A DNA stretch of 64,000 bases, taken from positions 1 through 64,000 of the forward strand of contig NZ_BCSP01000009.1 in NCBI RefSeq assembly GCF_001570925.1. Direction: 5' to 3'. Below are positions 1 through 64,000 of the stretch, one piece after another. This DNA is from [Zimmermannella] bifida NBRC 103089. Lineage in GTDB: Bacteria; Actinomycetota; Actinomycetes; Actinomycetales; Microbacteriaceae. The notes beneath the pieces were generated by a model. That model was not told where the DNA came from. It saw nothing but the letters and a program-made list of their open reading frames with translations, and did no database searches. Positions within the stretch are counted from its first letter, which is position 1. Every line of letters begins with the position of its first letter. A program made the position numbers and the translations under genes.

Positions 1-421
1 GCGCCCGACTTCTTCACGTTTCCGTGTCTCACTCGGAGCAACTTTTCTATCTTGCACCAAGTTCCTCGTGTTCGCAACCTGGCGTTTAGATTCGCGTTGA
101 GCTGCGTTCACTTCGACTGCCTGAGCTCTTGGAGCATCTGGCCGGTCTTGGCGCTTGCTGCCCCGTCCGGAGCAACCTGATTAGATTACGACGATTCAGG
201 AATCGATGTCAACTCGATCGCGGCAAACCGCTCGATTTTCGAGAATCCACACACGTGACTTCCCCGTAATTACGCGGGAGTTGGCAATTTTCGAGCAAGT
301 TCCGAAAACCGTGCATCCCGGGCGTGCCGCGCGTGCAGATCTGCATGCAGCACCGCATCCGACGTGCAGAACTGCACGCACCCGCATCCCGAACCGCCGC
401 ATCCGGCACACAAATTCGACG
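1..421. other. Non-coding left edge with paired palindromes
   Basis: I find no convincing gene here. Open frames on both strands lack a usable ribosome binding site and are rich in Arg, Cys and His, as expected of out-of-frame GC-rich DNA. The notable content is two related 16-bp palindromes at 332-347 and 363-378, listed separately. The window begins inside this stretch, so it may belong to the upstream region of a gene to the left. Confidence 0.5.
332..378. promoter_or_regulatory. Pair of related 16-bp palindromes (operator-like)
   Basis: Seen directly: CGTGCAG-AT-CTGCATG at 332-347 (one mismatched pair) and CGTGCAG-AA-CTGCACG at 363-378 (perfect 7-bp arms). The two centres are 31 bp apart, close to three helical turns, so two dimers would bind the same DNA face. 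No T-tract follows, so a terminator is unlikely. The controlled gene is unknown; it may lie to the left of the window. Calling it an operator is inference. Confidence 0.45.
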
Positions 422-619
422 CTAGGCACCGCCAGCGACGGTCATCATCCGGATGAGATTTGCCACATCTTTCGCATCGAACGGCACCAAGAACGGCATC
501 GATGGGTGCCACTCCCCAAACCGCTTAACCACATTGGCGGCAGCAACATCAGTTTCGGCATCGGCCACCGATAGCCCATACGCAGGTGCGGCAACTACGC
601 TCAAGAGGAACTGTTGCAT
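422..619 (-). CDS. Possible small protein, unknown function (65 aa)
   Basis: A 65-codon ATG frame. Its composition looks protein-like (a short hydrophobic start, a FGEWHPSMPFLVPF stretch, G or C in many third positions), unlike the Arg/Cys-rich shadow frames around it. I do not recognise it. Against it: no clear Shine-Dalgarno sequence precedes the ATG, and the start lies only 17 bp from the divergent start at 637, leaving no room for separate promoters. It may be a real small gene, a remnant or a chance frame. Confidence 0.3.
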   Translation of the reverse strand: MQQFLLSVVAAPAYGLSVADAETDVAAANVVKRFGEWHPSMPFLVPFDAKDVANLIRMMTVAGGA

Positions 620-636
620 CACAACAAGGAGACAAC

Positions 637-846
637 ATGCGTAAGTACCTGCTGAACCCGGGCATCCTGACGTCGATCGCCGGCATCCTTCCCGTGATTC
701 GCAACTCGACCACAAGCCATTCAAAGTTCCGCACCATCGCGGCCTGGGCCGCGTGGGCCGGCACGCTCACCGCAGCGATCGCATCCGTACGCGAAGCCAG
801 CGAAGAACACGAAGCCGAGCTGCGACAGCAGCAATCGCGCCGCTAA
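637..846 (+). CDS. Small hypothetical protein (69 aa)
   Basis: The ATG is preceded at good spacing by AAGGAGA (625-631), one of the better ribosome binding sites in this part of the window, which fixes the start. The product begins MRKYLLNPGIL, has a weakly hydrophobic central segment (about residues 29-45, WAAWAGTLTAAIA) and a charged Glu/Gln/Arg tail. It may be a short membrane-associated or amphipathic protein. I do not recognise a family. It is followed by a 150-bp gap before the next gene on the same strand. Confidence 0.55.
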   Translation: MRKYLLNPGILTSIAGILPVIRNSTTSHSKFRTIAAWAAWAGTLTAAIASVREASEEHEAELRQQQSRR

Positions 847-996
847 CGGATCCCACCCGGCACAATCTGCCGCTCACGAACGACACCCCGGCCATTAAGG
901 GGTGTCGTTCGCCATTTATTGAGCCAACTTTCGTAGGCTTCGACTGCGCGTACCAGGTATTGGTGCACACGAAACGACGGTTATGGAGTGACAGGC

Positions 997-1794
997 ATGT
1001 TTGGATGGTTCCGAAAGCGAAACAAACACGAGCAGCAGGCTGATATCGCTCCGCAGGTTTCCGAGATGACCACGGCAACGGCGGATGCGGGCCCCGCAAG
1101 CTCGGTACCTGCCGCGCAGGTGCCCGCGGCAGCTGCAGCACCCGCAGCTCAGACCGCAATGCCGGTATCGGGCTACGACTCCCCTACCGGTCCAGCCGTC
1201 GAAGCACCAACTGACCCGGTTCAGCTCATTGCACCCACCGCACCGGAGATGCCAGCGCTGCCAGCCGTCGCACCGCTTGCAACTGAACCCGCCGCATCCG
1301 AGTCGATGGATGAGGCCGAAACGAGCATCGAACTTGCCGACGCTACACCGGAGTTCACCGCCCCCAACGTTGCCGGTAAGTCGACCGACCATGCACTTAT
1401 GCCGGCGCCATCGGCTCGCCCGGCCATGCCATTGAGCGCACACCCGAACTTCATCGGTTTTGATCTGGCACCGGTTGCCACCGATCCCCCGAAGATGCTG
1501 CAGCCCAAGGCCGCACTCACTGCCGAGGCACAGCACGAGCTCTACCGACTCTTCGACGACATGTTTGGTCCGACCGGTCGCTACCGACTGGAATGGCGCA
1601 CGAACCGCGAAATGGGCGACGACGCCATGTTTGCCGAAATGATGACGCAGGACATGGTCCGCCGCGTTCAGAACGCCGTGGCTGATGTCTCCGAGCTTGA
1701 GCGCCCAGCGCCACTGCGAGCCATCACCTCGCGCGAGCACAACGAGCAGGTCAAGCGCGACAACGACCGCGAAACTTCCGCCGACGCCGCCTAA
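997..1794 (+). CDS. Ala/Pro-rich protein with conserved-looking C-terminal domain, unknown function (265 aa)
   Basis: The ATG at 997 was chosen because GGAG (985-988) sits 8 bp upstream; an in-frame GTG at 988 overlaps that site. The first 20 residues are basic (FGWFRKRNKHEQQ). Residues about 25-165 are low-complexity Ala/Pro/Thr, probably disordered. The last 95 residues are compact and charged (HELYRLFDDMFGPTGRYRLEW, then an amphipathic helix-rich end), which looks like a folded domain. No signal peptide or membrane segment. I do not recognise the family. A strong bidirectional terminator follows. Confidence 0.8.
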   Translation: MFGWFRKRNKHEQQADIAPQVSEMTTATADAGPASSVPAAQVPAAAAAPAAQTAMPVSGYDSPTGPAVEAPTDPVQLIAPTAPEMPALPAVAPLATEPAASESMDEAETSIELADATPEFTAPNVAGKSTDHALMPAPSARPAMPLSAHPNFIGFDLAPVATDPPKMLQPKAALTAEAQHELYRLFDDMFGPTGRYRLEWRTNREMGDDAMFAEMMTQDMVRRVQNAVADVSELERPAPLRAITSREHNEQVKRDNDRETSADAA

Positions 1795-1822
1795 GCGTCG
1801 CCCGGCGACAATAACCCGTAAC

Positions 1823-1862
1823 AACAACTGTGGGCCCGAGAAATCGGGCCCACAGTTGTTTT
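1823..1862. terminator. Bidirectional rho-independent terminator
   Basis: A perfect 17-bp inverted repeat (1823-1839 and 1844-1860) with a GAAA loop, A-rich on the left and T-rich on the right. It lies between the convergent genes ending at 1794 (+) and 1918 (-), so it can serve both. Confidence 0.9.
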
Positions 1863-1917
1863 CGAAGTGTTTCGGTGGGTAGCGAATCTCGCCACCGGTA
1901 CCTAGCGGCTGCGTGAG

Positions 1918-2586
1918 TTACAGCATCGACAACCGGATCGCATCCCACATGCCGGCGAGCACCAGACCAGTAACGGCGATGTACCAAACCGCAATGATGA
2001 CCCAGGCCCACGACGCGATCGCGATGCCAGCGCGGGTAGCGGCGGCGCCAAAACGACCGCGCGCAAGGTTCGCGCAGGTAACCAACACCACCAGTGGGAT
2101 CGTCGCCAGCCAGATGATGCTGCACCAGATGCACAGCGCCTGCAGCTGGAAACCAATAAACCATTGGAAGTACGTGATCATGCAGGCGGCAACAATGAGG
2201 CCAAACTGAAGTCCAAGATAAAACCAGCGTGGCAGCCGCACCTCGCCAACCTCGAGAGCACCCGCAACGAGCACGAGGGTGAAGCTGATCAGCCCGACGA
2301 TGACGTTCGGGAAGCCGAAGAGCGACCCTGCCGATGAGTTCATCGCGGGGGTACAGGTCACGAGAACGCTAATGTCGCAAACGAGCGATGCGTTCGGATT
2401 CTCGAGGTAGTGGAACGACTCGAGCGTGAGCATGAAGCTCGCGAGCAGGCCGATCGCACCGCAGATGAGCATGACCCATCCGGTCGTGCGCGGACGCACC
2501 GCGGCGGGCAGCTCGCCGGATGCGGCCGATGTCTCGACCGCATCCCCGATGGCCTCGTTCGCCACCGGTTGACGTTCAGCGTCCAC
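1918..2586 (-). CDS. Vitamin K epoxide reductase (VKOR) family membrane protein (222 aa)
   Basis: Bacterial VKOR proteins reoxidise a DsbA-type thiol oxidase and pass the electrons to quinone in the membrane. Seen here: several hydrophobic helices, a loop cysteine pair C70/C78 (CDISVLVTC) and the quinone-side redox motif CIWC (C152, C155), the four cysteines expected of the family. The first about 35 residues are hydrophilic. The start is GTG and overlaps the stop of the upstream DsbA-like gene (TAGTG), so the two are translationally coupled. That adjacency is the usual VKOR/DsbA pairing for disulfide formation in secreted proteins. Confidence 0.92.
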   Translation of the reverse strand: MDAERQPVANEAIGDAVETSAASGELPAAVRPRTTGWVMLICGAIGLLASFMLTLESFHYLENPNASLVCDISVLVTCTPAMNSSAGSLFGFPNVIVGLISFTLVLVAGALEVGEVRLPRWFYLGLQFGLIVAACMITYFQWFIGFQLQALCIWCSIIWLATIPLVVLVTCANLARGRFGAAATRAGIAIASWAWVIIAVWYIAVTGLVLAGMWDAIRLSML

Positions 2587-3506
2587 TAGTTCGTAGCCTT
2601 TTCCGACTTCGCTGGTGCGTCGCTCTTGGCGTCGTCGGTCTTCTTGTCGTCCGACTTGGCGTCGTCGTTCTTTGCGCCACCGGATGCGCCGGGCATCGAC
2701 TGGTCTTCCTTGCTCGGGTCTGGCAGCTCCTCGCCGTTCAGCACCTTCTCGAGCGTCGCGGCGTCGTATGGCAGGTTGTCGTGACGCTTACCGTCAACAA
2801 CAATCGACGGAGTTCCCGGGATACCCGCAGCACGAGCGCGCTCGGTCGCATCCGAAATGAACCAGGTGTATTCGCCCTTCTTGATGGACTCGAGCACGGC
2901 TTCATCGCTCACGCCGGCGCCCTTCATGACGTCGACATAGTTGTGCATCTGGTAACCCATCTGCGTCTCAGCGGGAACGGCGAAGAGCGCGTCAACGTAG
3001 GTGTAGAACTGCGTTGGGTCAGCTGACACCGCCGAGTACAGCGATGCGCCCGCGTACTGTCCGTACTGCGCGACGAAGCGGATGATGTGGTAGTTGACCT
3101 TGGCGTCACCCGAAGCGATCAGTTCTTTGTAGTGCGGATCCATGGCCTCGTGGTACTGCAGGCAGTGAGGGCACGAGAAGTCGAAGTAGTAATCGATCGT
3201 GTGCTTCGCATCCGCCTTACCGACGGTTACACCGCTCTCGCCGACCGAGATTGGCACCTGGGTGGTCTTACCGTCGGCAGTCTCCACGGCGACTTCGGCA
3301 GATGCTTCTGGCGTGACCTGGTTCCCGAACCAGCGCGGACCCATGATAACGAGCGTCGCGATGAGCCCAACGACAACCAGCGCTCCGACAACAATGCCGA
3401 CCTGGGCAAACAGCCGCGAGCGTCGTTTGCGCGCTTCTTCTTGTTTGCGTAGCTGGTTCGCTTCTTCACGAAGACGACGGATGCGGTCGCGGTCTTTGCT
3501 TGCCAT
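2586..3506 (-). CDS. Membrane-anchored DsbA-like thiol-disulfide oxidoreductase (306 aa)
   Basis: Introduces disulfides into exported proteins on the outer face of the membrane. Layout: a charged Arg/Lys/Glu-rich cytoplasmic N-terminus with coiled-coil character (residues 1-32), one membrane segment (about 34-56), then a thioredoxin-fold domain with active site CPHC (C112, C115) and a likely cis-proline loop in GIPGTPSIVV. The final about 40 residues are a Lys/Asp/Ala-rich low-complexity tail. It is the first gene of an operon with VKOR, sharing one base with that gene. The ATG at 3506 opens a 180-bp upstream gap. Confidence 0.93.
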   Translation of the reverse strand: MASKDRDRIRRLREEANQLRKQEEARKRRSRLFAQVGIVVGALVVVGLIATLVIMGPRWFGNQVTPEASAEVAVETADGKTTQVPISVGESGVTVGKADAKHTIDYYFDFSCPHCLQYHEAMDPHYKELIASGDAKVNYHIIRFVAQYGQYAGASLYSAVSADPTQFYTYVDALFAVPAETQMGYQMHNYVDVMKGAGVSDEAVLESIKKGEYTWFISDATERARAAGIPGTPSIVVDGKRHDNLPYDAATLEKVLNGEELPDPSKEDQSMPGASGGAKNDDAKSDDKKTDDAKSDAPAKSEKATN

Positions 3507-3689
3507 TAGTGGTGTAGATCCATTCTCTCAAGATTGCCCGGCTGCGCAGTGCGCTACCGGGTTGTCGCGAACTCATGCGGGCACAGTGCCCGCCACGTTA
3601 GTTCACCCGGATGCATGCCAGTCGAATTCGAGGCCGACCGGTTGTGCTTCGGGCATTGGAGGCGTGCGACGCAACAGTTTCCTAAGAAA

Positions 3690-5000
3690 CTAGTGCAGCG
3701 AAAGCCGGGAAGCTACATCACTGTGCAACTTTCCGTGTGGGTCGAGGTCGTGCACGATGTGTGTGAAGTCACTGAATCGAGGCATGACGTCGGCCGCTTC
3801 GGCCCCGTTGAAGGTGTTCCAGGTGCCCCAGTTCGGCAGGCCGCCGTGGCGGATGAACAGACCCTCAGCTTCGCGGAATGCGGCTTCGCTACGTGCGCCG
3901 CTCGATTCCAGGGCCAGGGTGACGACCGGTGATCCGTAGGCGGCCGAGCACCAGGCATTGTCGCCGCCGACCATGCTCAGGCGCACGCGGCTACCGCCAA
4001 AGTTTCGGCTGACGCGGGCAAGCTCACCGAGGTCAGCGATGACATCGACGATGCGGGCCTGTGGGAACTGGTACTCGATGCAGGAGTCCACATCGGCGCG
4101 ACCGGCCACATCGCGACCGTCGCGCAGTCCGGTGGTTTCGGTGCGGTCAAGGGCGCCCGAAACGCGGTCAACGATCGGCGTAACCTTTGGCAGGAGCCGA
4201 TCGAATGCGCGCTTGATCTTCGCCACGATGCCGTTGCCCGAAGTCGAGCTGGGGGCACCGCTAATGCTGAACGCTCGCGCCGGGATCGAAGCCGGCGAGG
4301 CGTCTTCGAGCCAACCGACGTGCACCTTGGCGTGGCCAGACGTGGGCTTCCATTCGGCGCGGTAGAAGTCGACCTTGCTACGGGCTTCGTCGAGTTCGCG
4401 CACCATCGAGTCAAGATCGCGAGTCATGCGTTCGGTACGCAGACCCTGGTATTCGCGGATGCGGACGGTTACGTGCGAAATGATGCCCAGCGCACCGAGG
4501 CTCATCTGCACCGCTGGCCAGTACTGGGCGTTCTTGCGGGCCGAGATTGCCATGAAGTCACCGTCAACGGTGACGAGACCGATTTCGGCAACGCTGCCCG
4601 AGAAGTTGCTGTCCTTTGGGCTGTACCCACGCGCGCCTACCGCCACTGCCCCACCGAGAGTGGCGTGTGGATCTGCCGGTGCGCCAACCATCGAGTAGCC
4701 GTGCGCCTCCAGTTCGGCAGCGGCTTCGTCGACGGTGGTGCCAGCGAGGAAGGTGGCGGTCCCAGAGTCCGCGTCGATCAGTGCGATTCCGCGGAGCCCC
4801 GAGACGTCGATCGTCACGAAGCTACCCGCCGGAGTGTGTCGACGACCGGACCCGACCACGCGCAATTCTGCACCGCTATTTGCGTGTTTGCGGACCGCAT
4901 CCTGCAACTGCGCCAGCGTGAGGGGGCGTTCTGTTCCGTGGTGCGCGACCTCCTTGCGCTGACGCACCTGCACCGCCGTGGTCGTTGTCGTGTTCGACAT
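3690..5000 (-). CDS. FAD-linked oxidase, D-arabinono-1,4-lactone oxidase-like (436 aa)
   Basis: A VAO/PCMH-type flavoprotein. The N-terminal half has the FAD-binding features of the family: VVGSGRRHTPAG (about residue 49), then GAPADPHATLGGAVAVGARG, which resembles the conserved Gly-rich segment lining the FAD. The C-terminal half matches the ALO/GULO substrate domain in length and ends in an HGKLHSD segment like that of sugar-lactone oxidases. The substrate cannot be read from sequence; sugar lactones or alditols are the known possibilities. It stands alone, with a tRNA upstream. Confidence 0.85.
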   Translation of the reverse strand: MSNTTTTTAVQVRQRKEVAHHGTERPLTLAQLQDAVRKHANSGAELRVVGSGRRHTPAGSFVTIDVSGLRGIALIDADSGTATFLAGTTVDEAAAELEAHGYSMVGAPADPHATLGGAVAVGARGYSPKDSNFSGSVAEIGLVTVDGDFMAISARKNAQYWPAVQMSLGALGIISHVTVRIREYQGLRTERMTRDLDSMVRELDEARSKVDFYRAEWKPTSGHAKVHVGWLEDASPASIPARAFSISGAPSSTSGNGIVAKIKRAFDRLLPKVTPIVDRVSGALDRTETTGLRDGRDVAGRADVDSCIEYQFPQARIVDVIADLGELARVSRNFGGSRVRLSMVGGDNAWCSAAYGSPVVTLALESSGARSEAAFREAEGLFIRHGGLPNWGTWNTFNGAEAADVMPRFSDFTHIVHDLDPHGKLHSDVASRLSLH

Positions 5001-5236
5001 CTGCTTCTGCCTTCCCTACACCCAATGCAACTCGCATCCCAGTTGGATGATTCACCCGCGTGAATCCCGAGTCCAGTGGTGCGCCAGTAATGAGCACACC
5101 GCTGTGCCTATTGTTGCCGATTTGCACGGACTTCGCCTGAGCGGATCGTTATCGAAACGAATGAATGCCTATCGATACGACACCCGTTTGCGTTTCGAAT
5201 TCCGATGCCGGTCCGATCGACGCAGCCGCACAAACG

Positions 5237-5268
5237 AAAACACCCGAGTCGGTGATCCGACTCGGGTG
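5237..5268 (-). terminator. Terminator of the tRNA-Lys transcript
   Basis: Perfect 12-bp arms (5241-5252 and 5257-5268) around TGAT. On the minus strand the stem is followed by TTTTCGTTT. It begins only a few bases past the tRNA 3' end. Confidence 0.88.
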
Positions 5269-5271
5269 TGC

Positions 5272-5347
5272 TGGTGCGCCCCCCGGGACTTGAACCCGGA
5301 ACCCACTGATTAAGAGTCAGTTGCTCTGCCGATTGAGCTAGAGGCGC
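5272..5347 (-). tRNA. tRNA-Lys (anticodon CTT)
   Basis: Full cloverleaf read on the minus strand: acceptor GCGCCTC pairs with GGGGCGC (one G-U pair), D-loop AGCTCAATCGGCAGAGC, anticodon stem ACTGA with loop CTCTTAA (anticodon CTT), T-arm CCGGGTTCAAGTCCCGG, discriminator A and an encoded CCA. Length 76 nt. Confidence 0.96.
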
Positions 5348-5469
5348 TTGCCGCTTGGCGACCGACCAAGACTAACAAAGTCATTGGCCGGCCGCAAGCC
5401 GCAACGGAATTTTTGCTTCTCCGTCAGATTTTTCGCAGGTCACCCCGCAAAAAATATTTTCGGATGCGG

Positions 5470-6240
5470 TTACAGCACGCGCGCGAGGAATGAACGAGTT
5501 CGCTCATGCTGCGGATTGCTGATGATTTCCTTCGGGTCACCCTCTTCAACCACGACACCGCGGTCCATAAAGACGAGGTGGTCACCCACATCGCGAGCGA
5601 AGGCCATTTCGTGCGTCACCACGACCATAGTCATGCCATCGTCGGCGAGCTGCTTCATCACGTTCAACACTTCGTTCACGAGCTCTGGGTCAAGCGCCGA
5701 AGTTGGCTCATCGAACAGCATGAGCTTGGGCTTCATCGCGAGCGCACGAGCGATCGCTACACGCTGCTGCTGACCACCCGAGAGGTGCCCCGGGTACGAC
5801 TTCGCCTTGTGGGCGAGGCCAACCTGGTCGAGCAGCTGCATGGCCGTTTCGACCGCAGCCTTCTTCTTGATCTTCTTGACGCGCATTGGTGCCTCGATGA
5901 TGTTCTCGAGCACCGTCATGTGCGGGAAGAGGTTGAAGCGCTGGAACACCATGCCGATATCGGCACGCTGTGCGGCAACTTCATTCGGGTTGAGCTCGTA
6001 GAGCTTGTCACCCTTCTGTCGGTACCCGATGAGCTCATCTTCGACCCACAGTCGACCACCGTCGATGGTCTCGAGGTGGTTGATGCAGCGCAGCAGCGTT
6101 GACTTACCCGAACCCGATGGCCCGATCAGGCAGAGCACCTGACCGCGCTCTACGGTGAGCGAAATGTCCTTCAGAACGTTATTCGAGCCAAAGCTCTTCA
6201 CGATGTGCTCAGCACGCACCATTGGCAGCGATTCGTTCAT
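5470..6240 (-). CDS. Polar amino-acid ABC transporter, ATP-binding protein (256 aa)
   Basis: Energises import of an amino acid. Visible motifs: Walker [10 protein letters not shown] (about residue 38), Q-loop region [13 protein letters not shown], signature LSGGQQQR, Walker [12 protein letters not shown] and the switch His in VVVTHEM. Length and motifs fit the GlnQ/HisP group. It is the last gene of a three-gene operon and overlaps the permease by 4 bp (ATGA), implying coupled translation. Confidence 0.96.
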
Positions 6241-7247
6241 GCTCCGTCTCCCTTCGGTGCCGCGCTGTTCATTTCAGCCGAGTTGTTGGCATCCTGAACC
6301 GTGATCGCACCGGTCATCATTTCTTCAGCAGTGCGGTTGTCGTGCTTGCCCTTAGTCGACTTTTGCTCCTTCTCTGGAGCAACACCGCGACCGAAGTAGG
6401 ACTCGATGTAGTGCTGACCAACCATGAGCAGGCTCGTGACCGCCAGGTACCAGATGCTCGCCACAATCAGCAGCGGAACCGGTTCGTACAGGGCAGTCGC
6501 GATTTCGCGCTGGCGCATGTAGAGGTCAAGCGTGTAACCGAGTGCCGTAACCAGCGAGGTGGTCTTGAGCATCGAGATCAGCTCGTTGCCGGTAGGCGGA
6601 ATGATGACGCGCATCGACTGCGGCACGATGATGCGGAACATGGTGTCGTTCCAGCTCATACCGAGTGCCTTAGCGGCCTCATCCTGACCCTTATCGACCG
6701 ACAAGATACCGCCACGCACGATCTCGGCCATGTAGGCGGCCTCGTTGCAGGCCAGACCCACTACTGCGAGCCAGAACAGGTCGATTCCCGAGAACAGGTC
6801 ACCCTGATAGAAGGTGATATCCGTGAACGGGATGCCGATCGATACCGACTTGTAGATGGTCGAGAGCAGGCCCCAGAACACGAGCTGCACGTAGACCGGA
6901 GTGCCACGGAAGAGCCACAGGTACAGCCAGGCAACACCCTTGAGTACGGGGTTGTCGCTCAGGCGCATGACCGCGAAGATCAGCCCCATGATGACCGCGA
7001 GGATCATCGACAGGATCGTCATCGCGAGCGTGACACCTACCGCTTGACCGATGCGGCTGTCGAACAGATACTGCCCAACGATCGGCCAGTTGAATGCCTC
7101 GCGCGTTGCGGTGTCATACACAAACAGTGCAAAGAGGACAACCAGAACGCCGGCAAACACGTTACGCCACGGGTGGCGCAGCGGCACCGCAACGATTGGT
7201 TCCGTGCTCTGCTGCTCGGAAGCGTTCGTCGGGTTACTTGACGCCAT
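6237..7247 (-). CDS. Polar amino-acid ABC transporter, permease (336 aa)
   Basis: Integral membrane subunit of the HisM/GlnP type. It has a hydrophilic N-terminus of about 25 residues, five or six membrane segments, and the EAA coupling loop ([21 protein letters not shown]) that contacts the ATPase. An extra polar C-terminal tail of about 60 residues follows the last helix. It overlaps the binding-protein gene by 14 bp and the ATPase gene by 4 bp. With one permease gene, the transporter is probably a homodimer in the membrane. Confidence 0.95.
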
Positions 7248-8157
7248 TGATCTCCGCCTTCTCTACGGCACCGGCTTCAACGCCCCACTTTTCAAGGATC
7301 TGCTGGTAGGTACCGTCATCGATGAGCTCCTGCATCGCGACCTGAACGGCTTTAGTGAGTTCACCATCCTTCTTCATCGCGAGACCGTACGGTGCTGCGT
7401 CGAAGATGTCACCGGTGAGCTCAACCTTGCCCTCGGCCTGCTGGACCGAGTTCTGCGCGATCGGTGAGTCAGCGAGCATGTAGGGAACGTTGCCCATCAC
7501 GACATCGTTCGTAGCCTCATCCTGACCGCCCTTCTTGAGGATCTGGATGGCTGGCTTGCCAGCTTCTTCACACTTCTTGCTCTCGGCAGTCAGGTAGTCG
7601 TCCGAGGTAGTCGTTGCCTGCGCACCGATCTTGAGACCGCAGAGGCTGTCTGGCAGCTCGGCTTCGTCGGCACCGCGGACGAACTGCAGACCTGCGCTGT
7701 AGAAGTCAACGAAGTCAACCGACTGCTGACGCTCAACCGTGTCCGAGAAGCTCGACGAACCCATGTCGAGCGTGCCACCGTCAACGCGAGGGATGATCTG
7801 GTCGAAGCCACTCTTCTGCCACTCAACCTTGAGGCCAAGCTTGGCAGCGACAGCTTCAACGAGTTCGACTTCCCAACCGATGGGCGTACCGTCGGGACCG
7901 GCGTACTGGTTCGGCGCGTACGTGGCATCAGTGCCAACGCGCAGTACACCCGAGCTCGCGATGTCCTCAGGAACGAGCTTTGCTGCCGCATCCGACTTCG
8001 ACACCTCGATTGGGGCGCCGCTCGCGCTCGCGCCAGCAGGCCCGCTGCCTTCGGTGTTCGTGACACAGCCACTCAGCGCCAGCGATGCCGCCAGTGCGAG
8101 TGCGCCGAACCACATCGGGCGTGACTTCTTGATTGGGGTTACTACCGAGTGCGTCAT
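7234..8157 (-). CDS. Amino-acid ABC transporter substrate-binding lipoprotein (307 aa)
   Basis: Extracellular receptor of the importer. It has a lipoprotein signal peptide (basic start, hydrophobic core, lipobox LSGC) followed by a Ser/Gly-rich linker and an SBP_bac_3 domain that opens with GVLRVGTDATYAPNQY, typical of cystine, glutamine or glutamate binders. The exact amino acid cannot be assigned. First gene of the operon. About 100 bp upstream are two TTGCCTGA direct repeats 11 bp apart, listed separately. Confidence 0.93.
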   Translation of the reverse strand: MTHSVVTPIKKSRPMWFGALALAASLALSGCVTNTEGSGPAGASASGAPIEVSKSDAAAKLVPEDIASSGVLRVGTDATYAPNQYAGPDGTPIGWEVELVEAVAAKLGLKVEWQKSGFDQIIPRVDGGTLDMGSSSFSDTVERQQSVDFVDFYSAGLQFVRGADEAELPDSLCGLKIGAQATTTSDDYLTAESKKCEEAGKPAIQILKKGGQDEATNDVVMGNVPYMLADSPIAQNSVQQAEGKVELTGDIFDAAPYGLAMKKDGELTKAVQVAMQELIDDGTYQQILEKWGVEAGAVEKAEINGVK

Positions 8158-8257
8158 TGCAGCTCTCTTTCGTCAGCTGAGCTACGTTGCTCAGAACTTT
8201 CTACGAAATTAACGGGTGTGAATACCCATCACGGGAGAGCATAACGTTCATTTAGCT

Positions 8258-8276
8258 TCAGGCAATACTCAGGCAA
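8258..8276 (-). promoter_or_regulatory. Two 11-bp-spaced TTGCCTGA direct repeats upstream of the ABC operon
   Basis: On the minus strand TTGCCTGA occurs twice, at 8269-8276 and 8258-8265, exactly 11 bp apart. The unit resembles the GTTRCCTG-like units upstream of the wall-anchored nuclease and nucleotidase genes. One-turn-spaced direct repeats are the classic binding layout of OmpR-family regulators. A possible -35/-10 pair (TTGCCT, 16 bp, TATGCT) overlaps the proximal copy. Function is inferred. Confidence 0.45.
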
Positions 8277-8427
8277 GAAATTTTTGAATCATTTTCACTT
8301 TCCAGCCCCTTGAAACATTTCAATCCGTAGCAATCCGCCCAAACGAATGCCCAGGGCAAATGACAGCAGCCGCAGACCACGCCGACGCAAAGCATCCGCA
8401 AAGCCGCGTTCGGGCACACTGGAAGGC

Positions 8428-8910
8428 ATGACTGACGCAACGAATGCACGCCTGACCGCCGGCGACACGGCCCCCGAATTCTCGCTCCTGAACCAGGACG
8501 GCGAACGCGTTTCGCTCGCCGACCTGCGCGGGCAGAAAATCGTGCTCTACACCTACCCCAAGGCGTTCACCCCTGGATGCACCACAGAAGCGTGTGATTT
8601 TCGGGATGCGGATGCGCGTCTGGTTGCCGCCGGCTACACCGTGCTCGCGCTCTCGGCCGATGCACCAGAGAAGCTCGCATCGTTCAAGGCCGATTACGAG
8701 CTGCCCTTCACCTTGCTGAGCGACCCGGACCACGAAGTGCAGGCAGCATACGGTGCCTACGGCGAGAAGAAAAATTACGGACGCATTGTCGTCGGTTCGA
8801 TCCGGTCAACGTTCCTGATCGACGAGCAGGGCAAGATCATCGAAGCGCTCTACAACGTCAAGGCCACCGGTCACGTCGATCGCGTTCTGCGCAAGCTCGA
8901 ATCCGCATAG
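8428..8910 (+). CDS. bcp: Thioredoxin-dependent thiol peroxidase, Bcp/PrxQ type (160 aa)
   Basis: Reduces hydrogen and organic peroxides in the cytoplasm. The thioredoxin-fold core is clear, with peroxidatic C51 in FTPGCTTEACDF and resolving C56 five residues later, as in PrxQ proteins, plus the conserved RSTFLIDEQGKI strand near the C-terminus. The ATG at 8428 was chosen because the family starts just before the TAGDTAPEF segment; the frame stays open upstream but that part is Arg/Ser-rich and unlike the family. GGAAGG lies unusually close to this ATG. Confidence 0.94.
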   Translation: MTDATNARLTAGDTAPEFSLLNQDGERVSLADLRGQKIVLYTYPKAFTPGCTTEACDFRDADARLVAAGYTVLALSADAPEKLASFKADYELPFTLLSDPDHEVQAAYGAYGEKKNYGRIVVGSIRSTFLIDEQGKIIEALYNVKATGHVDRVLRKLESA

Positions 8911-9001
8911 CGGTCGACATTGAGTCGTCGCCCGCGCCGGGCCTGCCAATGGCTGCCGGCCGGGTCGGCGACCGACCCGACAATCAAGTTGCCGCTAGTG
9001 A

Positions 9002-9448
9002 TTAGCGGTCGCCGTGCTCGAGTTCTCGGTCGCGGCGAAGCGCCAACCCAACCGGTGCCGAGAACGACAGCAATAGGCCGATCAACGACAGCGCTGCCAA
9101 CACCCAACCGATCCATGCTGCGATGTCACCCTGGAGGATGACAACGGATGCTGCCACCTGCAGCACCTGCCAGACCGTAACCGGCCCGCGGACCCACGAC
9201 TGCATCCGCCAGACACCAACGGTCAGCGTGATCAACGCCACCGCAGCAAGCACTGCCATGACCAGCAGCGCGATTGACGAAGCCAGAGAAAGCGCTGGTT
9301 GGGTCAACAATTCGTAGATGAGCAGACCACTAACGGCGCACATTGTGAGCGCCTCGATTCCGACGACAGCCGCGAGCGCGGTCAAATACGGATGGCGCGG
9401 CCCACGTGACACTTCTGCACCATCACCGTGGTCGTCTTGCACATGCAA
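9002..9448 (-). CDS. Small membrane protein, unknown function (about 148 aa)
   Basis: Four hydrophobic segments separated by short polar loops, with a charged N-terminus and a short Arg/Asp-rich tail (ALRRDRELEHGDR). I do not recognise a named family. The TTG at 9448 is chosen because AAGGGA lies 9 bp upstream; an in-frame GTG at 9442 and a TTG at 9487 are alternatives. It ends about 90 bp from bcp, convergently, and its 5' end is back-to-back with whiB1. Confidence 0.7.
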   Translation of the reverse strand: MHVQDDHGDGAEVSRGPRHPYLTALAAVVGIEALTMCAVSGLLIYELLTQPALSLASSIALLVMAVLAAVALITLTVGVWRMQSWVRGPVTVWQVLQVAASVVILQGDIAAWIGWVLAALSLIGLLLSFSAPVGLALRRDRELEHGDR

Positions 9449-9615
9449 CTTGATAAATCCCTTGATTGGCCTGAACCTGCGTGGCAAGATGTTACTTCAG
9501 ATCGCGACGCAGACCGCTGAATTCACTTTCGTGCAACATCGCTCGCGTCCGATACCCCAGCTCACAACGAGCGACGTTTTCGCGCCGCAGTGCGCGTAGC
9601 AAGGAGCACCATTAC

Positions 9616-9864
9616 ATGGACTGGCGTGATAGCGCGGCCTGCCTCAACGCTGACCCGGAACTGTTCTTTCCCGTTGGTAACACTGGACCAGCCGTAGAAC
9701 AGATCGATGCAGCAAAGTCGGTGTGTGCGCATTGCCCGGTAACCGAGCAGTGCCTGCAATACGCGCTCGACACGAACCAGGACTCGGGTGTTTGGGGCGG
9801 TCTGTCTGAAGACGAACGCCGCGCACTCAAGCGCCGCGCCGCCCGCGCTCGCCGCGCCGGCTGA
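9616..9864 (+). CDS. whiB1: WhiB1-type iron-sulfur transcription factor (82 aa)
   Basis: Actinobacterial [4Fe-4S] regulator. Its cluster is nitric-oxide sensitive in mycobacteria, and it works with the primary sigma factor. The four ligands are visible at C9, C37, C40 and C46 (C-x2-C-x5-C), followed by the family turn GVWGG and a basic C-terminus RRALKRRAARARR that contacts DNA. AAGGAG lies 9 bp before the ATG. Length and cysteine spacing fit WhiB1 better than other Wbl classes, and the neighbouring PdtaS-like kinase matches the whiB1/pdtaS order of mycobacteria. Confidence 0.95.
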   Translation: MDWRDSAACLNADPELFFPVGNTGPAVEQIDAAKSVCAHCPVTEQCLQYALDTNQDSGVWGGLSEDERRALKRRAARARRAG

Positions 9865-9887
9865 CTCTTGCCGCGCCTGCGGTTACG

Positions 9888-9914
9888 GCCCAAAATCACG
9901 CTGATTTTCAGGGC
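9888..9914 (+). terminator. Possible terminator after whiB1
   Basis: Stem GCCC-AAAATCA / TGATTTT-CA-GGGC with a 2-nt bulge and a CGC loop. There is no proper T-tract, so termination is uncertain. Confidence 0.35.
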
Positions 9915-10081
9915 AAAACCGCCCTCGCTGTTACACCCAACTACGGCGCTCATTGGCGACTGTTAGCTGCTGTAACCGTTGCTCCCGTTCGGGCGGCGTT
10001 GTGCTACCTGCACTCGATCGATGACAGCCCGTTGTCGTGTATGTGATTACCGTGCAGCGGTGATTGCCTTGCAGGCTCGCG

Positions 10082-11602
10082 CTAGCCGTTAACACCCCAG
10101 CGTTTCGGGATGCTGATTTCGACCGTGGTACCGGTTCCCACAATAGAATTCCACGCGATCTGGCCGCCGAGCTCACCCTCGACCAGCGTGCGCACGATCT
10201 GCGTTCCGAGACCCGATGCATCCGGTGCCCCGGTGAAGCCGCAGCCATTGTCGCGCACGTGAATGTCGAGGAACTCTTCGTTCGGTTCGATTTCAACGCT
10301 GATTTCGCCGGGTTCTTCGGCGGATACGCCGTCGGCGAATCCATGTTCAACCGCGTTGGTGATGAGTTCGGTGAGCGCGAGCGCCAGCGGCGTGGCATAT
10401 TCGCTCGGCACCGCACCGAAGGAACCGCGCAGCACGGGGCGCACTTGCCCGGCACCTTCGCCCGTTGCGACTTCGGTCGCCAGCCGCATGACGCGGGTAA
10501 AGACTTCGTCGAAGTTCACCGATTGCGAAAAGCCGCCAGAGAGCGTGTCGTGCACGACGGCAATTGACGACACACGCCGCATCGCGTGCAGCAGTGATTC
10601 GCGTGCTTCGTCGCTGCGGGCACGGCGAGCCTGGATGCGCAGCAACGCGGCCACAGTCTGCAGGTTGTTCTTGACGCGGTGGTGAATTTCGCGGATGGTG
10701 GCGTCTTTGGTGATGAGTTCTTGCTGCTGGTGCCGCACATCGGTGGTGTCGCGGCAGAGCACTACGGCGCCGATGCGCTCTCCCCCGCGATAGAGCGGCA
10801 GTGATCGCATGGTGACGGTCACGCCCTTGGCGTTGACGTCGCTGACGCAGGGTGCTTGGCCGGCAACCACGAGTGGCAGTGCTTCGTCGACCGAGACATT
10901 GCGCTTGTCGTCGAGCAGCATCGAGGCGACCTCGGCGAAGACTTCACCTTCGAGTTCGCCGCCGAAGCCGAGCTTGTTCATTGCCGACAGCGCGTTCGGG
11001 CTGGCAAACGTCACCACGCCGTCAACATTGAGTCGAATCATGCCGTCGGATGCCCGTGGGGCGCCTCGGCGCGAGAAATCTGGGGCGGCGATGTCGGGGA
11101 AGTCGCCGGCTTGGATCATGTCAAACATGTCGTCGGCACACTCGCGGAATGTCACTTCTTGACGGGTGAGCTGCCGGGTTCGCGCCACGTTGGTGTGGCG
11201 GCTGATGATCGCGATGGGGCTAGCCGACCGCACCAGGCGATCGCCTTCCGCTCGCTTCGAGAACACCGGTGTGGTCGTGAGCTGCGCCGGAATCTCATCG
11301 AACCAGTCTGGTGTCGAGGAGATGCGCGTGATGCCTTCTTCGTAGCAGGCACGAACATCGTGTTCCCACTGTTCGCGGACGCGCTGACCGATGAGGTCGC
11401 GGTAAAACAGCGTTGGTGCGCTGGCAGGACGGACTTGGCTTATCGCCACGAAGTTTCCCTCGTGGTCACGCACCCACATTACGAGGTCGGCGAGCGCCAT
11501 ATCGGCCAACAATTGCGAGTCGGCAAGCAGCAACATCAACCATTCGCGGTCCACATCGTCGAGTTCGCTGTGCTGGCGGATGAGTTGCGAGAGTCGAGAC
11601 AC
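10082..11602 (-). CDS. pdtaS: PdtaS-like sensor histidine kinase (506 aa)
   Basis: Cytoplasmic two-component sensor; in mycobacteria PdtaS phosphorylates PdtaR, an ANTAR RNA-binding antiterminator. Order: an N-terminal GAF-like sensor region (about 1-150), a PAS-like region (about 185-290), then a HisKA_2 dimerisation helix with EIHHRVKNNLQT (phospho-acceptor H307 or H308) and a HATPase domain (N-box LTELITNAVEHG, G-boxes DNGCGF and GLGTQIV). No membrane segment. It sits beside whiB1 as in mycobacteria; the PdtaR partner is not in this window. Confidence 0.93.
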   Translation of the reverse strand: MSRLSQLIRQHSELDDVDREWLMLLLADSQLLADMALADLVMWVRDHEGNFVAISQVRPASAPTLFYRDLIGQRVREQWEHDVRACYEEGITRISSTPDWFDEIPAQLTTTPVFSKRAEGDRLVRSASPIAIISRHTNVARTRQLTRQEVTFRECADDMFDMIQAGDFPDIAAPDFSRRGAPRASDGMIRLNVDGVVTFASPNALSAMNKLGFGGELEGEVFAEVASMLLDDKRNVSVDEALPLVVAGQAPCVSDVNAKGVTVTMRSLPLYRGGERIGAVVLCRDTTDVRHQQQELITKDATIREIHHRVKNNLQTVAALLRIQARRARSDEARESLLHAMRRVSSIAVVHDTLSGGFSQSVNFDEVFTRVMRLATEVATGEGAGQVRPVLRGSFGAVPSEYATPLALALTELITNAVEHGFADGVSAEEPGEISVEIEPNEEFLDIHVRDNGCGFTGAPDASGLGTQIVRTLVEGELGGQIAWNSIVGTGTTVEISIPKRWGVNG

Positions 11603-11611
11603 CGTTAAAGG

Positions 11612-13156
11612 TTACGCGACCTCGGCTGCAGAACCCCGCAGTTCCTGCCGCATTCGGGCAGAGAGCGCCACATACTGTTTCGCGAGCGCCGATCTCGGTG
11701 ATACTTCGGTGACCGCAGCACCCATCGTGATCGCTCGATCGCAGGCCTTCGCGTCATCGGGCAGTAGGGTTACGCGTTCGATGCCGCCAAAGCGACGCAG
11801 CACCTCCCGAACTTGCGTACCGGTGTCAGCCCCGTGCATCCCCCGCCGCACCCGGTTCATCACCACATCAATTCGGTCTGGTGATGCGGCCAAGTCGACC
11901 AGCGCCAAGCGCCCGCGCAGAAATCGTTGCAGTCCCACGGGTGTAGCTTCGCCTATGGCGAGGATGCGATCGGCACGCTCCAACACCGTCAGGGTTACCG
12001 CGTTTCGTCGCGGTGCAGCAACGTCGCTCAAGAGCTCTTCATCGTGTTCGAGGTTGAACCCGACATCAACGACGATGACGTCCACCCATTCGCGCAATTG
12101 GTCGAGCACCCCGCGGATGCGCTCGCGCGTGAGTTCTGGCCACCGGGCCGGGTTATTGATGCCAGTGAGCACGCGCAATCGGCTTGTACTGCAACGCACT
12201 TCGGCGCTGAGCCGATCGAGTTCGCTTGCGGTGAGTGACTGGGCACCGGCGAGCCGGCAGGCAGCGGCGATCCCCGGAGCTTCATCGGTGATGCCCAGAA
12301 GCTGGCCGATTGCGCCGCCATAAATATCGGCGTCGACGAGCACGGTTCGATAGCCGCACTTCGCGAGTTCGGTGGCGATCGCGATGGCACAGGTGGTGCG
12401 CCCGGGCGCACCATGTGGGCCCCAAACGGCAATGATCTGACCGAGTGGTGCGGGCGATGTGTTCGGCACTGGTCCACCAAGCTGATGTGTTCCGATAGGA
12501 CCCGCGCTGTGTGGCGGCATAGGAGCGGCAGCGTTCAGTTGCGGCGATGGCTGCGGTTGCCCGTTCGGTCGAGGCCGTCGACGCTCACGGTGCTTGCGCA
12601 TCTCGCGGCTGGCTGCGCGGCGGCGCGTGCCGCCACGGCCGCGGTGCTGCTGATCGTCGCCGTCCTGCCCTGGAGGTAGCGACGCCCCTGCCTGATACGG
12701 CTGACTGGGTTGGGACATCGGGATGAGCGATCCAGGTGTGCCTGGTGCGGCCCCCGGAAACATCGCCGCGGATTCCGACCCGGGCAGAGCCGGGGGCTGC
12801 GTACCGGAACGATACGCCCCTTGTTGTTGCAACAGTGCTTCAATCGGCGCCCAACCGTCACGCGCATCCACCCGATCCATGATCCCGAGCTCGATCGCCT
12901 GGCGCCGCTCCAACGAATCGGTATAAACCGCAATCGTTCGGGCTCCAGCGCGATCACAGGCGGAAAGGCTCTGCGCAGTGAGGGTCTCGGGCCCGGACTG
13001 TGCGACAACGATGTCTGGGGTGGACCGCAATACGTGTTCCGCGAGTGCCGCCGCGCCCGTAACTCGATCGAGAATCGTGTGCCCGTGGCGAATAATGTCT
13101 TCGAGCATATCGGCTTCGATCTCGAAGTCGACGGCGAGCAGGATGCGTTTGGTCAT
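11612..13156 (-). CDS. CpaE/MinD-like AAA ATPase with receiver-like N-terminus (514 aa)
   Basis: Three parts: residues 1-112 resemble a response-receiver fold, as in CpaE; residues about 113-240 are a Pro/Gln/Arg-rich linker with a basic patch (RRRAASREMRKHRERRRPRP); residues 240-514 are a MinD/ParA-type ATPase. Its P-loop is WGPHGAPGRTT (246-255), with Arg at the usual lysine position, followed by VDADIYGG (Walker A'). CpaE proteins localise pilus machinery, but no Tad pilus genes are present here. It overlaps the SAF-domain gene by 4 bp, so the two are probably partners. The role is inferred only at family level. Confidence 0.8.
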   Translation of the reverse strand: MTKRILLAVDFEIEADMLEDIIRHGHTILDRVTGAAALAEHVLRSTPDIVVAQSGPETLTAQSLSACDRAGARTIAVYTDSLERRQAIELGIMDRVDARDGWAPIEALLQQQGAYRSGTQPPALPGSESAAMFPGAAPGTPGSLIPMSQPSQPYQAGASLPPGQDGDDQQHRGRGGTRRRAASREMRKHRERRRPRPNGQPQPSPQLNAAAPMPPHSAGPIGTHQLGGPVPNTSPAPLGQIIAVWGPHGAPGRTTCAIAIATELAKCGYRTVLVDADIYGGAIGQLLGITDEAPGIAAACRLAGAQSLTASELDRLSAEVRCSTSRLRVLTGINNPARWPELTRERIRGVLDQLREWVDVIVVDVGFNLEHDEELLSDVAAPRRNAVTLTVLERADRILAIGEATPVGLQRFLRGRLALVDLAASPDRIDVVMNRVRRGMHGADTGTQVREVLRRFGGIERVTLLPDDAKACDRAITMGAAVTEVSPRSALAKQYVALSARMRQELRGSAAEVA

Positions 13157-13848
13157 GGCGTCGTCGTCCCCGCGTTCGCCGGAACATCGGGTTGAGATGC
13201 GCCTACCTGTTCGGCAGGTGGAGCCGGTGGATTCGGCGTTTCACTCACCGGTGCGTGCACCGGCACCAATTGGATCTTGGAATCGTTCGCCATAGCAGCC
13301 AGCACCGTAGCTACTTCCGTATCGGGAACGAGCACTTCGATTTCGAGGTCGTTGCGAATGACGAAGTCCTCTTGTTCTACGGTTCGCACGACCGTAGCGT
13401 TGGCCACGATAATCTCGGGTGCCGCAAACGTGCCCGGCCGCTCCCCCGGGGTCGCCGCCCAGACTTGCACCTCACTGCCGGTAGTGATCGTGGCTGAGAC
13501 ACTGCCGTCGATTCGCAGCACAACCGCAGCCATCGAATCGTCTTGTTCACCCAACGCCGACAGCGGCACGAGTTCTCCGGCACCAATCGGTCGGGTCGCG
13601 ATGAGGTCGCTACGGTCACGGTGTGCGTCCGGACGAAGGTATTGCGTTTGCCCACCCGAAAGGTTCATTTCCACTTCACGCAATTGCGTCGGTGCAATGC
13701 GCTCCCCCGGTGCCACTGCGCCATCGGTGACGTAGACCCGGACCGTTGTGGTCACGGACTGCACCACCGCCATGACTCCAATGACGGAGGCCGCAACCAA
13801 TAGCATCCCAATAAGGAGCCGGGGATCAACTCGCAATCGACTCTGCAC
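13153..13848 (-). CDS. SAF-domain membrane protein, CpaB-like (about 231 aa)
   Basis: One N-terminal membrane segment (about residues 10-30) followed by an extracytoplasmic SAF/CpaB-like domain (VYVTDGAVAPGERIAPTQLREVEM, then TRPIGAGELVPLSAL) and a Pro-rich tail. CpaB proteins are periplasmic parts of Tad pili; here it is paired only with the CpaE-like ATPase downstream (4-bp overlap). Two adjacent GTG codons (13851, 13848) lie behind AGG and make better starts than the distal TTG at 13890, whose extra 14 residues precede the natural basic n-region. Confidence 0.75.
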   Translation of the reverse strand: MQSRLRVDPRLLIGMLLVAASVIGVMAVVQSVTTTVRVYVTDGAVAPGERIAPTQLREVEMNLSGGQTQYLRPDAHRDRSDLIATRPIGAGELVPLSALGEQDDSMAAVVLRIDGSVSATITTGSEVQVWAATPGERPGTFAAPEIIVANATVVRTVEQEDFVIRNDLEIEVLVPDTEVATVLAAMANDSKIQLVPVHAPVSETPNPPAPPAEQVGASQPDVPANAGTTTP

Positions 13849-13979
13849 CACTCGCCTGCTTTCGTTCGGGCACGATCGGTTCGTGCGCAACGGGCAGTAT
13901 CTTGCGGGATGCGGTCAACTTTCCGACAAAGTTATCCACAGGCTAGGTCTGCGCGGGGTGCCGCTGGAATAATTGGGGC

Positions 13980-14234
13980 ATGCCCGAATCACGTTTCCTC
14001 ACGCTCGCCGACGTTGCGGAAGTGCTCAACGTCGAGCTGGACACCGTGCGCCAGCTCGTTGCGTCGAATGAGCTGCGGGCCATTCAAATCGGCACCGGTG
14101 GTGCCTGGCGCGTAGAACAGACCGAGCTGCAGCAGTTCGTAAATGACCAGTACGAGCGACGCCGCCGCGAATCCATGTTCGATCAAGCAGATTTCGCAGA
14201 CATCCCCGAAATTACCGGCTCATTCGGCAGTTAA
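13980..14234 (+). CDS. Small helix-turn-helix DNA-binding protein, excisionase-like fold (84 aa)
   Basis: The first 55 residues fit an HTH_17/MerR-type winged helix: FLTLADVAEVLNVELDTVRQLVASNELRAIQIG, then WRVEQTELQQFV. The tail is acidic. This domain occurs in phage excisionases, but short stand-alone versions are common actinobacterial housekeeping proteins, and no integrase is nearby, so I do not read it as a mobile element. It is transcribed away from the SAF/CpaE-like pair. Confidence 0.85.
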   Translation: MPESRFLTLADVAEVLNVELDTVRQLVASNELRAIQIGTGGAWRVEQTELQQFVNDQYERRRRESMFDQADFADIPEITGSFGS

Positions 14235-14320
14235 CGCGCACCGGCCACACCGCTGCACGCATCCGAGCGACTCCTCCCGCGGCCGCACCCAGGTGCATCC
14301 ACCTCATAATTCGGTGCGGC

Positions 14321-14965
14321 TCAGCTTGCGTTCGTTCGCACCAAGAACATTTGCGCAAACGGGATGACCCGATACACCCGCACATTCTCGGCACGGCGCA
14401 CACTCGCCAAGTCATGAATCGCAACATCAACGTGGTCGCGACCAACGCGGTCGATCGTGCCGAAACACTGCCCCATCGCGGTGAGGAACTCACAGGGCAC
14501 GCGCCGGCGGGCAAGGTCACGCAGCGGAATCGCGAAGCCGAGCCTCCCGGCAAGTGAGGCCGGATGCTCGGAGGCCGGGGTCAGCGAACGCGCGACCTGT
14601 GATTCCGTAAGCAAGAGCGAGCTGATTCCCGCAATGGGCACGATGATCGTGGCCTCTGGCTGTCGCGAGTGTGTCGACGCCGAGCTCGACGGCATACCTG
14701 CGCCGGAGGTCGACAGCGCTGGCCGAGCCGAAAACCAATCGGCGCCAAACTCAATCGGCAGGACTTCGAGGCGGTCGCCCGAATCCACGAGCAGGGTGAC
14801 GGATTCGCCCGGTTCAAGCGTGCGTTCCAACGCCGTAATGCGTTCGCGCAGCGTCAGACGCGCAAGCCGCAGGCGTTCGTCTTCGATCGCCGACCGTCGC
14901 TGTTCCGCTTCGAGCTCCGCATCGAATTGGCCAGCGAGGTCGTCGAACAGTTCGTCCCAGCGCAT
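14321..14965 (-). CDS. Conserved hypothetical protein (214 aa)
   Basis: Begins MRWDELFDDLAGQFDAELEAEQRR, a helical, possibly coiled-coil region (1-55), followed by a beta-rich region with short strands (about 60-130) and a final segment of about 80 residues (RRVPCEFLTAMGQCFGTIDRV) that may form a small barrel. No signal peptide or membrane helix. I recognise the pattern as an actinobacterial hypothetical but no function. The ATG at 14965 is preferred over the upstream in-frame start at 14986 because it begins at the folded helix. Confidence 0.75.
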   Translation of the reverse strand: MRWDELFDDLAGQFDAELEAEQRRSAIEDERLRLARLTLRERITALERTLEPGESVTLLVDSGDRLEVLPIEFGADWFSARPALSTSGAGMPSSSASTHSRQPEATIIVPIAGISSLLLTESQVARSLTPASEHPASLAGRLGFAIPLRDLARRRVPCEFLTAMGQCFGTIDRVGRDHVDVAIHDLASVRRAENVRVYRVIPFAQMFLVRTNAS

Positions 14966-15161
14966 TGAATGAGTGTGACCCAACAATGCAACAACGATGC
15001 CGACTTATCCACAAGCCGATCTGCACACCGTTGCCAACGCCGAAATACCCCTGGAATTCGAGAACTTATCCACAATTCAACATTCGTTTCCCAAACTGTC
15101 GCGCATCTCTGGCATCAATATTCCCGTTCATGCATCGTTCGCTCATCGTTGAGGAGACGCC

Positions 15162-15641
15162 ATGTCCGCCCTTGCTCGCACCGCCGCATCCGGAATCGCC
15201 CAGACAACGACGCTGTCACAGGTCAAACTCAACACCCCGACTTCCCCAAACCTCTCGCTCGGCGAAGGGTATTTCACTGCCCAGCGCGCCCTCCCCGCAA
15301 ACCTGCCAAATCCGGAACCACTCGTCAGCAACCTGGCTCGCGGCGTATTTGAGGCCCTTGCCGGCACGCGAGAAGTCGAACAGATTGCTCGTTGGGTTTC
15401 GCCCGACGTATTCAGCCACCTACTCCGCCGCACCCAACACGCGGCACGTGCACGGCGGGAACGGCAGCAACCGGTGCGCCGACCCACGATCTACGTGCGC
15501 CGCGCCCTCTGGCAGTCACCGCGCGACGGCATCGTTGAGGCCACGGTCATCGTCGACCTCGGTGTACGGGCACGCGCCGTTGCGATTCGACTTGAGGTCT
15601 ACCGCAACCGGTGGCGCGCTGAACGCATCAACATTCTCTAA
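15162..15641 (+). CDS. Rv3235-family protein (159 aa)
   Basis: GAGGAG lies 7 bp before the ATG. The N-terminal 60 residues are low-complexity. The C-terminal 100 residues form a compact alpha/beta domain (LARGVFEALAGTREVEQIARWVSPDVF, then a strand-rich end VRRALWQSPRDGIVEATVIVDLG) typical of the small Rv3235-like family encoded close to secA in actinobacteria. The C-terminal fold resembles a cystatin/NTF2-like sheet, but its role is unknown. It is convergent with the phosphatase gene; stops are about 20 bp apart. Confidence 0.75.
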   Translation: MSALARTAASGIAQTTTLSQVKLNTPTSPNLSLGEGYFTAQRALPANLPNPEPLVSNLARGVFEALAGTREVEQIARWVSPDVFSHLLRRTQHAARARRERQQPVRRPTIYVRRALWQSPRDGIVEATVIVDLGVRARAVAIRLEVYRNRWRAERINIL

Positions 15642-15660
15642 CACCACAGCACCGCAACGA

Positions 15661-16404
15661 TTAGTGGCTCGCGAGCAGCCACGACCGGGCGTAGTCCAGG
15701 TCGGCCGCACGCACACCGTGATCGCCGAGCACCCGGTGCACATCGATTTCGGTCAAGAATTCCGCGAGCGCCGCGCGACGATCCGCACACACCTGCGCGA
15801 GTTCCGCATCCGGTAGCCAACGCTCGTAGGGATGCGGTGTCTTACGCACGAGCTGATGGGCACTGATGGCGCGCATCGCGAGCTCGTCTTCATAGGTGAT
15901 GTCGTCAATATCTGCGCCGAGCCCACGCAAGAGCAGCGAGGTCACGAGCCCCGTGCGGTCGCGCCCGGCAGAGCAGCAGACGAGCGTGCCGGGGCCCGCC
16001 GCAATCACCCGCGAGACGGCCCGGACAACTCGCGGCGCAAAAAGTGCCATGAAGTCTGGGTAGCCCGACGGGTGATTGAGATACGGCACGAACCGCGCGC
16101 GAAACTCAGCGTTGTCGGGGTCTTCCACCGGCTGAAAGTCGTATTCGATGTTGCCGCGCTCGGGCAGACCGTCATCGGTCGGTAGCGGTTTTGGCTCGCG
16201 GGGATCCCGGAAATCCAGAATGCGCTTGACGCCCGCTGCCGCCGCCAAACTAAAGGCTTCAGGCTGCCATGCCTGGGTCTGTCCCGAACGGAAGAGCACA
16301 CCTGGCCGAATCACCCCGTCGGCAATGCGCACGCCACCAAGGTCTCGGGCATTGAACGCGCCCGGCCAATTGCAACTGCGGTCCGATCGTTCGGCAGACG
16401 TCAT
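15661..16404 (-). CDS. Tyrosine-protein phosphatase, PtpB-like (247 aa)
   Basis: Fits the tyrosine/serine phosphatase family of mycobacterial PtpB: N-terminal FNARDLGGVR, then the P-loop LVCCSAGRDRTGL with catalytic C144 and R150 (C-x5-R) and the Asp of GRDRTG. The residue before the catalytic cysteine, normally His, is Cys here (C143). The start ATG at 16404 has an AAAGG site upstream; the frame is open to 16473 but would abut the secA stop. It follows secA on the same strand with a 68-bp gap. No signal peptide, though relatives may be secreted. Confidence 0.87.
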   Translation of the reverse strand: MTSAERSDRSCNWPGAFNARDLGGVRIADGVIRPGVLFRSGQTQAWQPEAFSLAAAAGVKRILDFRDPREPKPLPTDDGLPERGNIEYDFQPVEDPDNAEFRARFVPYLNHPSGYPDFMALFAPRVVRAVSRVIAAGPGTLVCCSAGRDRTGLVTSLLLRGLGADIDDITYEDELAMRAISAHQLVRKTPHPYERWLPDAELAQVCADRRAALAEFLTEIDVHRVLGDHGVRAADLDYARSWLLASH

Positions 16405-16472
16405 CGGTGTCACCTTTCTTGGCAGGTACGCCGATGGGCGCAACACCTGTCGTGCTGCGCCCATCGTGTGCA

Positions 16473-19463
16473 TTACTTGTTGCTGTCGTCCTTCGAGACG
16501 GCCTGCCCAAATGCGCCCCGAGCCTGCTTTGCCTTGGCAGCGCGCTGCTCCTTGGCAACTTCGGCGACCGAGCGGCCAGCAGTACCGGCAGCCTTGGCCG
16601 GGTTACCCGAACGCGCCTTCTGCTTCTTCGGCGCCGCCTTCGCCTTTGCGCGGGTGGCCTTCGTTGCCGATTCACCGGCAGCGGTCTCCTTGAGCTCGGA
16701 TGCGGCTTCTGGCTGCTTCGAAGCAGCCTCGCGCAGTGCCGAAGCGGTGCCTGCCGCCATCTCCTTGCGCATCGCGGCGCGGGTGGCGCCCTCGTTCACG
16801 CGACCGGATGCATCCCGCACCGTGACGTTGCCCGATTCGTCGGCTGCCGAGAAGCGCAACTTCTGGCGTGGTGCTTCTTGTTCGAGGCCCTTGGCACGTA
16901 CGCGCACACGCTTTTGCGCATTGCCCTCAGCGTCTTCGACCTCTTCGACCTGTACGTCGAGGTTCATCAAGAACTGCACCGACTCTTCGCGTACGGCGGC
17001 GAGCATCTCCTTGTACATTTCGAAGCCCTCGCGCTGGTATTCGACCAGCGGGTCACGCTGCGAAAGCGCACGCAGGCCGATGCCGTCCTTGAGGGTGTCC
17101 ATGTCCTGCAGGTGGTCTTTCCACTTGCGGTCGATGACCTGCAGCAGTACGCGGCGTTCGAGCTCGCGCATGGCGTCTTCACCGAGGATTTCTTCACGCT
17201 GCGCATAGGCGAGCTTGGCGTCGGCACGCACCTCATCGATGACGTCTTCGCTGGTGACACGGTTAATGCCACCGTGCTCTTCGATGATTTCGTCGACGGT
17301 GATCGTCATCGGGTAGAGCTGCTTGAGCTCGTCTTCGAGGATCGAAACGTTCCAGTCGTCCGGGTTGCCGGATGCGTGCTCGTGCACGATATCGTTGATC
17401 GCGCCTTCGAGGAAGGCATCGACCTTATCGCCGATGTCATCGCCTTCAAGGATGGTGCGGCGGTCGCCGTAGATTGACCCGCGCTGCTCGTTGAGCACGT
17501 TGTCGTACTTGAGCACGTTCTTGCGGATCTCCGCGTTTCGTGACTCGACCTGGGTCTGCGCCGACTGAATCGCGCGCGACACGATGCGCGATTCGAGCGC
17601 GAGGTCGTCTGGCGTGGAGTCGTTGTTCATGATCGCGCGGGCAGCACCGGTGTTAAACAGGCGCATGAGGTCGTCGGTCATCGAGAGGTAGAACCGGCTC
17701 TCACCGGGGTCACCCTGACGGCCCGAACGACCGCGCAGCTGGTTGTCGATACGGCGCGATTCGTGGCGCTCGGTACCGAGCACGTACAGACCACCGAGCT
17801 CGGCGACCTCTTCGGCTTCGGCTTCGACCTGTTCCTTAACCCGCTCGAGCACCTCTGGCCACTTGGCCTCGTACTCTTCGCTGTGTTCTTCCGGGTCAAG
17901 TCCGAGCGCGGTCATCTCTGCGACGGCAAGGAACTCGGCGTTACCACCGAGCATGATGTCCGTACCACGACCGGCCATGTTCGTCGCCACCGTGATGGCG
18001 CCCTTGCGTCCGGCCTGTGCCACGATCGCGGCTTCACGCGCGTGGTTCTTGGCGTTGAGGACTTCGTGCTCGATGCCGCGCTTGGCGAGCAGCTTCGAGA
18101 GGTATTCGCTCTTCTCGACCGACGTCGTACCGACCAGCACTGGCTGACCGGTTTCGGCACGCTCGGCGAGATCTTCGACCACCATGGCGAACTTGGCCCG
18201 TTCGTTCTTGTAGACGAGGTCGGCACGGTCGATGCGCTGCATCGGCTTGTTGGTTGGGATCGGGATAACACCGAGGTGGTAGGTCGACTGGAACTCGGCT
18301 GCTTCGGTTTCGGCGGTACCGGTCATGCCCGAGAGCTTTTCGTACATGAGGAAGTAGTTCTGCAGCGTCACGGTGGCGAGCGTCTGGTTCTCGGCCTTGA
18401 TCTCGACGCCTTCCTTGGCCTCGATTGCCTGGTGCAGGCCCTCGTTGTAGCGACGGCCCTTGAGGATACGGCCGGTGTGCTCGTCAACGATCATGACTTC
18501 GCCGTCCTGCACCACGTACTCGCGGTTACGGTGGAACAGCGCCTTCGCCTTGATCGAGTTGTTGAGGAACGAAATGAGCGGCGTGTTTGCCTGCTCGTAC
18601 AGGTTCTCGATACCGAGTGCATCCTCGACTCGATCGATACCTGCTTCGAGAACACCGATCGTGCGCTTCTTTTCGTCGACTTCGTAGTCGCGGTCTTCCT
18701 TAAGGCGCTTGGCGATCTTGGCAAACTCGACATACCAGCGGTTTGCCTCACCCGACGACGGACCCGAAATGATCAGTGGCGTACGCGCCTCGTCGATCAG
18801 AATCGAGTCGACCTCGTCGACAATGGCGAAGTAGTGACCGCGCTGCACGCAAGCATCAACCGTGGTGGCCATGTTGTCACGCAGGTAGTCGAAGCCGAAC
18901 TCGTTGTTCGTGCCGTAGGTGATGTCGCAGGCGTATTGTTCGCGTCGCTGGTCGGGGGTGAGTCCCGAGAGGATGCAACCGGTCGTCATGCCGAGCGCGC
19001 GGAAGACGCGCCCCATGAGCTCAGACTGGTAACTCGCAAGGAAGTCGTTCACGGTAATGACATGCACGCCCTTACCCGGAATCGCGTTCAGGTAAGCAGC
19101 CAGCGTGGCAACCAGCGTCTTACCTTCACCGGTCTTCATTTCGGCAATGTTGCCACCGTGAAGGGCCGCACCACCCATGAGCTGCACGTCGTAGTGACGC
19201 TGACCGAGCGTGCGGGTGGCCGCTTCACGAACCGCAGCAAACACCAGCGGCAGCAGTTCGTCGAGAATGGCCTGGTCTTTCTTACCCGCCTTGACTCCGT
19301 CTTCGTACTGCTCACGGAACTCGGCAGTCATGCCACGCAGCTCTTCGTCACTGAGGTCGCTGAACTCATCTTCAAGCTTGTTCACCTGGCTAGCCAGGCG
19401 CTCCAACCGCTTGAGCTGACGCCCTTCGCCGAAGCGAAGCAACTTGTCGAGAACCGAAGCCAT
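16473..19463 (-). CDS. secA: Preprotein translocase ATPase SecA (996 aa)
   Basis: Motor of the Sec export pathway, driving unfolded preproteins through SecYEG. Full-length: nucleotide-binding fold 1 with [12 protein letters not shown] and [12 protein letters not shown], the preprotein cross-linking domain, nucleotide-binding fold 2 with GTTSVEKSE and [13 protein letters not shown], the helical scaffold and the wing domain. The usual C-terminal zinc motif is absent; instead the last about 100 residues are an Ala/Lys-rich tail, common in actinobacterial SecA1. Start ATG 19463. Confidence 0.98.
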
Positions 19464-19645
19464 ACATACTCCTGAGGTGTGGCGGAAAGATCGTGACCGC
19501 GCTCACGCGCGAAACTCGCCCAATGCTACTCGCCTCGCCTTAACGCTGCAGGCTTGAGCACAAGATTCCGACTCCGGCTGGCGCGGGTGACGCGGATGCG
19601 GTGACGCGAGCACCCAGCGCACGTCACTGTTCGACTCGTGGTCGC

Positions 19646-20299
19646 TTAAAGCCCGAGCCGCTCGGCATAGGCATCGGCCACGGTGCGCAGATACGCTTCG
19701 CCGCCGCGGATGCTGCCGACGTAGTGCCCGTGGAGCTCGAAGCTAATGGTGCCGATGAGCTCCGTCCAAGCGCGAATAGTGAGCCAGATCACGCCTGGCG
19801 CCGGCACCTCGCCATCATCGTGTGCCGCGTACCAAGCCTGGATCTCGGCCAGATCGGTCGCCACCGCTGACGGTACCGAATCGGCAAGCGGATGCTCGAT
19901 CGCGCCGCTCCCTTGCGCAGCAAGCCGCAACAGGCGTACGGGAACTTGCATCGCCACATCCACCGTCTGCTGCGGGGCTTCGTAACCGATCACCGGCGTG
20001 CCGTAGATGAGGTCAAACTCATGCGGGTGTTCGAGCGCCCACTTGCGGGCAGCCTGCCACATCGCGTGCCACTGCGCGCGCGGCTCGGTAGCGGCAGCAT
20101 CCAGCCGGGTCGCCTGGTCGAGTGCGGCATACGCGCTCACGATCAGCTCGGTGAGTAGCGCGTCACGGTCAGTCACGTGTCGGTAGAGGGCACCGACACT
20201 CACGCCGAGATCGCGGGCAATGGCGCGCATTGACAGCGCACCTGGGCCGACCTCACACATGTGCTGCTGCGCGACTCGCACGATATCTTCCCGCTGCAT
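19646..20299 (-). CDS. TetR-family transcriptional repressor (217 aa)
   Basis: N-terminal TetR helix-turn-helix: REDIVRVAQQHMCEVGPGALSMRAIARDLGVSVGALYRHVTDRDALL. The C-terminal all-helical region carries a conserved WLTIRAWTELIGTISFELHGH segment like the TetR C-terminal domain found with oxidoreductases. The ATG at 20299 follows GAAAGG. It is divergent from the epimerase gene, and the spacer holds two perfect GTGAACACTGTTCAC palindromes, the expected twin operator of an autoregulated repressor. The inducer is unknown. Confidence 0.92.
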   Translation of the reverse strand: MQREDIVRVAQQHMCEVGPGALSMRAIARDLGVSVGALYRHVTDRDALLTELIVSAYAALDQATRLDAAATEPRAQWHAMWQAARKWALEHPHEFDLIYGTPVIGYEAPQQTVDVAMQVPVRLLRLAAQGSGAIEHPLADSVPSAVATDLAEIQAWYAAHDDGEVPAPGVIWLTIRAWTELIGTISFELHGHYVGSIRGGEAYLRTVADAYAERLGL

Positions 20300-20330
20300 C
20301 CGTGCCACCTTTCGTCGATCATCGGATGAC

Positions 20331-20387
20331 TTGACAACTGTGAACACTGTTCACCATACTCGATTGCGCACTGTGAACACTGTTCAC
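20331..20387. promoter_or_regulatory. Divergent promoter with twin perfect palindromic operators
   Basis: Seen directly: GTGAACACTGTTCAC at 20340-20354 and again at 20373-20387, identical 15-bp palindromes with centres 33 bp apart. A plus-strand -35 TTGACA (20331-20336) and a -10-like CATACT (20355-20360) flank the first palindrome, so a bound dimer would cover the spacer. The site lies between the TetR and epimerase genes. That TetR is the binder is inferred from position. Confidence 0.85.
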
Positions 20388-20422
20388 AACTGCTTGGTCC
20401 CCCCCTCCCAACAAGGAACAAC

Positions 20423-21376
20423 ATGCCCCACACTCTCGTCCTCGGCGCCGGTCCACTTGGCCGCGCCACGATCGATGCCTGCAAACTCGACGGTCACGAC
20501 ATCACGCTAGCCACCCGTAGCGGCACGACGATCGACGGCACGACCTCGATAGTGCTCGACATCACCGCCGCCGATGCCACCAACATGCTGCGAACCACCC
20601 ACGAAGATCACCCCATTGACGCCATCGTCGTGGCGTGCAATTTCCCCTACGGCAAATGGGAAGCCCCCTGGGCCGCCACCACCACCAACCTGATCGCCGC
20701 CGCCACCGAACTCGACACCACAATCGTGCTCGCCGGCAACCTCTACGGCTACGGGCCGAGCACGTCATCACTGAGCGAATCGCATCCGCTCAACGCCAAA
20801 TTTGCGAGCGGGCGCACTCGCGCGAAGGTTTGGCAGCGGATGCACGAAGCTACGCAAGCGGGGCAGATTCGCGCCGTCGAGGTGCGCGGCAGCGACTACA
20901 TCGGACCAACCGCGGGCGGGGCAGCCCACGCGGGCGACCGCCTGATTGACCCGATCTTGCAGGGGAAGGCTGCTTACCCACTGGGCAACCCCGACCTGCC
21001 GCACTCCTGGACCGCGGTGGCCGACTTCGGCGCGCTCCTCGCGCGGGCAACGAGCGACTCGCGGATGCACGGTGCCGCGTGGCATGTCCCCTCCGCTCCC
21101 GCGGCCAGCATTCGGGAACTCGCCGAGCAGGTTGCCACCATTGCCGAAGCCCCGAAACCAACACTTCATGCCATCCCATACTGGCCGATGCGCGCCGCTG
21201 CGTTTGCCTCGCCCATGATGCGTGGCCTGAGCGAAGTCGGATACCAATTCACGCAGCCGTTCGTGATGGCCGATCAACACACTCGCGACGAACTCGGCGT
21301 GACCCACACACCGCTTATCGACACGCTGACCGCGACAGTTGCCGCGCGTCGCGCGCAGCTACAAGCACAGCAGTAG
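20423..21376 (+). CDS. NAD(P)-dependent epimerase/oxidoreductase, extended SDR type (317 aa)
   Basis: Rossmann fold at the start (VLGAGPLGRATIDACKLDGHDITLATR), then a typical extended-SDR order: IDAIVVACNFPYGKW, VLAGNLYGYGP and a substrate loop DYIGPTAG. A canonical Tyr-x3-Lys pair is not obvious, so it may be of the atypical NmrA/isoflavone-reductase-like group or a binding rather than catalytic protein. Substrate unknown. AAGGAACAAC precedes the ATG. It is divergent from, and probably repressed by, the TetR protein. Confidence 0.85.
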   Translation: MPHTLVLGAGPLGRATIDACKLDGHDITLATRSGTTIDGTTSIVLDITAADATNMLRTTHEDHPIDAIVVACNFPYGKWEAPWAATTTNLIAAATELDTTIVLAGNLYGYGPSTSSLSESHPLNAKFASGRTRAKVWQRMHEATQAGQIRAVEVRGSDYIGPTAGGAAHAGDRLIDPILQGKAAYPLGNPDLPHSWTAVADFGALLARATSDSRMHGAAWHVPSAPAASIRELAEQVATIAEAPKPTLHAIPYWPMRAAAFASPMMRGLSEVGYQFTQPFVMADQHTRDELGVTHTPLIDTLTATVAARRAQLQAQQ

Positions 21377-21430
21377 ACGCCTGCAGCCTCTGGGCAGCCC
21401 GGCACGCAACCAGGCACACTGCCCAACATG

Positions 21431-21466
21431 CAATTCGCCCCACACCGATTGGTGCGGGGCGAATTG
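21431..21466. terminator. Terminator between epimerase and hpf
   Basis: 16-bp arms (21431-21446 and 21451-21466) with one mismatched pair and a GATT loop. It lies between convergent genes and can serve both. Confidence 0.85.
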
Positions 21467-21474
21467 GTTATGAC

Positions 21475-22128
21475 TTAGGCGTCAGCGGCACGCTCATCGA
21501 GCAGGATGACACCGTAGTCCCAACCCTTGCGACGGTAGACCACCGCTGGGCGGCGCTGTTCCGGCTCGAGGTATAGGAAGAAGTCGTGTCCGAGCAGTTC
21601 CATGTGGTCGACCGCTTCTTCGGACGACATCACCTTCGGTGCGAACATCTTTTCGCGGATGACCACTGGGTTGTAGCCCTCGGCTTCGTCACCTTCGGCA
21701 ACCTCAACTGCAGGTTCTGCCTTGCCGGCGACAACGTCGATCACGCCGGTGTCAGCTGGCACGATGTCCAGGCCCGCGAAGTCGGTAGCCGAGGCTTCTG
21801 CCAGGCTCTTGCCACCGGTCCGGTGAGCTCGCTTGTCCTTGGCCCGACGCATCCGCTCTACGAGCTTGTCGAGTGCGATGTCAAACGCAGCGAACTTGTC
21901 GCCGCCGTCAGCTTCGGCACGAACCGTTGGGAACGGTCCGAATACGGTGATCTCTACCTTGCCCTTGTCGAGCATGTTGCCCGCGCGGTCGGTACGTTGC
22001 TTAACCCGGATTTCAACCGTCTGCGCACGACCCGAAAGTTGCTGCACCTTCGCAATAACTTTTTCTTCGGCGTACTGGCGGAAACGCTCCGGTACTTCGA
22101 TGTTGCGGCCGGTGATGGTGATGTCCAT
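21475..22128 (-). CDS. hpf: Ribosome hibernation promoting factor, long form (217 aa)
   Basis: Binds the small-subunit decoding region and dimerises ribosomes into inactive 100S particles in stationary phase or stress. N-terminal S30AE domain (MDITITGRNIEVPERFRQYAEEKVIAKVQQL) and, after a linker, the C-terminal dimerisation domain (VVIREKMFAPKVMSSEEAVDHMELLGHDFFLYL). The length is typical for long HPF. GGAGG lies upstream of the ATG. In many actinobacteria it is next to secA; here a TetR/epimerase pair separates them. Confidence 0.97.
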   Translation of the reverse strand: MDITITGRNIEVPERFRQYAEEKVIAKVQQLSGRAQTVEIRVKQRTDRAGNMLDKGKVEITVFGPFPTVRAEADGGDKFAAFDIALDKLVERMRRAKDKRAHRTGGKSLAEASATDFAGLDIVPADTGVIDVVAGKAEPAVEVAEGDEAEGYNPVVIREKMFAPKVMSSEEAVDHMELLGHDFFLYLEPEQRRPAVVYRRKGWDYGVILLDERAADA

Positions 22129-22264
22129 CTCACCCTCCTTTTTGGGAACTCGGGTGCCGGCAATCCCGTGTGGGTTTGCGTCCTCGGGCGCCCGAGCCGT
22201 TTGTCATCTTGTCCTTAAATTGTAGCCCTCGTTACATGCGCTTTCCCTGGAATTTAGGCGCTCG

Positions 22265-23023
22265 TTACGTTCTTGATAGCTGTGATGTGGTAGGTGCCGA
22301 ATGCGCGGATGAAAACCGTTTGGCAACGCGCGCAATCACCACGGCAGCGCAGACTTCGGCACCGGCTGATCGCAACGCACGCTCGGCTTCGACGAGTGAC
22401 GCACCGGTCGTACTCACATCGTCGACCAGCACGCAGCGCATCCCCGCGAGCGGCCGCATCGCCACCATGGCGCCGGCCACATTGCGTGCTCGTTCTGCCC
22501 TGCCAAGCCCCGATTGATCGCGCACCCGCCGCCGGTACCCAAGCACCGACACCAACGGTGCATCCGGCACCGCCCGCTGCACCAACAATTCGACGTGCTG
22601 AAACCCTCGCTTCGCCACCGCCCGCCGCTGACTCGGCACGGGTACCAGCACGCAATCGCGTACTCCGGCGCGGTGCAGCGCCAGCAGACCGACGCGCAGC
22701 AGCGGTACCAGCGCGGGAACCGCATCCACTCGCCCAGCATCTTTCACCGCGGTGATACAGCGCTGCACAACCGAGTGATAGTCGGTTGCGCTCACCACGA
22801 CGAGTCCCGACGCCAGCGCTTCGCGATGCACGAATACGCGCTGCCGCAGCGCTGCGGCACAGATCGCGCACAGGCCGCGACAGATCTCGTCTCGCACACC
22901 GCACGCCGCACATCCGGTTGGGAACCACAGCTGCAGCAATTGCCGCCAAGCTGCCAGAACCCGATGCCGACCGACGTGACCGCGTGCATCCGCACCGCTA
23001 TCGTCTGCGCCGCCTGCTGTCAT
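22265..23023 (-). CDS. ComF-family phosphoribosyltransferase-like protein (252 aa)
   Basis: N-terminal zinc-finger-like cysteines (FPTGCAACGVRDEICRGLCAICAAAL) and a C-terminal type-I PRTase domain with the PRPP-binding loop CVLVDDVSTTGAS. ComF proteins are needed for DNA uptake in competent bacteria, but the family is widespread without competence and its reaction is unknown. An alternative reading frame over the same DNA (22254-22949) is Arg/Cys-rich and rejected. It lies between lpqB and hpf, on the same strand, as in mycobacteria. Confidence 0.87.
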   Translation of the reverse strand: MTAGGADDSGADARGHVGRHRVLAAWRQLLQLWFPTGCAACGVRDEICRGLCAICAAALRQRVFVHREALASGLVVVSATDYHSVVQRCITAVKDAGRVDAVPALVPLLRVGLLALHRAGVRDCVLVPVPSQRRAVAKRGFQHVELLVQRAVPDAPLVSVLGYRRRVRDQSGLGRAERARNVAGAMVAMRPLAGMRCVLVDDVSTTGASLVEAERALRSAGAEVCAAVVIARVAKRFSSAHSAPTTSQLSRT

Positions 23024-23137
23024 GCCGCCAGTGTGCCGCAGGCACGCTCGCCACGCGCGCGGTTATCCACAGCGTCCACAAATCGCTGCTAGGCCCGCGG
23101 TCAACCGGATGCGGTGGGTAGCGGAATTTGCGCCGTG

Positions 23138-24835
23138 CTACACCTGCGCGTACAGGAAGGTGATCGACGTTTCGGATGCCTGCCAGCGCGAACCGCGCGG
23201 AGCATAAACCGTGCCGTGTCGATCCACGATTCGCATGCCCGAAAGCGAGTTCGCACCGGCGATCTGCGCCGCCGACGGAATCGTACCCATCGATGTGAGT
23301 TCGCCACCGACCTGGTAGACGCGCACCGAGGTGGAACCGTCCTGCTTGTTCACAAGCATGCCGACGCTGTTCGGGTCGATCCAGGCGAGGTCGCTGGCCT
23401 TGTCATTCGCACCGGGCATGGCCACGATCAGCGGCGCACCGAGCTCCACCGGGGCGCCCTTGTCACGGATGATCGGCATGACCGCAAGCTGCACGCCTTC
23501 GTCATCGTTGTAGAGCACCGCAAGGCGAGTGCCATCGCGCGAGACCTGGTGCGAAATGAATGCCGGGTCAATCTGCGGTGGCAGCGGAATCTCCCGCAGC
23601 TCACCATCGCCGATGTGCGAGACGTACAGTCCGGTCTCAACGGTGGACTGCGTCCACACCCAGTCCCAGTTGTCGAGCGCCGGCTCGATTTGGCCAGGAC
23701 GCGCGTCGATCAACACGGGCTCGTCGTCGGTAAACCGCATGGCGTGGGCACCGTTGGCGTTGAGCAGGGTAAGCGTTTGACGCGACGCCGAGAGCGCCCC
23801 ACGAATCGGCTTGAGTTCATTCACGACTTCGGACACGTGTTCGGCGCCGTTTGGCACGCTGACCGCACTGTTGTTTAGGAACCCGATGTCATTGCCAGAC
23901 TGCACCAGCGGCATTGAACTGACGTCGGCGGTCGTGACGACCGCATCGCGATTCGGCAGCGACACATCGATGCGCGCACCGTTGACGCGAATTTCTACCG
24001 ATGAAATCCCGGGAACGGTCAGCAGGCTTTCTTCGAGCTGCAACCGCACCAGGGAAAGATCGGTAGCGGATGCCGACGACAGTTCACCCGAAAAGTCCAC
24101 CACGGCAACGCCATCAGCAATGACCACGTCGTTTCGCAGCTTCACGCCCTCGGGGAACGCCGACACGACCGCGCTTCCGGGCCGCATCCACTCTGCCGGG
24201 CCATTAATGAGTTCCTGCACGACGCGCGTCGGCAACTTGGTGCCATTCGGCAGCCAGCGAAGATCCGGCGACGTGTAGCGCTTGTCATTGTCGAAGTACG
24301 TCAGCATTTGCTGGGCGTAGAGGTCGTTGAACGGCTGCTGCTGCAACACCACACCCGGAGGTGCCTTAGCGATGCGCCACTGCCCGTCGACCTGTTCGAG
24401 CGTGAACGACAGGCTCTCGTTCGAGGTCGAAAGCGTTTCGGAATACAAGCCGTGATCGTCAACCTGGCCGCGTAGCGGCACCGAAACCTCGATGCCGTTC
24501 GCACCGGCCGACTTCATCGATGCCTGACCGTTGGTAATGAGTACGCGAGCGTCCGGGTCCCAGTCTTCTTTGGCGGCTGGCGTCAAGTATTCGCGCGCGG
24601 CCTGGAACCCGTCTCGAGTACCGGTACCCGCGTCCAGGAACCCCTGCACGATTTCTTCGCGCGTCGCTCCGGCGCTCGGCCCCGATGGGAAGTACCGGAC
24701 ACCCTGGTTGGACTCGTCCGGTTGCGAACGGCCTTCTTCGATCGGGCCAGATGTCGGGATCGAGGCACATGCCGAAAGCCCCACCATCAGCGAGGCGGTA
24801 GCGAGGGTTGCGAGGATGCGGCGGATGCGAGTCAT
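23138..24835 (-). CDS. lpqB: Lipoprotein LpqB, MtrB-associated (565 aa)
   Basis: In mycobacteria LpqB contacts the extracellular part of MtrB and tunes MtrA phosphorylation. Lipoprotein signal with lipobox LSAC (cysteine at residue 23), then a GerMN domain (about 200-320, containing LINGPAEWMRPGSAVVSAFPEG) and a C-terminal beta-propeller-like half (VSHIGDGELREIPLPPQ). It overlaps mtrB by 4 bp, completing the mtrA-mtrB-lpqB operon. Confidence 0.95.
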   Translation of the reverse strand: MTRIRRILATLATASLMVGLSACASIPTSGPIEEGRSQPDESNQGVRYFPSGPSAGATREEIVQGFLDAGTGTRDGFQAAREYLTPAAKEDWDPDARVLITNGQASMKSAGANGIEVSVPLRGQVDDHGLYSETLSTSNESLSFTLEQVDGQWRIAKAPPGVVLQQQPFNDLYAQQMLTYFDNDKRYTSPDLRWLPNGTKLPTRVVQELINGPAEWMRPGSAVVSAFPEGVKLRNDVVIADGVAVVDFSGELSSASATDLSLVRLQLEESLLTVPGISSVEIRVNGARIDVSLPNRDAVVTTADVSSMPLVQSGNDIGFLNNSAVSVPNGAEHVSEVVNELKPIRGALSASRQTLTLLNANGAHAMRFTDDEPVLIDARPGQIEPALDNWDWVWTQSTVETGLYVSHIGDGELREIPLPPQIDPAFISHQVSRDGTRLAVLYNDDEGVQLAVMPIIRDKGAPVELGAPLIVAMPGANDKASDLAWIDPNSVGMLVNKQDGSTSVRVYQVGGELTSMGTIPSAAQIAGANSLSGMRIVDRHGTVYAPRGSRWQASETSITFLYAQV

Positions 24836-26742
24836 TCGTCCGTGTCCTTCGGTGCGTCGGAAGTGTCTTGCGTCGTTATCGTGTCGGATGCGTCGGCAGC
24901 CGTCTCGGCGTCGGTGTCGGCATCCACCGCCGCGAGCTGAATGATCTGCGGCTGCGTGCTCAGATTGGTGCCGCCGAGCTGATCATCGGCGTAGTCACCG
25001 ACGAACGTCTCGGAGCCTGCGTCCTCGGGCAGCAGCGGCAGTGGCGACGACACGATTGGCTCGCCCACGCGAACCGGCAGCGTCAAGCGGAAGTTCGTAC
25101 CGAGCCCGAGAGCCGACCACACTTCGAGCTTGCCGTCGTGTAGGCGAGCGTCTTCGTGCGAGATTGCAAGGCCCAGACCCGAGCCACCCATCGTGCGCTT
25201 ACGCGAGGGGTCAGCTCGCCAGAACCGTTCGAAGACGAGCTTCTGGTGGTCTTCGTTCATACCGATGCCGTAGTCACGCACGCTGAGCGCAACCGCGGTC
25301 GCGTTCGCATCCACGGTAACGACGATCGGTTGCCCCTCACCGTGTTCGATGGCGTTCGCGATGAGGTTACGTACGATGCGGCGGATGCGGCGGTCATCGA
25401 ATTCGGCGCGCACTTCGCGCTCAGGTACCCGCAGCAGCAAGGCTTCGGAGTGATCCATAGCGACGGGGAGCATGGCACCGACGACGTCTTCGGCAATGTC
25501 CTTGAGGTCGTTTGAGCGGCGCAGCAACTCGACCGCACCGGCGTCGTAGCGAGAGATTTCGAGCAGGTCGTTCAGCAGCAATTCGAAGCGCTCGACCTGG
25601 TCGTGCAGCAGCTCTGCCGAGCGCGCGAGCGTCGGATCGAACTCGTTCTTGCGGGCATACACGATGCCGCCAGCCAGGCGAATCGTGGTGAGCGGCGTGC
25701 GCAGTTCGTGCGAAACGTCGGAGACGAATCGTTGCTGCACCTTGGAGAGGTGTTCGAGCTGCTCGATCTGTTCCTGCAGGTTGTCAGCCATGTGGTTGAA
25801 CGAGCGCGAAAGCGTACCGATATCGTCCTCACCGCGCTCCGGGATGCGTTCTTCGAGGTGCCCCGCAGCGAGCTTGCGACTCGTTTGCGCGGCCAAGCGA
25901 ATCGGCTGAATGACCGCACGCATGATGGCTCCGGTAATAAGCGCTACGAGCAAGACGAGAATCGCCATCGAGATCACCAGCGTGCGCTGGATGAAGTCGA
26001 GGGTGTCTTGGGATTCCTCGAGCGAGTACACGAGGTAGAACTCGTAGTACCCGGATCCTGGTACGGACACGGTCGAACCGATGACGACGCCCGGTACGAT
26101 GCGTTCCAGATCCCCCGCGAGTGCCACTGACTGGTAGTGCACCGGCCCGGTCTGTGCGCGCACGGCTTCACGCAGTTTTTCGCTCACCAAACCGAGTGGC
26201 ACTGTCTCGGAGGCCATGTCTTGCAGGCCCACGTTGTTGTTCTGCGACGGCGGACTGTAGAACGCGAAGCCGATCGAGTTCGGGGTTTGCGATTGCGCCG
26301 CAGTGATCGCCTCTTGGCGCAGCGATGAGGCACCCTGGTCGCCGGAGTCGCCGCCCAGGTCAAGCTTGCTTTGCGCGGCGGCAACTGCTCGTTCGGCTTC
26401 TACTTGCAGGTCGTCGATGCGGGATGTGTACAGGTCGCGCGCGATGGTGTTTCCCATGACCAGCGCGACGGCGATCACGGTGGCGCTGGTGAGCAGCACG
26501 GCAATGAGGGTGGTACGGAACGGCAGCGATGTGGCCCAGAGGAACTTTAGATTCTCGAAGAGCCCGGCCGGTCGCCACCAGCTGCCGGGCAGGTCGCGAT
26601 CGGGAAATTCGTCGGTTGACCGTGAAAGTTTGATCGGGATGCGCTCGTCGGGCGCGGCGAGCACCAGCGCGGTACTCGTCGACGAACCGCCACCCGCAGC
26701 AAAATCAGCTTCGGGTGAAGCGGTGGAGGCATCCTGTGGCAT
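24832..26742 (-). CDS. mtrB: Sensor histidine kinase MtrB (636 aa)
   Basis: Membrane sensor of the MtrAB system that couples cell-wall and osmotic state to growth and division in actinobacteria. Layout: a long cytoplasmic N-terminus, TM1 (about 75-95, LIAVLLTSATVIAVALVMG), an extracytoplasmic sensor region of about 165 residues, TM2, HAMP, HisKA with DVSHELRTPLTTIRLAG, and HATPase (NAIEHG, DYGIGM, GGSGLGLAI). The C-terminal tail is Asp/Thr-rich. It follows mtrA by 23 bp and overlaps lpqB by 4 bp. Confidence 0.97.
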   Translation of the reverse strand: MPQDASTASPEADFAAGGGSSTSTALVLAAPDERIPIKLSRSTDEFPDRDLPGSWWRPAGLFENLKFLWATSLPFRTTLIAVLLTSATVIAVALVMGNTIARDLYTSRIDDLQVEAERAVAAAQSKLDLGGDSGDQGASSLRQEAITAAQSQTPNSIGFAFYSPPSQNNNVGLQDMASETVPLGLVSEKLREAVRAQTGPVHYQSVALAGDLERIVPGVVIGSTVSVPGSGYYEFYLVYSLEESQDTLDFIQRTLVISMAILVLLVALITGAIMRAVIQPIRLAAQTSRKLAAGHLEERIPERGEDDIGTLSRSFNHMADNLQEQIEQLEHLSKVQQRFVSDVSHELRTPLTTIRLAGGIVYARKNEFDPTLARSAELLHDQVERFELLLNDLLEISRYDAGAVELLRRSNDLKDIAEDVVGAMLPVAMDHSEALLLRVPEREVRAEFDDRRIRRIVRNLIANAIEHGEGQPIVVTVDANATAVALSVRDYGIGMNEDHQKLVFERFWRADPSRKRTMGGSGLGLAISHEDARLHDGKLEVWSALGLGTNFRLTLPVRVGEPIVSSPLPLLPEDAGSETFVGDYADDQLGGTNLSTQPQIIQLAAVDADTDAETAADASDTITTQDTSDAPKDTDE

Positions 26743-26765
26743 TGACGTCGCGGAGGGCCGTGTCG

Positions 26766-27443
26766 CTAGGAGTTACCGGCTCGATAGCCCACACCACGAA
26801 CGGTCTGCACGATCTTCGGCTGGTCGGGGTCGACCTCGACCTTGGCACGCAGACGCTGCACGTGGACGTTGACCAGACGGGTATCGGCCTTGAAACGGTA
26901 GCCCCACACCTGTTCGAGGAGTTCCTCGCGGGTGAACACACGGTTGGGCTTCGACGCCAGCGTGTGCAGTAGGTCGAATTCGAGCGGCGTGAGGTTGATC
27001 GGCGTACCGGCGCGAAGCACTTCGTGGGCAGCCACGTTGATGGTGATGTCCCCCACGCGGAGTTCTTCGCTGTGGTCGGCCGAGCTGCCGCGCAGTCGCG
27101 TCTTAATGCGGGCGACGAGTTCCTTCGGGTCGAACGGCTTGACGATGTAGTCGTCGGCGCCGGCTTCGAGCCCTCGAACAACGTCGGCGGTGTCGGACTT
27201 AGCGGTGAGCATGATGATTGGTACGCCCGAGGTCTCGCGGATCGCTTCGCAGATTTCGATACCGCTCATGCCGGGAAGCATAACGTCGAGCAGCACGAGG
27301 TGCGGATCAACCTCGTGGAACTTCTCGACCGCCTTAGCGCCGTCGGAGCAGAACGATGGGGTGTATCCCTCAGCACCAATCACGATGCCGATCATCTCGG
27401 CAAGTGCCGTGTCGTCATCAACCACGAAAATGCGCTCTACCAC
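26766..27443 (-). CDS. mtrA: Response regulator MtrA (225 aa)
   Basis: OmpR-family regulator paired with MtrB. Receiver domain with acidic pocket FVVDDD and phospho-acceptor in LVLLDVMLPG, conserved Lys in VKPFDPKE, then a winged-helix DNA-binding domain (LTPLEFDLLHTLASKPNRVFTREELL, VNVHVQRLRAKVE, VRGVGYRAG). The start is GTG at 27443 with GGAAGG six bases upstream; upstream extension to 28082 has no family similarity and is rejected. It is divergent from the GPDPase-domain gene. Confidence 0.97.
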   Translation of the reverse strand: MVERIFVVDDDTALAEMIGIVIGAEGYTPSFCSDGAKAVEKFHEVDPHLVLLDVMLPGMSGIEICEAIRETSGVPIIMLTAKSDTADVVRGLEAGADDYIVKPFDPKELVARIKTRLRGSSADHSEELRVGDITINVAAHEVLRAGTPINLTPLEFDLLHTLASKPNRVFTREELLEQVWGYRFKADTRLVNVHVQRLRAKVEVDPDQPKIVQTVRGVGYRAGNS

Positions 27444-27601
27444 GAATGACCTTCCCTCAGACGCGAACACGAGGCCAAGCTTGCACCTCGATAATTCCTG
27501 ATCGAGCCTACCCTGCCGCAGGTGAGTTTCCTGCGGATACCCCATCCCTCTATGGTCGCAAATCTGGCAATGATCGCACCTGCCTGTGCGACGATGAAAA
27601 C

Positions 27602-29152
27602 GTGAATAACGACGCAGGACACACCTCGGCACCCCAGCCACACGCGGGCGATGGCCAGAACAGCAACGGCACCGCCCCATCCGCCCCTCGCACCTACGGT
27701 GAGGCGATGGATGCACGCCAACAGCAAGATGGCGGTTGGTCGGCGGCAACACCGGGCGCGAATGGCGCCTCGGATGCGTCGGCGTACGGCCCGAATGCGG
27801 GCCAGCACAATCCGTACGGTCAGCCCGGTCCTTATAGCCAGCAGGCCTCCTATGGCCAGGCCTCCCACGGCCAAGCACCCTATGGCCAGGCCCCCTACGG
27901 CCAGCAAGCTCCGTATGGGCAAGCCCCCTACGAACAGGCGCCGTACGACCAAAACGGCTACCAGTACCCAGCGGGGCAATACCCGGGTGGCGCCGCATCC
28001 TGGAACACCGGAGCGCCAGCCGCACCGGGTGCCCAGGCATGGCGCCCAGCAGGCCCAGCCGGACTCTTCCCGCTGCGCCCACTGTCGTTCGGCGACGTCT
28101 TCGGCGCCACGTTCCGCCTGCTGCGCTTCAGCCCAGCGGCAAGCTTCGGCGGCGCATTCCTGCTGCAGTTCCTCGTGTCGCTGCTCGCCGGGTTGGCGCC
28201 CCTCATCACAATCTTGAGCAATATCGAGCTCCTTAACAACGCCTCATCAACGGAGTGGACCTCGGATCACACCCGGTTCCTGACGTGGTTGTTGATCTCG
28301 TTGATTCCGTCGATCCTGATCACGGTCTTCGTGAACTCTGCCGTGCAAGCGCTGATCGCTATCGTCACGGCCAAGGCAGCCATCGGCCAGAAGATCACCC
28401 TCGGCGAGGCGCTGCGCAAGGCGTGGCAGCGCGTCCTGCCGCTGACCGGTTACCTCTTGCTGGCCAGCCTAATCATGCTCCTCGTGTTCGCCATCACCAT
28501 CGGGCCCGGTGCGGCCTGGCTCACGGTTGCCATGGTCAACACCTCCACCCAATTCGCCGGCCCCGTCCTGACGCTAATTCTCGGCTTCCTCTTGTTCGCG
28601 GTGGCGGCGGTATTCGTCAACACCAAGCTCATGTTCGGGGTCTCCGCAGTCACGCTTGAGCACCTCGGCCCGGTGGCGGCTATGAAGCGCAGCTGGACGC
28701 TGATCACCGGCCTCTTCTGGCGCTCGTTCGGCACGAACCTGGTGGTCTCCATGACGGTCTCGTTCGCGACGAGTATCGCCAGCCAGTTCATCGGGTTCTT
28801 CATCACCATCTTGATGGGGCTGCTGGCACCAATCGGAGCGCCAGCCTCCGCTTCTTCGAGCGAAGTCAATGGCGGGATGATTTCAATCGGGATCGTGATG
28901 ATGGTCGTCATCTCGGCGATGGCCACGGTGATGAGCGCGGTCACGTCGGTGCTCATCGGCGGCAACTGCGTGGTCCTCTACGCGGATGCTCGCATGCGCA
29001 AGGAAGGCCTCAACATCGCCCTGCAATCGGCAACCGACGATCTCGCCGCCGGCCGCGAACCCGAACAGGACCCGTGGCGGTCAGCACCGGTCTCGCCAAC
29101 GCAACCCAACGCATCCGGCATGCCCACGCCGACCCAAACGCCAACCTGGTAG
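27602..29152 (+). CDS. Membrane protein with PYGQ repeats and GPDPase-membrane-type domain (516 aa)
   Basis: Residues about 60-130 are repeats of the type (S/P)YGQA(P) and other Gln/Pro/Gly-rich sequence. The rest is a polytopic domain of six or more helices like the membrane domain of glycerophosphodiester phosphodiesterases (RPLSFGDVFGATFRLLRFSPAASF is the family opening). No catalytic GDPD domain is present, so enzymatic activity is not implied. The GTG start at 27602 is assigned from the frame and low-complexity onset, without a strong ribosome binding site. It heads the MoxR-type block, and DUF4129 follows after a 99-bp gap. Confidence 0.75.
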   Translation: MNNDAGHTSAPQPHAGDGQNSNGTAPSAPRTYGEAMDARQQQDGGWSAATPGANGASDASAYGPNAGQHNPYGQPGPYSQQASYGQASHGQAPYGQAPYGQQAPYGQAPYEQAPYDQNGYQYPAGQYPGGAASWNTGAPAAPGAQAWRPAGPAGLFPLRPLSFGDVFGATFRLLRFSPAASFGGAFLLQFLVSLLAGLAPLITILSNIELLNNASSTEWTSDHTRFLTWLLISLIPSILITVFVNSAVQALIAIVTAKAAIGQKITLGEALRKAWQRVLPLTGYLLLASLIMLLVFAITIGPGAAWLTVAMVNTSTQFAGPVLTLILGFLLFAVAAVFVNTKLMFGVSAVTLEHLGPVAAMKRSWTLITGLFWRSFGTNLVVSMTVSFATSIASQFIGFFITILMGLLAPIGAPASASSSEVNGGMISIGIVMMVVISAMATVMSAVTSVLIGGNCVVLYADARMRKEGLNIALQSATDDLAAGREPEQDPWRSAPVSPTQPNASGMPTPTQTPTW

Positions 29153-29251
29153 TCCAGCCTGTCAGGCAGTGTCGGGGCCTGGTAACCCGGGAACCGTACG
29201 CTCGTAGGTCACGGATACCCGCATCCTGCCGAGTGGAAACGACACGACGAC

Positions 29252-29956
29252 ATGTTTGTTCTGGCTGAGCCGCCCCTAACCCCGGACGAAGACACCGCCC
29301 GGGATTGGGTGCAGCGATATCTCGATGACCCCGAGATCGTGTCAGCCAAGCCATCGCCGTTTGAGCGGTTCATGGAGTCGGTTTGGGAGTGGGTTTCTGA
29401 TCTGTTTACGCTGCCCGATGGCAGCGGGTTCGGGATCAATCCGGTCGCGTTGGTGTGGATCGTGGCGATCATCGCGCTGGTTGCGTTGGTGGTGTTGCTG
29501 GGTCGCCCACGCGCAGTCGCCAAGCGTGCGGCCCGAGCCGGGCAGTCGGTCTTTCTTGATGATGATGCGCGCACGCTGCACCAATTGCGGGATGCGGCCG
29601 ATCATGCGGCCGCATCCGGAAACTACAGCCTCGCCATCGTCGAGCAATACCGGGCGATGTGCCGGGGACTGCATGACCGCACCCTCATTACCCTGCGCCC
29701 TGGCGACACCGCCCAAGCGGCGGCCCGCGCTGCTGCGACCAGCTTTCCAAGTCACCAGCAGCAGTTGCAGCGTGCAGCGATGTCGTTTGACCGGGTGCGG
29801 TATCTGAACCGCCGCGGAACTGCCGCCGAGCACGCGTTCATTCGCAACCTCGACCACGAGCTCGACCGCACCCGCCCGGCCTCGCTGCCGGATGCATCCG
29901 GTTTCGCGGCCACGCCCGCAGCTGTGTCGTCTACTCCCCCGGGAGGTGCGCGATGA
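29252..29956 (+). CDS. DUF4129-domain membrane protein (234 aa)
   Basis: A membrane-anchored protein with a single strong helix (about residues 65-86), an N-terminal extracytoplasmic stretch (DPEIVSAKPSPFERFMESVWEWV) and a cytoplasmic C-terminal helical domain (QLRDAADHAAASGNYSLAIVEQYRAM) matching DUF4129, a regular partner of MoxR ATPases in actinobacteria. Its stop overlaps the DUF4350 start by 4 bp. No enzymatic motif is visible. Function unknown. Confidence 0.85.
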   Translation: MFVLAEPPLTPDEDTARDWVQRYLDDPEIVSAKPSPFERFMESVWEWVSDLFTLPDGSGFGINPVALVWIVAIIALVALVVLLGRPRAVAKRAARAGQSVFLDDDARTLHQLRDAADHAAASGNYSLAIVEQYRAMCRGLHDRTLITLRPGDTAQAAARAAATSFPSHQQQLQRAAMSFDRVRYLNRRGTAAEHAFIRNLDHELDRTRPASLPDASGFAATPAAVSSTPPGGAR

Positions 29957-31302
29957 CGACAACGACGACCGAAACGACGTCCCCGGCACCTACGCCGAGC
30001 AATACGCTGACGCCGCGCCAGCACTGGCACCGCATTCGCCCCTGGTGTTTTTCGGCGCTGTTTATCGTCGCCACTCTGCTTGTCGGTGCGGCGATCACGG
30101 CCTCAACCGTCAGCAGATCTGGGCACCTGTTGAATCCGCAATCGCCCGCACCTAACGGCGCGAAGGCCCTCGCCGAAGCATTGCAGGATCACGGCGTGCA
30201 CCTGACCCAGCGCGATTCCCTCGACGATGTCTTGGCAGATATCGAGGCGAACCCCAACCGCACCGTGCTGCTGCACGACCGGGCCGCACTGCTCGACAGT
30301 GACCGCATCGAACAACTGCTCGATGCCGGTGCGAACCGCGTTGTTGCGATCAACCCCGTTGGCGATCGATTCGAGCCGATCACTGAATATGCCTGGTACT
30401 CCGGCAGCATCGCGCCCGAGGGCGACACCCTCGAAAACGATCCGTATGCCGCCGAACACGACTATCCCGCAGGCGAACAGTGCCCATTGGCGTCGAAGGC
30501 GCCAGCGCTTGGGCCCGGTCACGCCTCGGTGTTCACGGTCGGAGAGAATGATCCCGATGCGGTTGGTTGCTACGAAACCGGCAGTGGCAGCCTGATCGTG
30601 GTGGCACAGCACAAGACGACCGAGCTGATCATGGTGGGCGCCTACGAGCAATTCACCAACGACCGCATTGCCGTCGAATCGAACGCGGCCGCGGCAATCA
30701 ACATCCTCGGCGCCAACGAAGAGCTCATCTGGTACGTGCCCGGAGCGCCCGATGTGCAGGTGGCAGCGACACCAACGTTCGACGACTACGTACCCAAGTG
30801 GATCACGCCCGTCATGCTGCTGGCCTGCTGCAGTGCGCTCGCCCTGATGTTCTGGCGCGGCCGCCGCCTCGGCCCGCTCGTAGCTGAGCGTCTGCCGGTC
30901 ACCGTTCCGGCCAGTGAGACGGTCGAAGGCCGGGCACGGCTCTACGCCAAGAACCGCTCGCAACTCCACGCGCTCGATGCCATCCGCATCGGCACGCTCG
31001 GTCGGCTTGCAGGGCTGCTCGGACTCGAACGAAACGCATCCGCTGCCGTGATCGCGGATGCGGTGACCCGTGTCGCGCAGGTTCCTCGCGACCACGCCTA
31101 TCGCGTTCTCGTTCACGCCGAACCGACCAGCGACGCCGAATTGGTTGACCTTGCCAATGCGTGCGCCGAGATCGAACGCCGCACGCGCACCGCACTCGGG
31201 TACACCGAAACCGGGCGGCGCATCCAAACCCCTGACGACCCGACCGCGGAGACGCCAACCTTCGCCGTTCGTGATGCGGACCCCGGCGACAACCAACTGT
31301 GA
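29953..31302 (+). CDS. DUF4350-domain membrane protein (449 aa)
   Basis: N-terminal membrane helix (about residues 31-52), a roughly 230-residue extracytoplasmic domain (NGAKALAEALQDHGVHL, LLHDRAALLDSDRIEQLLDAG, resembling the DUF4350 class), a second membrane helix (about 275-297) and a cytoplasmic C-terminal region with Arg-rich helices. It overlaps DUF4129 by 4 bp and is followed by moxR after 77 bp. Possibly a scaffold or substrate of the MoxR chaperone; that is inference. Confidence 0.83.
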   Translation: MTTTTTETTSPAPTPSNTLTPRQHWHRIRPWCFSALFIVATLLVGAAITASTVSRSGHLLNPQSPAPNGAKALAEALQDHGVHLTQRDSLDDVLADIEANPNRTVLLHDRAALLDSDRIEQLLDAGANRVVAINPVGDRFEPITEYAWYSGSIAPEGDTLENDPYAAEHDYPAGEQCPLASKAPALGPGHASVFTVGENDPDAVGCYETGSGSLIVVAQHKTTELIMVGAYEQFTNDRIAVESNAAAAINILGANEELIWYVPGAPDVQVAATPTFDDYVPKWITPVMLLACCSALALMFWRGRRLGPLVAERLPVTVPASETVEGRARLYAKNRSQLHALDAIRIGTLGRLAGLLGLERNASAAVIADAVTRVAQVPRDHAYRVLVHAEPTSDAELVDLANACAEIERRTRTALGYTETGRRIQTPDDPTAETPTFAVRDADPGDNQL

Positions 31303-31379
31303 CCGCACCCCGTGACCTCACCCCGTGACATCATGCCCAGCACAGCCCACCGCCCAGCACACCCCACCAGGAGATCCCG

Positions 31380-32333
31380 ATGAGTGACCAAATTCGCACC
31401 GCGCTTGGCCGCGTTCGCACCGAGGTGAGTAAGGCCGTCGTCGGCCAAGATGCCGCCGTCGAAGGCCTGGTGATCGCGCTGCTCAGCGACGGCCACGTAC
31501 TGCTCGAAGGTGTGCCGGGCACGGCGAAGACCCTGCTGGTGCGCACCCTCAGCCAGGTGCTCGCGCTCGATACCAAGCGCATCCAGTTCACCCCAGACCT
31601 CATGCCCGGTGACGTCACCGGCTCGCTGGTGTACGACAATCAGCGCGGCGCATTCGAGTTCCGTGAGGGTCCGGTGTTCACCAATCTCCTGCTCGCCGAC
31701 GAGATCAACCGCACGCCACCCAAGACGCAGTCGTCGCTGCTCGAAGCGATGGAAGAGCGCCAGGTTTCGGCCGACGGCGTCACCCGCCCACTCCCCGACC
31801 CGTTCATGGTCGCGGCCACGATGAACCCGATCGAGTACGAGGGCACCTACACCCTGCCCGAGGCCCAGCTCGACCGCTTCATGTTGAAACTCATCCTCGA
31901 TCTGCCACCGCGCGATGCCGAACTCGAAGTGCTCCGCCGCCACGCCAACGGTTTCAATCCGCGCGACCTCGCGGCTGCAAACGTACAGCAGGCCATCAGC
32001 ATCGACGAGCTTCGACAGGCACGTCGTGACGCCCAGGCGGTGCGCGTCAACGAGGCCGTGCTCGCCTACCTGGTTGACCTCGCTCGCGCCACCCGCCAGT
32101 CGCCATCGGTGCGCATGGGAATCTCGCCCCGCGGTGCCACGGCGCTCTTGCGTGCGGCAAAGGCGAGCGCCTACCTCTACGGCTATGACGCCGTCACTCC
32201 CGATCACGTGCAGCGTATGTGCCTGTCGGCGTGGCGTCACCGCATTGTGCTGCAGCCCGAGGCTGAGCTCGAGGGTGTTTCGGCGGATGCGGTGCTGCAG
32301 TCGATCATGCAGCAGGTGCAGGTGCCGATCTAG
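31380..32333 (+). CDS. MoxR-family AAA+ ATPase (317 aa)
   Basis: Chaperone-like ATPase thought to mature or remodel membrane or VWA-domain protein partners. Walker A appears as GVPGTAKT, Walker B as LLLADEINRTPPK (about residues 107-115), and sensor 1 as VAATMNPIEYEG, with the arginine finger region QLDRFML. Length is typical. ATG start with a weak SD. Its stop (TAG) abuts the next ATG (32334) with no gap, so coupling with the DUF58 gene is very likely. Confidence 0.95.
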   Translation: MSDQIRTALGRVRTEVSKAVVGQDAAVEGLVIALLSDGHVLLEGVPGTAKTLLVRTLSQVLALDTKRIQFTPDLMPGDVTGSLVYDNQRGAFEFREGPVFTNLLLADEINRTPPKTQSSLLEAMEERQVSADGVTRPLPDPFMVAATMNPIEYEGTYTLPEAQLDRFMLKLILDLPPRDAELEVLRRHANGFNPRDLAAANVQQAISIDELRQARRDAQAVRVNEAVLAYLVDLARATRQSPSVRMGISPRGATALLRAAKASAYLYGYDAVTPDHVQRMCLSAWRHRIVLQPEAELEGVSADAVLQSIMQQVQVPI

Positions 32334-33641
32334 ATGGCGATCAGCGGCCTCGCGGTCGCGCTGCTTGTCCTCGGCGCGCTACCGATTCTGGCGTTTGGCA
32401 CCACCGTGTCAAGCGCGTTTGCCGTGCTCGGAATCGTGCTCGCGGCATGGCTCACGCTGTGCCTGGTGGACTGGGCGCTGGCCGCGCCACCGCGGAACAT
32501 TCGCGTGGAACGAGAGCTACCCCACCGCATCCGGCTGGGTGAAACCGCAACATCGCGCCTGCTACTCACCAACCTGAACCGCACGGCGCTGCGCCTGCAC
32601 GTACGCGATTGCTGGGAGCCTTCGGCTGGCGGGCCGACCGCCCACGACCGAGTGACGATTCCTGGTGGTGAGCGCCGAGCGCTCACGCACACGCTCACGC
32701 CGTGGCGTCGCGGCGACCGGCGCACGACCGATGTTGCCGTGCGCTCGTGGGGACCGCTGCGCCTCGTCGCCCGTCAGGTGTTGCTGCAAGATACCGGCAC
32801 GCTGCGGGTGCTGCCACCATTCAATGCCCGCAAGCACCTGCCCTCACGGGTCATGCGCTTGCGCGAGATGGATGGGCAAACGACGCTGCAGGTGCGCGGT
32901 CAAGGAACCGAATTTGATTCGCTGCGCGACTACGTGCGCGGTGACGATGTGCGCTCGATCGACTGGCGTGCCACGGCTCGCCGACAAGACCTGGTCGTGC
33001 GCACCTGGCGACCTGAACGCGACCGCCGGGTGATCATCCTGCTCGATACCGGTCGCGCCGCGGCCGCACGCGTCGCCGACGAAACACGCTTGGATACGGC
33101 GATCGAGTCAGCCTTGCTGCTGGCGGCGCTCGCATCGCGCGCCGGTGACCGTGTTGATCTGATCGCGTACGACCAGCGCATCCGGGCACGCGTACGCGGT
33201 GCCGGCGACGCCACCGTGCTCACCCAGATCGTCGAGTCGATGGCGAATGTTGAGCCCGAGCTCTACAGCACCAACTGGCTCGAAGTCCCCCGTCTCGTAC
33301 GCAACATCACGACGCAGCGCTCGCTCGTGGTCGTGCTGACCACTGCCGACAGCAACGGTAACGCCCGCGAGTTGCTCGAAATGATGCCGCAGTTGACGCA
33401 GCGTCACGTCGTTGTTGTGGCATCGGTAGCTGATCCCGAAACGGACGCGGCCCGGCACGTATTGCGTGATGGCGAGGCTGTGTATCGAGCTGCTGCGGCA
33501 GAACGCGCACACCTCGAGGCGGCAAACATTACTCGCGCGCTCGCACAGACGGGTGCGGATCAGCTCATTGCCCCGCCATTAGATCTGCCGCCACGCTTGG
33601 CTGACCATTACCTGTTGCTTAAACGCGCAGGCCGATTGTGA
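32334..33641 (+). CDS. DUF58-domain membrane protein, MoxR partner (435 aa)
   Basis: Two N-terminal membrane helices (about 4-45), then the conserved DUF58 core GTEFDSLRDYVRGDDVRSIDWRATARR and a VWA-like C-terminal half beginning VIILLDTGRAAAARV (a MIDAS-like DxG rather than DxSxS). DUF58/MoxR pairs are widespread; the actual task of the pair is unsettled. ATG directly after the moxR stop. Confidence 0.93.
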   Translation: MAISGLAVALLVLGALPILAFGTTVSSAFAVLGIVLAAWLTLCLVDWALAAPPRNIRVERELPHRIRLGETATSRLLLTNLNRTALRLHVRDCWEPSAGGPTAHDRVTIPGGERRALTHTLTPWRRGDRRTTDVAVRSWGPLRLVARQVLLQDTGTLRVLPPFNARKHLPSRVMRLREMDGQTTLQVRGQGTEFDSLRDYVRGDDVRSIDWRATARRQDLVVRTWRPERDRRVIILLDTGRAAAARVADETRLDTAIESALLLAALASRAGDRVDLIAYDQRIRARVRGAGDATVLTQIVESMANVEPELYSTNWLEVPRLVRNITTQRSLVVVLTTADSNGNARELLEMMPQLTQRHVVVVASVADPETDAARHVLRDGEAVYRAAAAERAHLEAANITRALAQTGADQLIAPPLDLPPRLADHYLLLKRAGRL

Positions 33642-33740
33642 TGAAGCTACGGTTAATAGCAAGCGACCACCGCGTGGAATCGATCGCGCAGCACGCGATG
33701 TGATGGGTGGTCGTGCGCTGCGGGTGAAGGGACAGTACGC

Positions 33741-34052
33741 ATGAAGCGATTGCACATGATTACGGGAGCCGGGGCGCTCATGGCGGTGGCAGCCGCCGGA
33801 ACCATCATCTATCTGAGTGGTCAGGATACGCCAGTGGTGGGCAATGAGATTGTGACGCCCACGGCGCCCGCTCCGGAAGAATCCACCACCCCCGAAACAG
33901 TTGTCCCGGTAACCGTACCGCCGGCACCGGATGCGGAGCTCACTCCCGCACCGCCGACTGATCCCGGTTACTACGACGGGAGCAGCGACAGTGGCGAGAG
34001 TGGCACCGGTGCCGATGAGGACGGCACGTCCGAAGACCACAGCGACGGCTAG
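33741..34052 (+). CDS. Small secreted or membrane-anchored protein (103 aa)
   Basis: AAGGGA lies 8 bp before the ATG. The N-terminus is a signal/anchor (KRLHMITGAGALMAVAAAGTIIYLSG, residues 2-27); the remainder is Pro/Thr/Glu-rich and then Ser/Gly/Asp-rich, so probably disordered and extracytoplasmic. No lipobox. I do not recognise it. Its stop codon interlocks with that of the convergent peroxidase gene in the tetramer CTAG at 34049-34052. Confidence 0.65.
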   Translation: MKRLHMITGAGALMAVAAAGTIIYLSGQDTPVVGNEIVTPTAPAPEESTTPETVVPVTVPPAPDAELTPAPPTDPGYYDGSSDSGESGTGADEDGTSEDHSDG

Positions 34053-35329
34053 GCGAACAGCCCCTCGCCGACGAATCCATTCGCATCCGGCTTTGGCGGA
34101 ATAGCAAACACTGCCGAACCAATCGGGGTAATCCACGTGTTCAGCAGGTCACCTTCGTCCATACGACGTTGCAGCGGCACGAACTGCGTCGTGACATTGG
34201 CCTGCAGCGACGTAAAGATCTGACCAGAGTCGCTTACGACTGCACCCGCACCCGAACCGCCCGCTACGGGCATCTCATAGTTGTAGGGGCGGCGCACAAT
34301 GCGCTCGTGTGGGTTGTCGGATCGCATACGTCGCAGATGGCTTGCGGGGTTAATGACGGTGAACCCCTGCGCCGTAACCGCCTTGAAATCCGGCTCATCG
34401 TACTCTTTCGAGCCGGTCAGCGGAGCACCCGTATCGAGGCGTCGTCCTACCGAGGCCTCACGGCCTGGGCGGTCAACTTCGTCCCAGGTCTCCAGATCCA
34501 TGTGGATCCGGCGAATCACCAGTGTCGTTCCGCCGTTGAGCCATTCCGTTTCGCCTGACTCACTGCGGATGGTGACGACCCGGTCAAAGTCGTCGGTGCC
34601 CGGGGTCGCGTTGACCGTGCCGTCAACCTGACCGAACAGGTTGCGGTCGGTCTGCCCCGCAGCCAGCGAACCGCGCGATTGGCGAAAGCCGTGCTGCTGC
34701 CAGCGCACTGTGCCGAACGAGCGCGCATCCTTCATCAGGGTGCGGGATGCGTGTGCCAGCGTCAGCGGGTCGTCACTAGCGACGAGCATGAGCAGTTCGC
34801 CCTCAGACCATTCGGGCTGGAGTCGGTCGACTGAGAACTTCGGAATCTGTGTCAACCATTCCGGTCGACGCTTGGGGTTGATGCGGTCAATGAACCCCGG
34901 TGAGAACCCGAACGTGATCTGCAGGCCCGCAGGCGTTTCGGCCAGTTCCGGTTCTTGGTCGCCCACTGGCGCGGTACCCGCCATCAGTCGGCGTGCGTCC
35001 TCGCTCAGAATCCGCAAGAGCGCAATGATGCGAGCGTTGTCGAGGTCGGCAGTGAGGTCCATCGCGATGTAGTTCGCAAACGCGGGAATGTGGCTACCGA
35101 CACCCGCTTGATGGTGCGCGTGTTGTTGGTTGCGTTCAGTTCCGAACGCAACCGGTTGCGCGGCGGCCGGTCGGCCGATGAGGCTGGCGCCTGCCGCCGC
35201 TGCAGCGGCACCGACTCCGATGCCCGCTGCAGCGACGACGACGTCACGTCGGCGAATTCCGGCAGCCGTTGGGGCAGCTGCCGAGGGTTCGGCAGCTGGT
35301 GTTGACTGGTTGGTATCCACCTGTTTCAT
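34049..35329 (-). CDS. Tat-exported Dyp-type heme peroxidase, EfeB-like (426 aa)
   Basis: Dye-decolourising peroxidases use heme and peroxide; EfeB members are also reported to remove iron from heme. A twin-arginine signal IRRRDVVVAAAG with a hydrophobic Ala/Gly stretch (residues 25-60) indicates folded export. Family motifs: FGQVDGTVNATPG (GxxDG, distal heme side) and SHLRRM-SDNPHERIVRR (proximal His region). It lies 11 bp downstream of the copper chaperone gene, with no EfeU or EfeO nearby, so it may serve heme or copper handling rather than iron uptake. Confidence 0.92.
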   Translation of the reverse strand: MKQVDTNQSTPAAEPSAAAPTAAGIRRRDVVVAAAGIGVGAAAAAAGASLIGRPAAAQPVAFGTERNQQHAHHQAGVGSHIPAFANYIAMDLTADLDNARIIALLRILSEDARRLMAGTAPVGDQEPELAETPAGLQITFGFSPGFIDRINPKRRPEWLTQIPKFSVDRLQPEWSEGELLMLVASDDPLTLAHASRTLMKDARSFGTVRWQQHGFRQSRGSLAAGQTDRNLFGQVDGTVNATPGTDDFDRVVTIRSESGETEWLNGGTTLVIRRIHMDLETWDEVDRPGREASVGRRLDTGAPLTGSKEYDEPDFKAVTAQGFTVINPASHLRRMRSDNPHERIVRRPYNYEMPVAGGSGAGAVVSDSGQIFTSLQANVTTQFVPLQRRMDEGDLLNTWITPIGSAVFAIPPKPDANGFVGEGLFA

Positions 35330-35340
35330 GGTGTTGCTCG

Positions 35341-35919
35341 CTAGTTCTTGTCGGTCGCCATGTTGCCGTGGTCCATGCCGCCGTGACCGGTGCCGTCCTC
35401 TGGCGAGTAGGTTTCCTTACCACCGGTGTATTCGCGAGCAGTAGCGGTGAACTCGATGTTCTCGCCGCCCTCAACTTCGAGCGTGATCTTCACCTCGTCG
35501 CCCGGAAGCACCTTGTCGTTGAGCTTCATGAGCATGATGTGGTCGTCACCCGGCTTGTAGACGAGCGATTCGCCCGGCTTGATGGCCGGCGGCGTCATCG
35601 CCTGCATCATGCTCGAGCCGTCCGACTGAATGATCGTCTCGTGGAACTCCGACATGCCCGCGATTTCGGCCTTAACGCCGGTGAACTTGATCTCCTTGTC
35701 ACCGGTGTTCTTGATGGTGCCGAAGACACCGGTCATGTCCTTTTCGGTGGCCTTGATCCACATGTCCGTGAACTCGAGGCCCTGCTGGGTCTGAACGGCC
35801 ATGTTCTCGGTTGGCTGCGGCGTGCTCTTTGGGTCGTTACCCGCAGCACAGCCGGTGAGACCGGCAACCGCGAGCGAAAGACCAGCAGCGGCAGCAATGA
35901 AAGTACGGAAAGTACGCAT
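35341..35919 (-). CDS. Copper chaperone PCu(A)C-type lipoprotein (192 aa)
   Basis: Extracytoplasmic copper carrier that helps metallate cytochrome oxidase. Lipoprotein signal with LTGC (Cys 24). The PCu(A)C ligands are visible as EFHETI, MM in SSMMQAM, and HIMLM, i.e. the H-M-x-H-M spacing of the family, followed by a His/Met-rich tail GHGGMDHGNM as an extra copper site. It is in line with the Dyp peroxidase (11-bp gap) and downstream of a His-rich membrane protein. Confidence 0.94.
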   Translation of the reverse strand: MRTFRTFIAAAAGLSLAVAGLTGCAAGNDPKSTPQPTENMAVQTQQGLEFTDMWIKATEKDMTGVFGTIKNTGDKEIKFTGVKAEIAGMSEFHETIIQSDGSSMMQAMTPPAIKPGESLVYKPGDDHIMLMKLNDKVLPGDEVKITLEVEGGENIEFTATAREYTGGKETYSPEDGTGHGGMDHGNMATDKN

Positions 35920-35968
35920 AAGAAGTTGTCCTCAATGAGAAGTTAAACGAGTGATTCGTTGATGTGCT

Positions 35969-35989
35969 CGCGATGCGTCGTGCATCGCG
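35969..35989. other. Stem-loop in the gap upstream of the PCu(A)C gene
   Basis: Perfect 8-bp arms CGCGATGC / GCATCGCG with a GTCGT loop in the 239-bp gap between the His-rich protein and the copper chaperone. No T-tract follows on either side, so it may be an operator or a processing structure rather than a terminator. Confidence 0.35.
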
Positions 35990-36158
35990 GTTTGCGAAGG
36001 TCTCGATTCCCGCTCAGTGCAATGCAAGCGACGATATCGAGGGGTGTGCGTTCCCATAGCGAAACGCGAGGCAACGCGACGGATGCGGCAAGTACGGAGA
36101 TCCGCGCCGTCAGAAATTCGCAGATCGCGTGCTCGCAGCGCCTGAGCGCTGGCGCAGA

Positions 36159-36803
36159 CTACGCGGCAACAACGGGTGGTGCTCGTCCTTGGACCGCTTC
36201 AATAAATACCGTGCGAACGGGAACCCACAGATCAAATACTGCCGTCCACAGCGTTGCCGGGAAGTTTGCAATAGGTCGCTTGAGCGCGAGGAACAGGCGA
36301 ACGGCGGCGAGGACGGGAGCCTGGGCCCACGCACAAACCGCATTCAGCAGTGCGTGACCGTACCAGAGCATCCCCACCGTCACGACACTCGCGACCGCGT
36401 GCGATGCGGTCATCAGCGAGCCATCACCGGCCGCGTGCTGGTGTGCCGCGTGCGGTGCGGCTTGCTGCAGCTGCTGTCGAATGAGTTCCGGGTCGTGCAG
36501 GTGACCGCGGTGCGCTGCCGGGCCCGACATCGAGTCGGCAATCGCAAAGAGACCGTGGAAGCACAACTGTGAACCGATCACCGCGAGCGCCGAACGCATC
36601 CGTGACCAGCGTGTACCCACAAGTGGGGTGCAGATGGCCGCGGCAAATACGAGCGCGACCACCAGTGCGACCGGCTGCACGATGGCGCCGTGCGCAATGC
36701 CGTGCATCGCCGCCGCTGGCAGGGTGACAACGAGCGCAATCAACCAGCCCCGGAGCAGCATGTGCACACCCCGGTTGGTGGATTGGTCGACGGTCTCGCG
36801 CAT
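36159..36803 (-). CDS. Polytopic membrane protein with a His-rich loop (214 aa)
   Basis: Four or five membrane segments (about residues 14-33, 40-62, 72-92 and 132-152, with a possible fifth) and a polar loop AAHRGHLHDPELIRQQLQQ ... PHAAHQHAAGDG rich in histidine, at about residues 96-128, with further His residues next to helices (MHGIAHG, CFHGLF). The layout suggests metal binding, most likely copper given the neighbours. I do not recognise a named family. It is the first gene of a likely operon with the copper chaperone and Dyp peroxidase. Confidence 0.8.
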   Translation of the reverse strand: MRETVDQSTNRGVHMLLRGWLIALVVTLPAAAMHGIAHGAIVQPVALVVALVFAAAICTPLVGTRWSRMRSALAVIGSQLCFHGLFAIADSMSGPAAHRGHLHDPELIRQQLQQAAPHAAHQHAAGDGSLMTASHAVASVVTVGMLWYGHALLNAVCAWAQAPVLAAVRLFLALKRPIANFPATLWTAVFDLWVPVRTVFIEAVQGRAPPVVAA

Positions 36804-36894
36804 AACCCCATCAGTTTACGCCAGCTCACAGCCGACGTTGAGCCGCGCGGTTCTGCCCGACGTCGGCGAAGCTCGTTTCGGTGGATGCGGTGCC

Positions 36895-37890
36895 CTAGCC
36901 CGCGTACAAGTTGCGGTACCCGGCGTCGTGCTCGGTCAGATCACCATCGTGCCCGGCCCGATAGGCGCGGCGGCCAAGCACCAGGCTGTACGCCAGGTAG
37001 CTCGCGAGCGCGATCGCACCGATACCGATCTTGATCGCCCACGGCCAGTCCTGCCGAGTGATGAACCCTTCGATGAGCCCCGAGAGGAATAGGAACACGG
37101 TCGTGCCAATAGCGACAATCACCAGCCGCCTGCCCGCGTACCCAATTGCATCCACCCGCGGCATATTGCCGGGCGCGATCATGGCCCAGAACAGTGCGAG
37201 ACCGGTACCTGCCGCCACGAAGATCATGGTGAGTTCGAGCAAGCCGTGCGGTGCAATCCACAAGAAGAACGCGTCGAGGTGGCCGACATGGCCCAGCACA
37301 GCGGCCGAGGTACCGAGCGCCACGGCGTTCTGCATGAGTGCATACACCGGGAAGAGCCCGGTGATACCGAGGATGATCGCCTGCGCCGCAATGAACGCGT
37401 TGTTGGTGAATACCTTGGCGGCGAACGCCGATTCACTGTATTCGGAGTAGTAGTTCACGAAGTCGTCTTCGGCGTACTGTTCGAGCTGCGCCTGCGAGCC
37501 GTAAAACGACAGCAGTTCTGGGTTCTGCTGATGCAACAGGTAGACGAGCACGCCAACAAGGATCGTGAATACGGCGGCACCGAGCGTCCACCAGCGTACT
37601 GAGTACAGCGCGGCGGGAAGCTGTTCGATCACGAGTTCACGCAACAGCACGAGCGGGTTACGGCGAGTATGCGTGAGTTTGCGGCGCGCGTTGGCGACCT
37701 GCACCGAGAGCCACACGGCTTCGGCACTATCGCCGGTTGCGGTTCGTAGGGCTGAGAGGTCGGATGCGGCTGATTGATACCGCTCGATGAGCTCGTCGGC
37801 TTGCGCACCCGTCAACGAGCCGGATCGGGACAACTCCCCCATCCGGTTCCACTCGTCGCGTCGCAGCGCGGTAACAGCATCAATCTCCAT
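36895..37890 (-). CDS. Stage II sporulation protein M (DUF95) family membrane protein (331 aa)
   Basis: N-terminal cytoplasmic helical region (MEIDAVTALRRDEWNRMGELSRSGSLTGAQADELIERYQ), then about six membrane helices including the FAAKVFTNNAFIAAQAIILGITG segment typical of SpoIIM/DUF95. In non-sporulating actinobacteria it pairs with RDD proteins near MoxR loci; function unknown. The ATG at 37890 matches the family start; an in-frame ATG at 37908 is possible. The starts of this gene and of the divergent RDD gene are only 16 bp apart. Confidence 0.9.
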   Translation of the reverse strand: MEIDAVTALRRDEWNRMGELSRSGSLTGAQADELIERYQSAASDLSALRTATGDSAEAVWLSVQVANARRKLTHTRRNPLVLLRELVIEQLPAALYSVRWWTLGAAVFTILVGVLVYLLHQQNPELLSFYGSQAQLEQYAEDDFVNYYSEYSESAFAAKVFTNNAFIAAQAIILGITGLFPVYALMQNAVALGTSAAVLGHVGHLDAFFLWIAPHGLLELTMIFVAAGTGLALFWAMIAPGNMPRVDAIGYAGRRLVIVAIGTTVFLFLSGLIEGFITRQDWPWAIKIGIGAIALASYLAYSLVLGRRAYRAGHDGDLTEHDAGYRNLYAG

Positions 37891-37906
37891 GTGATGAAAT
37901 GCTCTC

Positions 37907-38773
37907 ATGCCAAGTTCAACGCGGTCCGGTGGGCCTTCATACCTCGATGACGACATCGTCATTGGCGAGGGCGTTGCGCTTGCGGTACCGGCAGCGAGCC
38001 TGATGGCGCGGGCCGGCTCGGCAGTCATCGACGCGATTTGTTACGTCGGTGGGCTGCTCGGTTCGATGATGTTGCTCGGCTGGGCCATCGCAAACTTTGC
38101 TGCCAAGGCGAACGTTCAGATCGAGGATGCGTGGTTCCCGGTACTGCTGATTTCGTGGGTCATGCTGTGGCTCGTGCTGCTGCCCATAGCGGTGGAGTTG
38201 CTGACCCAGGGGCGTTCGCTTGGCAAGCTCATCTTTGGGCTGCGCGTAGTGCGCAATGACGGCGGCGCCGTTGGGCTTCGCCACGTGGCGATTCGCCAGT
38301 TGGTGGGCCTCGGCGAAATCTATCTGACCAGTGGCGCCATTGCTGCCTGCGTCGGTATTTTCAACGGCAAAGCGCGACGCGTGGGCGATCTGCTCGCGGG
38401 CACCTATGCGCAAGTCGAACGGGTACCGCAACCGGTTCCGCTGCACCTGCCACTGCCACCGCAATTGCAGGCGTGGGCGCAGATTGCCGATGTTGCGCGC
38501 ATCCCCGACGTCACCGCCCGACGCGTGCACGAGTACTTCATGCAGGCCCATCAGCTCACCCCGCAAGCTCGCGTTGCGGTTGCCGGTGATTTGGCCCGCC
38601 AGTGCCGGCCCTTTGTGCACCCGATTCCAGACGTGGATGCGGAAACGTTCCTGTTGGGCGTCAGCGTGGTACGCCGCGATCGCGAGTACGCAAGCGCGCG
38701 TCGCCGGGCTGACCGAATCACACGCATCGCCGGCAGCGCGCCGATGCCACACGGCCTGCCCAATCGCGGCTAG
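37907..38773 (+). CDS. RDD-family membrane protein (288 aa)
   Basis: The RDD domain (about residues 30-175) has the Arg of SLMARAGSAVIDAICYVGG and the conserved SLGKLIFGLRVVRNDGG; three membrane helices. A cytoplasmic C-terminal tail of about 115 residues follows, Arg-rich at the end. RDD proteins are implicated in Na+/H+ exchange or membrane organisation in a few cases; no specific role can be given. It is divergent from SpoIIM with a 16-bp gap, so its promoter must overlap the other gene or the mRNA must be leaderless. Confidence 0.9.
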   Translation: MPSSTRSGGPSYLDDDIVIGEGVALAVPAASLMARAGSAVIDAICYVGGLLGSMMLLGWAIANFAAKANVQIEDAWFPVLLISWVMLWLVLLPIAVELLTQGRSLGKLIFGLRVVRNDGGAVGLRHVAIRQLVGLGEIYLTSGAIAACVGIFNGKARRVGDLLAGTYAQVERVPQPVPLHLPLPPQLQAWAQIADVARIPDVTARRVHEYFMQAHQLTPQARVAVAGDLARQCRPFVHPIPDVDAETFLLGVSVVRRDREYASARRRADRITRIAGSAPMPHGLPNRG

Positions 38774-38966
38774 CGAGGTCGCGCGGTCCCGGTGATGATG
38801 CACGCGACTACTGCTTAGTCAGCGCTTGACGCTCTGGCGCTGTTGACGTGCGCGGGTGTGTCCTGGTGTTGGTCGAGATGTTCCGGATGCGGTGCCACTG
38901 GCTACTGCAGGCTGACGCGGGTGCGCCAACGTCGTTGTTACGCTCGACGCAAAGGAAGGGGCCGAC

Positions 38967-39851
38967 ATGAATCAACCGCCGCAACATCAGAACCCTCCAC
39001 CGGGCTGGTACCCGGACCAACAGGGCAACCGTCGCTGGTGGGATGGTCGCCAGTGGGCGCCACCACCGGCTGCAGCGCCGCAGCCAGGGCAACAGCAGCC
39101 CACCCCGAATCAGCAGCCGCACCAGCCTGCTCCCAGGTTCAACCAAGCGGCACACAATGCCGGCCCATCTGCCCCATATTCGGGCCAGACGGCACCCGGT
39201 CAGACGGCACCCGGCCAGTCAGCGTCGCCAAGAAAGCCTGGCCGCACCGGACTCGTTACCGGAATCGCCGCTGCCGCAATTCTCCTGCTCGCCGGCGGCG
39301 TTGTCGGTGTGACGATGCTGCTCGGCAACAACCAGGGCAACGACGACACCGACGCGAACGGCGCCCCCACCGCATCCGCGAGCACCGAGGTCGACGATCC
39401 GACCGGAGCCGGGGATCCTGGAAACGGCCCGCAGACCATTACTGAAGAGCGCGATCAGTTCTTCAAGGACCAAAAGATCGAGCTCAACAATACGATTCAC
39501 GAGGCGGCGACCCCCGAGCAGGAAGCCTTCATCGAAGACATTCGCAGCAAGCGCGAAGCCGCAGGCGACACGACGTGGTCGCCCGAGATCGAGACGGTCA
39601 CCATTGCGCTGGCTTCCGACGCTTGCGAGACCTCAATTCTGAACTCGCACAATGTCGACACCGAGATCGTGCGCATCCATGCTGCAACGTCGCCACTGAT
39701 TAAACAAATGGTCAAGGGCAAGACCGAGTCAGAACGCATCAGAATGACGCAGGGCGCCATGGAGATTGCCACCACCGGTGTCGGCTATATGTGCCCGGCC
39801 GATGAACCGGACTGGACCGCAGCTATGAAGGAGATCAACGGCGACTGGTAG
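38967..39851 (+). CDS. DUF2510-domain membrane-anchored protein (294 aa)
   Basis: Opens with DUF2510: PPGWYPDQQGNRRWWDGRQWAPP (residues 11-33), a small Trp/Tyr-rich module common on actinobacterial membrane proteins. Then a Gln/Pro-rich linker, one membrane helix (about residues 92-115) and an extracytoplasmic C-terminal domain of about 145 residues (FFKDQKIELNNTIHEAATPEQEAFIEDIRSKR) with two cysteines (ASDACETS, YMCPADEP), probably a disulfide. AAGGAAGGGG precedes the ATG. A terminator follows. Function unknown. Confidence 0.85.
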   Translation: MNQPPQHQNPPPGWYPDQQGNRRWWDGRQWAPPPAAAPQPGQQQPTPNQQPHQPAPRFNQAAHNAGPSAPYSGQTAPGQTAPGQSASPRKPGRTGLVTGIAAAAILLLAGGVVGVTMLLGNNQGNDDTDANGAPTASASTEVDDPTGAGDPGNGPQTITEERDQFFKDQKIELNNTIHEAATPEQEAFIEDIRSKREAAGDTTWSPEIETVTIALASDACETSILNSHNVDTEIVRIHAATSPLIKQMVKGKTESERIRMTQGAMEIATTGVGYMCPADEPDWTAAMKEINGDW

Positions 39852-39880
39852 GTAACACCACTATTTGTCGCCTTCCGCAA

Positions 39881-39914
39881 GCGAACGGGCGTCCCACTCG
39901 GGGCGCCCGTTCGT
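39881..39914 (+). terminator. Terminator after the DUF2510 gene
   Basis: 14-bp arms (39882-39895 and 39900-39913) with one G-U pair and an ACTC loop, followed by a short mixed T-rich run. Confidence 0.82.
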
Positions 39915-39976
39915 CATTGTCTGCCCGCGCCAAGTGCCAGCCTCGATAGCGTGCCGGAACCACAGGAAAGACAGAA

Positions 39977-40004
39977 GCGCGGACCCGCCGAAGCGAGCCC
40001 GCGC
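39977..40004 (-). terminator. Terminator after succinate-semialdehyde dehydrogenase
   Basis: On the minus strand a 12-bp stem with two G-U pairs closed by a TTCG tetraloop, followed by TTCTGTCTTTCC. It lies 16 bp past the stop at 40021. Confidence 0.8.
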
Positions 40005-40020
40005 ATCCTGAACCACAGAA

Positions 40021-41493
40021 CTAGTTGCTGTACGGGTTCGGCATAGCCGAGTACTTCATGTTCATGTACTCGTGGATGCCCTCGAAGGAGCCTTCCTTAC
40101 CCATACCCGACTGCTTAACGCCACCGAACGGTGCCGCAGCGTTCGAAGGCAGGCCGGTGTTGATCGACACCATGCCGCACTCGATCTGGTCGATCATGCG
40201 CTGCGAGCGGTTGAAGTCGTTGGTGTAGACGTACGACATCAGACCGAACTCGGTGCTGTTAGCCAGCTCGACAGCTTCGGCTTCGTCCGAGAAGGTGATG
40301 ATCGGCAGAACCGGTCCGAAGATCTCTTCGCGGAAGATCTTCGACTCGGGCGCAATGTCGGTGAGCACGGTGGCCTCGTAGAAGAAGCCTTCGCCCTCGC
40401 CAGCCTTACCACCGACGATGACCTTGGCGCCGTGAGCAACGGCGTCGTCAACGAGCTCGCCAACCTTGGCAACAGCCTTGGCTTCGGCGAGTGGGCCGAT
40501 GGTGACGCCCTCTTCGGTGCCGCGGCCCATCTTGAACGCGCTCACGCGCTCAGCAACACGCTTGGTGAACTCTTCAGCGATCGATTCCTGCACGATGATG
40601 CGGTTTGCTGCGGTGCATGCCTGACCGATGTTGCGGAACTTCGCGTCGATAACACCCTGGATTGCCTTGTCCATGTCGGCGTCTTCGAAGACGACGAACG
40701 GGGCGTTGCCGCCGAGCTCCATCGAGGTGCGCAGCACCTTTTCGGCTGCCCTCTTCATGAGGCCAACGCCAACGCCGGTCGAACCGGTGAACGAGATCTT
40801 GCGCAGGCGGTCGTCTTCCATGATGGTGTTCGAAACGCCGGCAGTGTCGCGCGTGGTGACAACGTTGACGACGCCCTTTGGCACACCGAGCTCTTCGAGG
40901 ATCTTGACGAAGTACAGGGTGGTGAGCGGGGTCAGCGACGCGGGCTTAACGACAACCGTGTTACCAGCAGCCAGTGCCGGTGCGATCTTGCGGGTCGCCA
41001 TGGCGAGCGGGAAGTTCCACGGGGTGATGAGGAAGCATGGGCCAACCGGGTGCTGCGAAACCAGCATGCGCTGGGTGCCTTCTGGGTTGATGCCGTAACG
41101 ACCGGTGATACGGGCGGCTTCTTCAGAGAACCAGCGCAGGTATTCGGCGCCGTAGTTAACTTCGCCCTGAGCCTCATTCAGCGGCTTACCCATTTCGAGG
41201 GTCATCAGCAGTGCGAATTCGTCGCGGCGCTCGATGACGGCCTCGTAGGCCTTGCGGAGCAGCTCGCCACGCTCGCGCGGCGTCGTGCGGGCCCATTCAT
41301 CCTTAACTGCAACAGCAGCGTCGAGGGCAGCAGTTGCCTGAGCCGGGGAAGCGTTAGCGATGCGCGCGAGTTCACCACCGGTTGACGGGTCCTGAACAAC
41401 AAACGGCTCGTTCTCGCCGTCAACCCATTCGCCGTTGATGAACAGCTGCGTTGGGATCTTCGCGAGAAGGTCAGCCTCACTTGGGTAGGTCAT
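40021..41493 (-). CDS. gabD: NAD(P)-dependent succinate-semialdehyde dehydrogenase (490 aa)
   Basis: Oxidises succinate semialdehyde to succinate, feeding GABA-shunt products into the TCA cycle. Clear aldehyde-dehydrogenase order: FLITPWNFPLAM, cofactor loop FTGSTGVG, catalytic Glu in MELGGNAP, catalytic Cys in NIGQACTAANR and the EEIFGPVLPI motif. Length is typical of GabD; assignment to SSADH rather than a related aldehyde dehydrogenase rests on overall resemblance. AAAGGAGT precedes the ATG. No GABA transaminase is adjacent. Confidence 0.9.
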   Translation of the reverse strand: MTYPSEADLLAKIPTQLFINGEWVDGENEPFVVQDPSTGGELARIANASPAQATAALDAAVAVKDEWARTTPRERGELLRKAYEAVIERRDEFALLMTLEMGKPLNEAQGEVNYGAEYLRWFSEEAARITGRYGINPEGTQRMLVSQHPVGPCFLITPWNFPLAMATRKIAPALAAGNTVVVKPASLTPLTTLYFVKILEELGVPKGVVNVVTTRDTAGVSNTIMEDDRLRKISFTGSTGVGVGLMKRAAEKVLRTSMELGGNAPFVVFEDADMDKAIQGVIDAKFRNIGQACTAANRIIVQESIAEEFTKRVAERVSAFKMGRGTEEGVTIGPLAEAKAVAKVGELVDDAVAHGAKVIVGGKAGEGEGFFYEATVLTDIAPESKIFREEIFGPVLPIITFSDEAEAVELANSTEFGLMSYVYTNDFNRSQRMIDQIECGMVSINTGLPSNAAAPFGGVKQSGMGKEGSFEGIHEYMNMKYSAMPNPYSN

Positions 41494-41824
41494 CGGTGAC
41501 TCCTTTAAATTCTGCGGTAGTCGATGCTGATCTGACGCCGCAAACGTAGGCGGCGATGCTTCCGACGCTACACCTCGGAAACCACCTCAAGCTTAGTCGC
41601 TATGCACGCAGCCAACCAGCCGTGTTGTGCGAGGCAACAACGTGCATCCGCACGCGGATGGACGCACGTTGTCAGAAATTCCAACCGAGCGGATGACGTC
41701 GCATGCGTTCGCAACTGACTACGATCGTTAACCAATGGCGAATTTTGTACCAACTGCGGCATGCCCCGCTTTGGCCCAGCCCGCCAGGCCATCCACTTCG
41801 GATTGAGAGCGTTAAGGAGTCGAC
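41494..41824. other. Long divergent intergenic region with one strong hairpin
   Basis: A 331-bp gap between gabD (-) and a lipoprotein gene (+), with no convincing coding frame. It holds an imperfect inverted repeat at 41637-41672: outer arms ACAACGTGC / GCACGTTGT enclosing ATCCG / CGGAT. Since both neighbours point away, this is more likely regulatory than a terminator. The gap must contain the promoters of both genes, but I cannot assign -35/-10 boxes with confidence. Confidence 0.5.
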
Positions 41825-42421
41825 ATGGAATTCGCTGGAAAGAAGCGTGCAACTGCAATCATCGCAGCACTGGCCGCCGCGGGACTTTTCCTGACCGGGT
41901 GTGCCAACGGTAACGAACGCACCGATGATGACAAGCAGAGCCAGAACAAGAAGTCAACCAACGAAACGACTCAGGATGAGGGCGGTTTCGGTTTCGGCGA
42001 CGACACCCCGGTAGATACCGGTGGCGACTCCCCGTTCGAAGAACCAGAAGACCAGAACGTCTTCGACATCAAGCTCGGCGACTGCATCACCGACGCTGCT
42101 GCTGAAGGCGAAGTCCAGAGCCTGCCGACCGTGGCCTGCTCACAACCACACTCGTACGAGGTCTTCCACGAGTTTGACCTGACCGGCGACAAGTTCCCGG
42201 GCGAAAGCGGCATGGAAGCCGACATCCTCGACCAGTGCTACGGCAAGCCGTTCGAAGACTTCATTGGCAAGAGCTACGACTCGAGCAGCCTCGACGTGCT
42301 CTACCTCTCACCGACCGCTACATCGTGGGCACAGGGTGACCGTCGCGTCAGCTGCCTCGTATTCGAGGGCGACGGCACCGGCAACAAGACCACGGGATCG
42401 CTGAAGGGCTCGAAGCTCTAA
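41825..42421 (+). CDS. Septum-formation-family lipoprotein (198 aa)
   Basis: Lipoprotein signal with lipobox LTGC (Cys 26) followed by an acidic linker with Asp/Glu/Gln-rich sequence (residues 30-70). The C-terminal domain starts DIKLGDCITDA and has further cysteines (VACSQPHSYEVF, DQCYGKPF, VSCLVFEG), four in all, as in Septum_form (PF13845-type) proteins. Role in septation is named from the family; no experiment is implied. GGAGTCGAC precedes the ATG. Confidence 0.87.
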   Translation: MEFAGKKRATAIIAALAAAGLFLTGCANGNERTDDDKQSQNKKSTNETTQDEGGFGFGDDTPVDTGGDSPFEEPEDQNVFDIKLGDCITDAAAEGEVQSLPTVACSQPHSYEVFHEFDLTGDKFPGESGMEADILDQCYGKPFEDFIGKSYDSSSLDVLYLSPTATSWAQGDRRVSCLVFEGDGTGNKTTGSLKGSKL

Positions 42422-42459
42422 GTCACTGCATCAGGCGCATCGCTCCAGTGGCGGCCAAC

Positions 42460-42492
42460 CGGGCGTCGACCAATATGGTCGGCGCCCGTTTT
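42460..42492 (+). terminator. Terminator after the septum-formation lipoprotein
   Basis: 12-bp arms (42460-42471 and 42477-42488) with one G-U pair and an AATAT loop, followed by TTTT. Confidence 0.88.
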
Positions 42493-42538
42493 GCGTGCCG
42501 CGCCAGGTGTCACCCCGCAACATGAGAAACTGCCAGGC

Positions 42539-43219
42539 ATGAGCTCGCTGCCCGCCGTCAACCGAAACCGTCGCACCAACGAGGCCCTGCATCCCGACCG
42601 CACCTGGGTGCGCATCGTACGATGCCTACTCGGCCTCGGCGCGCTTGCCGGTGTTGGTTGGAACATCTACCGCGCCGCGAACGGCATGACCGAATCGAGC
42701 GTGATCGAGTCGCTCTCACACTTCACGAACCAGGCGAACGTAGTGTTCGGCGTGGTCGCCGTGACGGGCGCCTTCGCTAAGCGTTCCTCGCTCCCCCGCT
42801 GGTGGGATGATCTGCGCGGTGCCGCCGCGTTTTACATGGTGATGACCGGGCTCATCTATGCGCTGCTGGTGGCCGAACCCGGCGAGCTTGGCCGCTGGGA
42901 TCTCGACTGGGCCAACATCATGCTGCACCGGGTTACCCCGGTGGCGGGGCTGCTCGGTTGGCTACTGATTACCCATACGCGCAAGCAGGGCTGGGGTCGC
43001 CCACTCGCTTGGCTCGCGTTCCCGCTCGCCTACCTGGCCTATACGTGGATCCGCGGCGCCGCCGTCAACTGGTACCCCTACGGGTTCCTCGACCCGACCC
43101 GCGACGGTGGCTGGTCAGCGGTATTTGCCACCACATCGCAGGTATTTGTAGCGTTCCTCGCCGTTGCGGTCATTGTGCACGTGCTCGGGAACTTGCGCGC
43201 TTCACTCGCCCACCGCTAG
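42539..43219 (+). CDS. Pr6Pr-family membrane protein (226 aa)
   Basis: Six membrane helices; family signatures SHFTNQANVVFGVV and HRVTPVAGLLGWLL, and YTWIRGAAVNWYPYGFLDP near the C-terminus match the Pr6Pr/FAR-17a-like family, whose eukaryotic relatives hydrolyse fatty-acid esters of hydroxy fatty acids. No bacterial role is established. The ATG at 42539 was chosen over the in-frame ATG at 42491 because the latter begins inside the preceding terminator region. It ends 4 bp inside the convergent cydC stop. Confidence 0.85.
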   Translation: MSSLPAVNRNRRTNEALHPDRTWVRIVRCLLGLGALAGVGWNIYRAANGMTESSVIESLSHFTNQANVVFGVVAVTGAFAKRSSLPRWWDDLRGAAAFYMVMTGLIYALLVAEPGELGRWDLDWANIMLHRVTPVAGLLGWLLITHTRKQGWGRPLAWLAFPLAYLAYTWIRGAAVNWYPYGFLDPTRDGGWSAVFATTSQVFVAFLAVAVIVHVLGNLRASLAHR

Positions 43220-45051
43220 GCAGCAAGCTGCTGGGTGAGCAGATCACGAAAGCGCCCAGGCACCTGCGCGAGTTCTTGCCACGTGCCCTGCTGCACGATG
43301 CATCCGGATTCGACCACGATGAGTTGGTCAAGGTGGCGCACGGTTTCGAGGCGGTGCGCGATCACGAGCGTGGTCACACCGAGGTCGGCGATTGCCGTAA
43401 CGAGGGCTGATTGCGTCAGCGGGTCCTGGTGGCTCGTGGCTTCGTCGAGAATCAGGATGCGGTGGTGCAGTTCGGTGCCCGCGTCGGGTTGACTGCCGCC
43501 ACATTCGCCGGTGTCCGCGCGCCCATGCAACCGAACCAGCGTGCGCGCAATCGCCAGCCGCTGCCGCTGACCACCGCTCAGCTTGGCACCGCGCCGGCCG
43601 ACTTCGGTGGTAAGCGGAAGTTCAAACTGCGCGATGCTGCACGCATGCTCGAGTTCCGCATCACTCGCGTCGGGCGAGGCGAGGCGCAAGTTTTCGGCAA
43701 CGGTGGCGTCGAGCACGAACGCGTCCTGGTCGGCAATGGCGACCAGTTGCTGCACCTGCGCTGAACCGAGCTCGCGCGCATCCACGCCGTGCAATCGCAC
43801 CGTGCCGGCGCTGGGGTCGAGGTGTCGCTGTACCAGCCGCGCGATGGTCGATTTACCCGATCCGCTCACGCCGACAATGCCGAACGAGGTGCCGCTCGGC
43901 ACCGTAAACGACACCTGCTCGAGCACCGGTGTGCGCTGATCGCCCTGGCGGTAGGTCGCGCTGACCGAGTCGAACTCGATCGCCGGCACGTCAGTGTCGT
44001 CGATGTCTTCGGGCTCGTGCGGTTCGGCAACGGCCCCCTCGTCGTTTGCCGCAACCGGCAGTGGCAACGATGCGGGTGCCTCAGGTTCGGTCACCGTGCG
44101 CGGTACGTTCGCCAGTTCTCGCACACGTGCCGTGGCCGCCAGGCCCGCCGGGAGCGACGATGCCAAGCGCACCACCGAATCAATGCTCGGTGCGGTACTC
44201 GCCACGAACGAAACGACCGCGAGCGCACCCGGAAGCTGTGCTGCATCCGTAAGCCCAGTCAGCGCCACGACCAGCATGAGCACAGTGCCACCCCAGACAC
44301 GCAGATCGCTGCCGAGACCTCGCCAGGCCGCGTTACGTCCGCCAAGCAGTAGCTGCGCCCGCAGGCGTTTGTCGAGGTCACGCAACTCGTCGGCACGAAA
44401 CTCGGTGGCGTCGTGCATCCGAAATTCATCGCGCAACCGCGCCGAGTCCGCCACGTGCGCCGCAATTCCTGCCCGCGCCGTAGCCGTCAGCTGAGCGCTC
44501 TCGCCGAGATGCACCGTGCCAAGCAGCAGCGCGAGCCCACCGGCAAGCACCGCAATCAGCACCAGCGCCAGCACCGATCCGCCGAGCCACCAGGCCGCAA
44601 CCACGGCAACGATCGGCACGATTACGGCAGTGATGGCCGGGGCAATCGTGTGGGCAAAGAAGACTTCGATGCGGTCGACATCGCGCACGGCAATGGCGTG
44701 GATGCGGGCAGCGCCGAGCGCTTCGGTCGTCGCGGGAGCGCGTGGAATCAGGCGATCGAGCAACCAGATGCGCAGTTCACCGAGGAGCGAAAACGCGGCC
44801 AGATGCCCGGTGAGCTGTTCGAGATAGCGCAGCCCGGCTTTGCAGATGGCCGCGAGCGCGACGATACCGGTAACCGCAGCGACGAACCCGGCGCCCTGCG
44901 CCTGGCCGGTGGCGAGCATCCCGATTGCCCAGCACGGGAGCGCGAGCACGAGCATCCCGAGCAGTTGCCCAACGATTCGGGCCGTGACCGAAACCGCGAG
45001 GCGGGCGCTTGCGGGGGCCGCAAACCGCAGCAGCCAAATCACGTTGTTCAT
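43216..45051 (-). CDS. cydC: Thiol-reductant ABC exporter, CydC-like subunit (611 aa)
   Basis: Half of the CydDC exporter that sends cysteine or glutathione-type thiols out of the cytoplasm and is needed for assembly of cytochrome bd. Six-helix membrane domain (1-300), an acidic linker (about 330-360), then the ATPase: Walker A GVSGSGKST, signature LSGGQRQR and Walker B ILILDEATSHQD. The last has the ATSHQD form where canonical exporters have ATSALD. It overlaps cydD by 4 bp. No cydAB is in the window. Confidence 0.9.
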   Translation of the reverse strand: MNNVIWLLRFAAPASARLAVSVTARIVGQLLGMLVLALPCWAIGMLATGQAQGAGFVAAVTGIVALAAICKAGLRYLEQLTGHLAAFSLLGELRIWLLDRLIPRAPATTEALGAARIHAIAVRDVDRIEVFFAHTIAPAITAVIVPIVAVVAAWWLGGSVLALVLIAVLAGGLALLLGTVHLGESAQLTATARAGIAAHVADSARLRDEFRMHDATEFRADELRDLDKRLRAQLLLGGRNAAWRGLGSDLRVWGGTVLMLVVALTGLTDAAQLPGALAVVSFVASTAPSIDSVVRLASSLPAGLAATARVRELANVPRTVTEPEAPASLPLPVAANDEGAVAEPHEPEDIDDTDVPAIEFDSVSATYRQGDQRTPVLEQVSFTVPSGTSFGIVGVSGSGKSTIARLVQRHLDPSAGTVRLHGVDARELGSAQVQQLVAIADQDAFVLDATVAENLRLASPDASDAELEHACSIAQFELPLTTEVGRRGAKLSGGQRQRLAIARTLVRLHGRADTGECGGSQPDAGTELHHRILILDEATSHQDPLTQSALVTAIADLGVTTLVIAHRLETVRHLDQLIVVESGCIVQQGTWQELAQVPGRFRDLLTQQLAA

Positions 45052-46952
45052 GCGGCGCCTCCGTCGGTCTGGTCCGATTGCAGGGCTTCGGTTGCTGCGA
45101 GTGCGCGCGCGTAGTATCCGGGCTGTTCGCGCAATTGCGCGGGTGTGCCGGATGCGGTGACCCGCCCGTTTTCGACGACAAGGATGCGGTCGGCGTCGAG
45201 CGTGGTGTCGATGCGGTGCGCGATTTCGATCACGGTCTTGCCGGCACCGAATTCGCGCAGTGTCGCGCGGATCTGCGCTTCGGTTTGCCGGTCAAGGTCG
45301 GCGGTTGCTTCGTCGAGGAGCAGCGTCGGGCGGTCACGCAGCAGCGTGCGAGCCAGCATGAGCCGGCGTCGCTGTCCGCCAGAGAGCGCACTGCCCCGGT
45401 CGCCAACCGGGTGTTCGAGCACATCGCCTTTGCCTGCGAACCGATAGTGGGCGCGGTTTAGGGCACGGCGCAGTTCGGGGTCGGTGGCGTTTGGTGCGGC
45501 AAATCGCAGGTTGTCGCCCACCGTGCCGCTGACGATGGCTGGTTGCTGGCCGAGCCACGTGCTTTGCGCTCGCCGTACGTCAGCATCAACACGTTCGCCG
45601 TTGAACCGGATGCGCCCGTCGGTTTCTTCGAGTCCGGCCAGGCAGCGCAGCAACGTTGATTTCCCAGCTCCTGAGGGCCCGACAATGACCGTACGTTTTC
45701 CCGCGGGAATGACTGCGTTGAGCTGGCTCAGGATACGGTCGCGGCCGTGTCGATAGTCGAGCCCGTGAACGCTGATGTGCGGGGCCGGCGCCTCACCGGA
45801 CACGATGGGTGCCGACAGTTGTGCGTCCTCGCGAGCCGCCGCATCCGTATCGCCCGCACGCTGCAGCATGCGATCGAGCTGATCCCGACGGGCACGGCCG
45901 GCAAGGCCGACGTAGAAGGAACGGCCGACTCGGTCAATCGGTTCTTGCAGCAGCACCGTCAGCAGCGTCGCAGCGATGGCCTGGCCGGCGGTGATCTGCC
46001 CTGCCACGAGTAGTCCAAGCGCGATAGCGATCGCGGCCGCGCCCATCAGGATGCCAAAGATCGCGTCATTGACCACAATCATGCGCTGATTTTGGATGAG
46101 CAGGCGCCCCAATTGCCGCATCGCTTCACGCGCGGCGGCCGCGAATCGGTCGCGGGCGCGCGGGGCCGCTCCCAGCACTTTGAGGGTGCCGATGCCCTCA
46201 ATCATTTCGAGGTACTGCTCGGTCGCTTCCGCTTCGCGCCGCCGGTACTCCGCGTTCGACTGTCGCAATCGTTTGCCCACGAACACGATGCAGACGGGTA
46301 CGAGCAGCACAAATCCAGCTAGCGCGAGAGCACTCCAGGGGTTAACGCCAATGGCCCAGGCGATGAGCACGACCACGGGTGCCGAAAAAGCGGCAAAGGT
46401 GGGTGCCAAGAATGTTGCGCGGTACGCCGCGGTTTTCTCAACCGCTGCGGTCGCTGCATCCACAATTCCGCCTTCGGTGATGGGCTTGGATGCGTGTGAT
46501 GGGCGCCCGTGCGCGGCCGCGCCGGGATGTGCCGAGGCGGATGCGGGAGCGGTGGATACGGAGCGGGCTGCAGCAGGTACCGGTACCGCAGTCTCGGGAG
46601 CAGCACCGACCGGTTTCGCATCGAGCAGCGTTGCGGCCACCCCCATAAGTCGCTGGCGCCAGTCGGCTTCTTCACGCGCCTGGATGCGGGCGGGAAGCAG
46701 CTCTGCCACGCCGCCCACGATCGCACCGACGACGGCCAGCCCTGCCGCGAGCATCCATGCCGCAAATTGCGACAACTCACCAGCGGCGATGTCGGTGGTG
46801 GGGGCTTGCGCGAGCACGCCTTGCAGCGCCCGGTCAATGGCCAGCGCAGCTACACAAACCGACGCGGCAAGCAGCGCCGTTCGCAACCAGATCAGCAGCA
46901 CGCAAGTCCACGCTCCAGCCGGCGCATCCTTCACTAATTCTCTGATCCACAC
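45048..46952 (-). CDS. cydD: Thiol-reductant ABC exporter, CydD-like subunit (about 634 aa)
   Basis: Partner of CydC: a membrane domain, then an ATPase with GPSGAGKST, LSGGQRRR and LLLDEATADLD. Between helices two and three lies an Ala/Pro/His-rich low-complexity insert of about 45 residues (PAAARSVSTAPASASAHPG ... HGRPSHAS) in the first cytoplasmic loop, not typical of the family. The GTG at 46952 (VWIRELVKDAPAGAW) is the likely start; the TTG at 47075 would add a basic region without family resemblance. No strong ribosome binding site is visible for either. Confidence 0.85.
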   Translation of the reverse strand: MWIRELVKDAPAGAWTCVLLIWLRTALLAASVCVAALAIDRALQGVLAQAPTTDIAAGELSQFAAWMLAAGLAVVGAIVGGVAELLPARIQAREEADWRQRLMGVAATLLDAKPVGAAPETAVPVPAAARSVSTAPASASAHPGAAAHGRPSHASKPITEGGIVDAATAAVEKTAAYRATFLAPTFAAFSAPVVVLIAWAIGVNPWSALALAGFVLLVPVCIVFVGKRLRQSNAEYRRREAEATEQYLEMIEGIGTLKVLGAAPRARDRFAAAAREAMRQLGRLLIQNQRMIVVNDAIFGILMGAAAIAIALGLLVAGQITAGQAIAATLLTVLLQEPIDRVGRSFYVGLAGRARRDQLDRMLQRAGDTDAAAREDAQLSAPIVSGEAPAPHISVHGLDYRHGRDRILSQLNAVIPAGKRTVIVGPSGAGKSTLLRCLAGLEETDGRIRFNGERVDADVRRAQSTWLGQQPAIVSGTVGDNLRFAAPNATDPELRRALNRAHYRFAGKGDVLEHPVGDRGSALSGGQRRRLMLARTLLRDRPTLLLDEATADLDRQTEAQIRATLREFGAGKTVIEIAHRIDTTLDADRILVVENGRVTASGTPAQLREQPGYYARALAATEALQSDQTDGGAA

Positions 46953-47173
46953 CCCATAGAGTGTGCCGAACTTTCCGAGCGCGCTCAATTGCGCCTGCGC
47001 GCATCCACCAATTCGAACCGGTCGACGTTGCAGGGATGCGCCACTTGGTTGTTTGCCGGGTGGGCATAGAATCAACTATTCCGATTCATTTTGGTGCGAC
47101 CGCCACGCCGCGAGTGCTGCGAGGCATCTGCACCGACCCCGGATGAATGCGGGAACCGAAGCGAAGAAGGACG

Positions 47174-47998
47174 ATGACGCACATGCCACACACAGCAGCT
47201 CTCCCACCGACGTTCAAGCAGGTCATGGCCGCCACCGACCGAAGCCTGATCGGCATGTGGCTGTGCTCGGGGTCGCCGATGGTGACGGAGATTGCCGCGG
47301 GTTCGGGGCTTGACTGGCTGATGATCGATGGCGAACATGCGCCGCTCTCGCTCGAGACGGTACAGCGTCAGTTGCAGATTGCCGCTGCGTACCGAGTCAC
47401 GCCGGTCGTGCGCGTACCCACGAACGACAAGGTGCTGATTAAGCAGTATCTCGACCTTGGCGCGCAGAATTTGATTGTGCCGATGGTGAACTCGGCCGCC
47501 GATGCCGAGGCCGCCGTGAGCGCGCTTCGCTACCCGCCACAGGGTGTGCGCGGTGTGGGTGCGGCGCTCAGTCGCGGTGCCCGGTGGAACCGCGTTGACA
47601 ACTATCTGCACCGCGCGAACGATGAGCTGGTGTCGCTGCTGGTACAGATTGAGACTGCCGAAGCGGTAGCGAACGCTGCCGAGATTGCCGCGGTTGACGG
47701 TGTCGACGGCATGTTCATCGGCCCGAACGACCTCGCCGCCTCGATGGGACTGATTGGCCAGCCGAGCCACCCAGACGTCAAGCAGCAAATGCAGCAGGTC
47801 ATCGATGTGGCCCGAGCACACAACATGCCGGTGGGGATCACCGAGTTCAACTTGAACGCGGCGCAAGAGTACGTGGATGCGGGGCTCAATTTCGTGCTCG
47901 CCGGTGCCGATGTTGCCCTGCTCGCGCGCAGCACCGAGGCGCTGGCCACGCGGTTCATCGCCGGTGGCGATACCCGTCCCGAGCGCGCCAGCTACTAG
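47174..47998 (+). CDS. HpcH/HpaI-type aldolase, 4-hydroxy-2-oxoheptanedioate aldolase-like (274 aa)
   Basis: Class II TIM-barrel aldolase cleaving 4-hydroxy-2-oxo acids to pyruvate and an aldehyde. Core features: WLMIDGEHAPLSL, IVPMVNSAADAEAAVSALRYPPQGVRG (metal-ligand Glu region upstream), and GVDGMFIGPNDLAASMG with the conserved GPNDL. Length 270-275 fits the family. Two ATGs (47174 and 47183) lie just past AGAAGG; the first is chosen. Divergent from cydD. The actual substrate cannot be told. Confidence 0.9.
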   Translation: MTHMPHTAALPPTFKQVMAATDRSLIGMWLCSGSPMVTEIAAGSGLDWLMIDGEHAPLSLETVQRQLQIAAAYRVTPVVRVPTNDKVLIKQYLDLGAQNLIVPMVNSAADAEAAVSALRYPPQGVRGVGAALSRGARWNRVDNYLHRANDELVSLLVQIETAEAVANAAEIAAVDGVDGMFIGPNDLAASMGLIGQPSHPDVKQQMQQVIDVARAHNMPVGITEFNLNAAQEYVDAGLNFVLAGADVALLARSTEALATRFIAGGDTRPERASY

Positions 47999-48078
47999 CA
48001 GGCGCCCGCACTGGGCGACGCCCGGGCCCCATTCGAACCGTTGAGGTGTAGCCGGTCACGCGTCCGGCGCCGCAGCGG

Positions 48079-49581
48079 CTATTGATACGAAACGAAGGAT
48101 GGCCGCGGTTCGATCTTCGCGGTCTGTGCCGGTGTCAGCATGGGCTGGTCTTCGTCAATGAAGTTTTTCCAACCGAGGTACACGCCCTCGGGTAGGTCCT
48201 CGCGGATCGCATCCCAGGTGGCGGCTTTGTCGCCGGGCGTGCCGTGCCCGTCTACGTGAATCAGCAACGCGAGTTCGTCGTGCGAAGTGTCGAGTGTGTC
48301 ACGTTCGGTGATCATGTCGTTTCGGAATTGGTGGAGCACCACGACTTTCTGCGGTAGCTCGTGTTCAGCAGTGAGCGCAGCCAACCAATCCAGGGTTCTG
48401 TTGACTTCCGCCGCGGTCACCGTGCCGATCTGCTCGAGGTGCCGCTGCCCAGGCTTGAGTCGCCATTCTGGATCGATAGCGAGTCCCACATGTGGCAGTT
48501 TCAGCAGTGCTTCGTACTGCTTAGCCTGGGTCAAGAAATCGTCGTTGCCGGGCTGCAGATCAAGCACCACGTAGATGCCTTCCTCCGCGGCACGTTCTAC
48601 CCATGGACGAAGCGCATCGACGGAGAGCTCGTCGGAATAGTCGCCGTCACCTTTGGATGCCGACGCAACCGTGGTGATGATCTCGAACGTGGGCACCACC
48701 GTGTATTTCGCATCCACCAAACTGTCATATTGCGCCGCGCGAGCCTTGACCTGCTCGACCGCACCGTCGAGGTCCTGCTCCCCCATCACCCCCAGCGCGG
48801 GGGTACCGGGGGTGCCGTAATCGGCGATCAATAGACGATTTTGGAGCGCGAGCTGCCCGCCACCGGGGAGTTCTGGTTGCGTTGCCGCGGTACGGAACCG
48901 CTGCGGGAACTGTTCCTCGGCACCGTGCATGTCACCGATCGCGAGCACCGTCGATTCGGCATGGGCCTTCGCCGTTGCAACCGACTCACTCGTTGCGCGT
49001 GGGTCGCCGAGCGGCCCTACCATCTTGACCGACTCGCCACCTGCCGCCTGCACGTTGGCAGCTGCCACCGCGCGCACATCGCCATCACCGCCGGTGGAGA
49101 CTTCGACGAGCACGGCGGGCTGGGCAGGTTCCTGCACCTTGATCGTCGGCAGCTTCGTGTCATCGACGTCGTTGGGGTCAACACTGACCGTCTCGACATC
49201 GCCGAGGTCGCCGAGTGCCTCACCCGGAAGTTCACCGTCGGGGTGGATCACGATGCGCACGCCGAGACGTTCGAGTTCGTGGCGCACGCCGTTGCCCGCA
49301 ATGAGCATGGGCGCGCGAAGCCGTGCGGCGTCGTCGGCGAGTGACTCGGCATCGTTGTGGGCCGCAACAAACGCGATGTCGCTGCGTTCGAAAAGCTGTT
49401 TCGTCGAGGCGATGGATGCGGCGCTCGGGTCTGATTCGTCCAGCACCTTCACCTGCGCCTCGGGTTCCGCTGCTGTCTGCTGAAAGACCACTTCGGCTTC
49501 GCCAGCTCCACCGCTCGCACACGCGGTCAGCACCGATGCCGGCAGCAGCGCGCAAGCTACCAAGGAAAGCACGTTGCGCAT
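48079..49581 (-). CDS. Conserved lipoprotein, unknown function (500 aa)
   Basis: Lipoprotein signal with lipobox LTAC (Cys 20); GGAGGG precedes the ATG at 49581 (an upstream extension to 49716 would precede the signal peptide). The N-terminal half has a pattern like a cell-wall-binding repeat (DAARLRAPMLIAGNGVRHELERLGVRIVI). The C-terminal half from about residue 270 looks like a TIM-barrel: VVPTFEIITTVAS, GIYVVLDLQPGNDDF, VGLAIDPEWR, KVVVLHQF and LALLIHVDGHGTPG at successive strands. No known family name is certain; a surface glycosidase-like or sugar-binding protein is possible. Confidence 0.75.
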   Translation of the reverse strand: MRNVLSLVACALLPASVLTACASGGAGEAEVVFQQTAAEPEAQVKVLDESDPSAASIASTKQLFERSDIAFVAAHNDAESLADDAARLRAPMLIAGNGVRHELERLGVRIVIHPDGELPGEALGDLGDVETVSVDPNDVDDTKLPTIKVQEPAQPAVLVEVSTGGDGDVRAVAAANVQAAGGESVKMVGPLGDPRATSESVATAKAHAESTVLAIGDMHGAEEQFPQRFRTAATQPELPGGGQLALQNRLLIADYGTPGTPALGVMGEQDLDGAVEQVKARAAQYDSLVDAKYTVVPTFEIITTVASASKGDGDYSDELSVDALRPWVERAAEEGIYVVLDLQPGNDDFLTQAKQYEALLKLPHVGLAIDPEWRLKPGQRHLEQIGTVTAAEVNRTLDWLAALTAEHELPQKVVVLHQFRNDMITERDTLDTSHDELALLIHVDGHGTPGDKAATWDAIREDLPEGVYLGWKNFIDEDQPMLTPAQTAKIEPRPSFVSYQ

Positions 49582-49700
49582 CCCAACCCTCCTCGTTGTT
49601 GAGCAGCAATTCTCGTCGCAATAACGGTACGAGTTGTGCCTGTTCCCCGCATCCTTCGGCGCGTCGCACCCGTTGCTAGCGCCGCAAGTTGCCACGGCGA

Positions 49701-49735
49701 AGGGCCCCGCATCCATCAGCTGGATGCGGGGCCCT
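49701..49735 (-). terminator. Perfect 15-bp hairpin, terminator
   Basis: Arms 49701-49715 and 49721-49735 are perfectly complementary around TCAGC. It lies downstream of the gene ending at 49777 (minus strand). The stem contains GGATGCGG, the oligomer over-represented across the window. Confidence 0.85.
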
Positions 49736-49776
49736 AGTCGTGTGCAGAAGGCACGTTCCGCGCGGTGTTGCGGGGA

Positions 49777-51027
49777 CTAGCTGATCGTGCCTCGTGGGTA
49801 GCCGTAGTGCACCTCAGCGTTGACGGCCTCGGTTGTCGTGTCGGCGACTACCGATACCGGGCGGGACATCGACGGATCTTGTTCGCTCACGAAGATGTAG
49901 TCCTTGGTAGGCACGTCGACCTGGTTTTCTGGGCTGGCTGCCGAGAACGACACCTCAGTGTTCGGGAACGGAAAGACGTACTCGTCGTACGATCCATTAC
50001 TCGGAAGTCGAACCGAAGGCATGAGATCAGTACCGATGTTGTTCTTCGACCATTCGGTCATGTCAATGGTGACGAGTGGCGGGTTCACGTCCATGTCGTA
50101 TCCGGCGTCTAGCAAGGCCTGCTTGATTTCACGGCTCGAGGGACCGAACTCGTGAGTTGCCGGCACCTGGATCATCTCCACGGCGCCATCCATCGTCTCG
50201 ATACGAAGGTCAATTGGACCAGCAGTACCGTCTGCGTTCGGTACGTAGAACCGGCTAGTCTCATCCGGACCCGACGGGTCAGCGTCGTAGTCCAGCCAGT
50301 AGGGGAAGCCTAGGTACAAGTTGATGGAGTTCTTCGTCGGGGCCTTGACGAAGCGGAAGTCAACCTTGTAGCCGTCGCCGACCGGAACATTGTCGAATCG
50401 GTAGGTACCGTCTGCCGGGTTCAACGGTTTCTGAGCGATCTCTACGCCGTTGGCGTCAAGCAGCACCACTTCAATCTCACCGGCAGCGAGTGCCTCGGCA
50501 AGACCTGGGGACTGCGGTACTCGAGGATCCTCGTTCGCGGAGCCCCAACCAAGCTCCGGCGCGCAGACCGGCTCCGGCAGGGCAGGCTCGGTAGCTGGTG
50601 GTTCAGGCTCGGTAACTGGTGGTTCAGGCTCGGTAGCTGGCGGGGACGGCTCGGTGGATTCTTCAGGTAGTGGCGTTGCATCAGCCTCCGACGCTTGTGG
50701 AAGCGGCCGTGGCCCAACGCACTCTTCGGTTCGCTTTCCTGGTGTCACATAGGCAACTCCGCTCTGCCCACCAAAGGTGCGACTATCACCCCAAACCGTA
50801 CCCGCAATGGACCCAACCGCCGGCTTAGGCGTCTCTGTAGGAGTCGGGGTGGCGGTAGGTGTGTTCACGGGAGTGGTGGCATCAGTTGGCTGTGGTGTCT
50901 CAGTGACACAAATCCCATCGCGCGTTTCTTCGGCCGAAGCCGACGGCGCGTTAACGGGAGCGAACACGGCAGCACCCAGCGCCCCAATTGCGAGCACCGA
51001 GAGCGCACCACGGTAGTGCTTGCGCAT
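49777..51027 (-). CDS. Secreted Pro/Glu-repeat protein with SdrD-B-like domain (416 aa)
   Basis: With start ATG 51027 the protein has a normal signal peptide (MRKHYRGALSVLAIGALGAAVFAPVNAPSASAEE), a Thr/Pro-rich stretch, three copies of a 7-residue EPEPPAT-type repeat and a C-terminal region with an SdrD-B-like segment (AGEIEVVLLDANGVEIAQ, TYRFDNVPVGDGYKVDF). It ends without any wall anchor. The frame continues upstream to a TTG at 51174 and there encodes an LAETG-type sorting signal (see finding). There is no strong ribosome binding site at the ATG. Confidence 0.75.
   Translation of the reverse strand: MRKHYRGALSVLAIGALGAAVFAPVNAPSASAEETRDGICVTETPQPTDATTPVNTPTATPTPTETPKPAVGSIAGTVWGDSRTFGGQSGVAYVTPGKRTEECVGPRPLPQASEADATPLPEESTEPSPPATEPEPPVTEPEPPATEPALPEPVCAPELGWGSANEDPRVPQSPGLAEALAAGEIEVVLLDANGVEIAQKPLNPADGTYRFDNVPVGDGYKVDFRFVKAPTKNSINLYLGFPYWLDYDADPSGPDETSRFYVPNADGTAGPIDLRIETMDGAVEMIQVPATHEFGPSSREIKQALLDAGYDMDVNPPLVTIDMTEWSKNNIGTDLMPSVRLPSNGSYDEYVFPFPNTEVSFSAASPENQVDVPTKDYIFVSEQDPSMSRPVSVVADTTTEAVNAEVHYGYPRGTIS
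50583..50645 (-). repeat. Three copies of a 21-bp coding repeat
   Basis: 21-bp units starting at 50583, 50604 and 50625 with only a few base differences, coding Glu-Pro-Glu-Pro-Pro-(Ala/Val)-Thr. Such short exact repeats can expand or contract by slippage and change spacer length on the surface protein. Confidence 0.85.
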
Positions 51028-51174
51028 GAGCAACCAACCACTCGCGCCAAGAATGACCGCAGCAAGCAGCAGCGTCACGATGAAGGATGCATCCGCACCC
51101 GTTTCGGCGAGACCGTTGGGTACCAAACAGTCGGGGTCTATGGGAGCACCTGCAAATACCAAAACAAACCTCAA
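51028..51174 (-). pseudogene. Remnant of an LAETG sorting signal, in frame with the next signal peptide
   Basis: The 49 codons before the ATG at 51027 read PNGLAETGADASFIVTLLLAAVILGASGWLL followed by the MRK of the ATG: a complete wall-sorting signal (LAETG, hydrophobic helix, basic tail) whose tail doubles as the signal-peptide n-region. A stop lies four codons upstream of the TTG at 51174. It matches the LAETGAD tail of the nucleotidase gene. Best explained as the 3' end of a lost surface-protein gene; a real N-terminal module cannot be excluded. Confidence 0.55.
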
Positions 51175-51335
51175 ATCGGTTAATCACTCAACGATTTGAC
51201 CCTATGCACTTCACGGCAATTTTCATAGGTTTTTTTGAAAACGACATTCTTAGGACAGCTCGCCCGTAACGGTCCGTTCAAGATCTTGTTACCCCGCGAA
51301 CCATGGTGGGCTCGAGGGGCAAACGGCTTAGCCGA

Positions 51336-51461
51336 CTAGTTGGTGCGGCGACGGCGAATGCGCATCATGCCCACTGCCAGCATGCCAGCGCTCAGCCAGA
51401 GCATTGGCAGCAGGATGGCACCGGTTCGGCCCCACACGGCATCTACCGTGGGCGCAATCAC
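51336..51461 (-). pseudogene. Second sorting-signal-like remnant
   Basis: A 41-codon minus-strand frame ends RTGAILLPMLWLSAGMLAVGMMRIRRRRTN then stop: hydrophobic helix plus basic tail as in a sorting signal, preceded by only about 12 residues and then a stop (TGA). There is no gene body and no ribosome binding site. Probably the tail of a deleted surface-protein gene. Confidence 0.5.
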
Positions 51462-51481
51462 ACAAGTTCAGGAAATGAAGA

Positions 51482-51507
51482 ACGCCCCGCACAAGGCGGG
51501 GCGTTTT
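51482..51507. terminator. Terminator downstream of tRNA-Ser
   Basis: 9-bp arms (51482-51490 and 51496-51504) with an ACAAG loop and TTT on the plus side. On the minus strand it lies just past the tRNA 3' end. Confidence 0.8.
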
Positions 51508-51510
51508 CAC

Positions 51511-51601
51511 TGGCGGTGACGGTGGGATTTGAACCCACGGTAGGGGGTTGCCCTACACGACATTTCGAGTGTCGCACCTTCGGCCGCTCGGACACGTCAC
51601 C
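51511..51601 (-). tRNA. tRNA-Ser (anticodon CGA)
   Basis: 91 nt including the encoded CCA. Acceptor GGTGACG pairs with CGTCACC; anticodon loop reads ACTCGAAATGT (anticodon CGA); a long variable arm (TAGGG ... CCCTA) marks a class II tRNA; T-arm GTGGGTTCAAATCCCAC. Confidence 0.95.
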
Positions 51602-51776
51602 GTCGACCAACTTTACACATCACTGTTTGATTGCACAATTCGAGGCCAATCTTTCTTGCGACGACGGCCGCCGCGACCCGCAATCACGGGCGACACGCCG
51701 CATCCACACCGGCACCACCGAGGAGCGCACCGCAACCCGTTCATGCAATGTCGCAGGGCACACGTAGGCTTACGCC

Positions 51777-53102
51777 ATGGCAAAAACCCGCGCGCGAAAA
51801 CCCGACTTCGTCTGCACCGAATGCGGCCACGAAGTCGTCAAGTGGGTTGGTCGCTGCCCCGAATGCCAAACCTGGGGAACCATCACCGAACGCGGCACCC
51901 CGAGCGGCTTCGCGCCCCGCGCCACCGCGCTCGCCCCGAGCACCCCGGCACAGCCAATTACCGAAATCACTGCCCGCGGTGCATCCCACTACCCCACCGG
52001 CATCGGTGAACTCGACCGCGTACTCGGCGGCGGCATCGTGCCCGGCGCAGCAATCTTGCTTTCCGGTGAGCCCGGCGTCGGCAAGTCCACGCTGCTCATC
52101 GAAACCGCCTCACGCGTGGCCGCCACCGGCGCCACTGTGCTGTACGTCAGCGGCGAAGAGTCCGTGCACCAGGTGCGCATGCGCGCCGAACGAACGAACT
52201 CACTACAGCCCACGCTGTACCTCGCCAGCGAAACCGACCTCGGCACGGTGCTCGGTCACATCGAAGAAATCAATCCGGCGCTCCTGATCCTTGACTCGGT
52301 ACAGACGGTCGCAGCCGCCGAAGTTGATGCACTCGCCGGCCAACCCAGCCAGGTGCGCGAAGTGTCATCAGCCGTCATCCGTGCCGCGAAACAGCGCAAT
52401 ATGCCCGCGATCCTGGTCGGCCACGTCACCAAAGACGGCAACGTAGCCGGCCCTCGACTACTCGAGCACCTGGTCGATGTTGTCGCCCATGTCGACGGCG
52501 ACCGTCAAACCGCACTGCGCTTCGTACGCACCCTCAAAAACCGCTACGGTGCCACCGATGAAGTCGGCTGCTTCGAGATGCAGGGTGAAGGGATGCGCGA
52601 GGTGGCAGACCCCTCTGCGCTCTTTGTGAGCGAGCGCGAGACGCCCGTCGCCGGCTCAGCCATCACCATCGCGTTGGAGGGCCGTCGCGCGCTCCCTGTC
52701 GAGATTCAGGCGCTCGTCGTACCCACCGCAGCGCCGAATGCCCGCCGGGTCGTCAATGGCGTCGATCAGTCGCGGGTCGCGATGCTCCTGGCAGTGCTGG
52801 AACGCCGTTGCGGCATCGTCCTGGCCGACCACGACGTGTACGTCTCTACAGTTGGCGGCGTGAAGCTCGTTGAGCCCTCGGCCGACCTCGCGATCGCCGC
52901 TGCGCTCGCCTCGGCGAAGTCAAACAAGCCACTCGCCCCCAAGCACGCCATCGTCGGCGAAGTCAGCCTCGTCGGTGAAATCCGCCGGGTGGCTGCCGAA
53001 CGGCAACGCTTCAACGAAGCAGCCCGCCTCGGGTTCACCAACCACATCGGCCCCGATGCGGGCACAGTACGGCAGGCGCTGGCACGCGCGACCGGCGCTT
53101 AG
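51777..53102 (+). CDS. radA: DNA repair protein RadA (441 aa)
   Basis: RecA-related branch-migration helicase for homologous recombination. N-terminal zinc finger CTECGHEVVKWVGRCPEC (residues 11-28), Walker A GEPGVGKST, the family motif KNRYGATDEVG, and a C-terminal Lon-protease-like domain (SADLAIAAALASAKSNKPL, GEVSLVGEIRRV). ATG 51777. Length typical. Confidence 0.97.
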   Translation: MAKTRARKPDFVCTECGHEVVKWVGRCPECQTWGTITERGTPSGFAPRATALAPSTPAQPITEITARGASHYPTGIGELDRVLGGGIVPGAAILLSGEPGVGKSTLLIETASRVAATGATVLYVSGEESVHQVRMRAERTNSLQPTLYLASETDLGTVLGHIEEINPALLILDSVQTVAAAEVDALAGQPSQVREVSSAVIRAAKQRNMPAILVGHVTKDGNVAGPRLLEHLVDVVAHVDGDRQTALRFVRTLKNRYGATDEVGCFEMQGEGMREVADPSALFVSERETPVAGSAITIALEGRRALPVEIQALVVPTAAPNARRVVNGVDQSRVAMLLAVLERRCGIVLADHDVYVSTVGGVKLVEPSADLAIAAALASAKSNKPLAPKHAIVGEVSLVGEIRRVAAERQRFNEAARLGFTNHIGPDAGTVRQALARATGA

Positions 53103-53193
53103 CCGAGCCCCGCACATCCGCATTGCCCTATGCCTAGGTGCCGCCAACTGCGCGGCACACGCATGACCACGCACGACCGCGCAGCCGAGCCGT

Positions 53194-53862
53194 CTAAGCG
53201 AGCGAAAAGTACGTCGGTTCCGACGGAATACCCGCAACCGAGACCGTCAGCGTGTAGTACGCTCCCCCGCCCACCGCTGCCGGGCGTTCGCCGCCACAGG
53301 TGTCCGGCGCCGAACGCTCACGCACCCATTCAATCGGTGGGCTCGTTACTTCTTTACCCGGTTCAAGCTGCACGACCTGTGGCTTGCCGTTTTTTTGGCA
53401 GTGCGTTGACACCCAAATGACGTCCTCGCCCGACTTGATCGTGTATTCCTGAGTCGCAGTGCCAACGTCAATGACGCACGGTTTGGCCGCACGGTTCGTC
53501 AGCTTCATCGAGAGCTGCGGCTTCTGATCTGGGCCGTACGTTTCCGCATCCACAATCGCCGTCACCTGCACCTCAGTGCCGGTGCACACCTGCGGCGTTT
53601 CTTCGACGCGCTCAGTGGGTGTTGGTTCAGGTGCTTCAGGTGCGGGTGTCGGTGCGGGTGGCGCGGTGTCGGGGGCGGATGCGGCCGGTCGTGTCTGCCC
53701 CGCTTCGGTGCCGGGCTGCTGCTGGTCGCCACCGCTAAGCAATCCGATGACCGCCGAGACTGCCCACCACAGCAGGGCGACGATGAGCACGAGCACAACC
53801 AGCGCTGCCAGGCGACGCCGACGGTAGACGGCGGGCGATAGCTTTTGTGGTGTGGCGTGCAT
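53194..53862 (-). CDS. Membrane-anchored hypothetical protein (222 aa)
   Basis: A basic N-terminus (AVYRRRRLAAL), one membrane helix (about residues 18-42), a Pro/Ala/Glu/Thr-rich linker (50-90) and a C-terminal beta-rich extracytoplasmic domain (VQVTAIVDAETYGPDQKPQLSMKLTNRAAKPCVIDVG), four cysteines in total, possibly two disulfides. Resembles DUF4232-like or immunoglobulin-like domains but I cannot assign it. Convergent with radA. Confidence 0.75.
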   Translation of the reverse strand: MHATPQKLSPAVYRRRRLAALVVLVLIVALLWWAVSAVIGLLSGGDQQQPGTEAGQTRPAASAPDTAPPAPTPAPEAPEPTPTERVEETPQVCTGTEVQVTAIVDAETYGPDQKPQLSMKLTNRAAKPCVIDVGTATQEYTIKSGEDVIWVSTHCQKNGKPQVVQLEPGKEVTSPPIEWVRERSAPDTCGGERPAAVGGGAYYTLTVSVAGIPSEPTYFSLA

Positions 53863-54082
53863 AGGTCAATTCTAGGGATGCGGATGGCAAGTGTTCGAGC
53901 AATCGTGTCAAGTCTCAGACGTCCGGCAAGAATTGTTGCCCCACAGCGGGTTCGAGGACGTATTTGCGACAAGCCCCGCCACCGGCAACAAATCTTGCGC
54001 GTGGGGTAGACCAACAGCCACCCATTGAGCCGGCTTCCTTCTCGACGTTGCCTGGAACTGCACTGACACGGAAAACCAGGAA

Positions 54083-54106
54083 CGGCCGGACCCGAAGGCC
54101 CGACCG
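54083..54106 (-). terminator. Terminator after the 5'-nucleotidase gene
   Basis: On the minus strand a 10-bp stem with two G-U pairs and a TTCG tetraloop (plus-strand loop CGAA 54093-54096), followed by TTCCTGGTTTTCC. It resembles the hairpin at 39977-40004. Confidence 0.78.
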
Positions 54107-54153
54107 CTCCAGATCAAGCTAGCGCTCGCGCGCTAACCGGATGCGCTAGTCAA

Positions 54154-56766
54154 CTAGGCGTTGCGCTGGCGACGGAGCAGCAGAGCTGCGCCGAGTGCTG
54201 CCATCGCTGCCGCAACGATTGCTGCGCCGGTGATGAACTGGTCATCAGCACCAGTTTCTGCGAGCTTGTCAGCGTCGGTACCGGCAACCGGTACTGCCGA
54301 TGCGCTCGGTGCTGGAGCGTCGGTTGCAGGGATGGTCTGGCCACCGTCTGCAGTTACCGTGAAGTCAACCGTCGCGGTCTTGTCACCCTGCGCCAGAACG
54401 ATCTGGTAGTCGCCAACCGGGAATGGCAGGTTGTCGTTGACGAGGTTGCCGTCCTGGTCGTACTCAGCCCAGGTCAGGCTTCCGCTAACGAAACCGTCAG
54501 CGTCTACCTCGACGTCGAACTCGATGCGCTCACCAGCTGGGTTCACAAGGAACGCGGTGATCGGTTCACCAGGAGTCCAGCCGCCACCGAGGTAGTTGAT
54601 GCCCTTGGTCGACTCGGTCTCGGTGTAGGTCTTCTTCTCGACCTCAACGAACGGCTCAGCTGGAGCCGGCTCCTCAGCAGGGCTGACGGTCATCGGTACG
54701 AGAACGTACGAGCCCGAGCCCGAGCTGGTCGAGGTAGCCGCACGTGCAGCAACATCCGCTGCGCCACCCTTGGGTTCACCGGTGAGCTTGAGCGTGTAGT
54801 CGCCAGCTGCCATGTCTGCAGGTACCGTGACAGTGATTTCGGTCGAGTTGTTTTCGCCGTTGGCGGTTACGCCGGTGATCTCTGCAATTCCAACGGTGGT
54901 TGCGGTGCCGTCAGCAGCAATGAGTTCTGCCTTGACCTGGCCGTCTGCGATGAAGTCCTTCGAACGAAGGTCAGTGCCCTTGACGGTGAAGGTCTTTTCG
55001 GTTCCGGCCTGAACGACTGGAGCGGCACCGTTGTCGAAGTAGCCTTCGAGTTCGAAACCGTTACGGGCGGTGTCGGCCTTGAGCTCCTGGTTTGGCAGCG
55101 ACTTGACGTATGCAACGAATGCGTCGAGGTCAACCGAACCGGTGTCGTAAACCGATTCTGCCTTCTTCAATGAGTGGAAGTTGTCACCACCGGATGCAAG
55201 GAACGTCGGCATAACGACCTTGTAGGTTGCGGCGGGGTCGAGCGGCTTGTCGTCAATGTAGATCGAGGTGATGCGCGAGCCGCGCTCCTGTGTGGCGTCG
55301 TACGTGTAGTTCACGTTGCTCGACATGCCCAGCTGCAGGTATGGACGCGAAGGAACGTTGCCGTCCTTGTCCAGCTGCCACTGCTCTTCGAAGACCTGCT
55401 TGAGGTTTTCACCCGAGATCGACACGATCGCGAGGTTGTTGGTGAAAGGCAGAACGGTCTGGGCATCCTTGTAGGTAAGAACACCGTCACCCTTGATGTC
55501 TTCACGCAGACCACCCGGGTTCATGATCGAGAGATCAGCCTTGGTTTCTTCGGTGCCAACGTTGTTTGCCCACTGGTGCATCGAGTCGGCAACTACGCCA
55601 CCGAGCGCCGATTCCTGTGCACGGTCGTCCTTAACCGGAGCGCCGTTTTGCCAGGTGTAGGCGCGGGTGATGTTGTCGTTCACAACACCGATCTGCGCTG
55701 CACCGAGAACATCAGCTTCAGCCTTGGCTGCTTCCTTGATACCTACGACTGCGTCGTAGGTAGCCTGCGATTCAGGGGTCAGGCCGTCGCGGGTGAATGC
55801 TGGCGTGCCAGCCTTCGGGTCCGAGTAGGTGTCGATGACCGACGAGTCGGCCTTGACGACCTTGCCCGATGCGTCGAGGGTCAGGACAACCTGGCCGATT
55901 GCGTCACCGTACTGCGCAGCCTGAATGACTGGTCGAGTGGTGTCGCCAACTGGCGCCTCGTAGTTGTACTTCTGGTGGGTGTGCGCGTGGTAGATCGCCG
56001 CAACCTTTGGCGAGGTACCGGTCACCATTTCGTTGAACGTGGCGTTCGCAGCGTTCTCGTCGTAGCTGCCCGAGGTCGGACCACCTTCGTGATACGAGGC
56101 GATGATGACGTCGGCTTCACCGTTGGCTTCGTTGCCGTCGGTGAGCTGGTCTGCGTACTGGTTAACGGCGTCAACCGGGTTACCGAAGGTCAGGCCTTCG
56201 ATACCTGATGGGCTAACGCCCGATGGAGTCGACGAGGTTACGGCACCGACGATGGCAACGCGCTTGCCGCCAGCTTCGACGATCTGGTAGGCGTCGAGCA
56301 AAAGCGAGCCATCAGTCTTGGTGACGTTTGCCGCCAGCAGGTGGCCAAACTCGTTCTTGATAGCCAGAGCGTCTTCCTGCCCCTTGTCGAACTCGTGGTT
56401 GCCAGCGGTGTACGACTCAACACCGAGGGCCTTGAGCGCGTCCTTCGTTGGCTGGTCGCCGGCGATCGACGACTCGAACTCCGAAGCACCAACCTGGTCA
56501 CCGCTACCGAGGATTACGGTGTTGTCGGCACCGTACGCATCCTGCGCACTCAGAACTGCAGCAGCGAATGCGTCGACCTTGGTGATGCGGCCGTGGAAGT
56601 CGTTGAAACCAACGAGGTTGATCTGGGTTTCGCCAGCGGTCGGCTGGATGATTGCACCGTCGGTGCGGGCTTCGGCGTTAGCCGGAGCGACGAATGCGGT
56701 AAGGGCGAGCGCCGAACCAATCACCGACGCGATGCCACCCTTCACCGCCTTAGAGAAATTAGCCAC
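54154..56766 (-). CDS. Wall-anchored 5'-nucleotidase/2',3'-cyclic phosphodiesterase, UshA-type (870 aa)
   Basis: Hydrolyses extracellular nucleotides to nucleoside and phosphate. Signal peptide (1-31), a calcineurin-like metallophosphatase domain (metal motifs FNDFHGRI, LGSGDQVG, AGNHEFD, HAHTH; about 47-300) and the 5'-nucleotidase C-terminal domain (NPGGLREDI, LPFTNNLAIV; about 340-560). An Ig-like region follows, then a module of about 100 residues shared with the neighbouring nuclease (about 700-810), a Pro/Ala linker and LAETGADDQF plus helix and RRQR tail. Sortase anchoring is inferred. The 11-bp repeats upstream suggest phosphate- or nutrient-linked control. Confidence 0.93.
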   Translation of the reverse strand: MANFSKAVKGGIASVIGSALALTAFVAPANAEARTDGAIIQPTAGETQINLVGFNDFHGRITKVDAFAAAVLSAQDAYGADNTVILGSGDQVGASEFESSIAGDQPTKDALKALGVESYTAGNHEFDKGQEDALAIKNEFGHLLAANVTKTDGSLLLDAYQIVEAGGKRVAIVGAVTSSTPSGVSPSGIEGLTFGNPVDAVNQYADQLTDGNEANGEADVIIASYHEGGPTSGSYDENAANATFNEMVTGTSPKVAAIYHAHTHQKYNYEAPVGDTTRPVIQAAQYGDAIGQVVLTLDASGKVVKADSSVIDTYSDPKAGTPAFTRDGLTPESQATYDAVVGIKEAAKAEADVLGAAQIGVVNDNITRAYTWQNGAPVKDDRAQESALGGVVADSMHQWANNVGTEETKADLSIMNPGGLREDIKGDGVLTYKDAQTVLPFTNNLAIVSISGENLKQVFEEQWQLDKDGNVPSRPYLQLGMSSNVNYTYDATQERGSRITSIYIDDKPLDPAATYKVVMPTFLASGGDNFHSLKKAESVYDTGSVDLDAFVAYVKSLPNQELKADTARNGFELEGYFDNGAAPVVQAGTEKTFTVKGTDLRSKDFIADGQVKAELIAADGTATTVGIAEITGVTANGENNSTEITVTVPADMAAGDYTLKLTGEPKGGAADVAARAATSTSSGSGSYVLVPMTVSPAEEPAPAEPFVEVEKKTYTETESTKGINYLGGGWTPGEPITAFLVNPAGERIEFDVEVDADGFVSGSLTWAEYDQDGNLVNDNLPFPVGDYQIVLAQGDKTATVDFTVTADGGQTIPATDAPAPSASAVPVAGTDADKLAETGADDQFITGAAIVAAAMAALGAALLLRRQRNA

Positions 56767-56815
56767 ACGGACTCCTAGAACAAATTGGGCACGAACTCGG
56801 ACAGCGTCACAGTCT

Positions 56816-56856
56816 CAAGTAACGAACAGGTAAACCCCAGACAGTTTTCAGTTACA
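56816..56856 (-). promoter_or_regulatory. Four 11-bp-spaced direct repeats upstream of the nucleotidase gene
   Basis: On the minus strand 8-bp units TGTAACTG (56849), ACTGTCTG (56838), TTTACCTG (56827) and GTTACTTG (56816) follow each other every 11 bp; each ends CTG or TTG, with a 3-bp spacer. The array starts 50 bp before the ATG. The layout is that of OmpR-family regulators; PhoP, GlnR and MtrA are candidates. The binder is inferred. Confidence 0.6.
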
Positions 56857-56912
56857 AAATTCGTGGTTTTCCTGGGAATTTTCCTAGACCGGCGGCATCC
56901 GACCGGAAACGA

Positions 56913-56953
56913 CAACGTGCCGAGGCAGTCATTCGACCAGCCTCGGCACGTTG
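56913..56953 (-). terminator. Terminator after the nuclease gene
   Basis: 14-bp perfect arms (56913-56926 and 56940-56953) with a 13-nt loop; on the minus strand followed by TCGTTTCC. It separates the nuclease and nucleotidase genes, so the two are probably transcribed separately. Confidence 0.8.
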
Positions 56954-57025
56954 TTCAGTGTCGGTTCAGGACCTCAGTGCGCGTCACCACTCGTGAGCGT
57001 GGCGCGCTGTCCCGAATGTGCGTGA

Positions 57026-60000
57026 CTACGCGTCGCCGTGGCGACGTCGCAGCAGCACACCAGCCCCGGCGACACACAGCACCGCAGCGAATGCGGCGAT
57101 GAGGGTTGCGTCCTCTGCACCAGTGGCGGCAAGACCATTGCCACCCTCAGGCGCCTTGTCACCAGCTGCTACCGGTGCGGTCGAGCTGCTCGAAGCCGGT
57201 GCTGGCGTTTCCGATGTCCCCTCGGTTACCACCGAGAACTTGGCTTCGGCAACTGCGCCGTCCTGGGTCAGGACGATCGTGTACTCACCGACTGGGAACG
57301 CGAGGTTGTCCTCGACCAGGTTTCCATCCTGGTCATAGGTCGCCCACGTGAGCGTGCCCGAAGCCATGCCGTTCTCGTCGATCGTGACATCGAATGCCAG
57401 TTCTTCACCGGTTGGCGAGATCACGACTGCGTGTACCGGCACACCAGGGAGGAATCCATCGGCGAGCCAGACGATGCCACCCTTCGACTCGGTCTCGGTG
57501 TAGACCGGTCGCTCGACGACGAGGTTAGGTTCAACAACCTCGATGTCGGAGTTTGCTTCCAGGTCGCCCTGAAGTGCGAACACTTCGTGCATTCCGAGCG
57601 TTGCGTCAGCCGGGACGGTAAACGTCAGGGTTGCGGTTCCCGTTTCATCGGCCATTGCCGAGCCAAGCTGCACCGGCGTCGAGCGGAACTCGAAGTAGAC
57701 CAGTTCGCCAGGTTTGAAGCCCGTTGCCGTTGCTACAACATCAGTTCCAGCAAGCACACGGTCGCGGTCAACCTTCACTGCTGGGTCGTAGGTCGGTGCC
57801 GGGTTCTCTGTCGGAGTCGGCTCCATGACGACGTTGAAGTGTGCCTGGCCGAAGTCTTCAGCCAGGTCAGCACGGTTAACGGCGTACTTGCCGCCACCGA
57901 GGTCTTCAACAGCCATTTCGGTGCTGCCATCAACAGCGGTCACGCTCTTGATCTGGTAGCCATCCTTAGCCGTTACCTGAAGCACGATCTTGTCGTCGAG
58001 GAAGTAGTGCTGTGTACCGTCCGCGGTCATTGCCGCGTAGCGGTCACCAGTACCCGAACCGAACTGCGCAACTGCAGTCTCAGCACCGTCAACGAAGCTG
58101 AGTTCGGCGAGGTCGTCGCGACCGTTGGTCTCGCCGTCAAGCGAAACCGTGGCGACCGAAGTCACGGTCGAGAAACCGGCAACGAACTCGGTGGTCGTCT
58201 TACCAGTTGCTTCAGGTGCAGCAACCTCAACGGTGGCTACCGGGTGCTTGCCAGCGCCCATGACTGCGCTGCTGGTCTTACCGGTCGACGGGCTGATGTA
58301 CGTGACCTCAGTGCGCTGAACGTCAACGATCGACATGCGCGAGTCATCCGCATCCGCGAAGTACTGGGTGCGGTCGTTTGCCGGGGTCGGCAGGTAGACC
58401 TCTGCAGTGCCAGGTGCGATGCCTGGGAACGTGAACTTGCCGTCCACCTGCGAAGTCATCCACCACTTACCAGCGGCGTCCTTGACGTAAACGTAACCGG
58501 GACCCGAAACGAGTTCGCCATCGGTCAAGGCGTTGTCGAGGTTGCGGTCGCGGAAGTACGAAACAACGAGCTCGTTCTTCGCGGCCGGTTCGGTCACGTT
58601 GAAGCCAACGATTTCTGGGTTGTGGTCCGAAGCGCGGTACTGGTCGGCACGGTGCAGCTGCGTCACGTTGTAGTTGTTGCGGCTGTACTCGAGTGCGACC
58701 GGCTCGTAGGCGTTGATCGTCCAGATCTCGCGAGCCTCAACCAAGGCAGCGGCTGCCGGTGAAGCGAAGATGTGGTCGAGCGAACCAACCATGCCGCCGA
58801 AGAGGTACGACTCGCCGTCGGCTTCTTCGAGCAGGTCAACGTAGCCAGCATCGGTGATCGTGGTGATCGGGGTTTCCTTGGCGTAGGCGTTGAAGTCACC
58901 TGCGAGGAAGGCAAGGTCGGTGCCCTGCTTGGTCTGCTGCGCCTGCGAGAACTTCAGCAGTGCCTCAGCCTGACGGGTACGGTCGCCGTTCCAACCACCG
59001 GTGTTGTTCGACTGGTCGGCGTCGTTGTCTGGCGAAGCGTTGTCGCCGCTGCCCGAGCCACCCTTCGACTTGAAGTGGTTAGCGATGACCACGAACTTGG
59101 TGTCCGGGTTCTTGACTGCCGAGAACGTTGCGGCCAGTGGCGCGCGAGCGTTCGAGAACGCAGCGTCGTTGAGGATCTCGGTCGAACCGTCAACGTAGGT
59201 GACTGCATCCTTCTGGTAGATGAATGCCGTGCGGATGACGTCGTCGCCAGTTGCCGGAACCGTGCTTGGCGAAGGTACGAACGACCACTTCTCGCCGCCG
59301 GCCTGTGCGTTCAGCGCCTTAACGAGCTGCGACAGTGCATAGTCGCGGTTCTTGCCGAAGTCCGACGAGTCCTCGATCTCTTCGAGGGCCACAACCGAAG
59401 CGTCGAGCTGGTTGATCGCCGAAACGATCTTTTCCTGCTGCTGGTTGAAGCTGTCCTGGTCGTAGGCACCGCGAGCCTTGCAGTAGTTGTTCGTGGTGGG
59501 GTTGCCTTCACGGTCGGCGTAGTACTTGCAGCCGGACTCTTCCTTGCCGAGCGAGGTGAAGTAGTTGAGCACGTTGAAGGAAGCAACCGTCACGTCGGTG
59601 CCGAGCTGCGGAGCTGGCTTGCGCACGTCCGAGAACGAAACCGGCATGTCCGTGGTGCCCTGCTGCGGCTGAGTCGGCTGCAGACGCCACTTGTTGAAGT
59701 TGTACTCGAGCACAACACCCTCGCTGAAGGTTGCTTCAGCACCGATGGTTACCGGGTGGTCGAGGTCGAGGTATGGCAGCGGTACACCCGAGTTCTTGCT
59801 GAAGTCGGTGGTGGCACCGTCGTCGAGCAGAATTGCGCGAGCTTCGTTGTCGGCAACCTGTGCCTGTGCTTCGGCCGAACCTGGCGTACCAACGTCGGTT
59901 GGCTGGTGCAGTGGCTTGTCACCGAATGCCAGGCCAACTTCGCCGTAGCGGTCGAGGCCCTGACCCGACTTGCCGAGCACACCGTAGTTGTCGGTCACAA

Positions 60001-61081
60001 CCAGGCCGGTCGGCTTGACGAGCATGCCTTCGTAGTTTTCGCGAGCGCCGAGGTCGGCCCAGACGGCCTGGTTGAGCTCGGTCGGGGTGACGGTACCGAG
60101 CGAAGTCGGGAGTACGTCAACAGCCGTTGCGGTGATCTGCGTCGACTCGTAGTACTCGGCAACCGCACCGGTTACCGAAACCGAGTCGCCTACCTTGACG
60201 TTGTTAACGAACGAGAGGTCCTTGTTGTAGACGAAGACACCAGTCGAGCCAGTGTGGCCTGCTGGCGCAGTGCCGTCGGCCATCTGAATGAAGAAGCCGT
60301 TCTTGCCGCCGGTGGCGTATACCGCGGTCACGACACCCTCGGTGGTCACGGTCTGCGATGCCAGTGGGCTCGCGTTACCGGTGCCCTGAATGTCGGCGAT
60401 GGTGATCGGCGCAGCCGGGTCGGTCGGATCCGTTGGGCCAGTTGGACCCGTCGGGTCAGTCGGGCCAGTCGGGTCGGTTGGTTCCGGAGCGGCGCCCTGC
60501 CCCTGCGGGGTCGGTGCGCCGGCGACGAAGTCAACCGAGTTGTTGTCGGTGTCGACACCCGCAGTTACGCGAGCGACCGAGGTCGTGGCCGAAGTCCCCG
60601 GTGCGGCAGCAGTTTCGTTGTTAACCGCAGTTCCCCAACCAACGCGGTCGATCAGCGCACCGGATGCGTCAGTCAGGTCGACCTGGCCGGCCGAGCCACC
60701 CATCGCGATGCCGGTGGTCGTGTCAGCAACGAACGACGCGGCGTCCTTGTTAGTGCCGTAGGCGGCACCAATCAGGTAGTGCTGGCCAGGTTCAAGCGTG
60801 CCGCTCAACGTGTGAGTACCGCCGAGCCCACCCTTTGCGCTGTAGTACGACACGGTCATACCGTCGAGCGAAATCGGAGCCGAGGTCGGGTTGTAGAGCT
60901 CAATGAAGTCTTGGTTGTACGGGGCACCAGAATTGCCACCGCCACCGTAAACCTCGTTGATCACGAGGTTGCTGCCATCGACCGCTGCGACGGCTTGCGG
61001 TGCATTAACGGCCATCAAGCCGCCGGCACCGAGCGACACAGCCAGCGCAGAGGCTGCGAGACGCTGAATAAGAGAGTTCAC
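57026..61081 (-). CDS. Wall-anchored extracellular nuclease, ExeM/NucH-type (1351 aa)
   Basis: Degrades extracellular DNA. Signal peptide (1-33), a lamin-tail domain (LVINEVYGGGGNSG, about 36-180), a TDPTGP-repeat linker (185-220), an OB-fold-type DNA-binding region (ITIADIQGTG, 225-340) and the endonuclease/exonuclease/phosphatase domain (ASFNVLNYF, ALEEIEDSSDFG, LAGDFNAY, ASDHNPEIV; about 485-830). Then SdrD-B-like and Ig-like regions, the module shared with the nucleotidase (about 1185-1290) and LAATGAED with a helix and RRRHGDA tail. Anchoring by sortase is inferred; no sortase gene is in this window. Confidence 0.93.
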   Translation of the reverse strand: MNSLIQRLAASALAVSLGAGGLMAVNAPQAVAAVDGSNLVINEVYGGGGNSGAPYNQDFIELYNPTSAPISLDGMTVSYYSAKGGLGGTHTLSGTLEPGQHYLIGAAYGTNKDAASFVADTTTGIAMGGSAGQVDLTDASGALIDRVGWGTAVNNETAAAPGTSATTSVARVTAGVDTDNNSVDFVAGAPTPQGQGAAPEPTDPTGPTDPTGPTGPTDPTDPAAPITIADIQGTGNASPLASQTVTTEGVVTAVYATGGKNGFFIQMADGTAPAGHTGSTGVFVYNKDLSFVNNVKVGDSVSVTGAVAEYYESTQITATAVDVLPTSLGTVTPTELNQAVWADLGARENYEGMLVKPTGLVVTDNYGVLGKSGQGLDRYGEVGLAFGDKPLHQPTDVGTPGSAEAQAQVADNEARAILLDDGATTDFSKNSGVPLPYLDLDHPVTIGAEATFSEGVVLEYNFNKWRLQPTQPQQGTTDMPVSFSDVRKPAPQLGTDVTVASFNVLNYFTSLGKEESGCKYYADREGNPTTNNYCKARGAYDQDSFNQQQEKIVSAINQLDASVVALEEIEDSSDFGKNRDYALSQLVKALNAQAGGEKWSFVPSPSTVPATGDDVIRTAFIYQKDAVTYVDGSTEILNDAAFSNARAPLAATFSAVKNPDTKFVVIANHFKSKGGSGSGDNASPDNDADQSNNTGGWNGDRTRQAEALLKFSQAQQTKQGTDLAFLAGDFNAYAKETPITTITDAGYVDLLEEADGESYLFGGMVGSLDHIFASPAAAALVEAREIWTINAYEPVALEYSRNNYNVTQLHRADQYRASDHNPEIVGFNVTEPAAKNELVVSYFRDRNLDNALTDGELVSGPGYVYVKDAAGKWWMTSQVDGKFTFPGIAPGTAEVYLPTPANDRTQYFADADDSRMSIVDVQRTEVTYISPSTGKTSSAVMGAGKHPVATVEVAAPEATGKTTTEFVAGFSTVTSVATVSLDGETNGRDDLAELSFVDGAETAVAQFGSGTGDRYAAMTADGTQHYFLDDKIVLQVTAKDGYQIKSVTAVDGSTEMAVEDLGGGKYAVNRADLAEDFGQAHFNVVMEPTPTENPAPTYDPAVKVDRDRVLAGTDVVATATGFKPGELVYFEFRSTPVQLGSAMADETGTATLTFTVPADATLGMHEVFALQGDLEANSDIEVVEPNLVVERPVYTETESKGGIVWLADGFLPGVPVHAVVISPTGEELAFDVTIDENGMASGTLTWATYDQDGNLVEDNLAFPVGEYTIVLTQDGAVAEAKFSVVTEGTSETPAPASSSSTAPVAAGDKAPEGGNGLAATGAEDATLIAAFAAVLCVAGAGVLLRRRHGDA
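60417..60483 (-). repeat. Imperfect 9-18-bp tandem repeats coding TDPTGP
   Basis: Repeated units of GGNCCNACNGACCC type code the Thr-Asp-Pro-Thr-Gly-Pro linker of the nuclease. Length may vary by slippage. Confidence 0.7.
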
Positions 61082-61136
61082 GAATTGCCTTTCAATTGGC
61101 GAAACGAAGATACGGACGCCCGCAACTTAAGCGCTT

Positions 61137-61166
61137 CAGCTAACGCTGAGGCAACGATCAGGTAAC
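61137..61166 (-). promoter_or_regulatory. Three 11-bp-spaced direct repeats upstream of the nuclease gene
   Basis: On the minus strand GTTACCTG (61159-61166), GTTGCCTC (61148-61155) and GTTAGCTG (61137-61144) occur exactly every 11 bp, the first lying farthest from the gene. The array starts 56 bp before the ATG, close to the 50-bp distance at the nucleotidase gene, and uses the same core. Control by a common OmpR-type regulator is inferred. Confidence 0.6.
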
Positions 61167-61297
61167 GCACCGATTAACCAAATCGTTTACCAACCGTTCA
61201 ACGAGGTGCGGGGCAAAATCCGGCTTACCTCGCCAACGACATGCATGCATCCGCATGCCACCCGCACCAAAAAACGGACAGAAGCGACCCAGAACCG

Positions 61298-61804
61298 CTA
61301 AGCCAGGCGCATGAGCATGCGGGTGTTGCCGAGCGTGTTCGGCTTTACCCACGGCAGATCCAGGAACTCTGCCATACCCGCATCCGGAGAATGCAGCATT
61401 TCTTTATAGGTAGATTCATCCACCAAGTGTTCATCTACGGCGGCGAATCCGTACTTGGCAAAGAAGTCCGTTTCGAACGTCAAACAGAACAGACGCTCAA
61501 GCCCGAGGTCCTTCGCTGCGGCGACCAAACCACGAACGATGCTGCCGCCGACACCCTTACCCTGCGCATCCGGATGCGTCGCCACGGTACGAATCTCACC
61601 GAGATCACGCCACAAGACGTGCAGCGCGCCACAACCAAGAATCGTTCCAGCTTCGTCTTCAGCGACGATGAACTCCTGAACAGCTTCGTACAGGACGACA
61701 AGATCTTTGCGCAGAATGATGTTCTGCTCCACATACGGCGCAATGAGCGCGTGAATCGCCACGACGTCAGCCGTCCGGGCTCTACGGGTCGTAATGCGGT
61801 TCAT
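61298..61804 (-). CDS. GNAT N-acetyltransferase, amino-acid (ArgA-like) type (168 aa)
   Basis: Resembles the short single-domain N-acetylglutamate synthases of actinobacteria that start arginine synthesis. The acetyl-CoA site is visible as VATHPDAQGKGVGGSIVRGL (about residues 77-96, Q/RxxGxG/A), preceded by GCGALHVLWRDLGEIRTV and followed by FCLTFETDFFAKYGFAAV. The ATG at 61804 has AAGG directly against it, so SD spacing is poor; GGGAG is 12 bases upstream. Start is less sure than the gene. Confidence 0.88.
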   Translation of the reverse strand: MNRITTRRARTADVVAIHALIAPYVEQNIILRKDLVVLYEAVQEFIVAEDEAGTILGCGALHVLWRDLGEIRTVATHPDAQGKGVGGSIVRGLVAAAKDLGLERLFCLTFETDFFAKYGFAAVDEHLVDESTYKEMLHSPDAGMAEFLDLPWVKPNTLGNTRMLMRLA

Positions 61805-61914
61805 CCTTATATTGTGCTCCCAAAATACGTTTCTTGCACGCTTCCGCTGTGAGCAGCGCTGCCCCGTTGCCGTTCGTGGTTTCGGCAGGTGGATGCGCAC
61901 CGTAGACTCATTCC

Positions 61915-62871
61915 ATGCGATTGGGCGTCCTCGATGTTGGTTCAAATACGGTTCATCTACTCGTCGTTGACGCTCATCCGGGCGCGCGGCCGGTGCACTA
62001 CTCGTCGATCAAGACGACGCTGCGCCTGATGCAGTATTTGCAGCCAGACGGTTCGATCTCAGATGCCGGAGTCGAGCGCGTCATGGAAACGCTGCGCATC
62101 GCAAAGGCCCACATTGATAAGGAACAGCTCGACGAGCTGATGCCGATGGCCACGAGCGCGCTGCGCGAAGCGAAGAACGGCGAGAAGCTGCTCAAGCGCA
62201 TCCGCAAAGAGATCGGCATCAACCTGCAGGTGATGTCGGGACCGGACGAGGCACGCGTGACCTTTCTCGCGGTACGCCGCTGGTTCGGCTGGGCCGCCGG
62301 GCGCATCATGCTCGTTGACATTGGCGGCGGTTCACTCGAGCTGGCCATCGGTAACGACGAACTCCCCGAGCACGCCATGTCACTCCCCCTTGGCGCAGGT
62401 CGACTCACGAAGATGTTCTTGCAGTCCGACCCGCCAAGCGAAACCGACCTCAGCAACCTGCGCGCCCACATCCGCGAGCAGCTGCCGCCCGCACAGGAAG
62501 CATTCGGTCAGCGCAAGCGTGCCGACCAGTTTGTTGGCTCGTCGAAGACCATTCGTTCGCTGGCGCGCCTGGCCGGATCCGTTGTTGACGGCGTCGGCCC
62601 CGATGACCTCATCAGCCTGAGCCGCTGGCGTCTCGACGACTGGCTGCCCCGCATGGCACAGATTCCGGCGGATGCACGCCGGGCACTGCCGGGTGTAACG
62701 CAAGACCGCGCGTTCCAGATCGTGGCCGGTGGCTACGTGCTCTCGGAGGTCATGCACGCCTTCGATATCGAGACCCTGAATGTGTCGCCGTGGGCGATGC
62801 GCGAGGGCGTCTTGCTCGACTACCTCGACCGCCTGCCGCAGTCGATCGAGAAGCCGGCAACCAAGCGCTAG
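61915..62871 (+). CDS. Ppx/GppA-family phosphatase (318 aa)
   Basis: Exopolyphosphatase/guanosine-pentaphosphatase family of the actin-like ATPase fold. Phosphate-binding segments LDVGSNTVHLLVVD (residues 5-18) and LVDIGGGSLELAIG (about 126-139), with a single-domain length of about 320 like actinobacterial Ppx1-type proteins. It may hydrolyse polyphosphate or pppGpp; the preference cannot be told. Start ATG 61915, divergent from the acetyltransferase gene with a 110-bp gap. Confidence 0.92.
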   Translation: MRLGVLDVGSNTVHLLVVDAHPGARPVHYSSIKTTLRLMQYLQPDGSISDAGVERVMETLRIAKAHIDKEQLDELMPMATSALREAKNGEKLLKRIRKEIGINLQVMSGPDEARVTFLAVRRWFGWAAGRIMLVDIGGGSLELAIGNDELPEHAMSLPLGAGRLTKMFLQSDPPSETDLSNLRAHIREQLPPAQEAFGQRKRADQFVGSSKTIRSLARLAGSVVDGVGPDDLISLSRWRLDDWLPRMAQIPADARRALPGVTQDRAFQIVAGGYVLSEVMHAFDIETLNVSPWAMREGVLLDYLDRLPQSIEKPATKR

Positions 62872-62898
62872 CACGCAAGGGCGCCCGCCCGGCCGCAC

Positions 62899-64000
62899 CT
62901 AGTTGGTGTCGTCGCTAGGGCCCGCGATGCTCATTTGTTCCGATGCACCGATCAATCGGTGCGCCGTCAGCATCAGGTGCGTGTCGAGCCCGCGCTGGCC
63001 GTGATGCCAGTCGCGCCCCATGAGCTTGGCGATGCGATCAAGCCGCTGTCGCACCGTGTTCTCGTGCACGTGCAGGGCGCGAGCGGCCTGCGTGACCGAG
63101 TGCCCCGCATCCAAGTATTTCATTGCCGTTTCGAGCAGCAACGTGCCCTGTTCGCGGTCATAGTCCAGGAGCGGACCAAGCTGGTGTCGGATCGCCCGCT
63201 TGGTCGGTTCGATGGTGACCTGCGAGAGGAACGCGCCGAGCGCTCCGAACGTTTCCAGCGAAACCATCGCCTGCGTGTATCCGGATGCGCGGGCGGCTTG
63301 CACGACTCGCAATAGCAATTCGTGTTCTTCGGGCACGATCGCGATCGGATGCAACTTCGGCGAGTACCCGACAAGCAGGTTGCCGTGGCGGCGGGCACCG
63401 GATGCGGTCATCGTCGCTTGCAGGTGCGAGAACGCACGCTCGGGCATCACCGCCACAAGCTGTTCCCCCACATTCCCGCGCAAGAGCGAAGTACCGAAGT
63501 CGAGTTCGAGGCGGTGCTCAAACGTCGCGATCGACGACTCACTGCCGTCAACAATCAGGATGCGGAACGGTTCGCCATCGCGCACACCAAACTCAGCAAG
63601 GCGGGTGCGCGACATCGGCCCGAGCCCACCCGGTGGCGGCGCCAAGAGCTCGGCCAGCATGTCTTGATGCCGGCGCTTGTAGTCGCCACGCGCTCGCTGT
63701 TGCGATCGTAAGAACGCCCCGAGGATGCGCCCACACTCGACCAGGACTCGCGTTTCAATATCCCGCTGAGCTTCGGATTGTTGCCGAGCTTCGGCCACGA
63801 TCGCACCAACTGTTTGCCCCTGGTGCATGGCGGCCATGACCACAACGCCCGAGCCGTCCTGGCGATTGGCATACATGGGCTCGCCCGACTTCGCCGACAG
63901 CGCCACGAGCGCGCGCTCACCGTCGCCGATTGCGCCGAAGCGGTCGCGCAGGTCGAGCTGAATCGTCAGGTCGATGGCCTGCAGTTCGCGACCGAGTGCG
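62899..64000 (-). CDS. PucR/CdaR-family transcriptional regulator, 5' end outside the window
   Basis: The frame is open to the right edge (it continues past the GTG at 63906), so the N-terminus is missing. The C-terminal HTH_30 is clear: LLETAMKYLDAGHSVTQAARALHVHENTVRQRLDRIAKLMG. Before it is the conserved middle domain with YDREQGTLL at its end. The part at the edge (RELQAIDLTIQLDLRDRFGAIGDGERALVALSAKSG, with GVVVMAAMHQGQTVGAIVA) resembles a GAF sensor region. Target unknown; PucR-type regulators often control catabolic genes. It is convergent with ppx. Confidence 0.87.
   Translation of the reverse strand, partial: ALGRELQAIDLTIQLDLRDRFGAIGDGERALVALSAKSGEPMYANRQDGSGVVVMAAMHQGQTVGAIVAEARQQSEAQRDIETRVLVECGRILGAFLRSQQRARGDYKRRHQDMLAELLAPPPGGLGPMSRTRLAEFGVRDGEPFRILIVDGSESSIATFEHRLELDFGTSLLRGNVGEQLVAVMPERAFSHLQATMTASGARRHGNLLVGYSPKLHPIAIVPEEHELLLRVVQAARASGYTQAMVSLETFGALGAFLSQVTIEPTKRAIRHQLGPLLDYDREQGTLLLETAMKYLDAGHSVTQAARALHVHENTVRQRLDRIAKLMGRDWHHGQRGLDTHLMLTAHRLIGASEQMSIAGPSDDTN

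Follow-up and report, generated by a model that had tools for sequence, protein, structure and literature searches.

An array of 11-bp direct repeats upstream of a secreted nuclease gene is probably a PHO box, through which an OmpR/PhoB-type regulator, most likely RegX3, would activate both this gene and the adjacent 5'-nucleotidase gene under phosphate scarcity. That a protein binds and activates here, that phosphate is the signal and that RegX3 is the protein are our inferences from the repeats, their conservation, the fit of a pstS/phoU motif, the occurrence of RegX3 in the genome and the fused form of the two enzymes in other genera. The array would most likely represent a putative instance of an already known kind of operator, with deviant units.

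According to the proposed mechanism, phosphate scarcity would yield a phosphorylated response regulator of the OmpR/PhoB type, most likely the RegX3 of a SenX3-RegX3 pair, which would occupy the 11-nt direct repeats in head-to-tail order, separately upstream of the nuclease and the nucleotidase, and activate both genes. The secreted nuclease would cut outside DNA and RNA to nucleotides, from which the 5'-nucleotidase would free phosphate. The genes and promoter elements concerned are numbered here on the window, by which we mean the whole stretch of 64,000 nucleotides (64 kb) that was analysed.

57026..61081, minus strand: secreted nuclease of the ExeM/NucH family (NCBIfam NF033681, 548 bits, cut-off 300)
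54154..56766, minus strand: secreted 5'-nucleotidase (PF02872 and PF00149, both above their cut-offs)
61137..61166, minus strand: three-unit 11-bp direct-repeat array, GTTACCTG-atc-GTTGCCTC-agc-GTTAGCTG (continuous, GTTACCTGATCGTTGCCTCAGCGTTAGCTG)
61139..61178, minus strand: PHO-box frame of the nuclease array in four 7+4 units, GTTAATC ggtg CGTTACC tgat CGTTGCC tcag CGTTAGC
61185..61202, plus strand: opposed pair GTTTACC aacc GTTCAAC (GTTTACCaaccGTTCAAC), just upstream of the nuclease array
56816..56834, minus strand: partner array at the nucleotidase promoter, TTTACCTG-ttc-GTTACTTG (continuous, TTTACCTGTTCGTTACTTG), with weaker units upstream to 56856

The two enzymes and their promoter arrays

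The nuclease has Pfam matches to lamin-tail, OB-fold and Exo_endo_phos domains (the OB-fold just below its cut-off) and ends in a sortase-like C-terminal tail. Its named relative, from Gulosibacter chungangensis, is 52% identical across the nuclease, and the host genus lies near Gulosibacter. The nuclease (57038-57538) and the nucleotidase (54163-54660) also have a C-terminal module in common, with 50% identity on the minus strand. Among sampled genomes of the family, 78 of 120 contain a match to the nucleotidase. At 20 of the 27 homologous loci outside the genus, we find a single long frame that extends at least 500 codons upstream of the nucleotidase. Three of these long frames, checked with Pfam, each encode a single protein with domains of both enzymes, one of the nuclease matches being just below cut-off. 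In a short-motif search, the end of an acetyltransferase gene was found upstream in all 11 genus loci and in 10 of the 20 fused loci, which argues for a common locus.

The three units at the nuclease promoter stand at exact 11-bp steps on the minus strand, just as originally predicted. The gap of 56 bp to the start codon that was given with them is off by one, the count being 55 bases from the array to the nuclease GTG at 61081. A fourth unit in register, GTTAATC at 61172-61178, was absent from that earlier description; together with the adjoining CGTTACC, it forms the best site of our PHO model (described below) at this promoter, with p=0.019. The opposed pair beyond it agrees with two copies of GTTCACC in 12 of 14 letters and is partly kept in the relative G010. 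A matching array had also been claimed for the nucleotidase gene, and it is indeed present, 49 bp from the GTG of that gene, with a PHO-model p of 0.006. Elsewhere in the window, four weak GTTACCTG-like units follow one another at 11-bp steps at 22231-22282 on the plus strand (23 of 32 letters), in the gap that separates two frames (22128 and 22254).

The pattern GTTN2CN5GTTN2CN5GTT has its sole exact match in the window at the nuclease array; with up to one mismatch it has four, against a shuffle mean of 0.75, a number reached by 1 of 100 shuffles. In the genome as a whole (2.13 Mb), TTACCTN4GTTACCT is found, allowing one mismatch at most, in two places only, 56817-56833 at the nucleotidase promoter and 61149-61165 at that of the nuclease, while the reversed-pattern control gives none. 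The same search across 11 genomes of the genus returned 15 matches against 8 for the control, 11 of the 15 lying at nuclease or nucleotidase promoters; the four others, two each in G001 and G009, had no gene in common as judged by eye. Looser versions were not enriched, with 6 matches against 8 for the control for GTTACCN5GTTACC with one mismatch in the whole genome, and 17 against 18 for TTACCTN4GTTACCT with two. The exact canonical form, three copies of GTTN2CCN4, is present neither in the window nor in the genome. Since the loose patterns are not enriched, the repeat alone is modest evidence, and we regard conservation as stronger evidence than repeat counts; it is conservation that makes the case for the array.

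In an alignment of G000 with G010, the array is identical in 23 of 30 columns and the remaining aligned stretch in 64 of 132, a contrast that is not absolute, as the best other 30-column stretches reach 21/30. The spacing of the array is constant across the genus, and TTACC-like pairs counted over 21 promoters are most frequent at a lag of 11, with 19 pairs against 4 for the runner-up. In a leave-one-out test, the array model beat the best of 200 shuffles at 8/10 nuclease promoters (failing in G005 and G008) and 9/11 nucleotidase promoters (failing in G004 and G008). Here and below, nuclease sets of 10 exclude G009, where the locus is incomplete, and sets of 11 include it. The lack of enrichment of the loose patterns would suit a repeat that arose by chance, or a promoter element that does not act as an operator. 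Conservation above the flanks, the same spacing across the genus and the same motif at the fused homologues argue against such an origin, which we consider highly improbable.

Fit to PHO-type sites

All 11 pstS promoters in the genus carry a two-unit PHO box close to GTTHACC-N4-GTTCACC (GTTAACTtcccGTTCACT in G000), and a model trained on them reaches p<0.05 in 8/11 phoU promoters. Our PHO model combines the genus pstS sites with the best-scoring site from each of the 11 phoU promoters and excludes the nuclease and nucleotidase sites. Promoters were scanned on the gene-ward strand only, and significance is stated against first-order shuffles, uncorrected for relatedness. The 20 fused genes represent the highest-ranked long frames, with L150, L152, L175 and the lower-ranked rows left out. 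At p<0.05, the model recognizes 11/11 nucleotidase promoters, 6/11 nuclease promoters (G009 included) and, with some upstream regions misplaced by the use of the first in-frame start, 15/20 promoters of fused genes in other genera. Twelve column-permuted models attain 0–2 of 11 nucleotidase, 0–1 of 10 nuclease and 0–3 of 20 fused promoters, and the intact model is significant at none of the 11 nlpC promoters.

In five of the six positive nuclease promoters the site falls within the array region, the exception being G007; the model is not significant in 5/11 nuclease promoters, and the best site is not the array in G006 and G007. With pstS sites alone for training, the model reached significance at 3/10 nuclease and 7/11 nucleotidase promoters (5/10 and 8/11 when repeated with other shuffles), as well as at 11/20 fused ones.

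These boxes depart from the canonical form. The literature consensus GTTCACC attains p<0.05 at 0/10 nuclease, 3/11 nucleotidase and 8/20 fused promoters. Exact GTTNACCN4GTTNACC occurs at 18 sites in the genus against 2 in the control, five of them pstS sites, eight loci ahead of a small SRPBCC-like gene and none at a nuclease or nucleotidase promoter. Near-canonical nucleotidase boxes in basal or outlying species (GTTTACCtcgcGTTCATG in G004 and TGTAACCttccGTTCACC in G003) link the CGTTACC form with the GTTCACC form, and the proximal unit form [CG]GT[CT]ACC also appears at phoU in G001, G005, G006, G007 and G009.

The most canonical PHO-like pair in the genome, the conserved and operator-like GTTNACC-N4-GTTNACC, precedes this SRPBCC-like gene in 8/11 genus genomes (L196, L199, L202, L203, L205, L208, L210 and L211), yet does not stand beside a phosphate gene. 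In several of these loci, TATACTT-like or TATAATT-like letters follow directly, and some are divergent from a ClpC-like gene (names assigned by eye).

Candidate regulators

The OmpR-type DNA-binding domain is matched seven times in the genome, by MtrA, the RegX3-like L002 and the PhoP-like L003 among others; for each of these three kinds of regulator, repeats of about 11 bp are reported or known as binding sites. The solved structure nearest to L002 is that of RegX3 (2oqr, 1.7e-98), although no NCBIfam model scores it above cut-off. Its gene lies on contig C3, where phoU is at a distance of about 2 kb and pstS at 14 kb. The phosphate system of Mycobacterium smegmatis is SenX3-RegX3 (PMC4415409). 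The case for RegX3 draws on the biology of the enzymes and on the [CG]GT[CT]ACC units at phoU, as well as on the outlying species and the fused homologues. Two components of a competing system are encoded in the same window as the array.

26766..28082, minus strand: MtrA response regulator, the C-terminal half of the frame (NF040689, 370 bits, cut-off 300)
24832..26742, minus strand: MtrB sensor kinase (NF040691, 614 bits, cut-off 450)

Both belong to an mtrA-mtrB-lpqB-like cluster at 23138-28082 on the minus strand, in which the LpqB match is far below the curated cut-off. Repeats of the GTGACATTTCCGTGATC type upstream of NlpC/P60 genes (L112-L122) are kept in 11/11 genomes and are likely MtrA sites.

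The array might instead be an MtrA operator, its GTnAC-type 11-bp repeats placing the two surface enzymes under control of the cell envelope instead of phosphate. Apart from the presence of MtrA and MtrB in the window, this reading can call on the nuclease units, which may be read as GTTACC-N5-GTTGCC, and on the Streptomyces coelicolor MtrA motif [GT]T[GA]ACC-N5-GT[GT]AC, taken from PMC5650626, which attains p<0.05 in 8/11 nucleotidase and 2/10 nuclease promoters. That consensus, however, is found at 0/20 fused homologues of other genera, and a model trained on the genus nlpC sites (the presumed MtrA target) fits 1/11 nucleotidase, 2/10 nuclease and 1/20 fused promoters. Nor does MtrA account for the GTTCACC forms seen in G003, G004 and G008, and we judge control by MtrA in place of RegX3 to be unlikely. 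Within this clade, the deviation from GTTCACC, the MtrA matches at the nucleotidase promoters and the fact that 0/18 canonical sites fall here leave room for MtrA or for a joint reading. In the latter, drift would have given the nuclease and nucleotidase operators of this genus a box of their own, TTTACC/CGTTACC in register, readable by both RegX3 and MtrA. Scavenging of outside DNA would then depend jointly on phosphate and on the state of the envelope, and each of the two genes would have its own copy of an operator that in other genera serves a single fused gene; we consider such dual control unlikely.

Binding by the PhoP-like regulator L003, kin of Corynebacterium glutamicum PhoR, is a further candidate. 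L003 is nearest to Mycobacterium tuberculosis PhoP (3r0j, 3.4e-76), and C. glutamicum PhoR binds the promoters of nucH and ushA, described in PMC3353115 as phosphate-starvation genes. Against this, the PhoR consensus CCTGTGAA-N3-CCTGTGAA, sought on the gene-ward strand only, matches 0/11 nucleotidase, 1/10 nuclease and 0/20 fused promoters, and the promoter of L003 itself has no PHO-type site (best score 3.3), making L003 a very unlikely binder. We rejected this consensus as the identity of the array together with the C. glutamicum MtrA consensus (0/11 nucleotidase, 0/10 nuclease, 0/20 fused), neither of which fits at the promoters scanned.

The original prediction proposed one regulator for both enzymes. 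The part of it that concerns a shared operator appears well supported at the sequence level, the array being kept upstream of both genes in the genus, the enzymes being joined in most of the other-genus loci and the pstS/phoU-type model fitting both promoters. The identity of the regulator stays at the level of candidates, with RegX3 the best and MtrA its main rival.

Implications and known systems

Reading the arrays as PHO boxes predicts that phosphate scarcity is the signal for two large enzymes at the cell surface in a little-studied genus near Gulosibacter; our literature search for Gulosibacter and phosphate starvation found nothing. It would also explain why the nuclease and nucleotidase genes lie side by side, and the fused homologues in other genera support a single pathway from nucleic acid to phosphate. 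The deviant box, kept distinct from that of pstS within one genome, offers a small test case of how two regulators of the OmpR type, both with 11-bp-spaced sites, stay apart.

The MtrA sites of S. coelicolor and C. glutamicum (PMC5650626, PMC3353115) resemble the array in their 11-bp-spaced GTnAC-type repeats. They differ in that the known targets are cell-wall and developmental genes, and the MtrA motif is absent from the fused homologues of other genera. The PhoRS system of C. glutamicum governs the same two types of enzyme through 11-bp direct repeats, the induction by phosphate starvation being that reported for C. glutamicum in PMC3353115. Its motif CCTGTGAA, however, was not found here, and the nuclease and nucleotidase genes are adjacent in our window. 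The PHO boxes bound by PhoP in S. coelicolor and by RegX3 in mycobacteria differ from this putative one in their units, which are mainly CGTTACC, CGTTGCC and CGTTAGC here in place of the GTTCACC of S. coelicolor. The architecture is alike: PMC4415409 describes tandem 11-nt units of seven conserved and four free nucleotides, variable between promoters, with several units per operator and phosphate-scavenging genes downstream.
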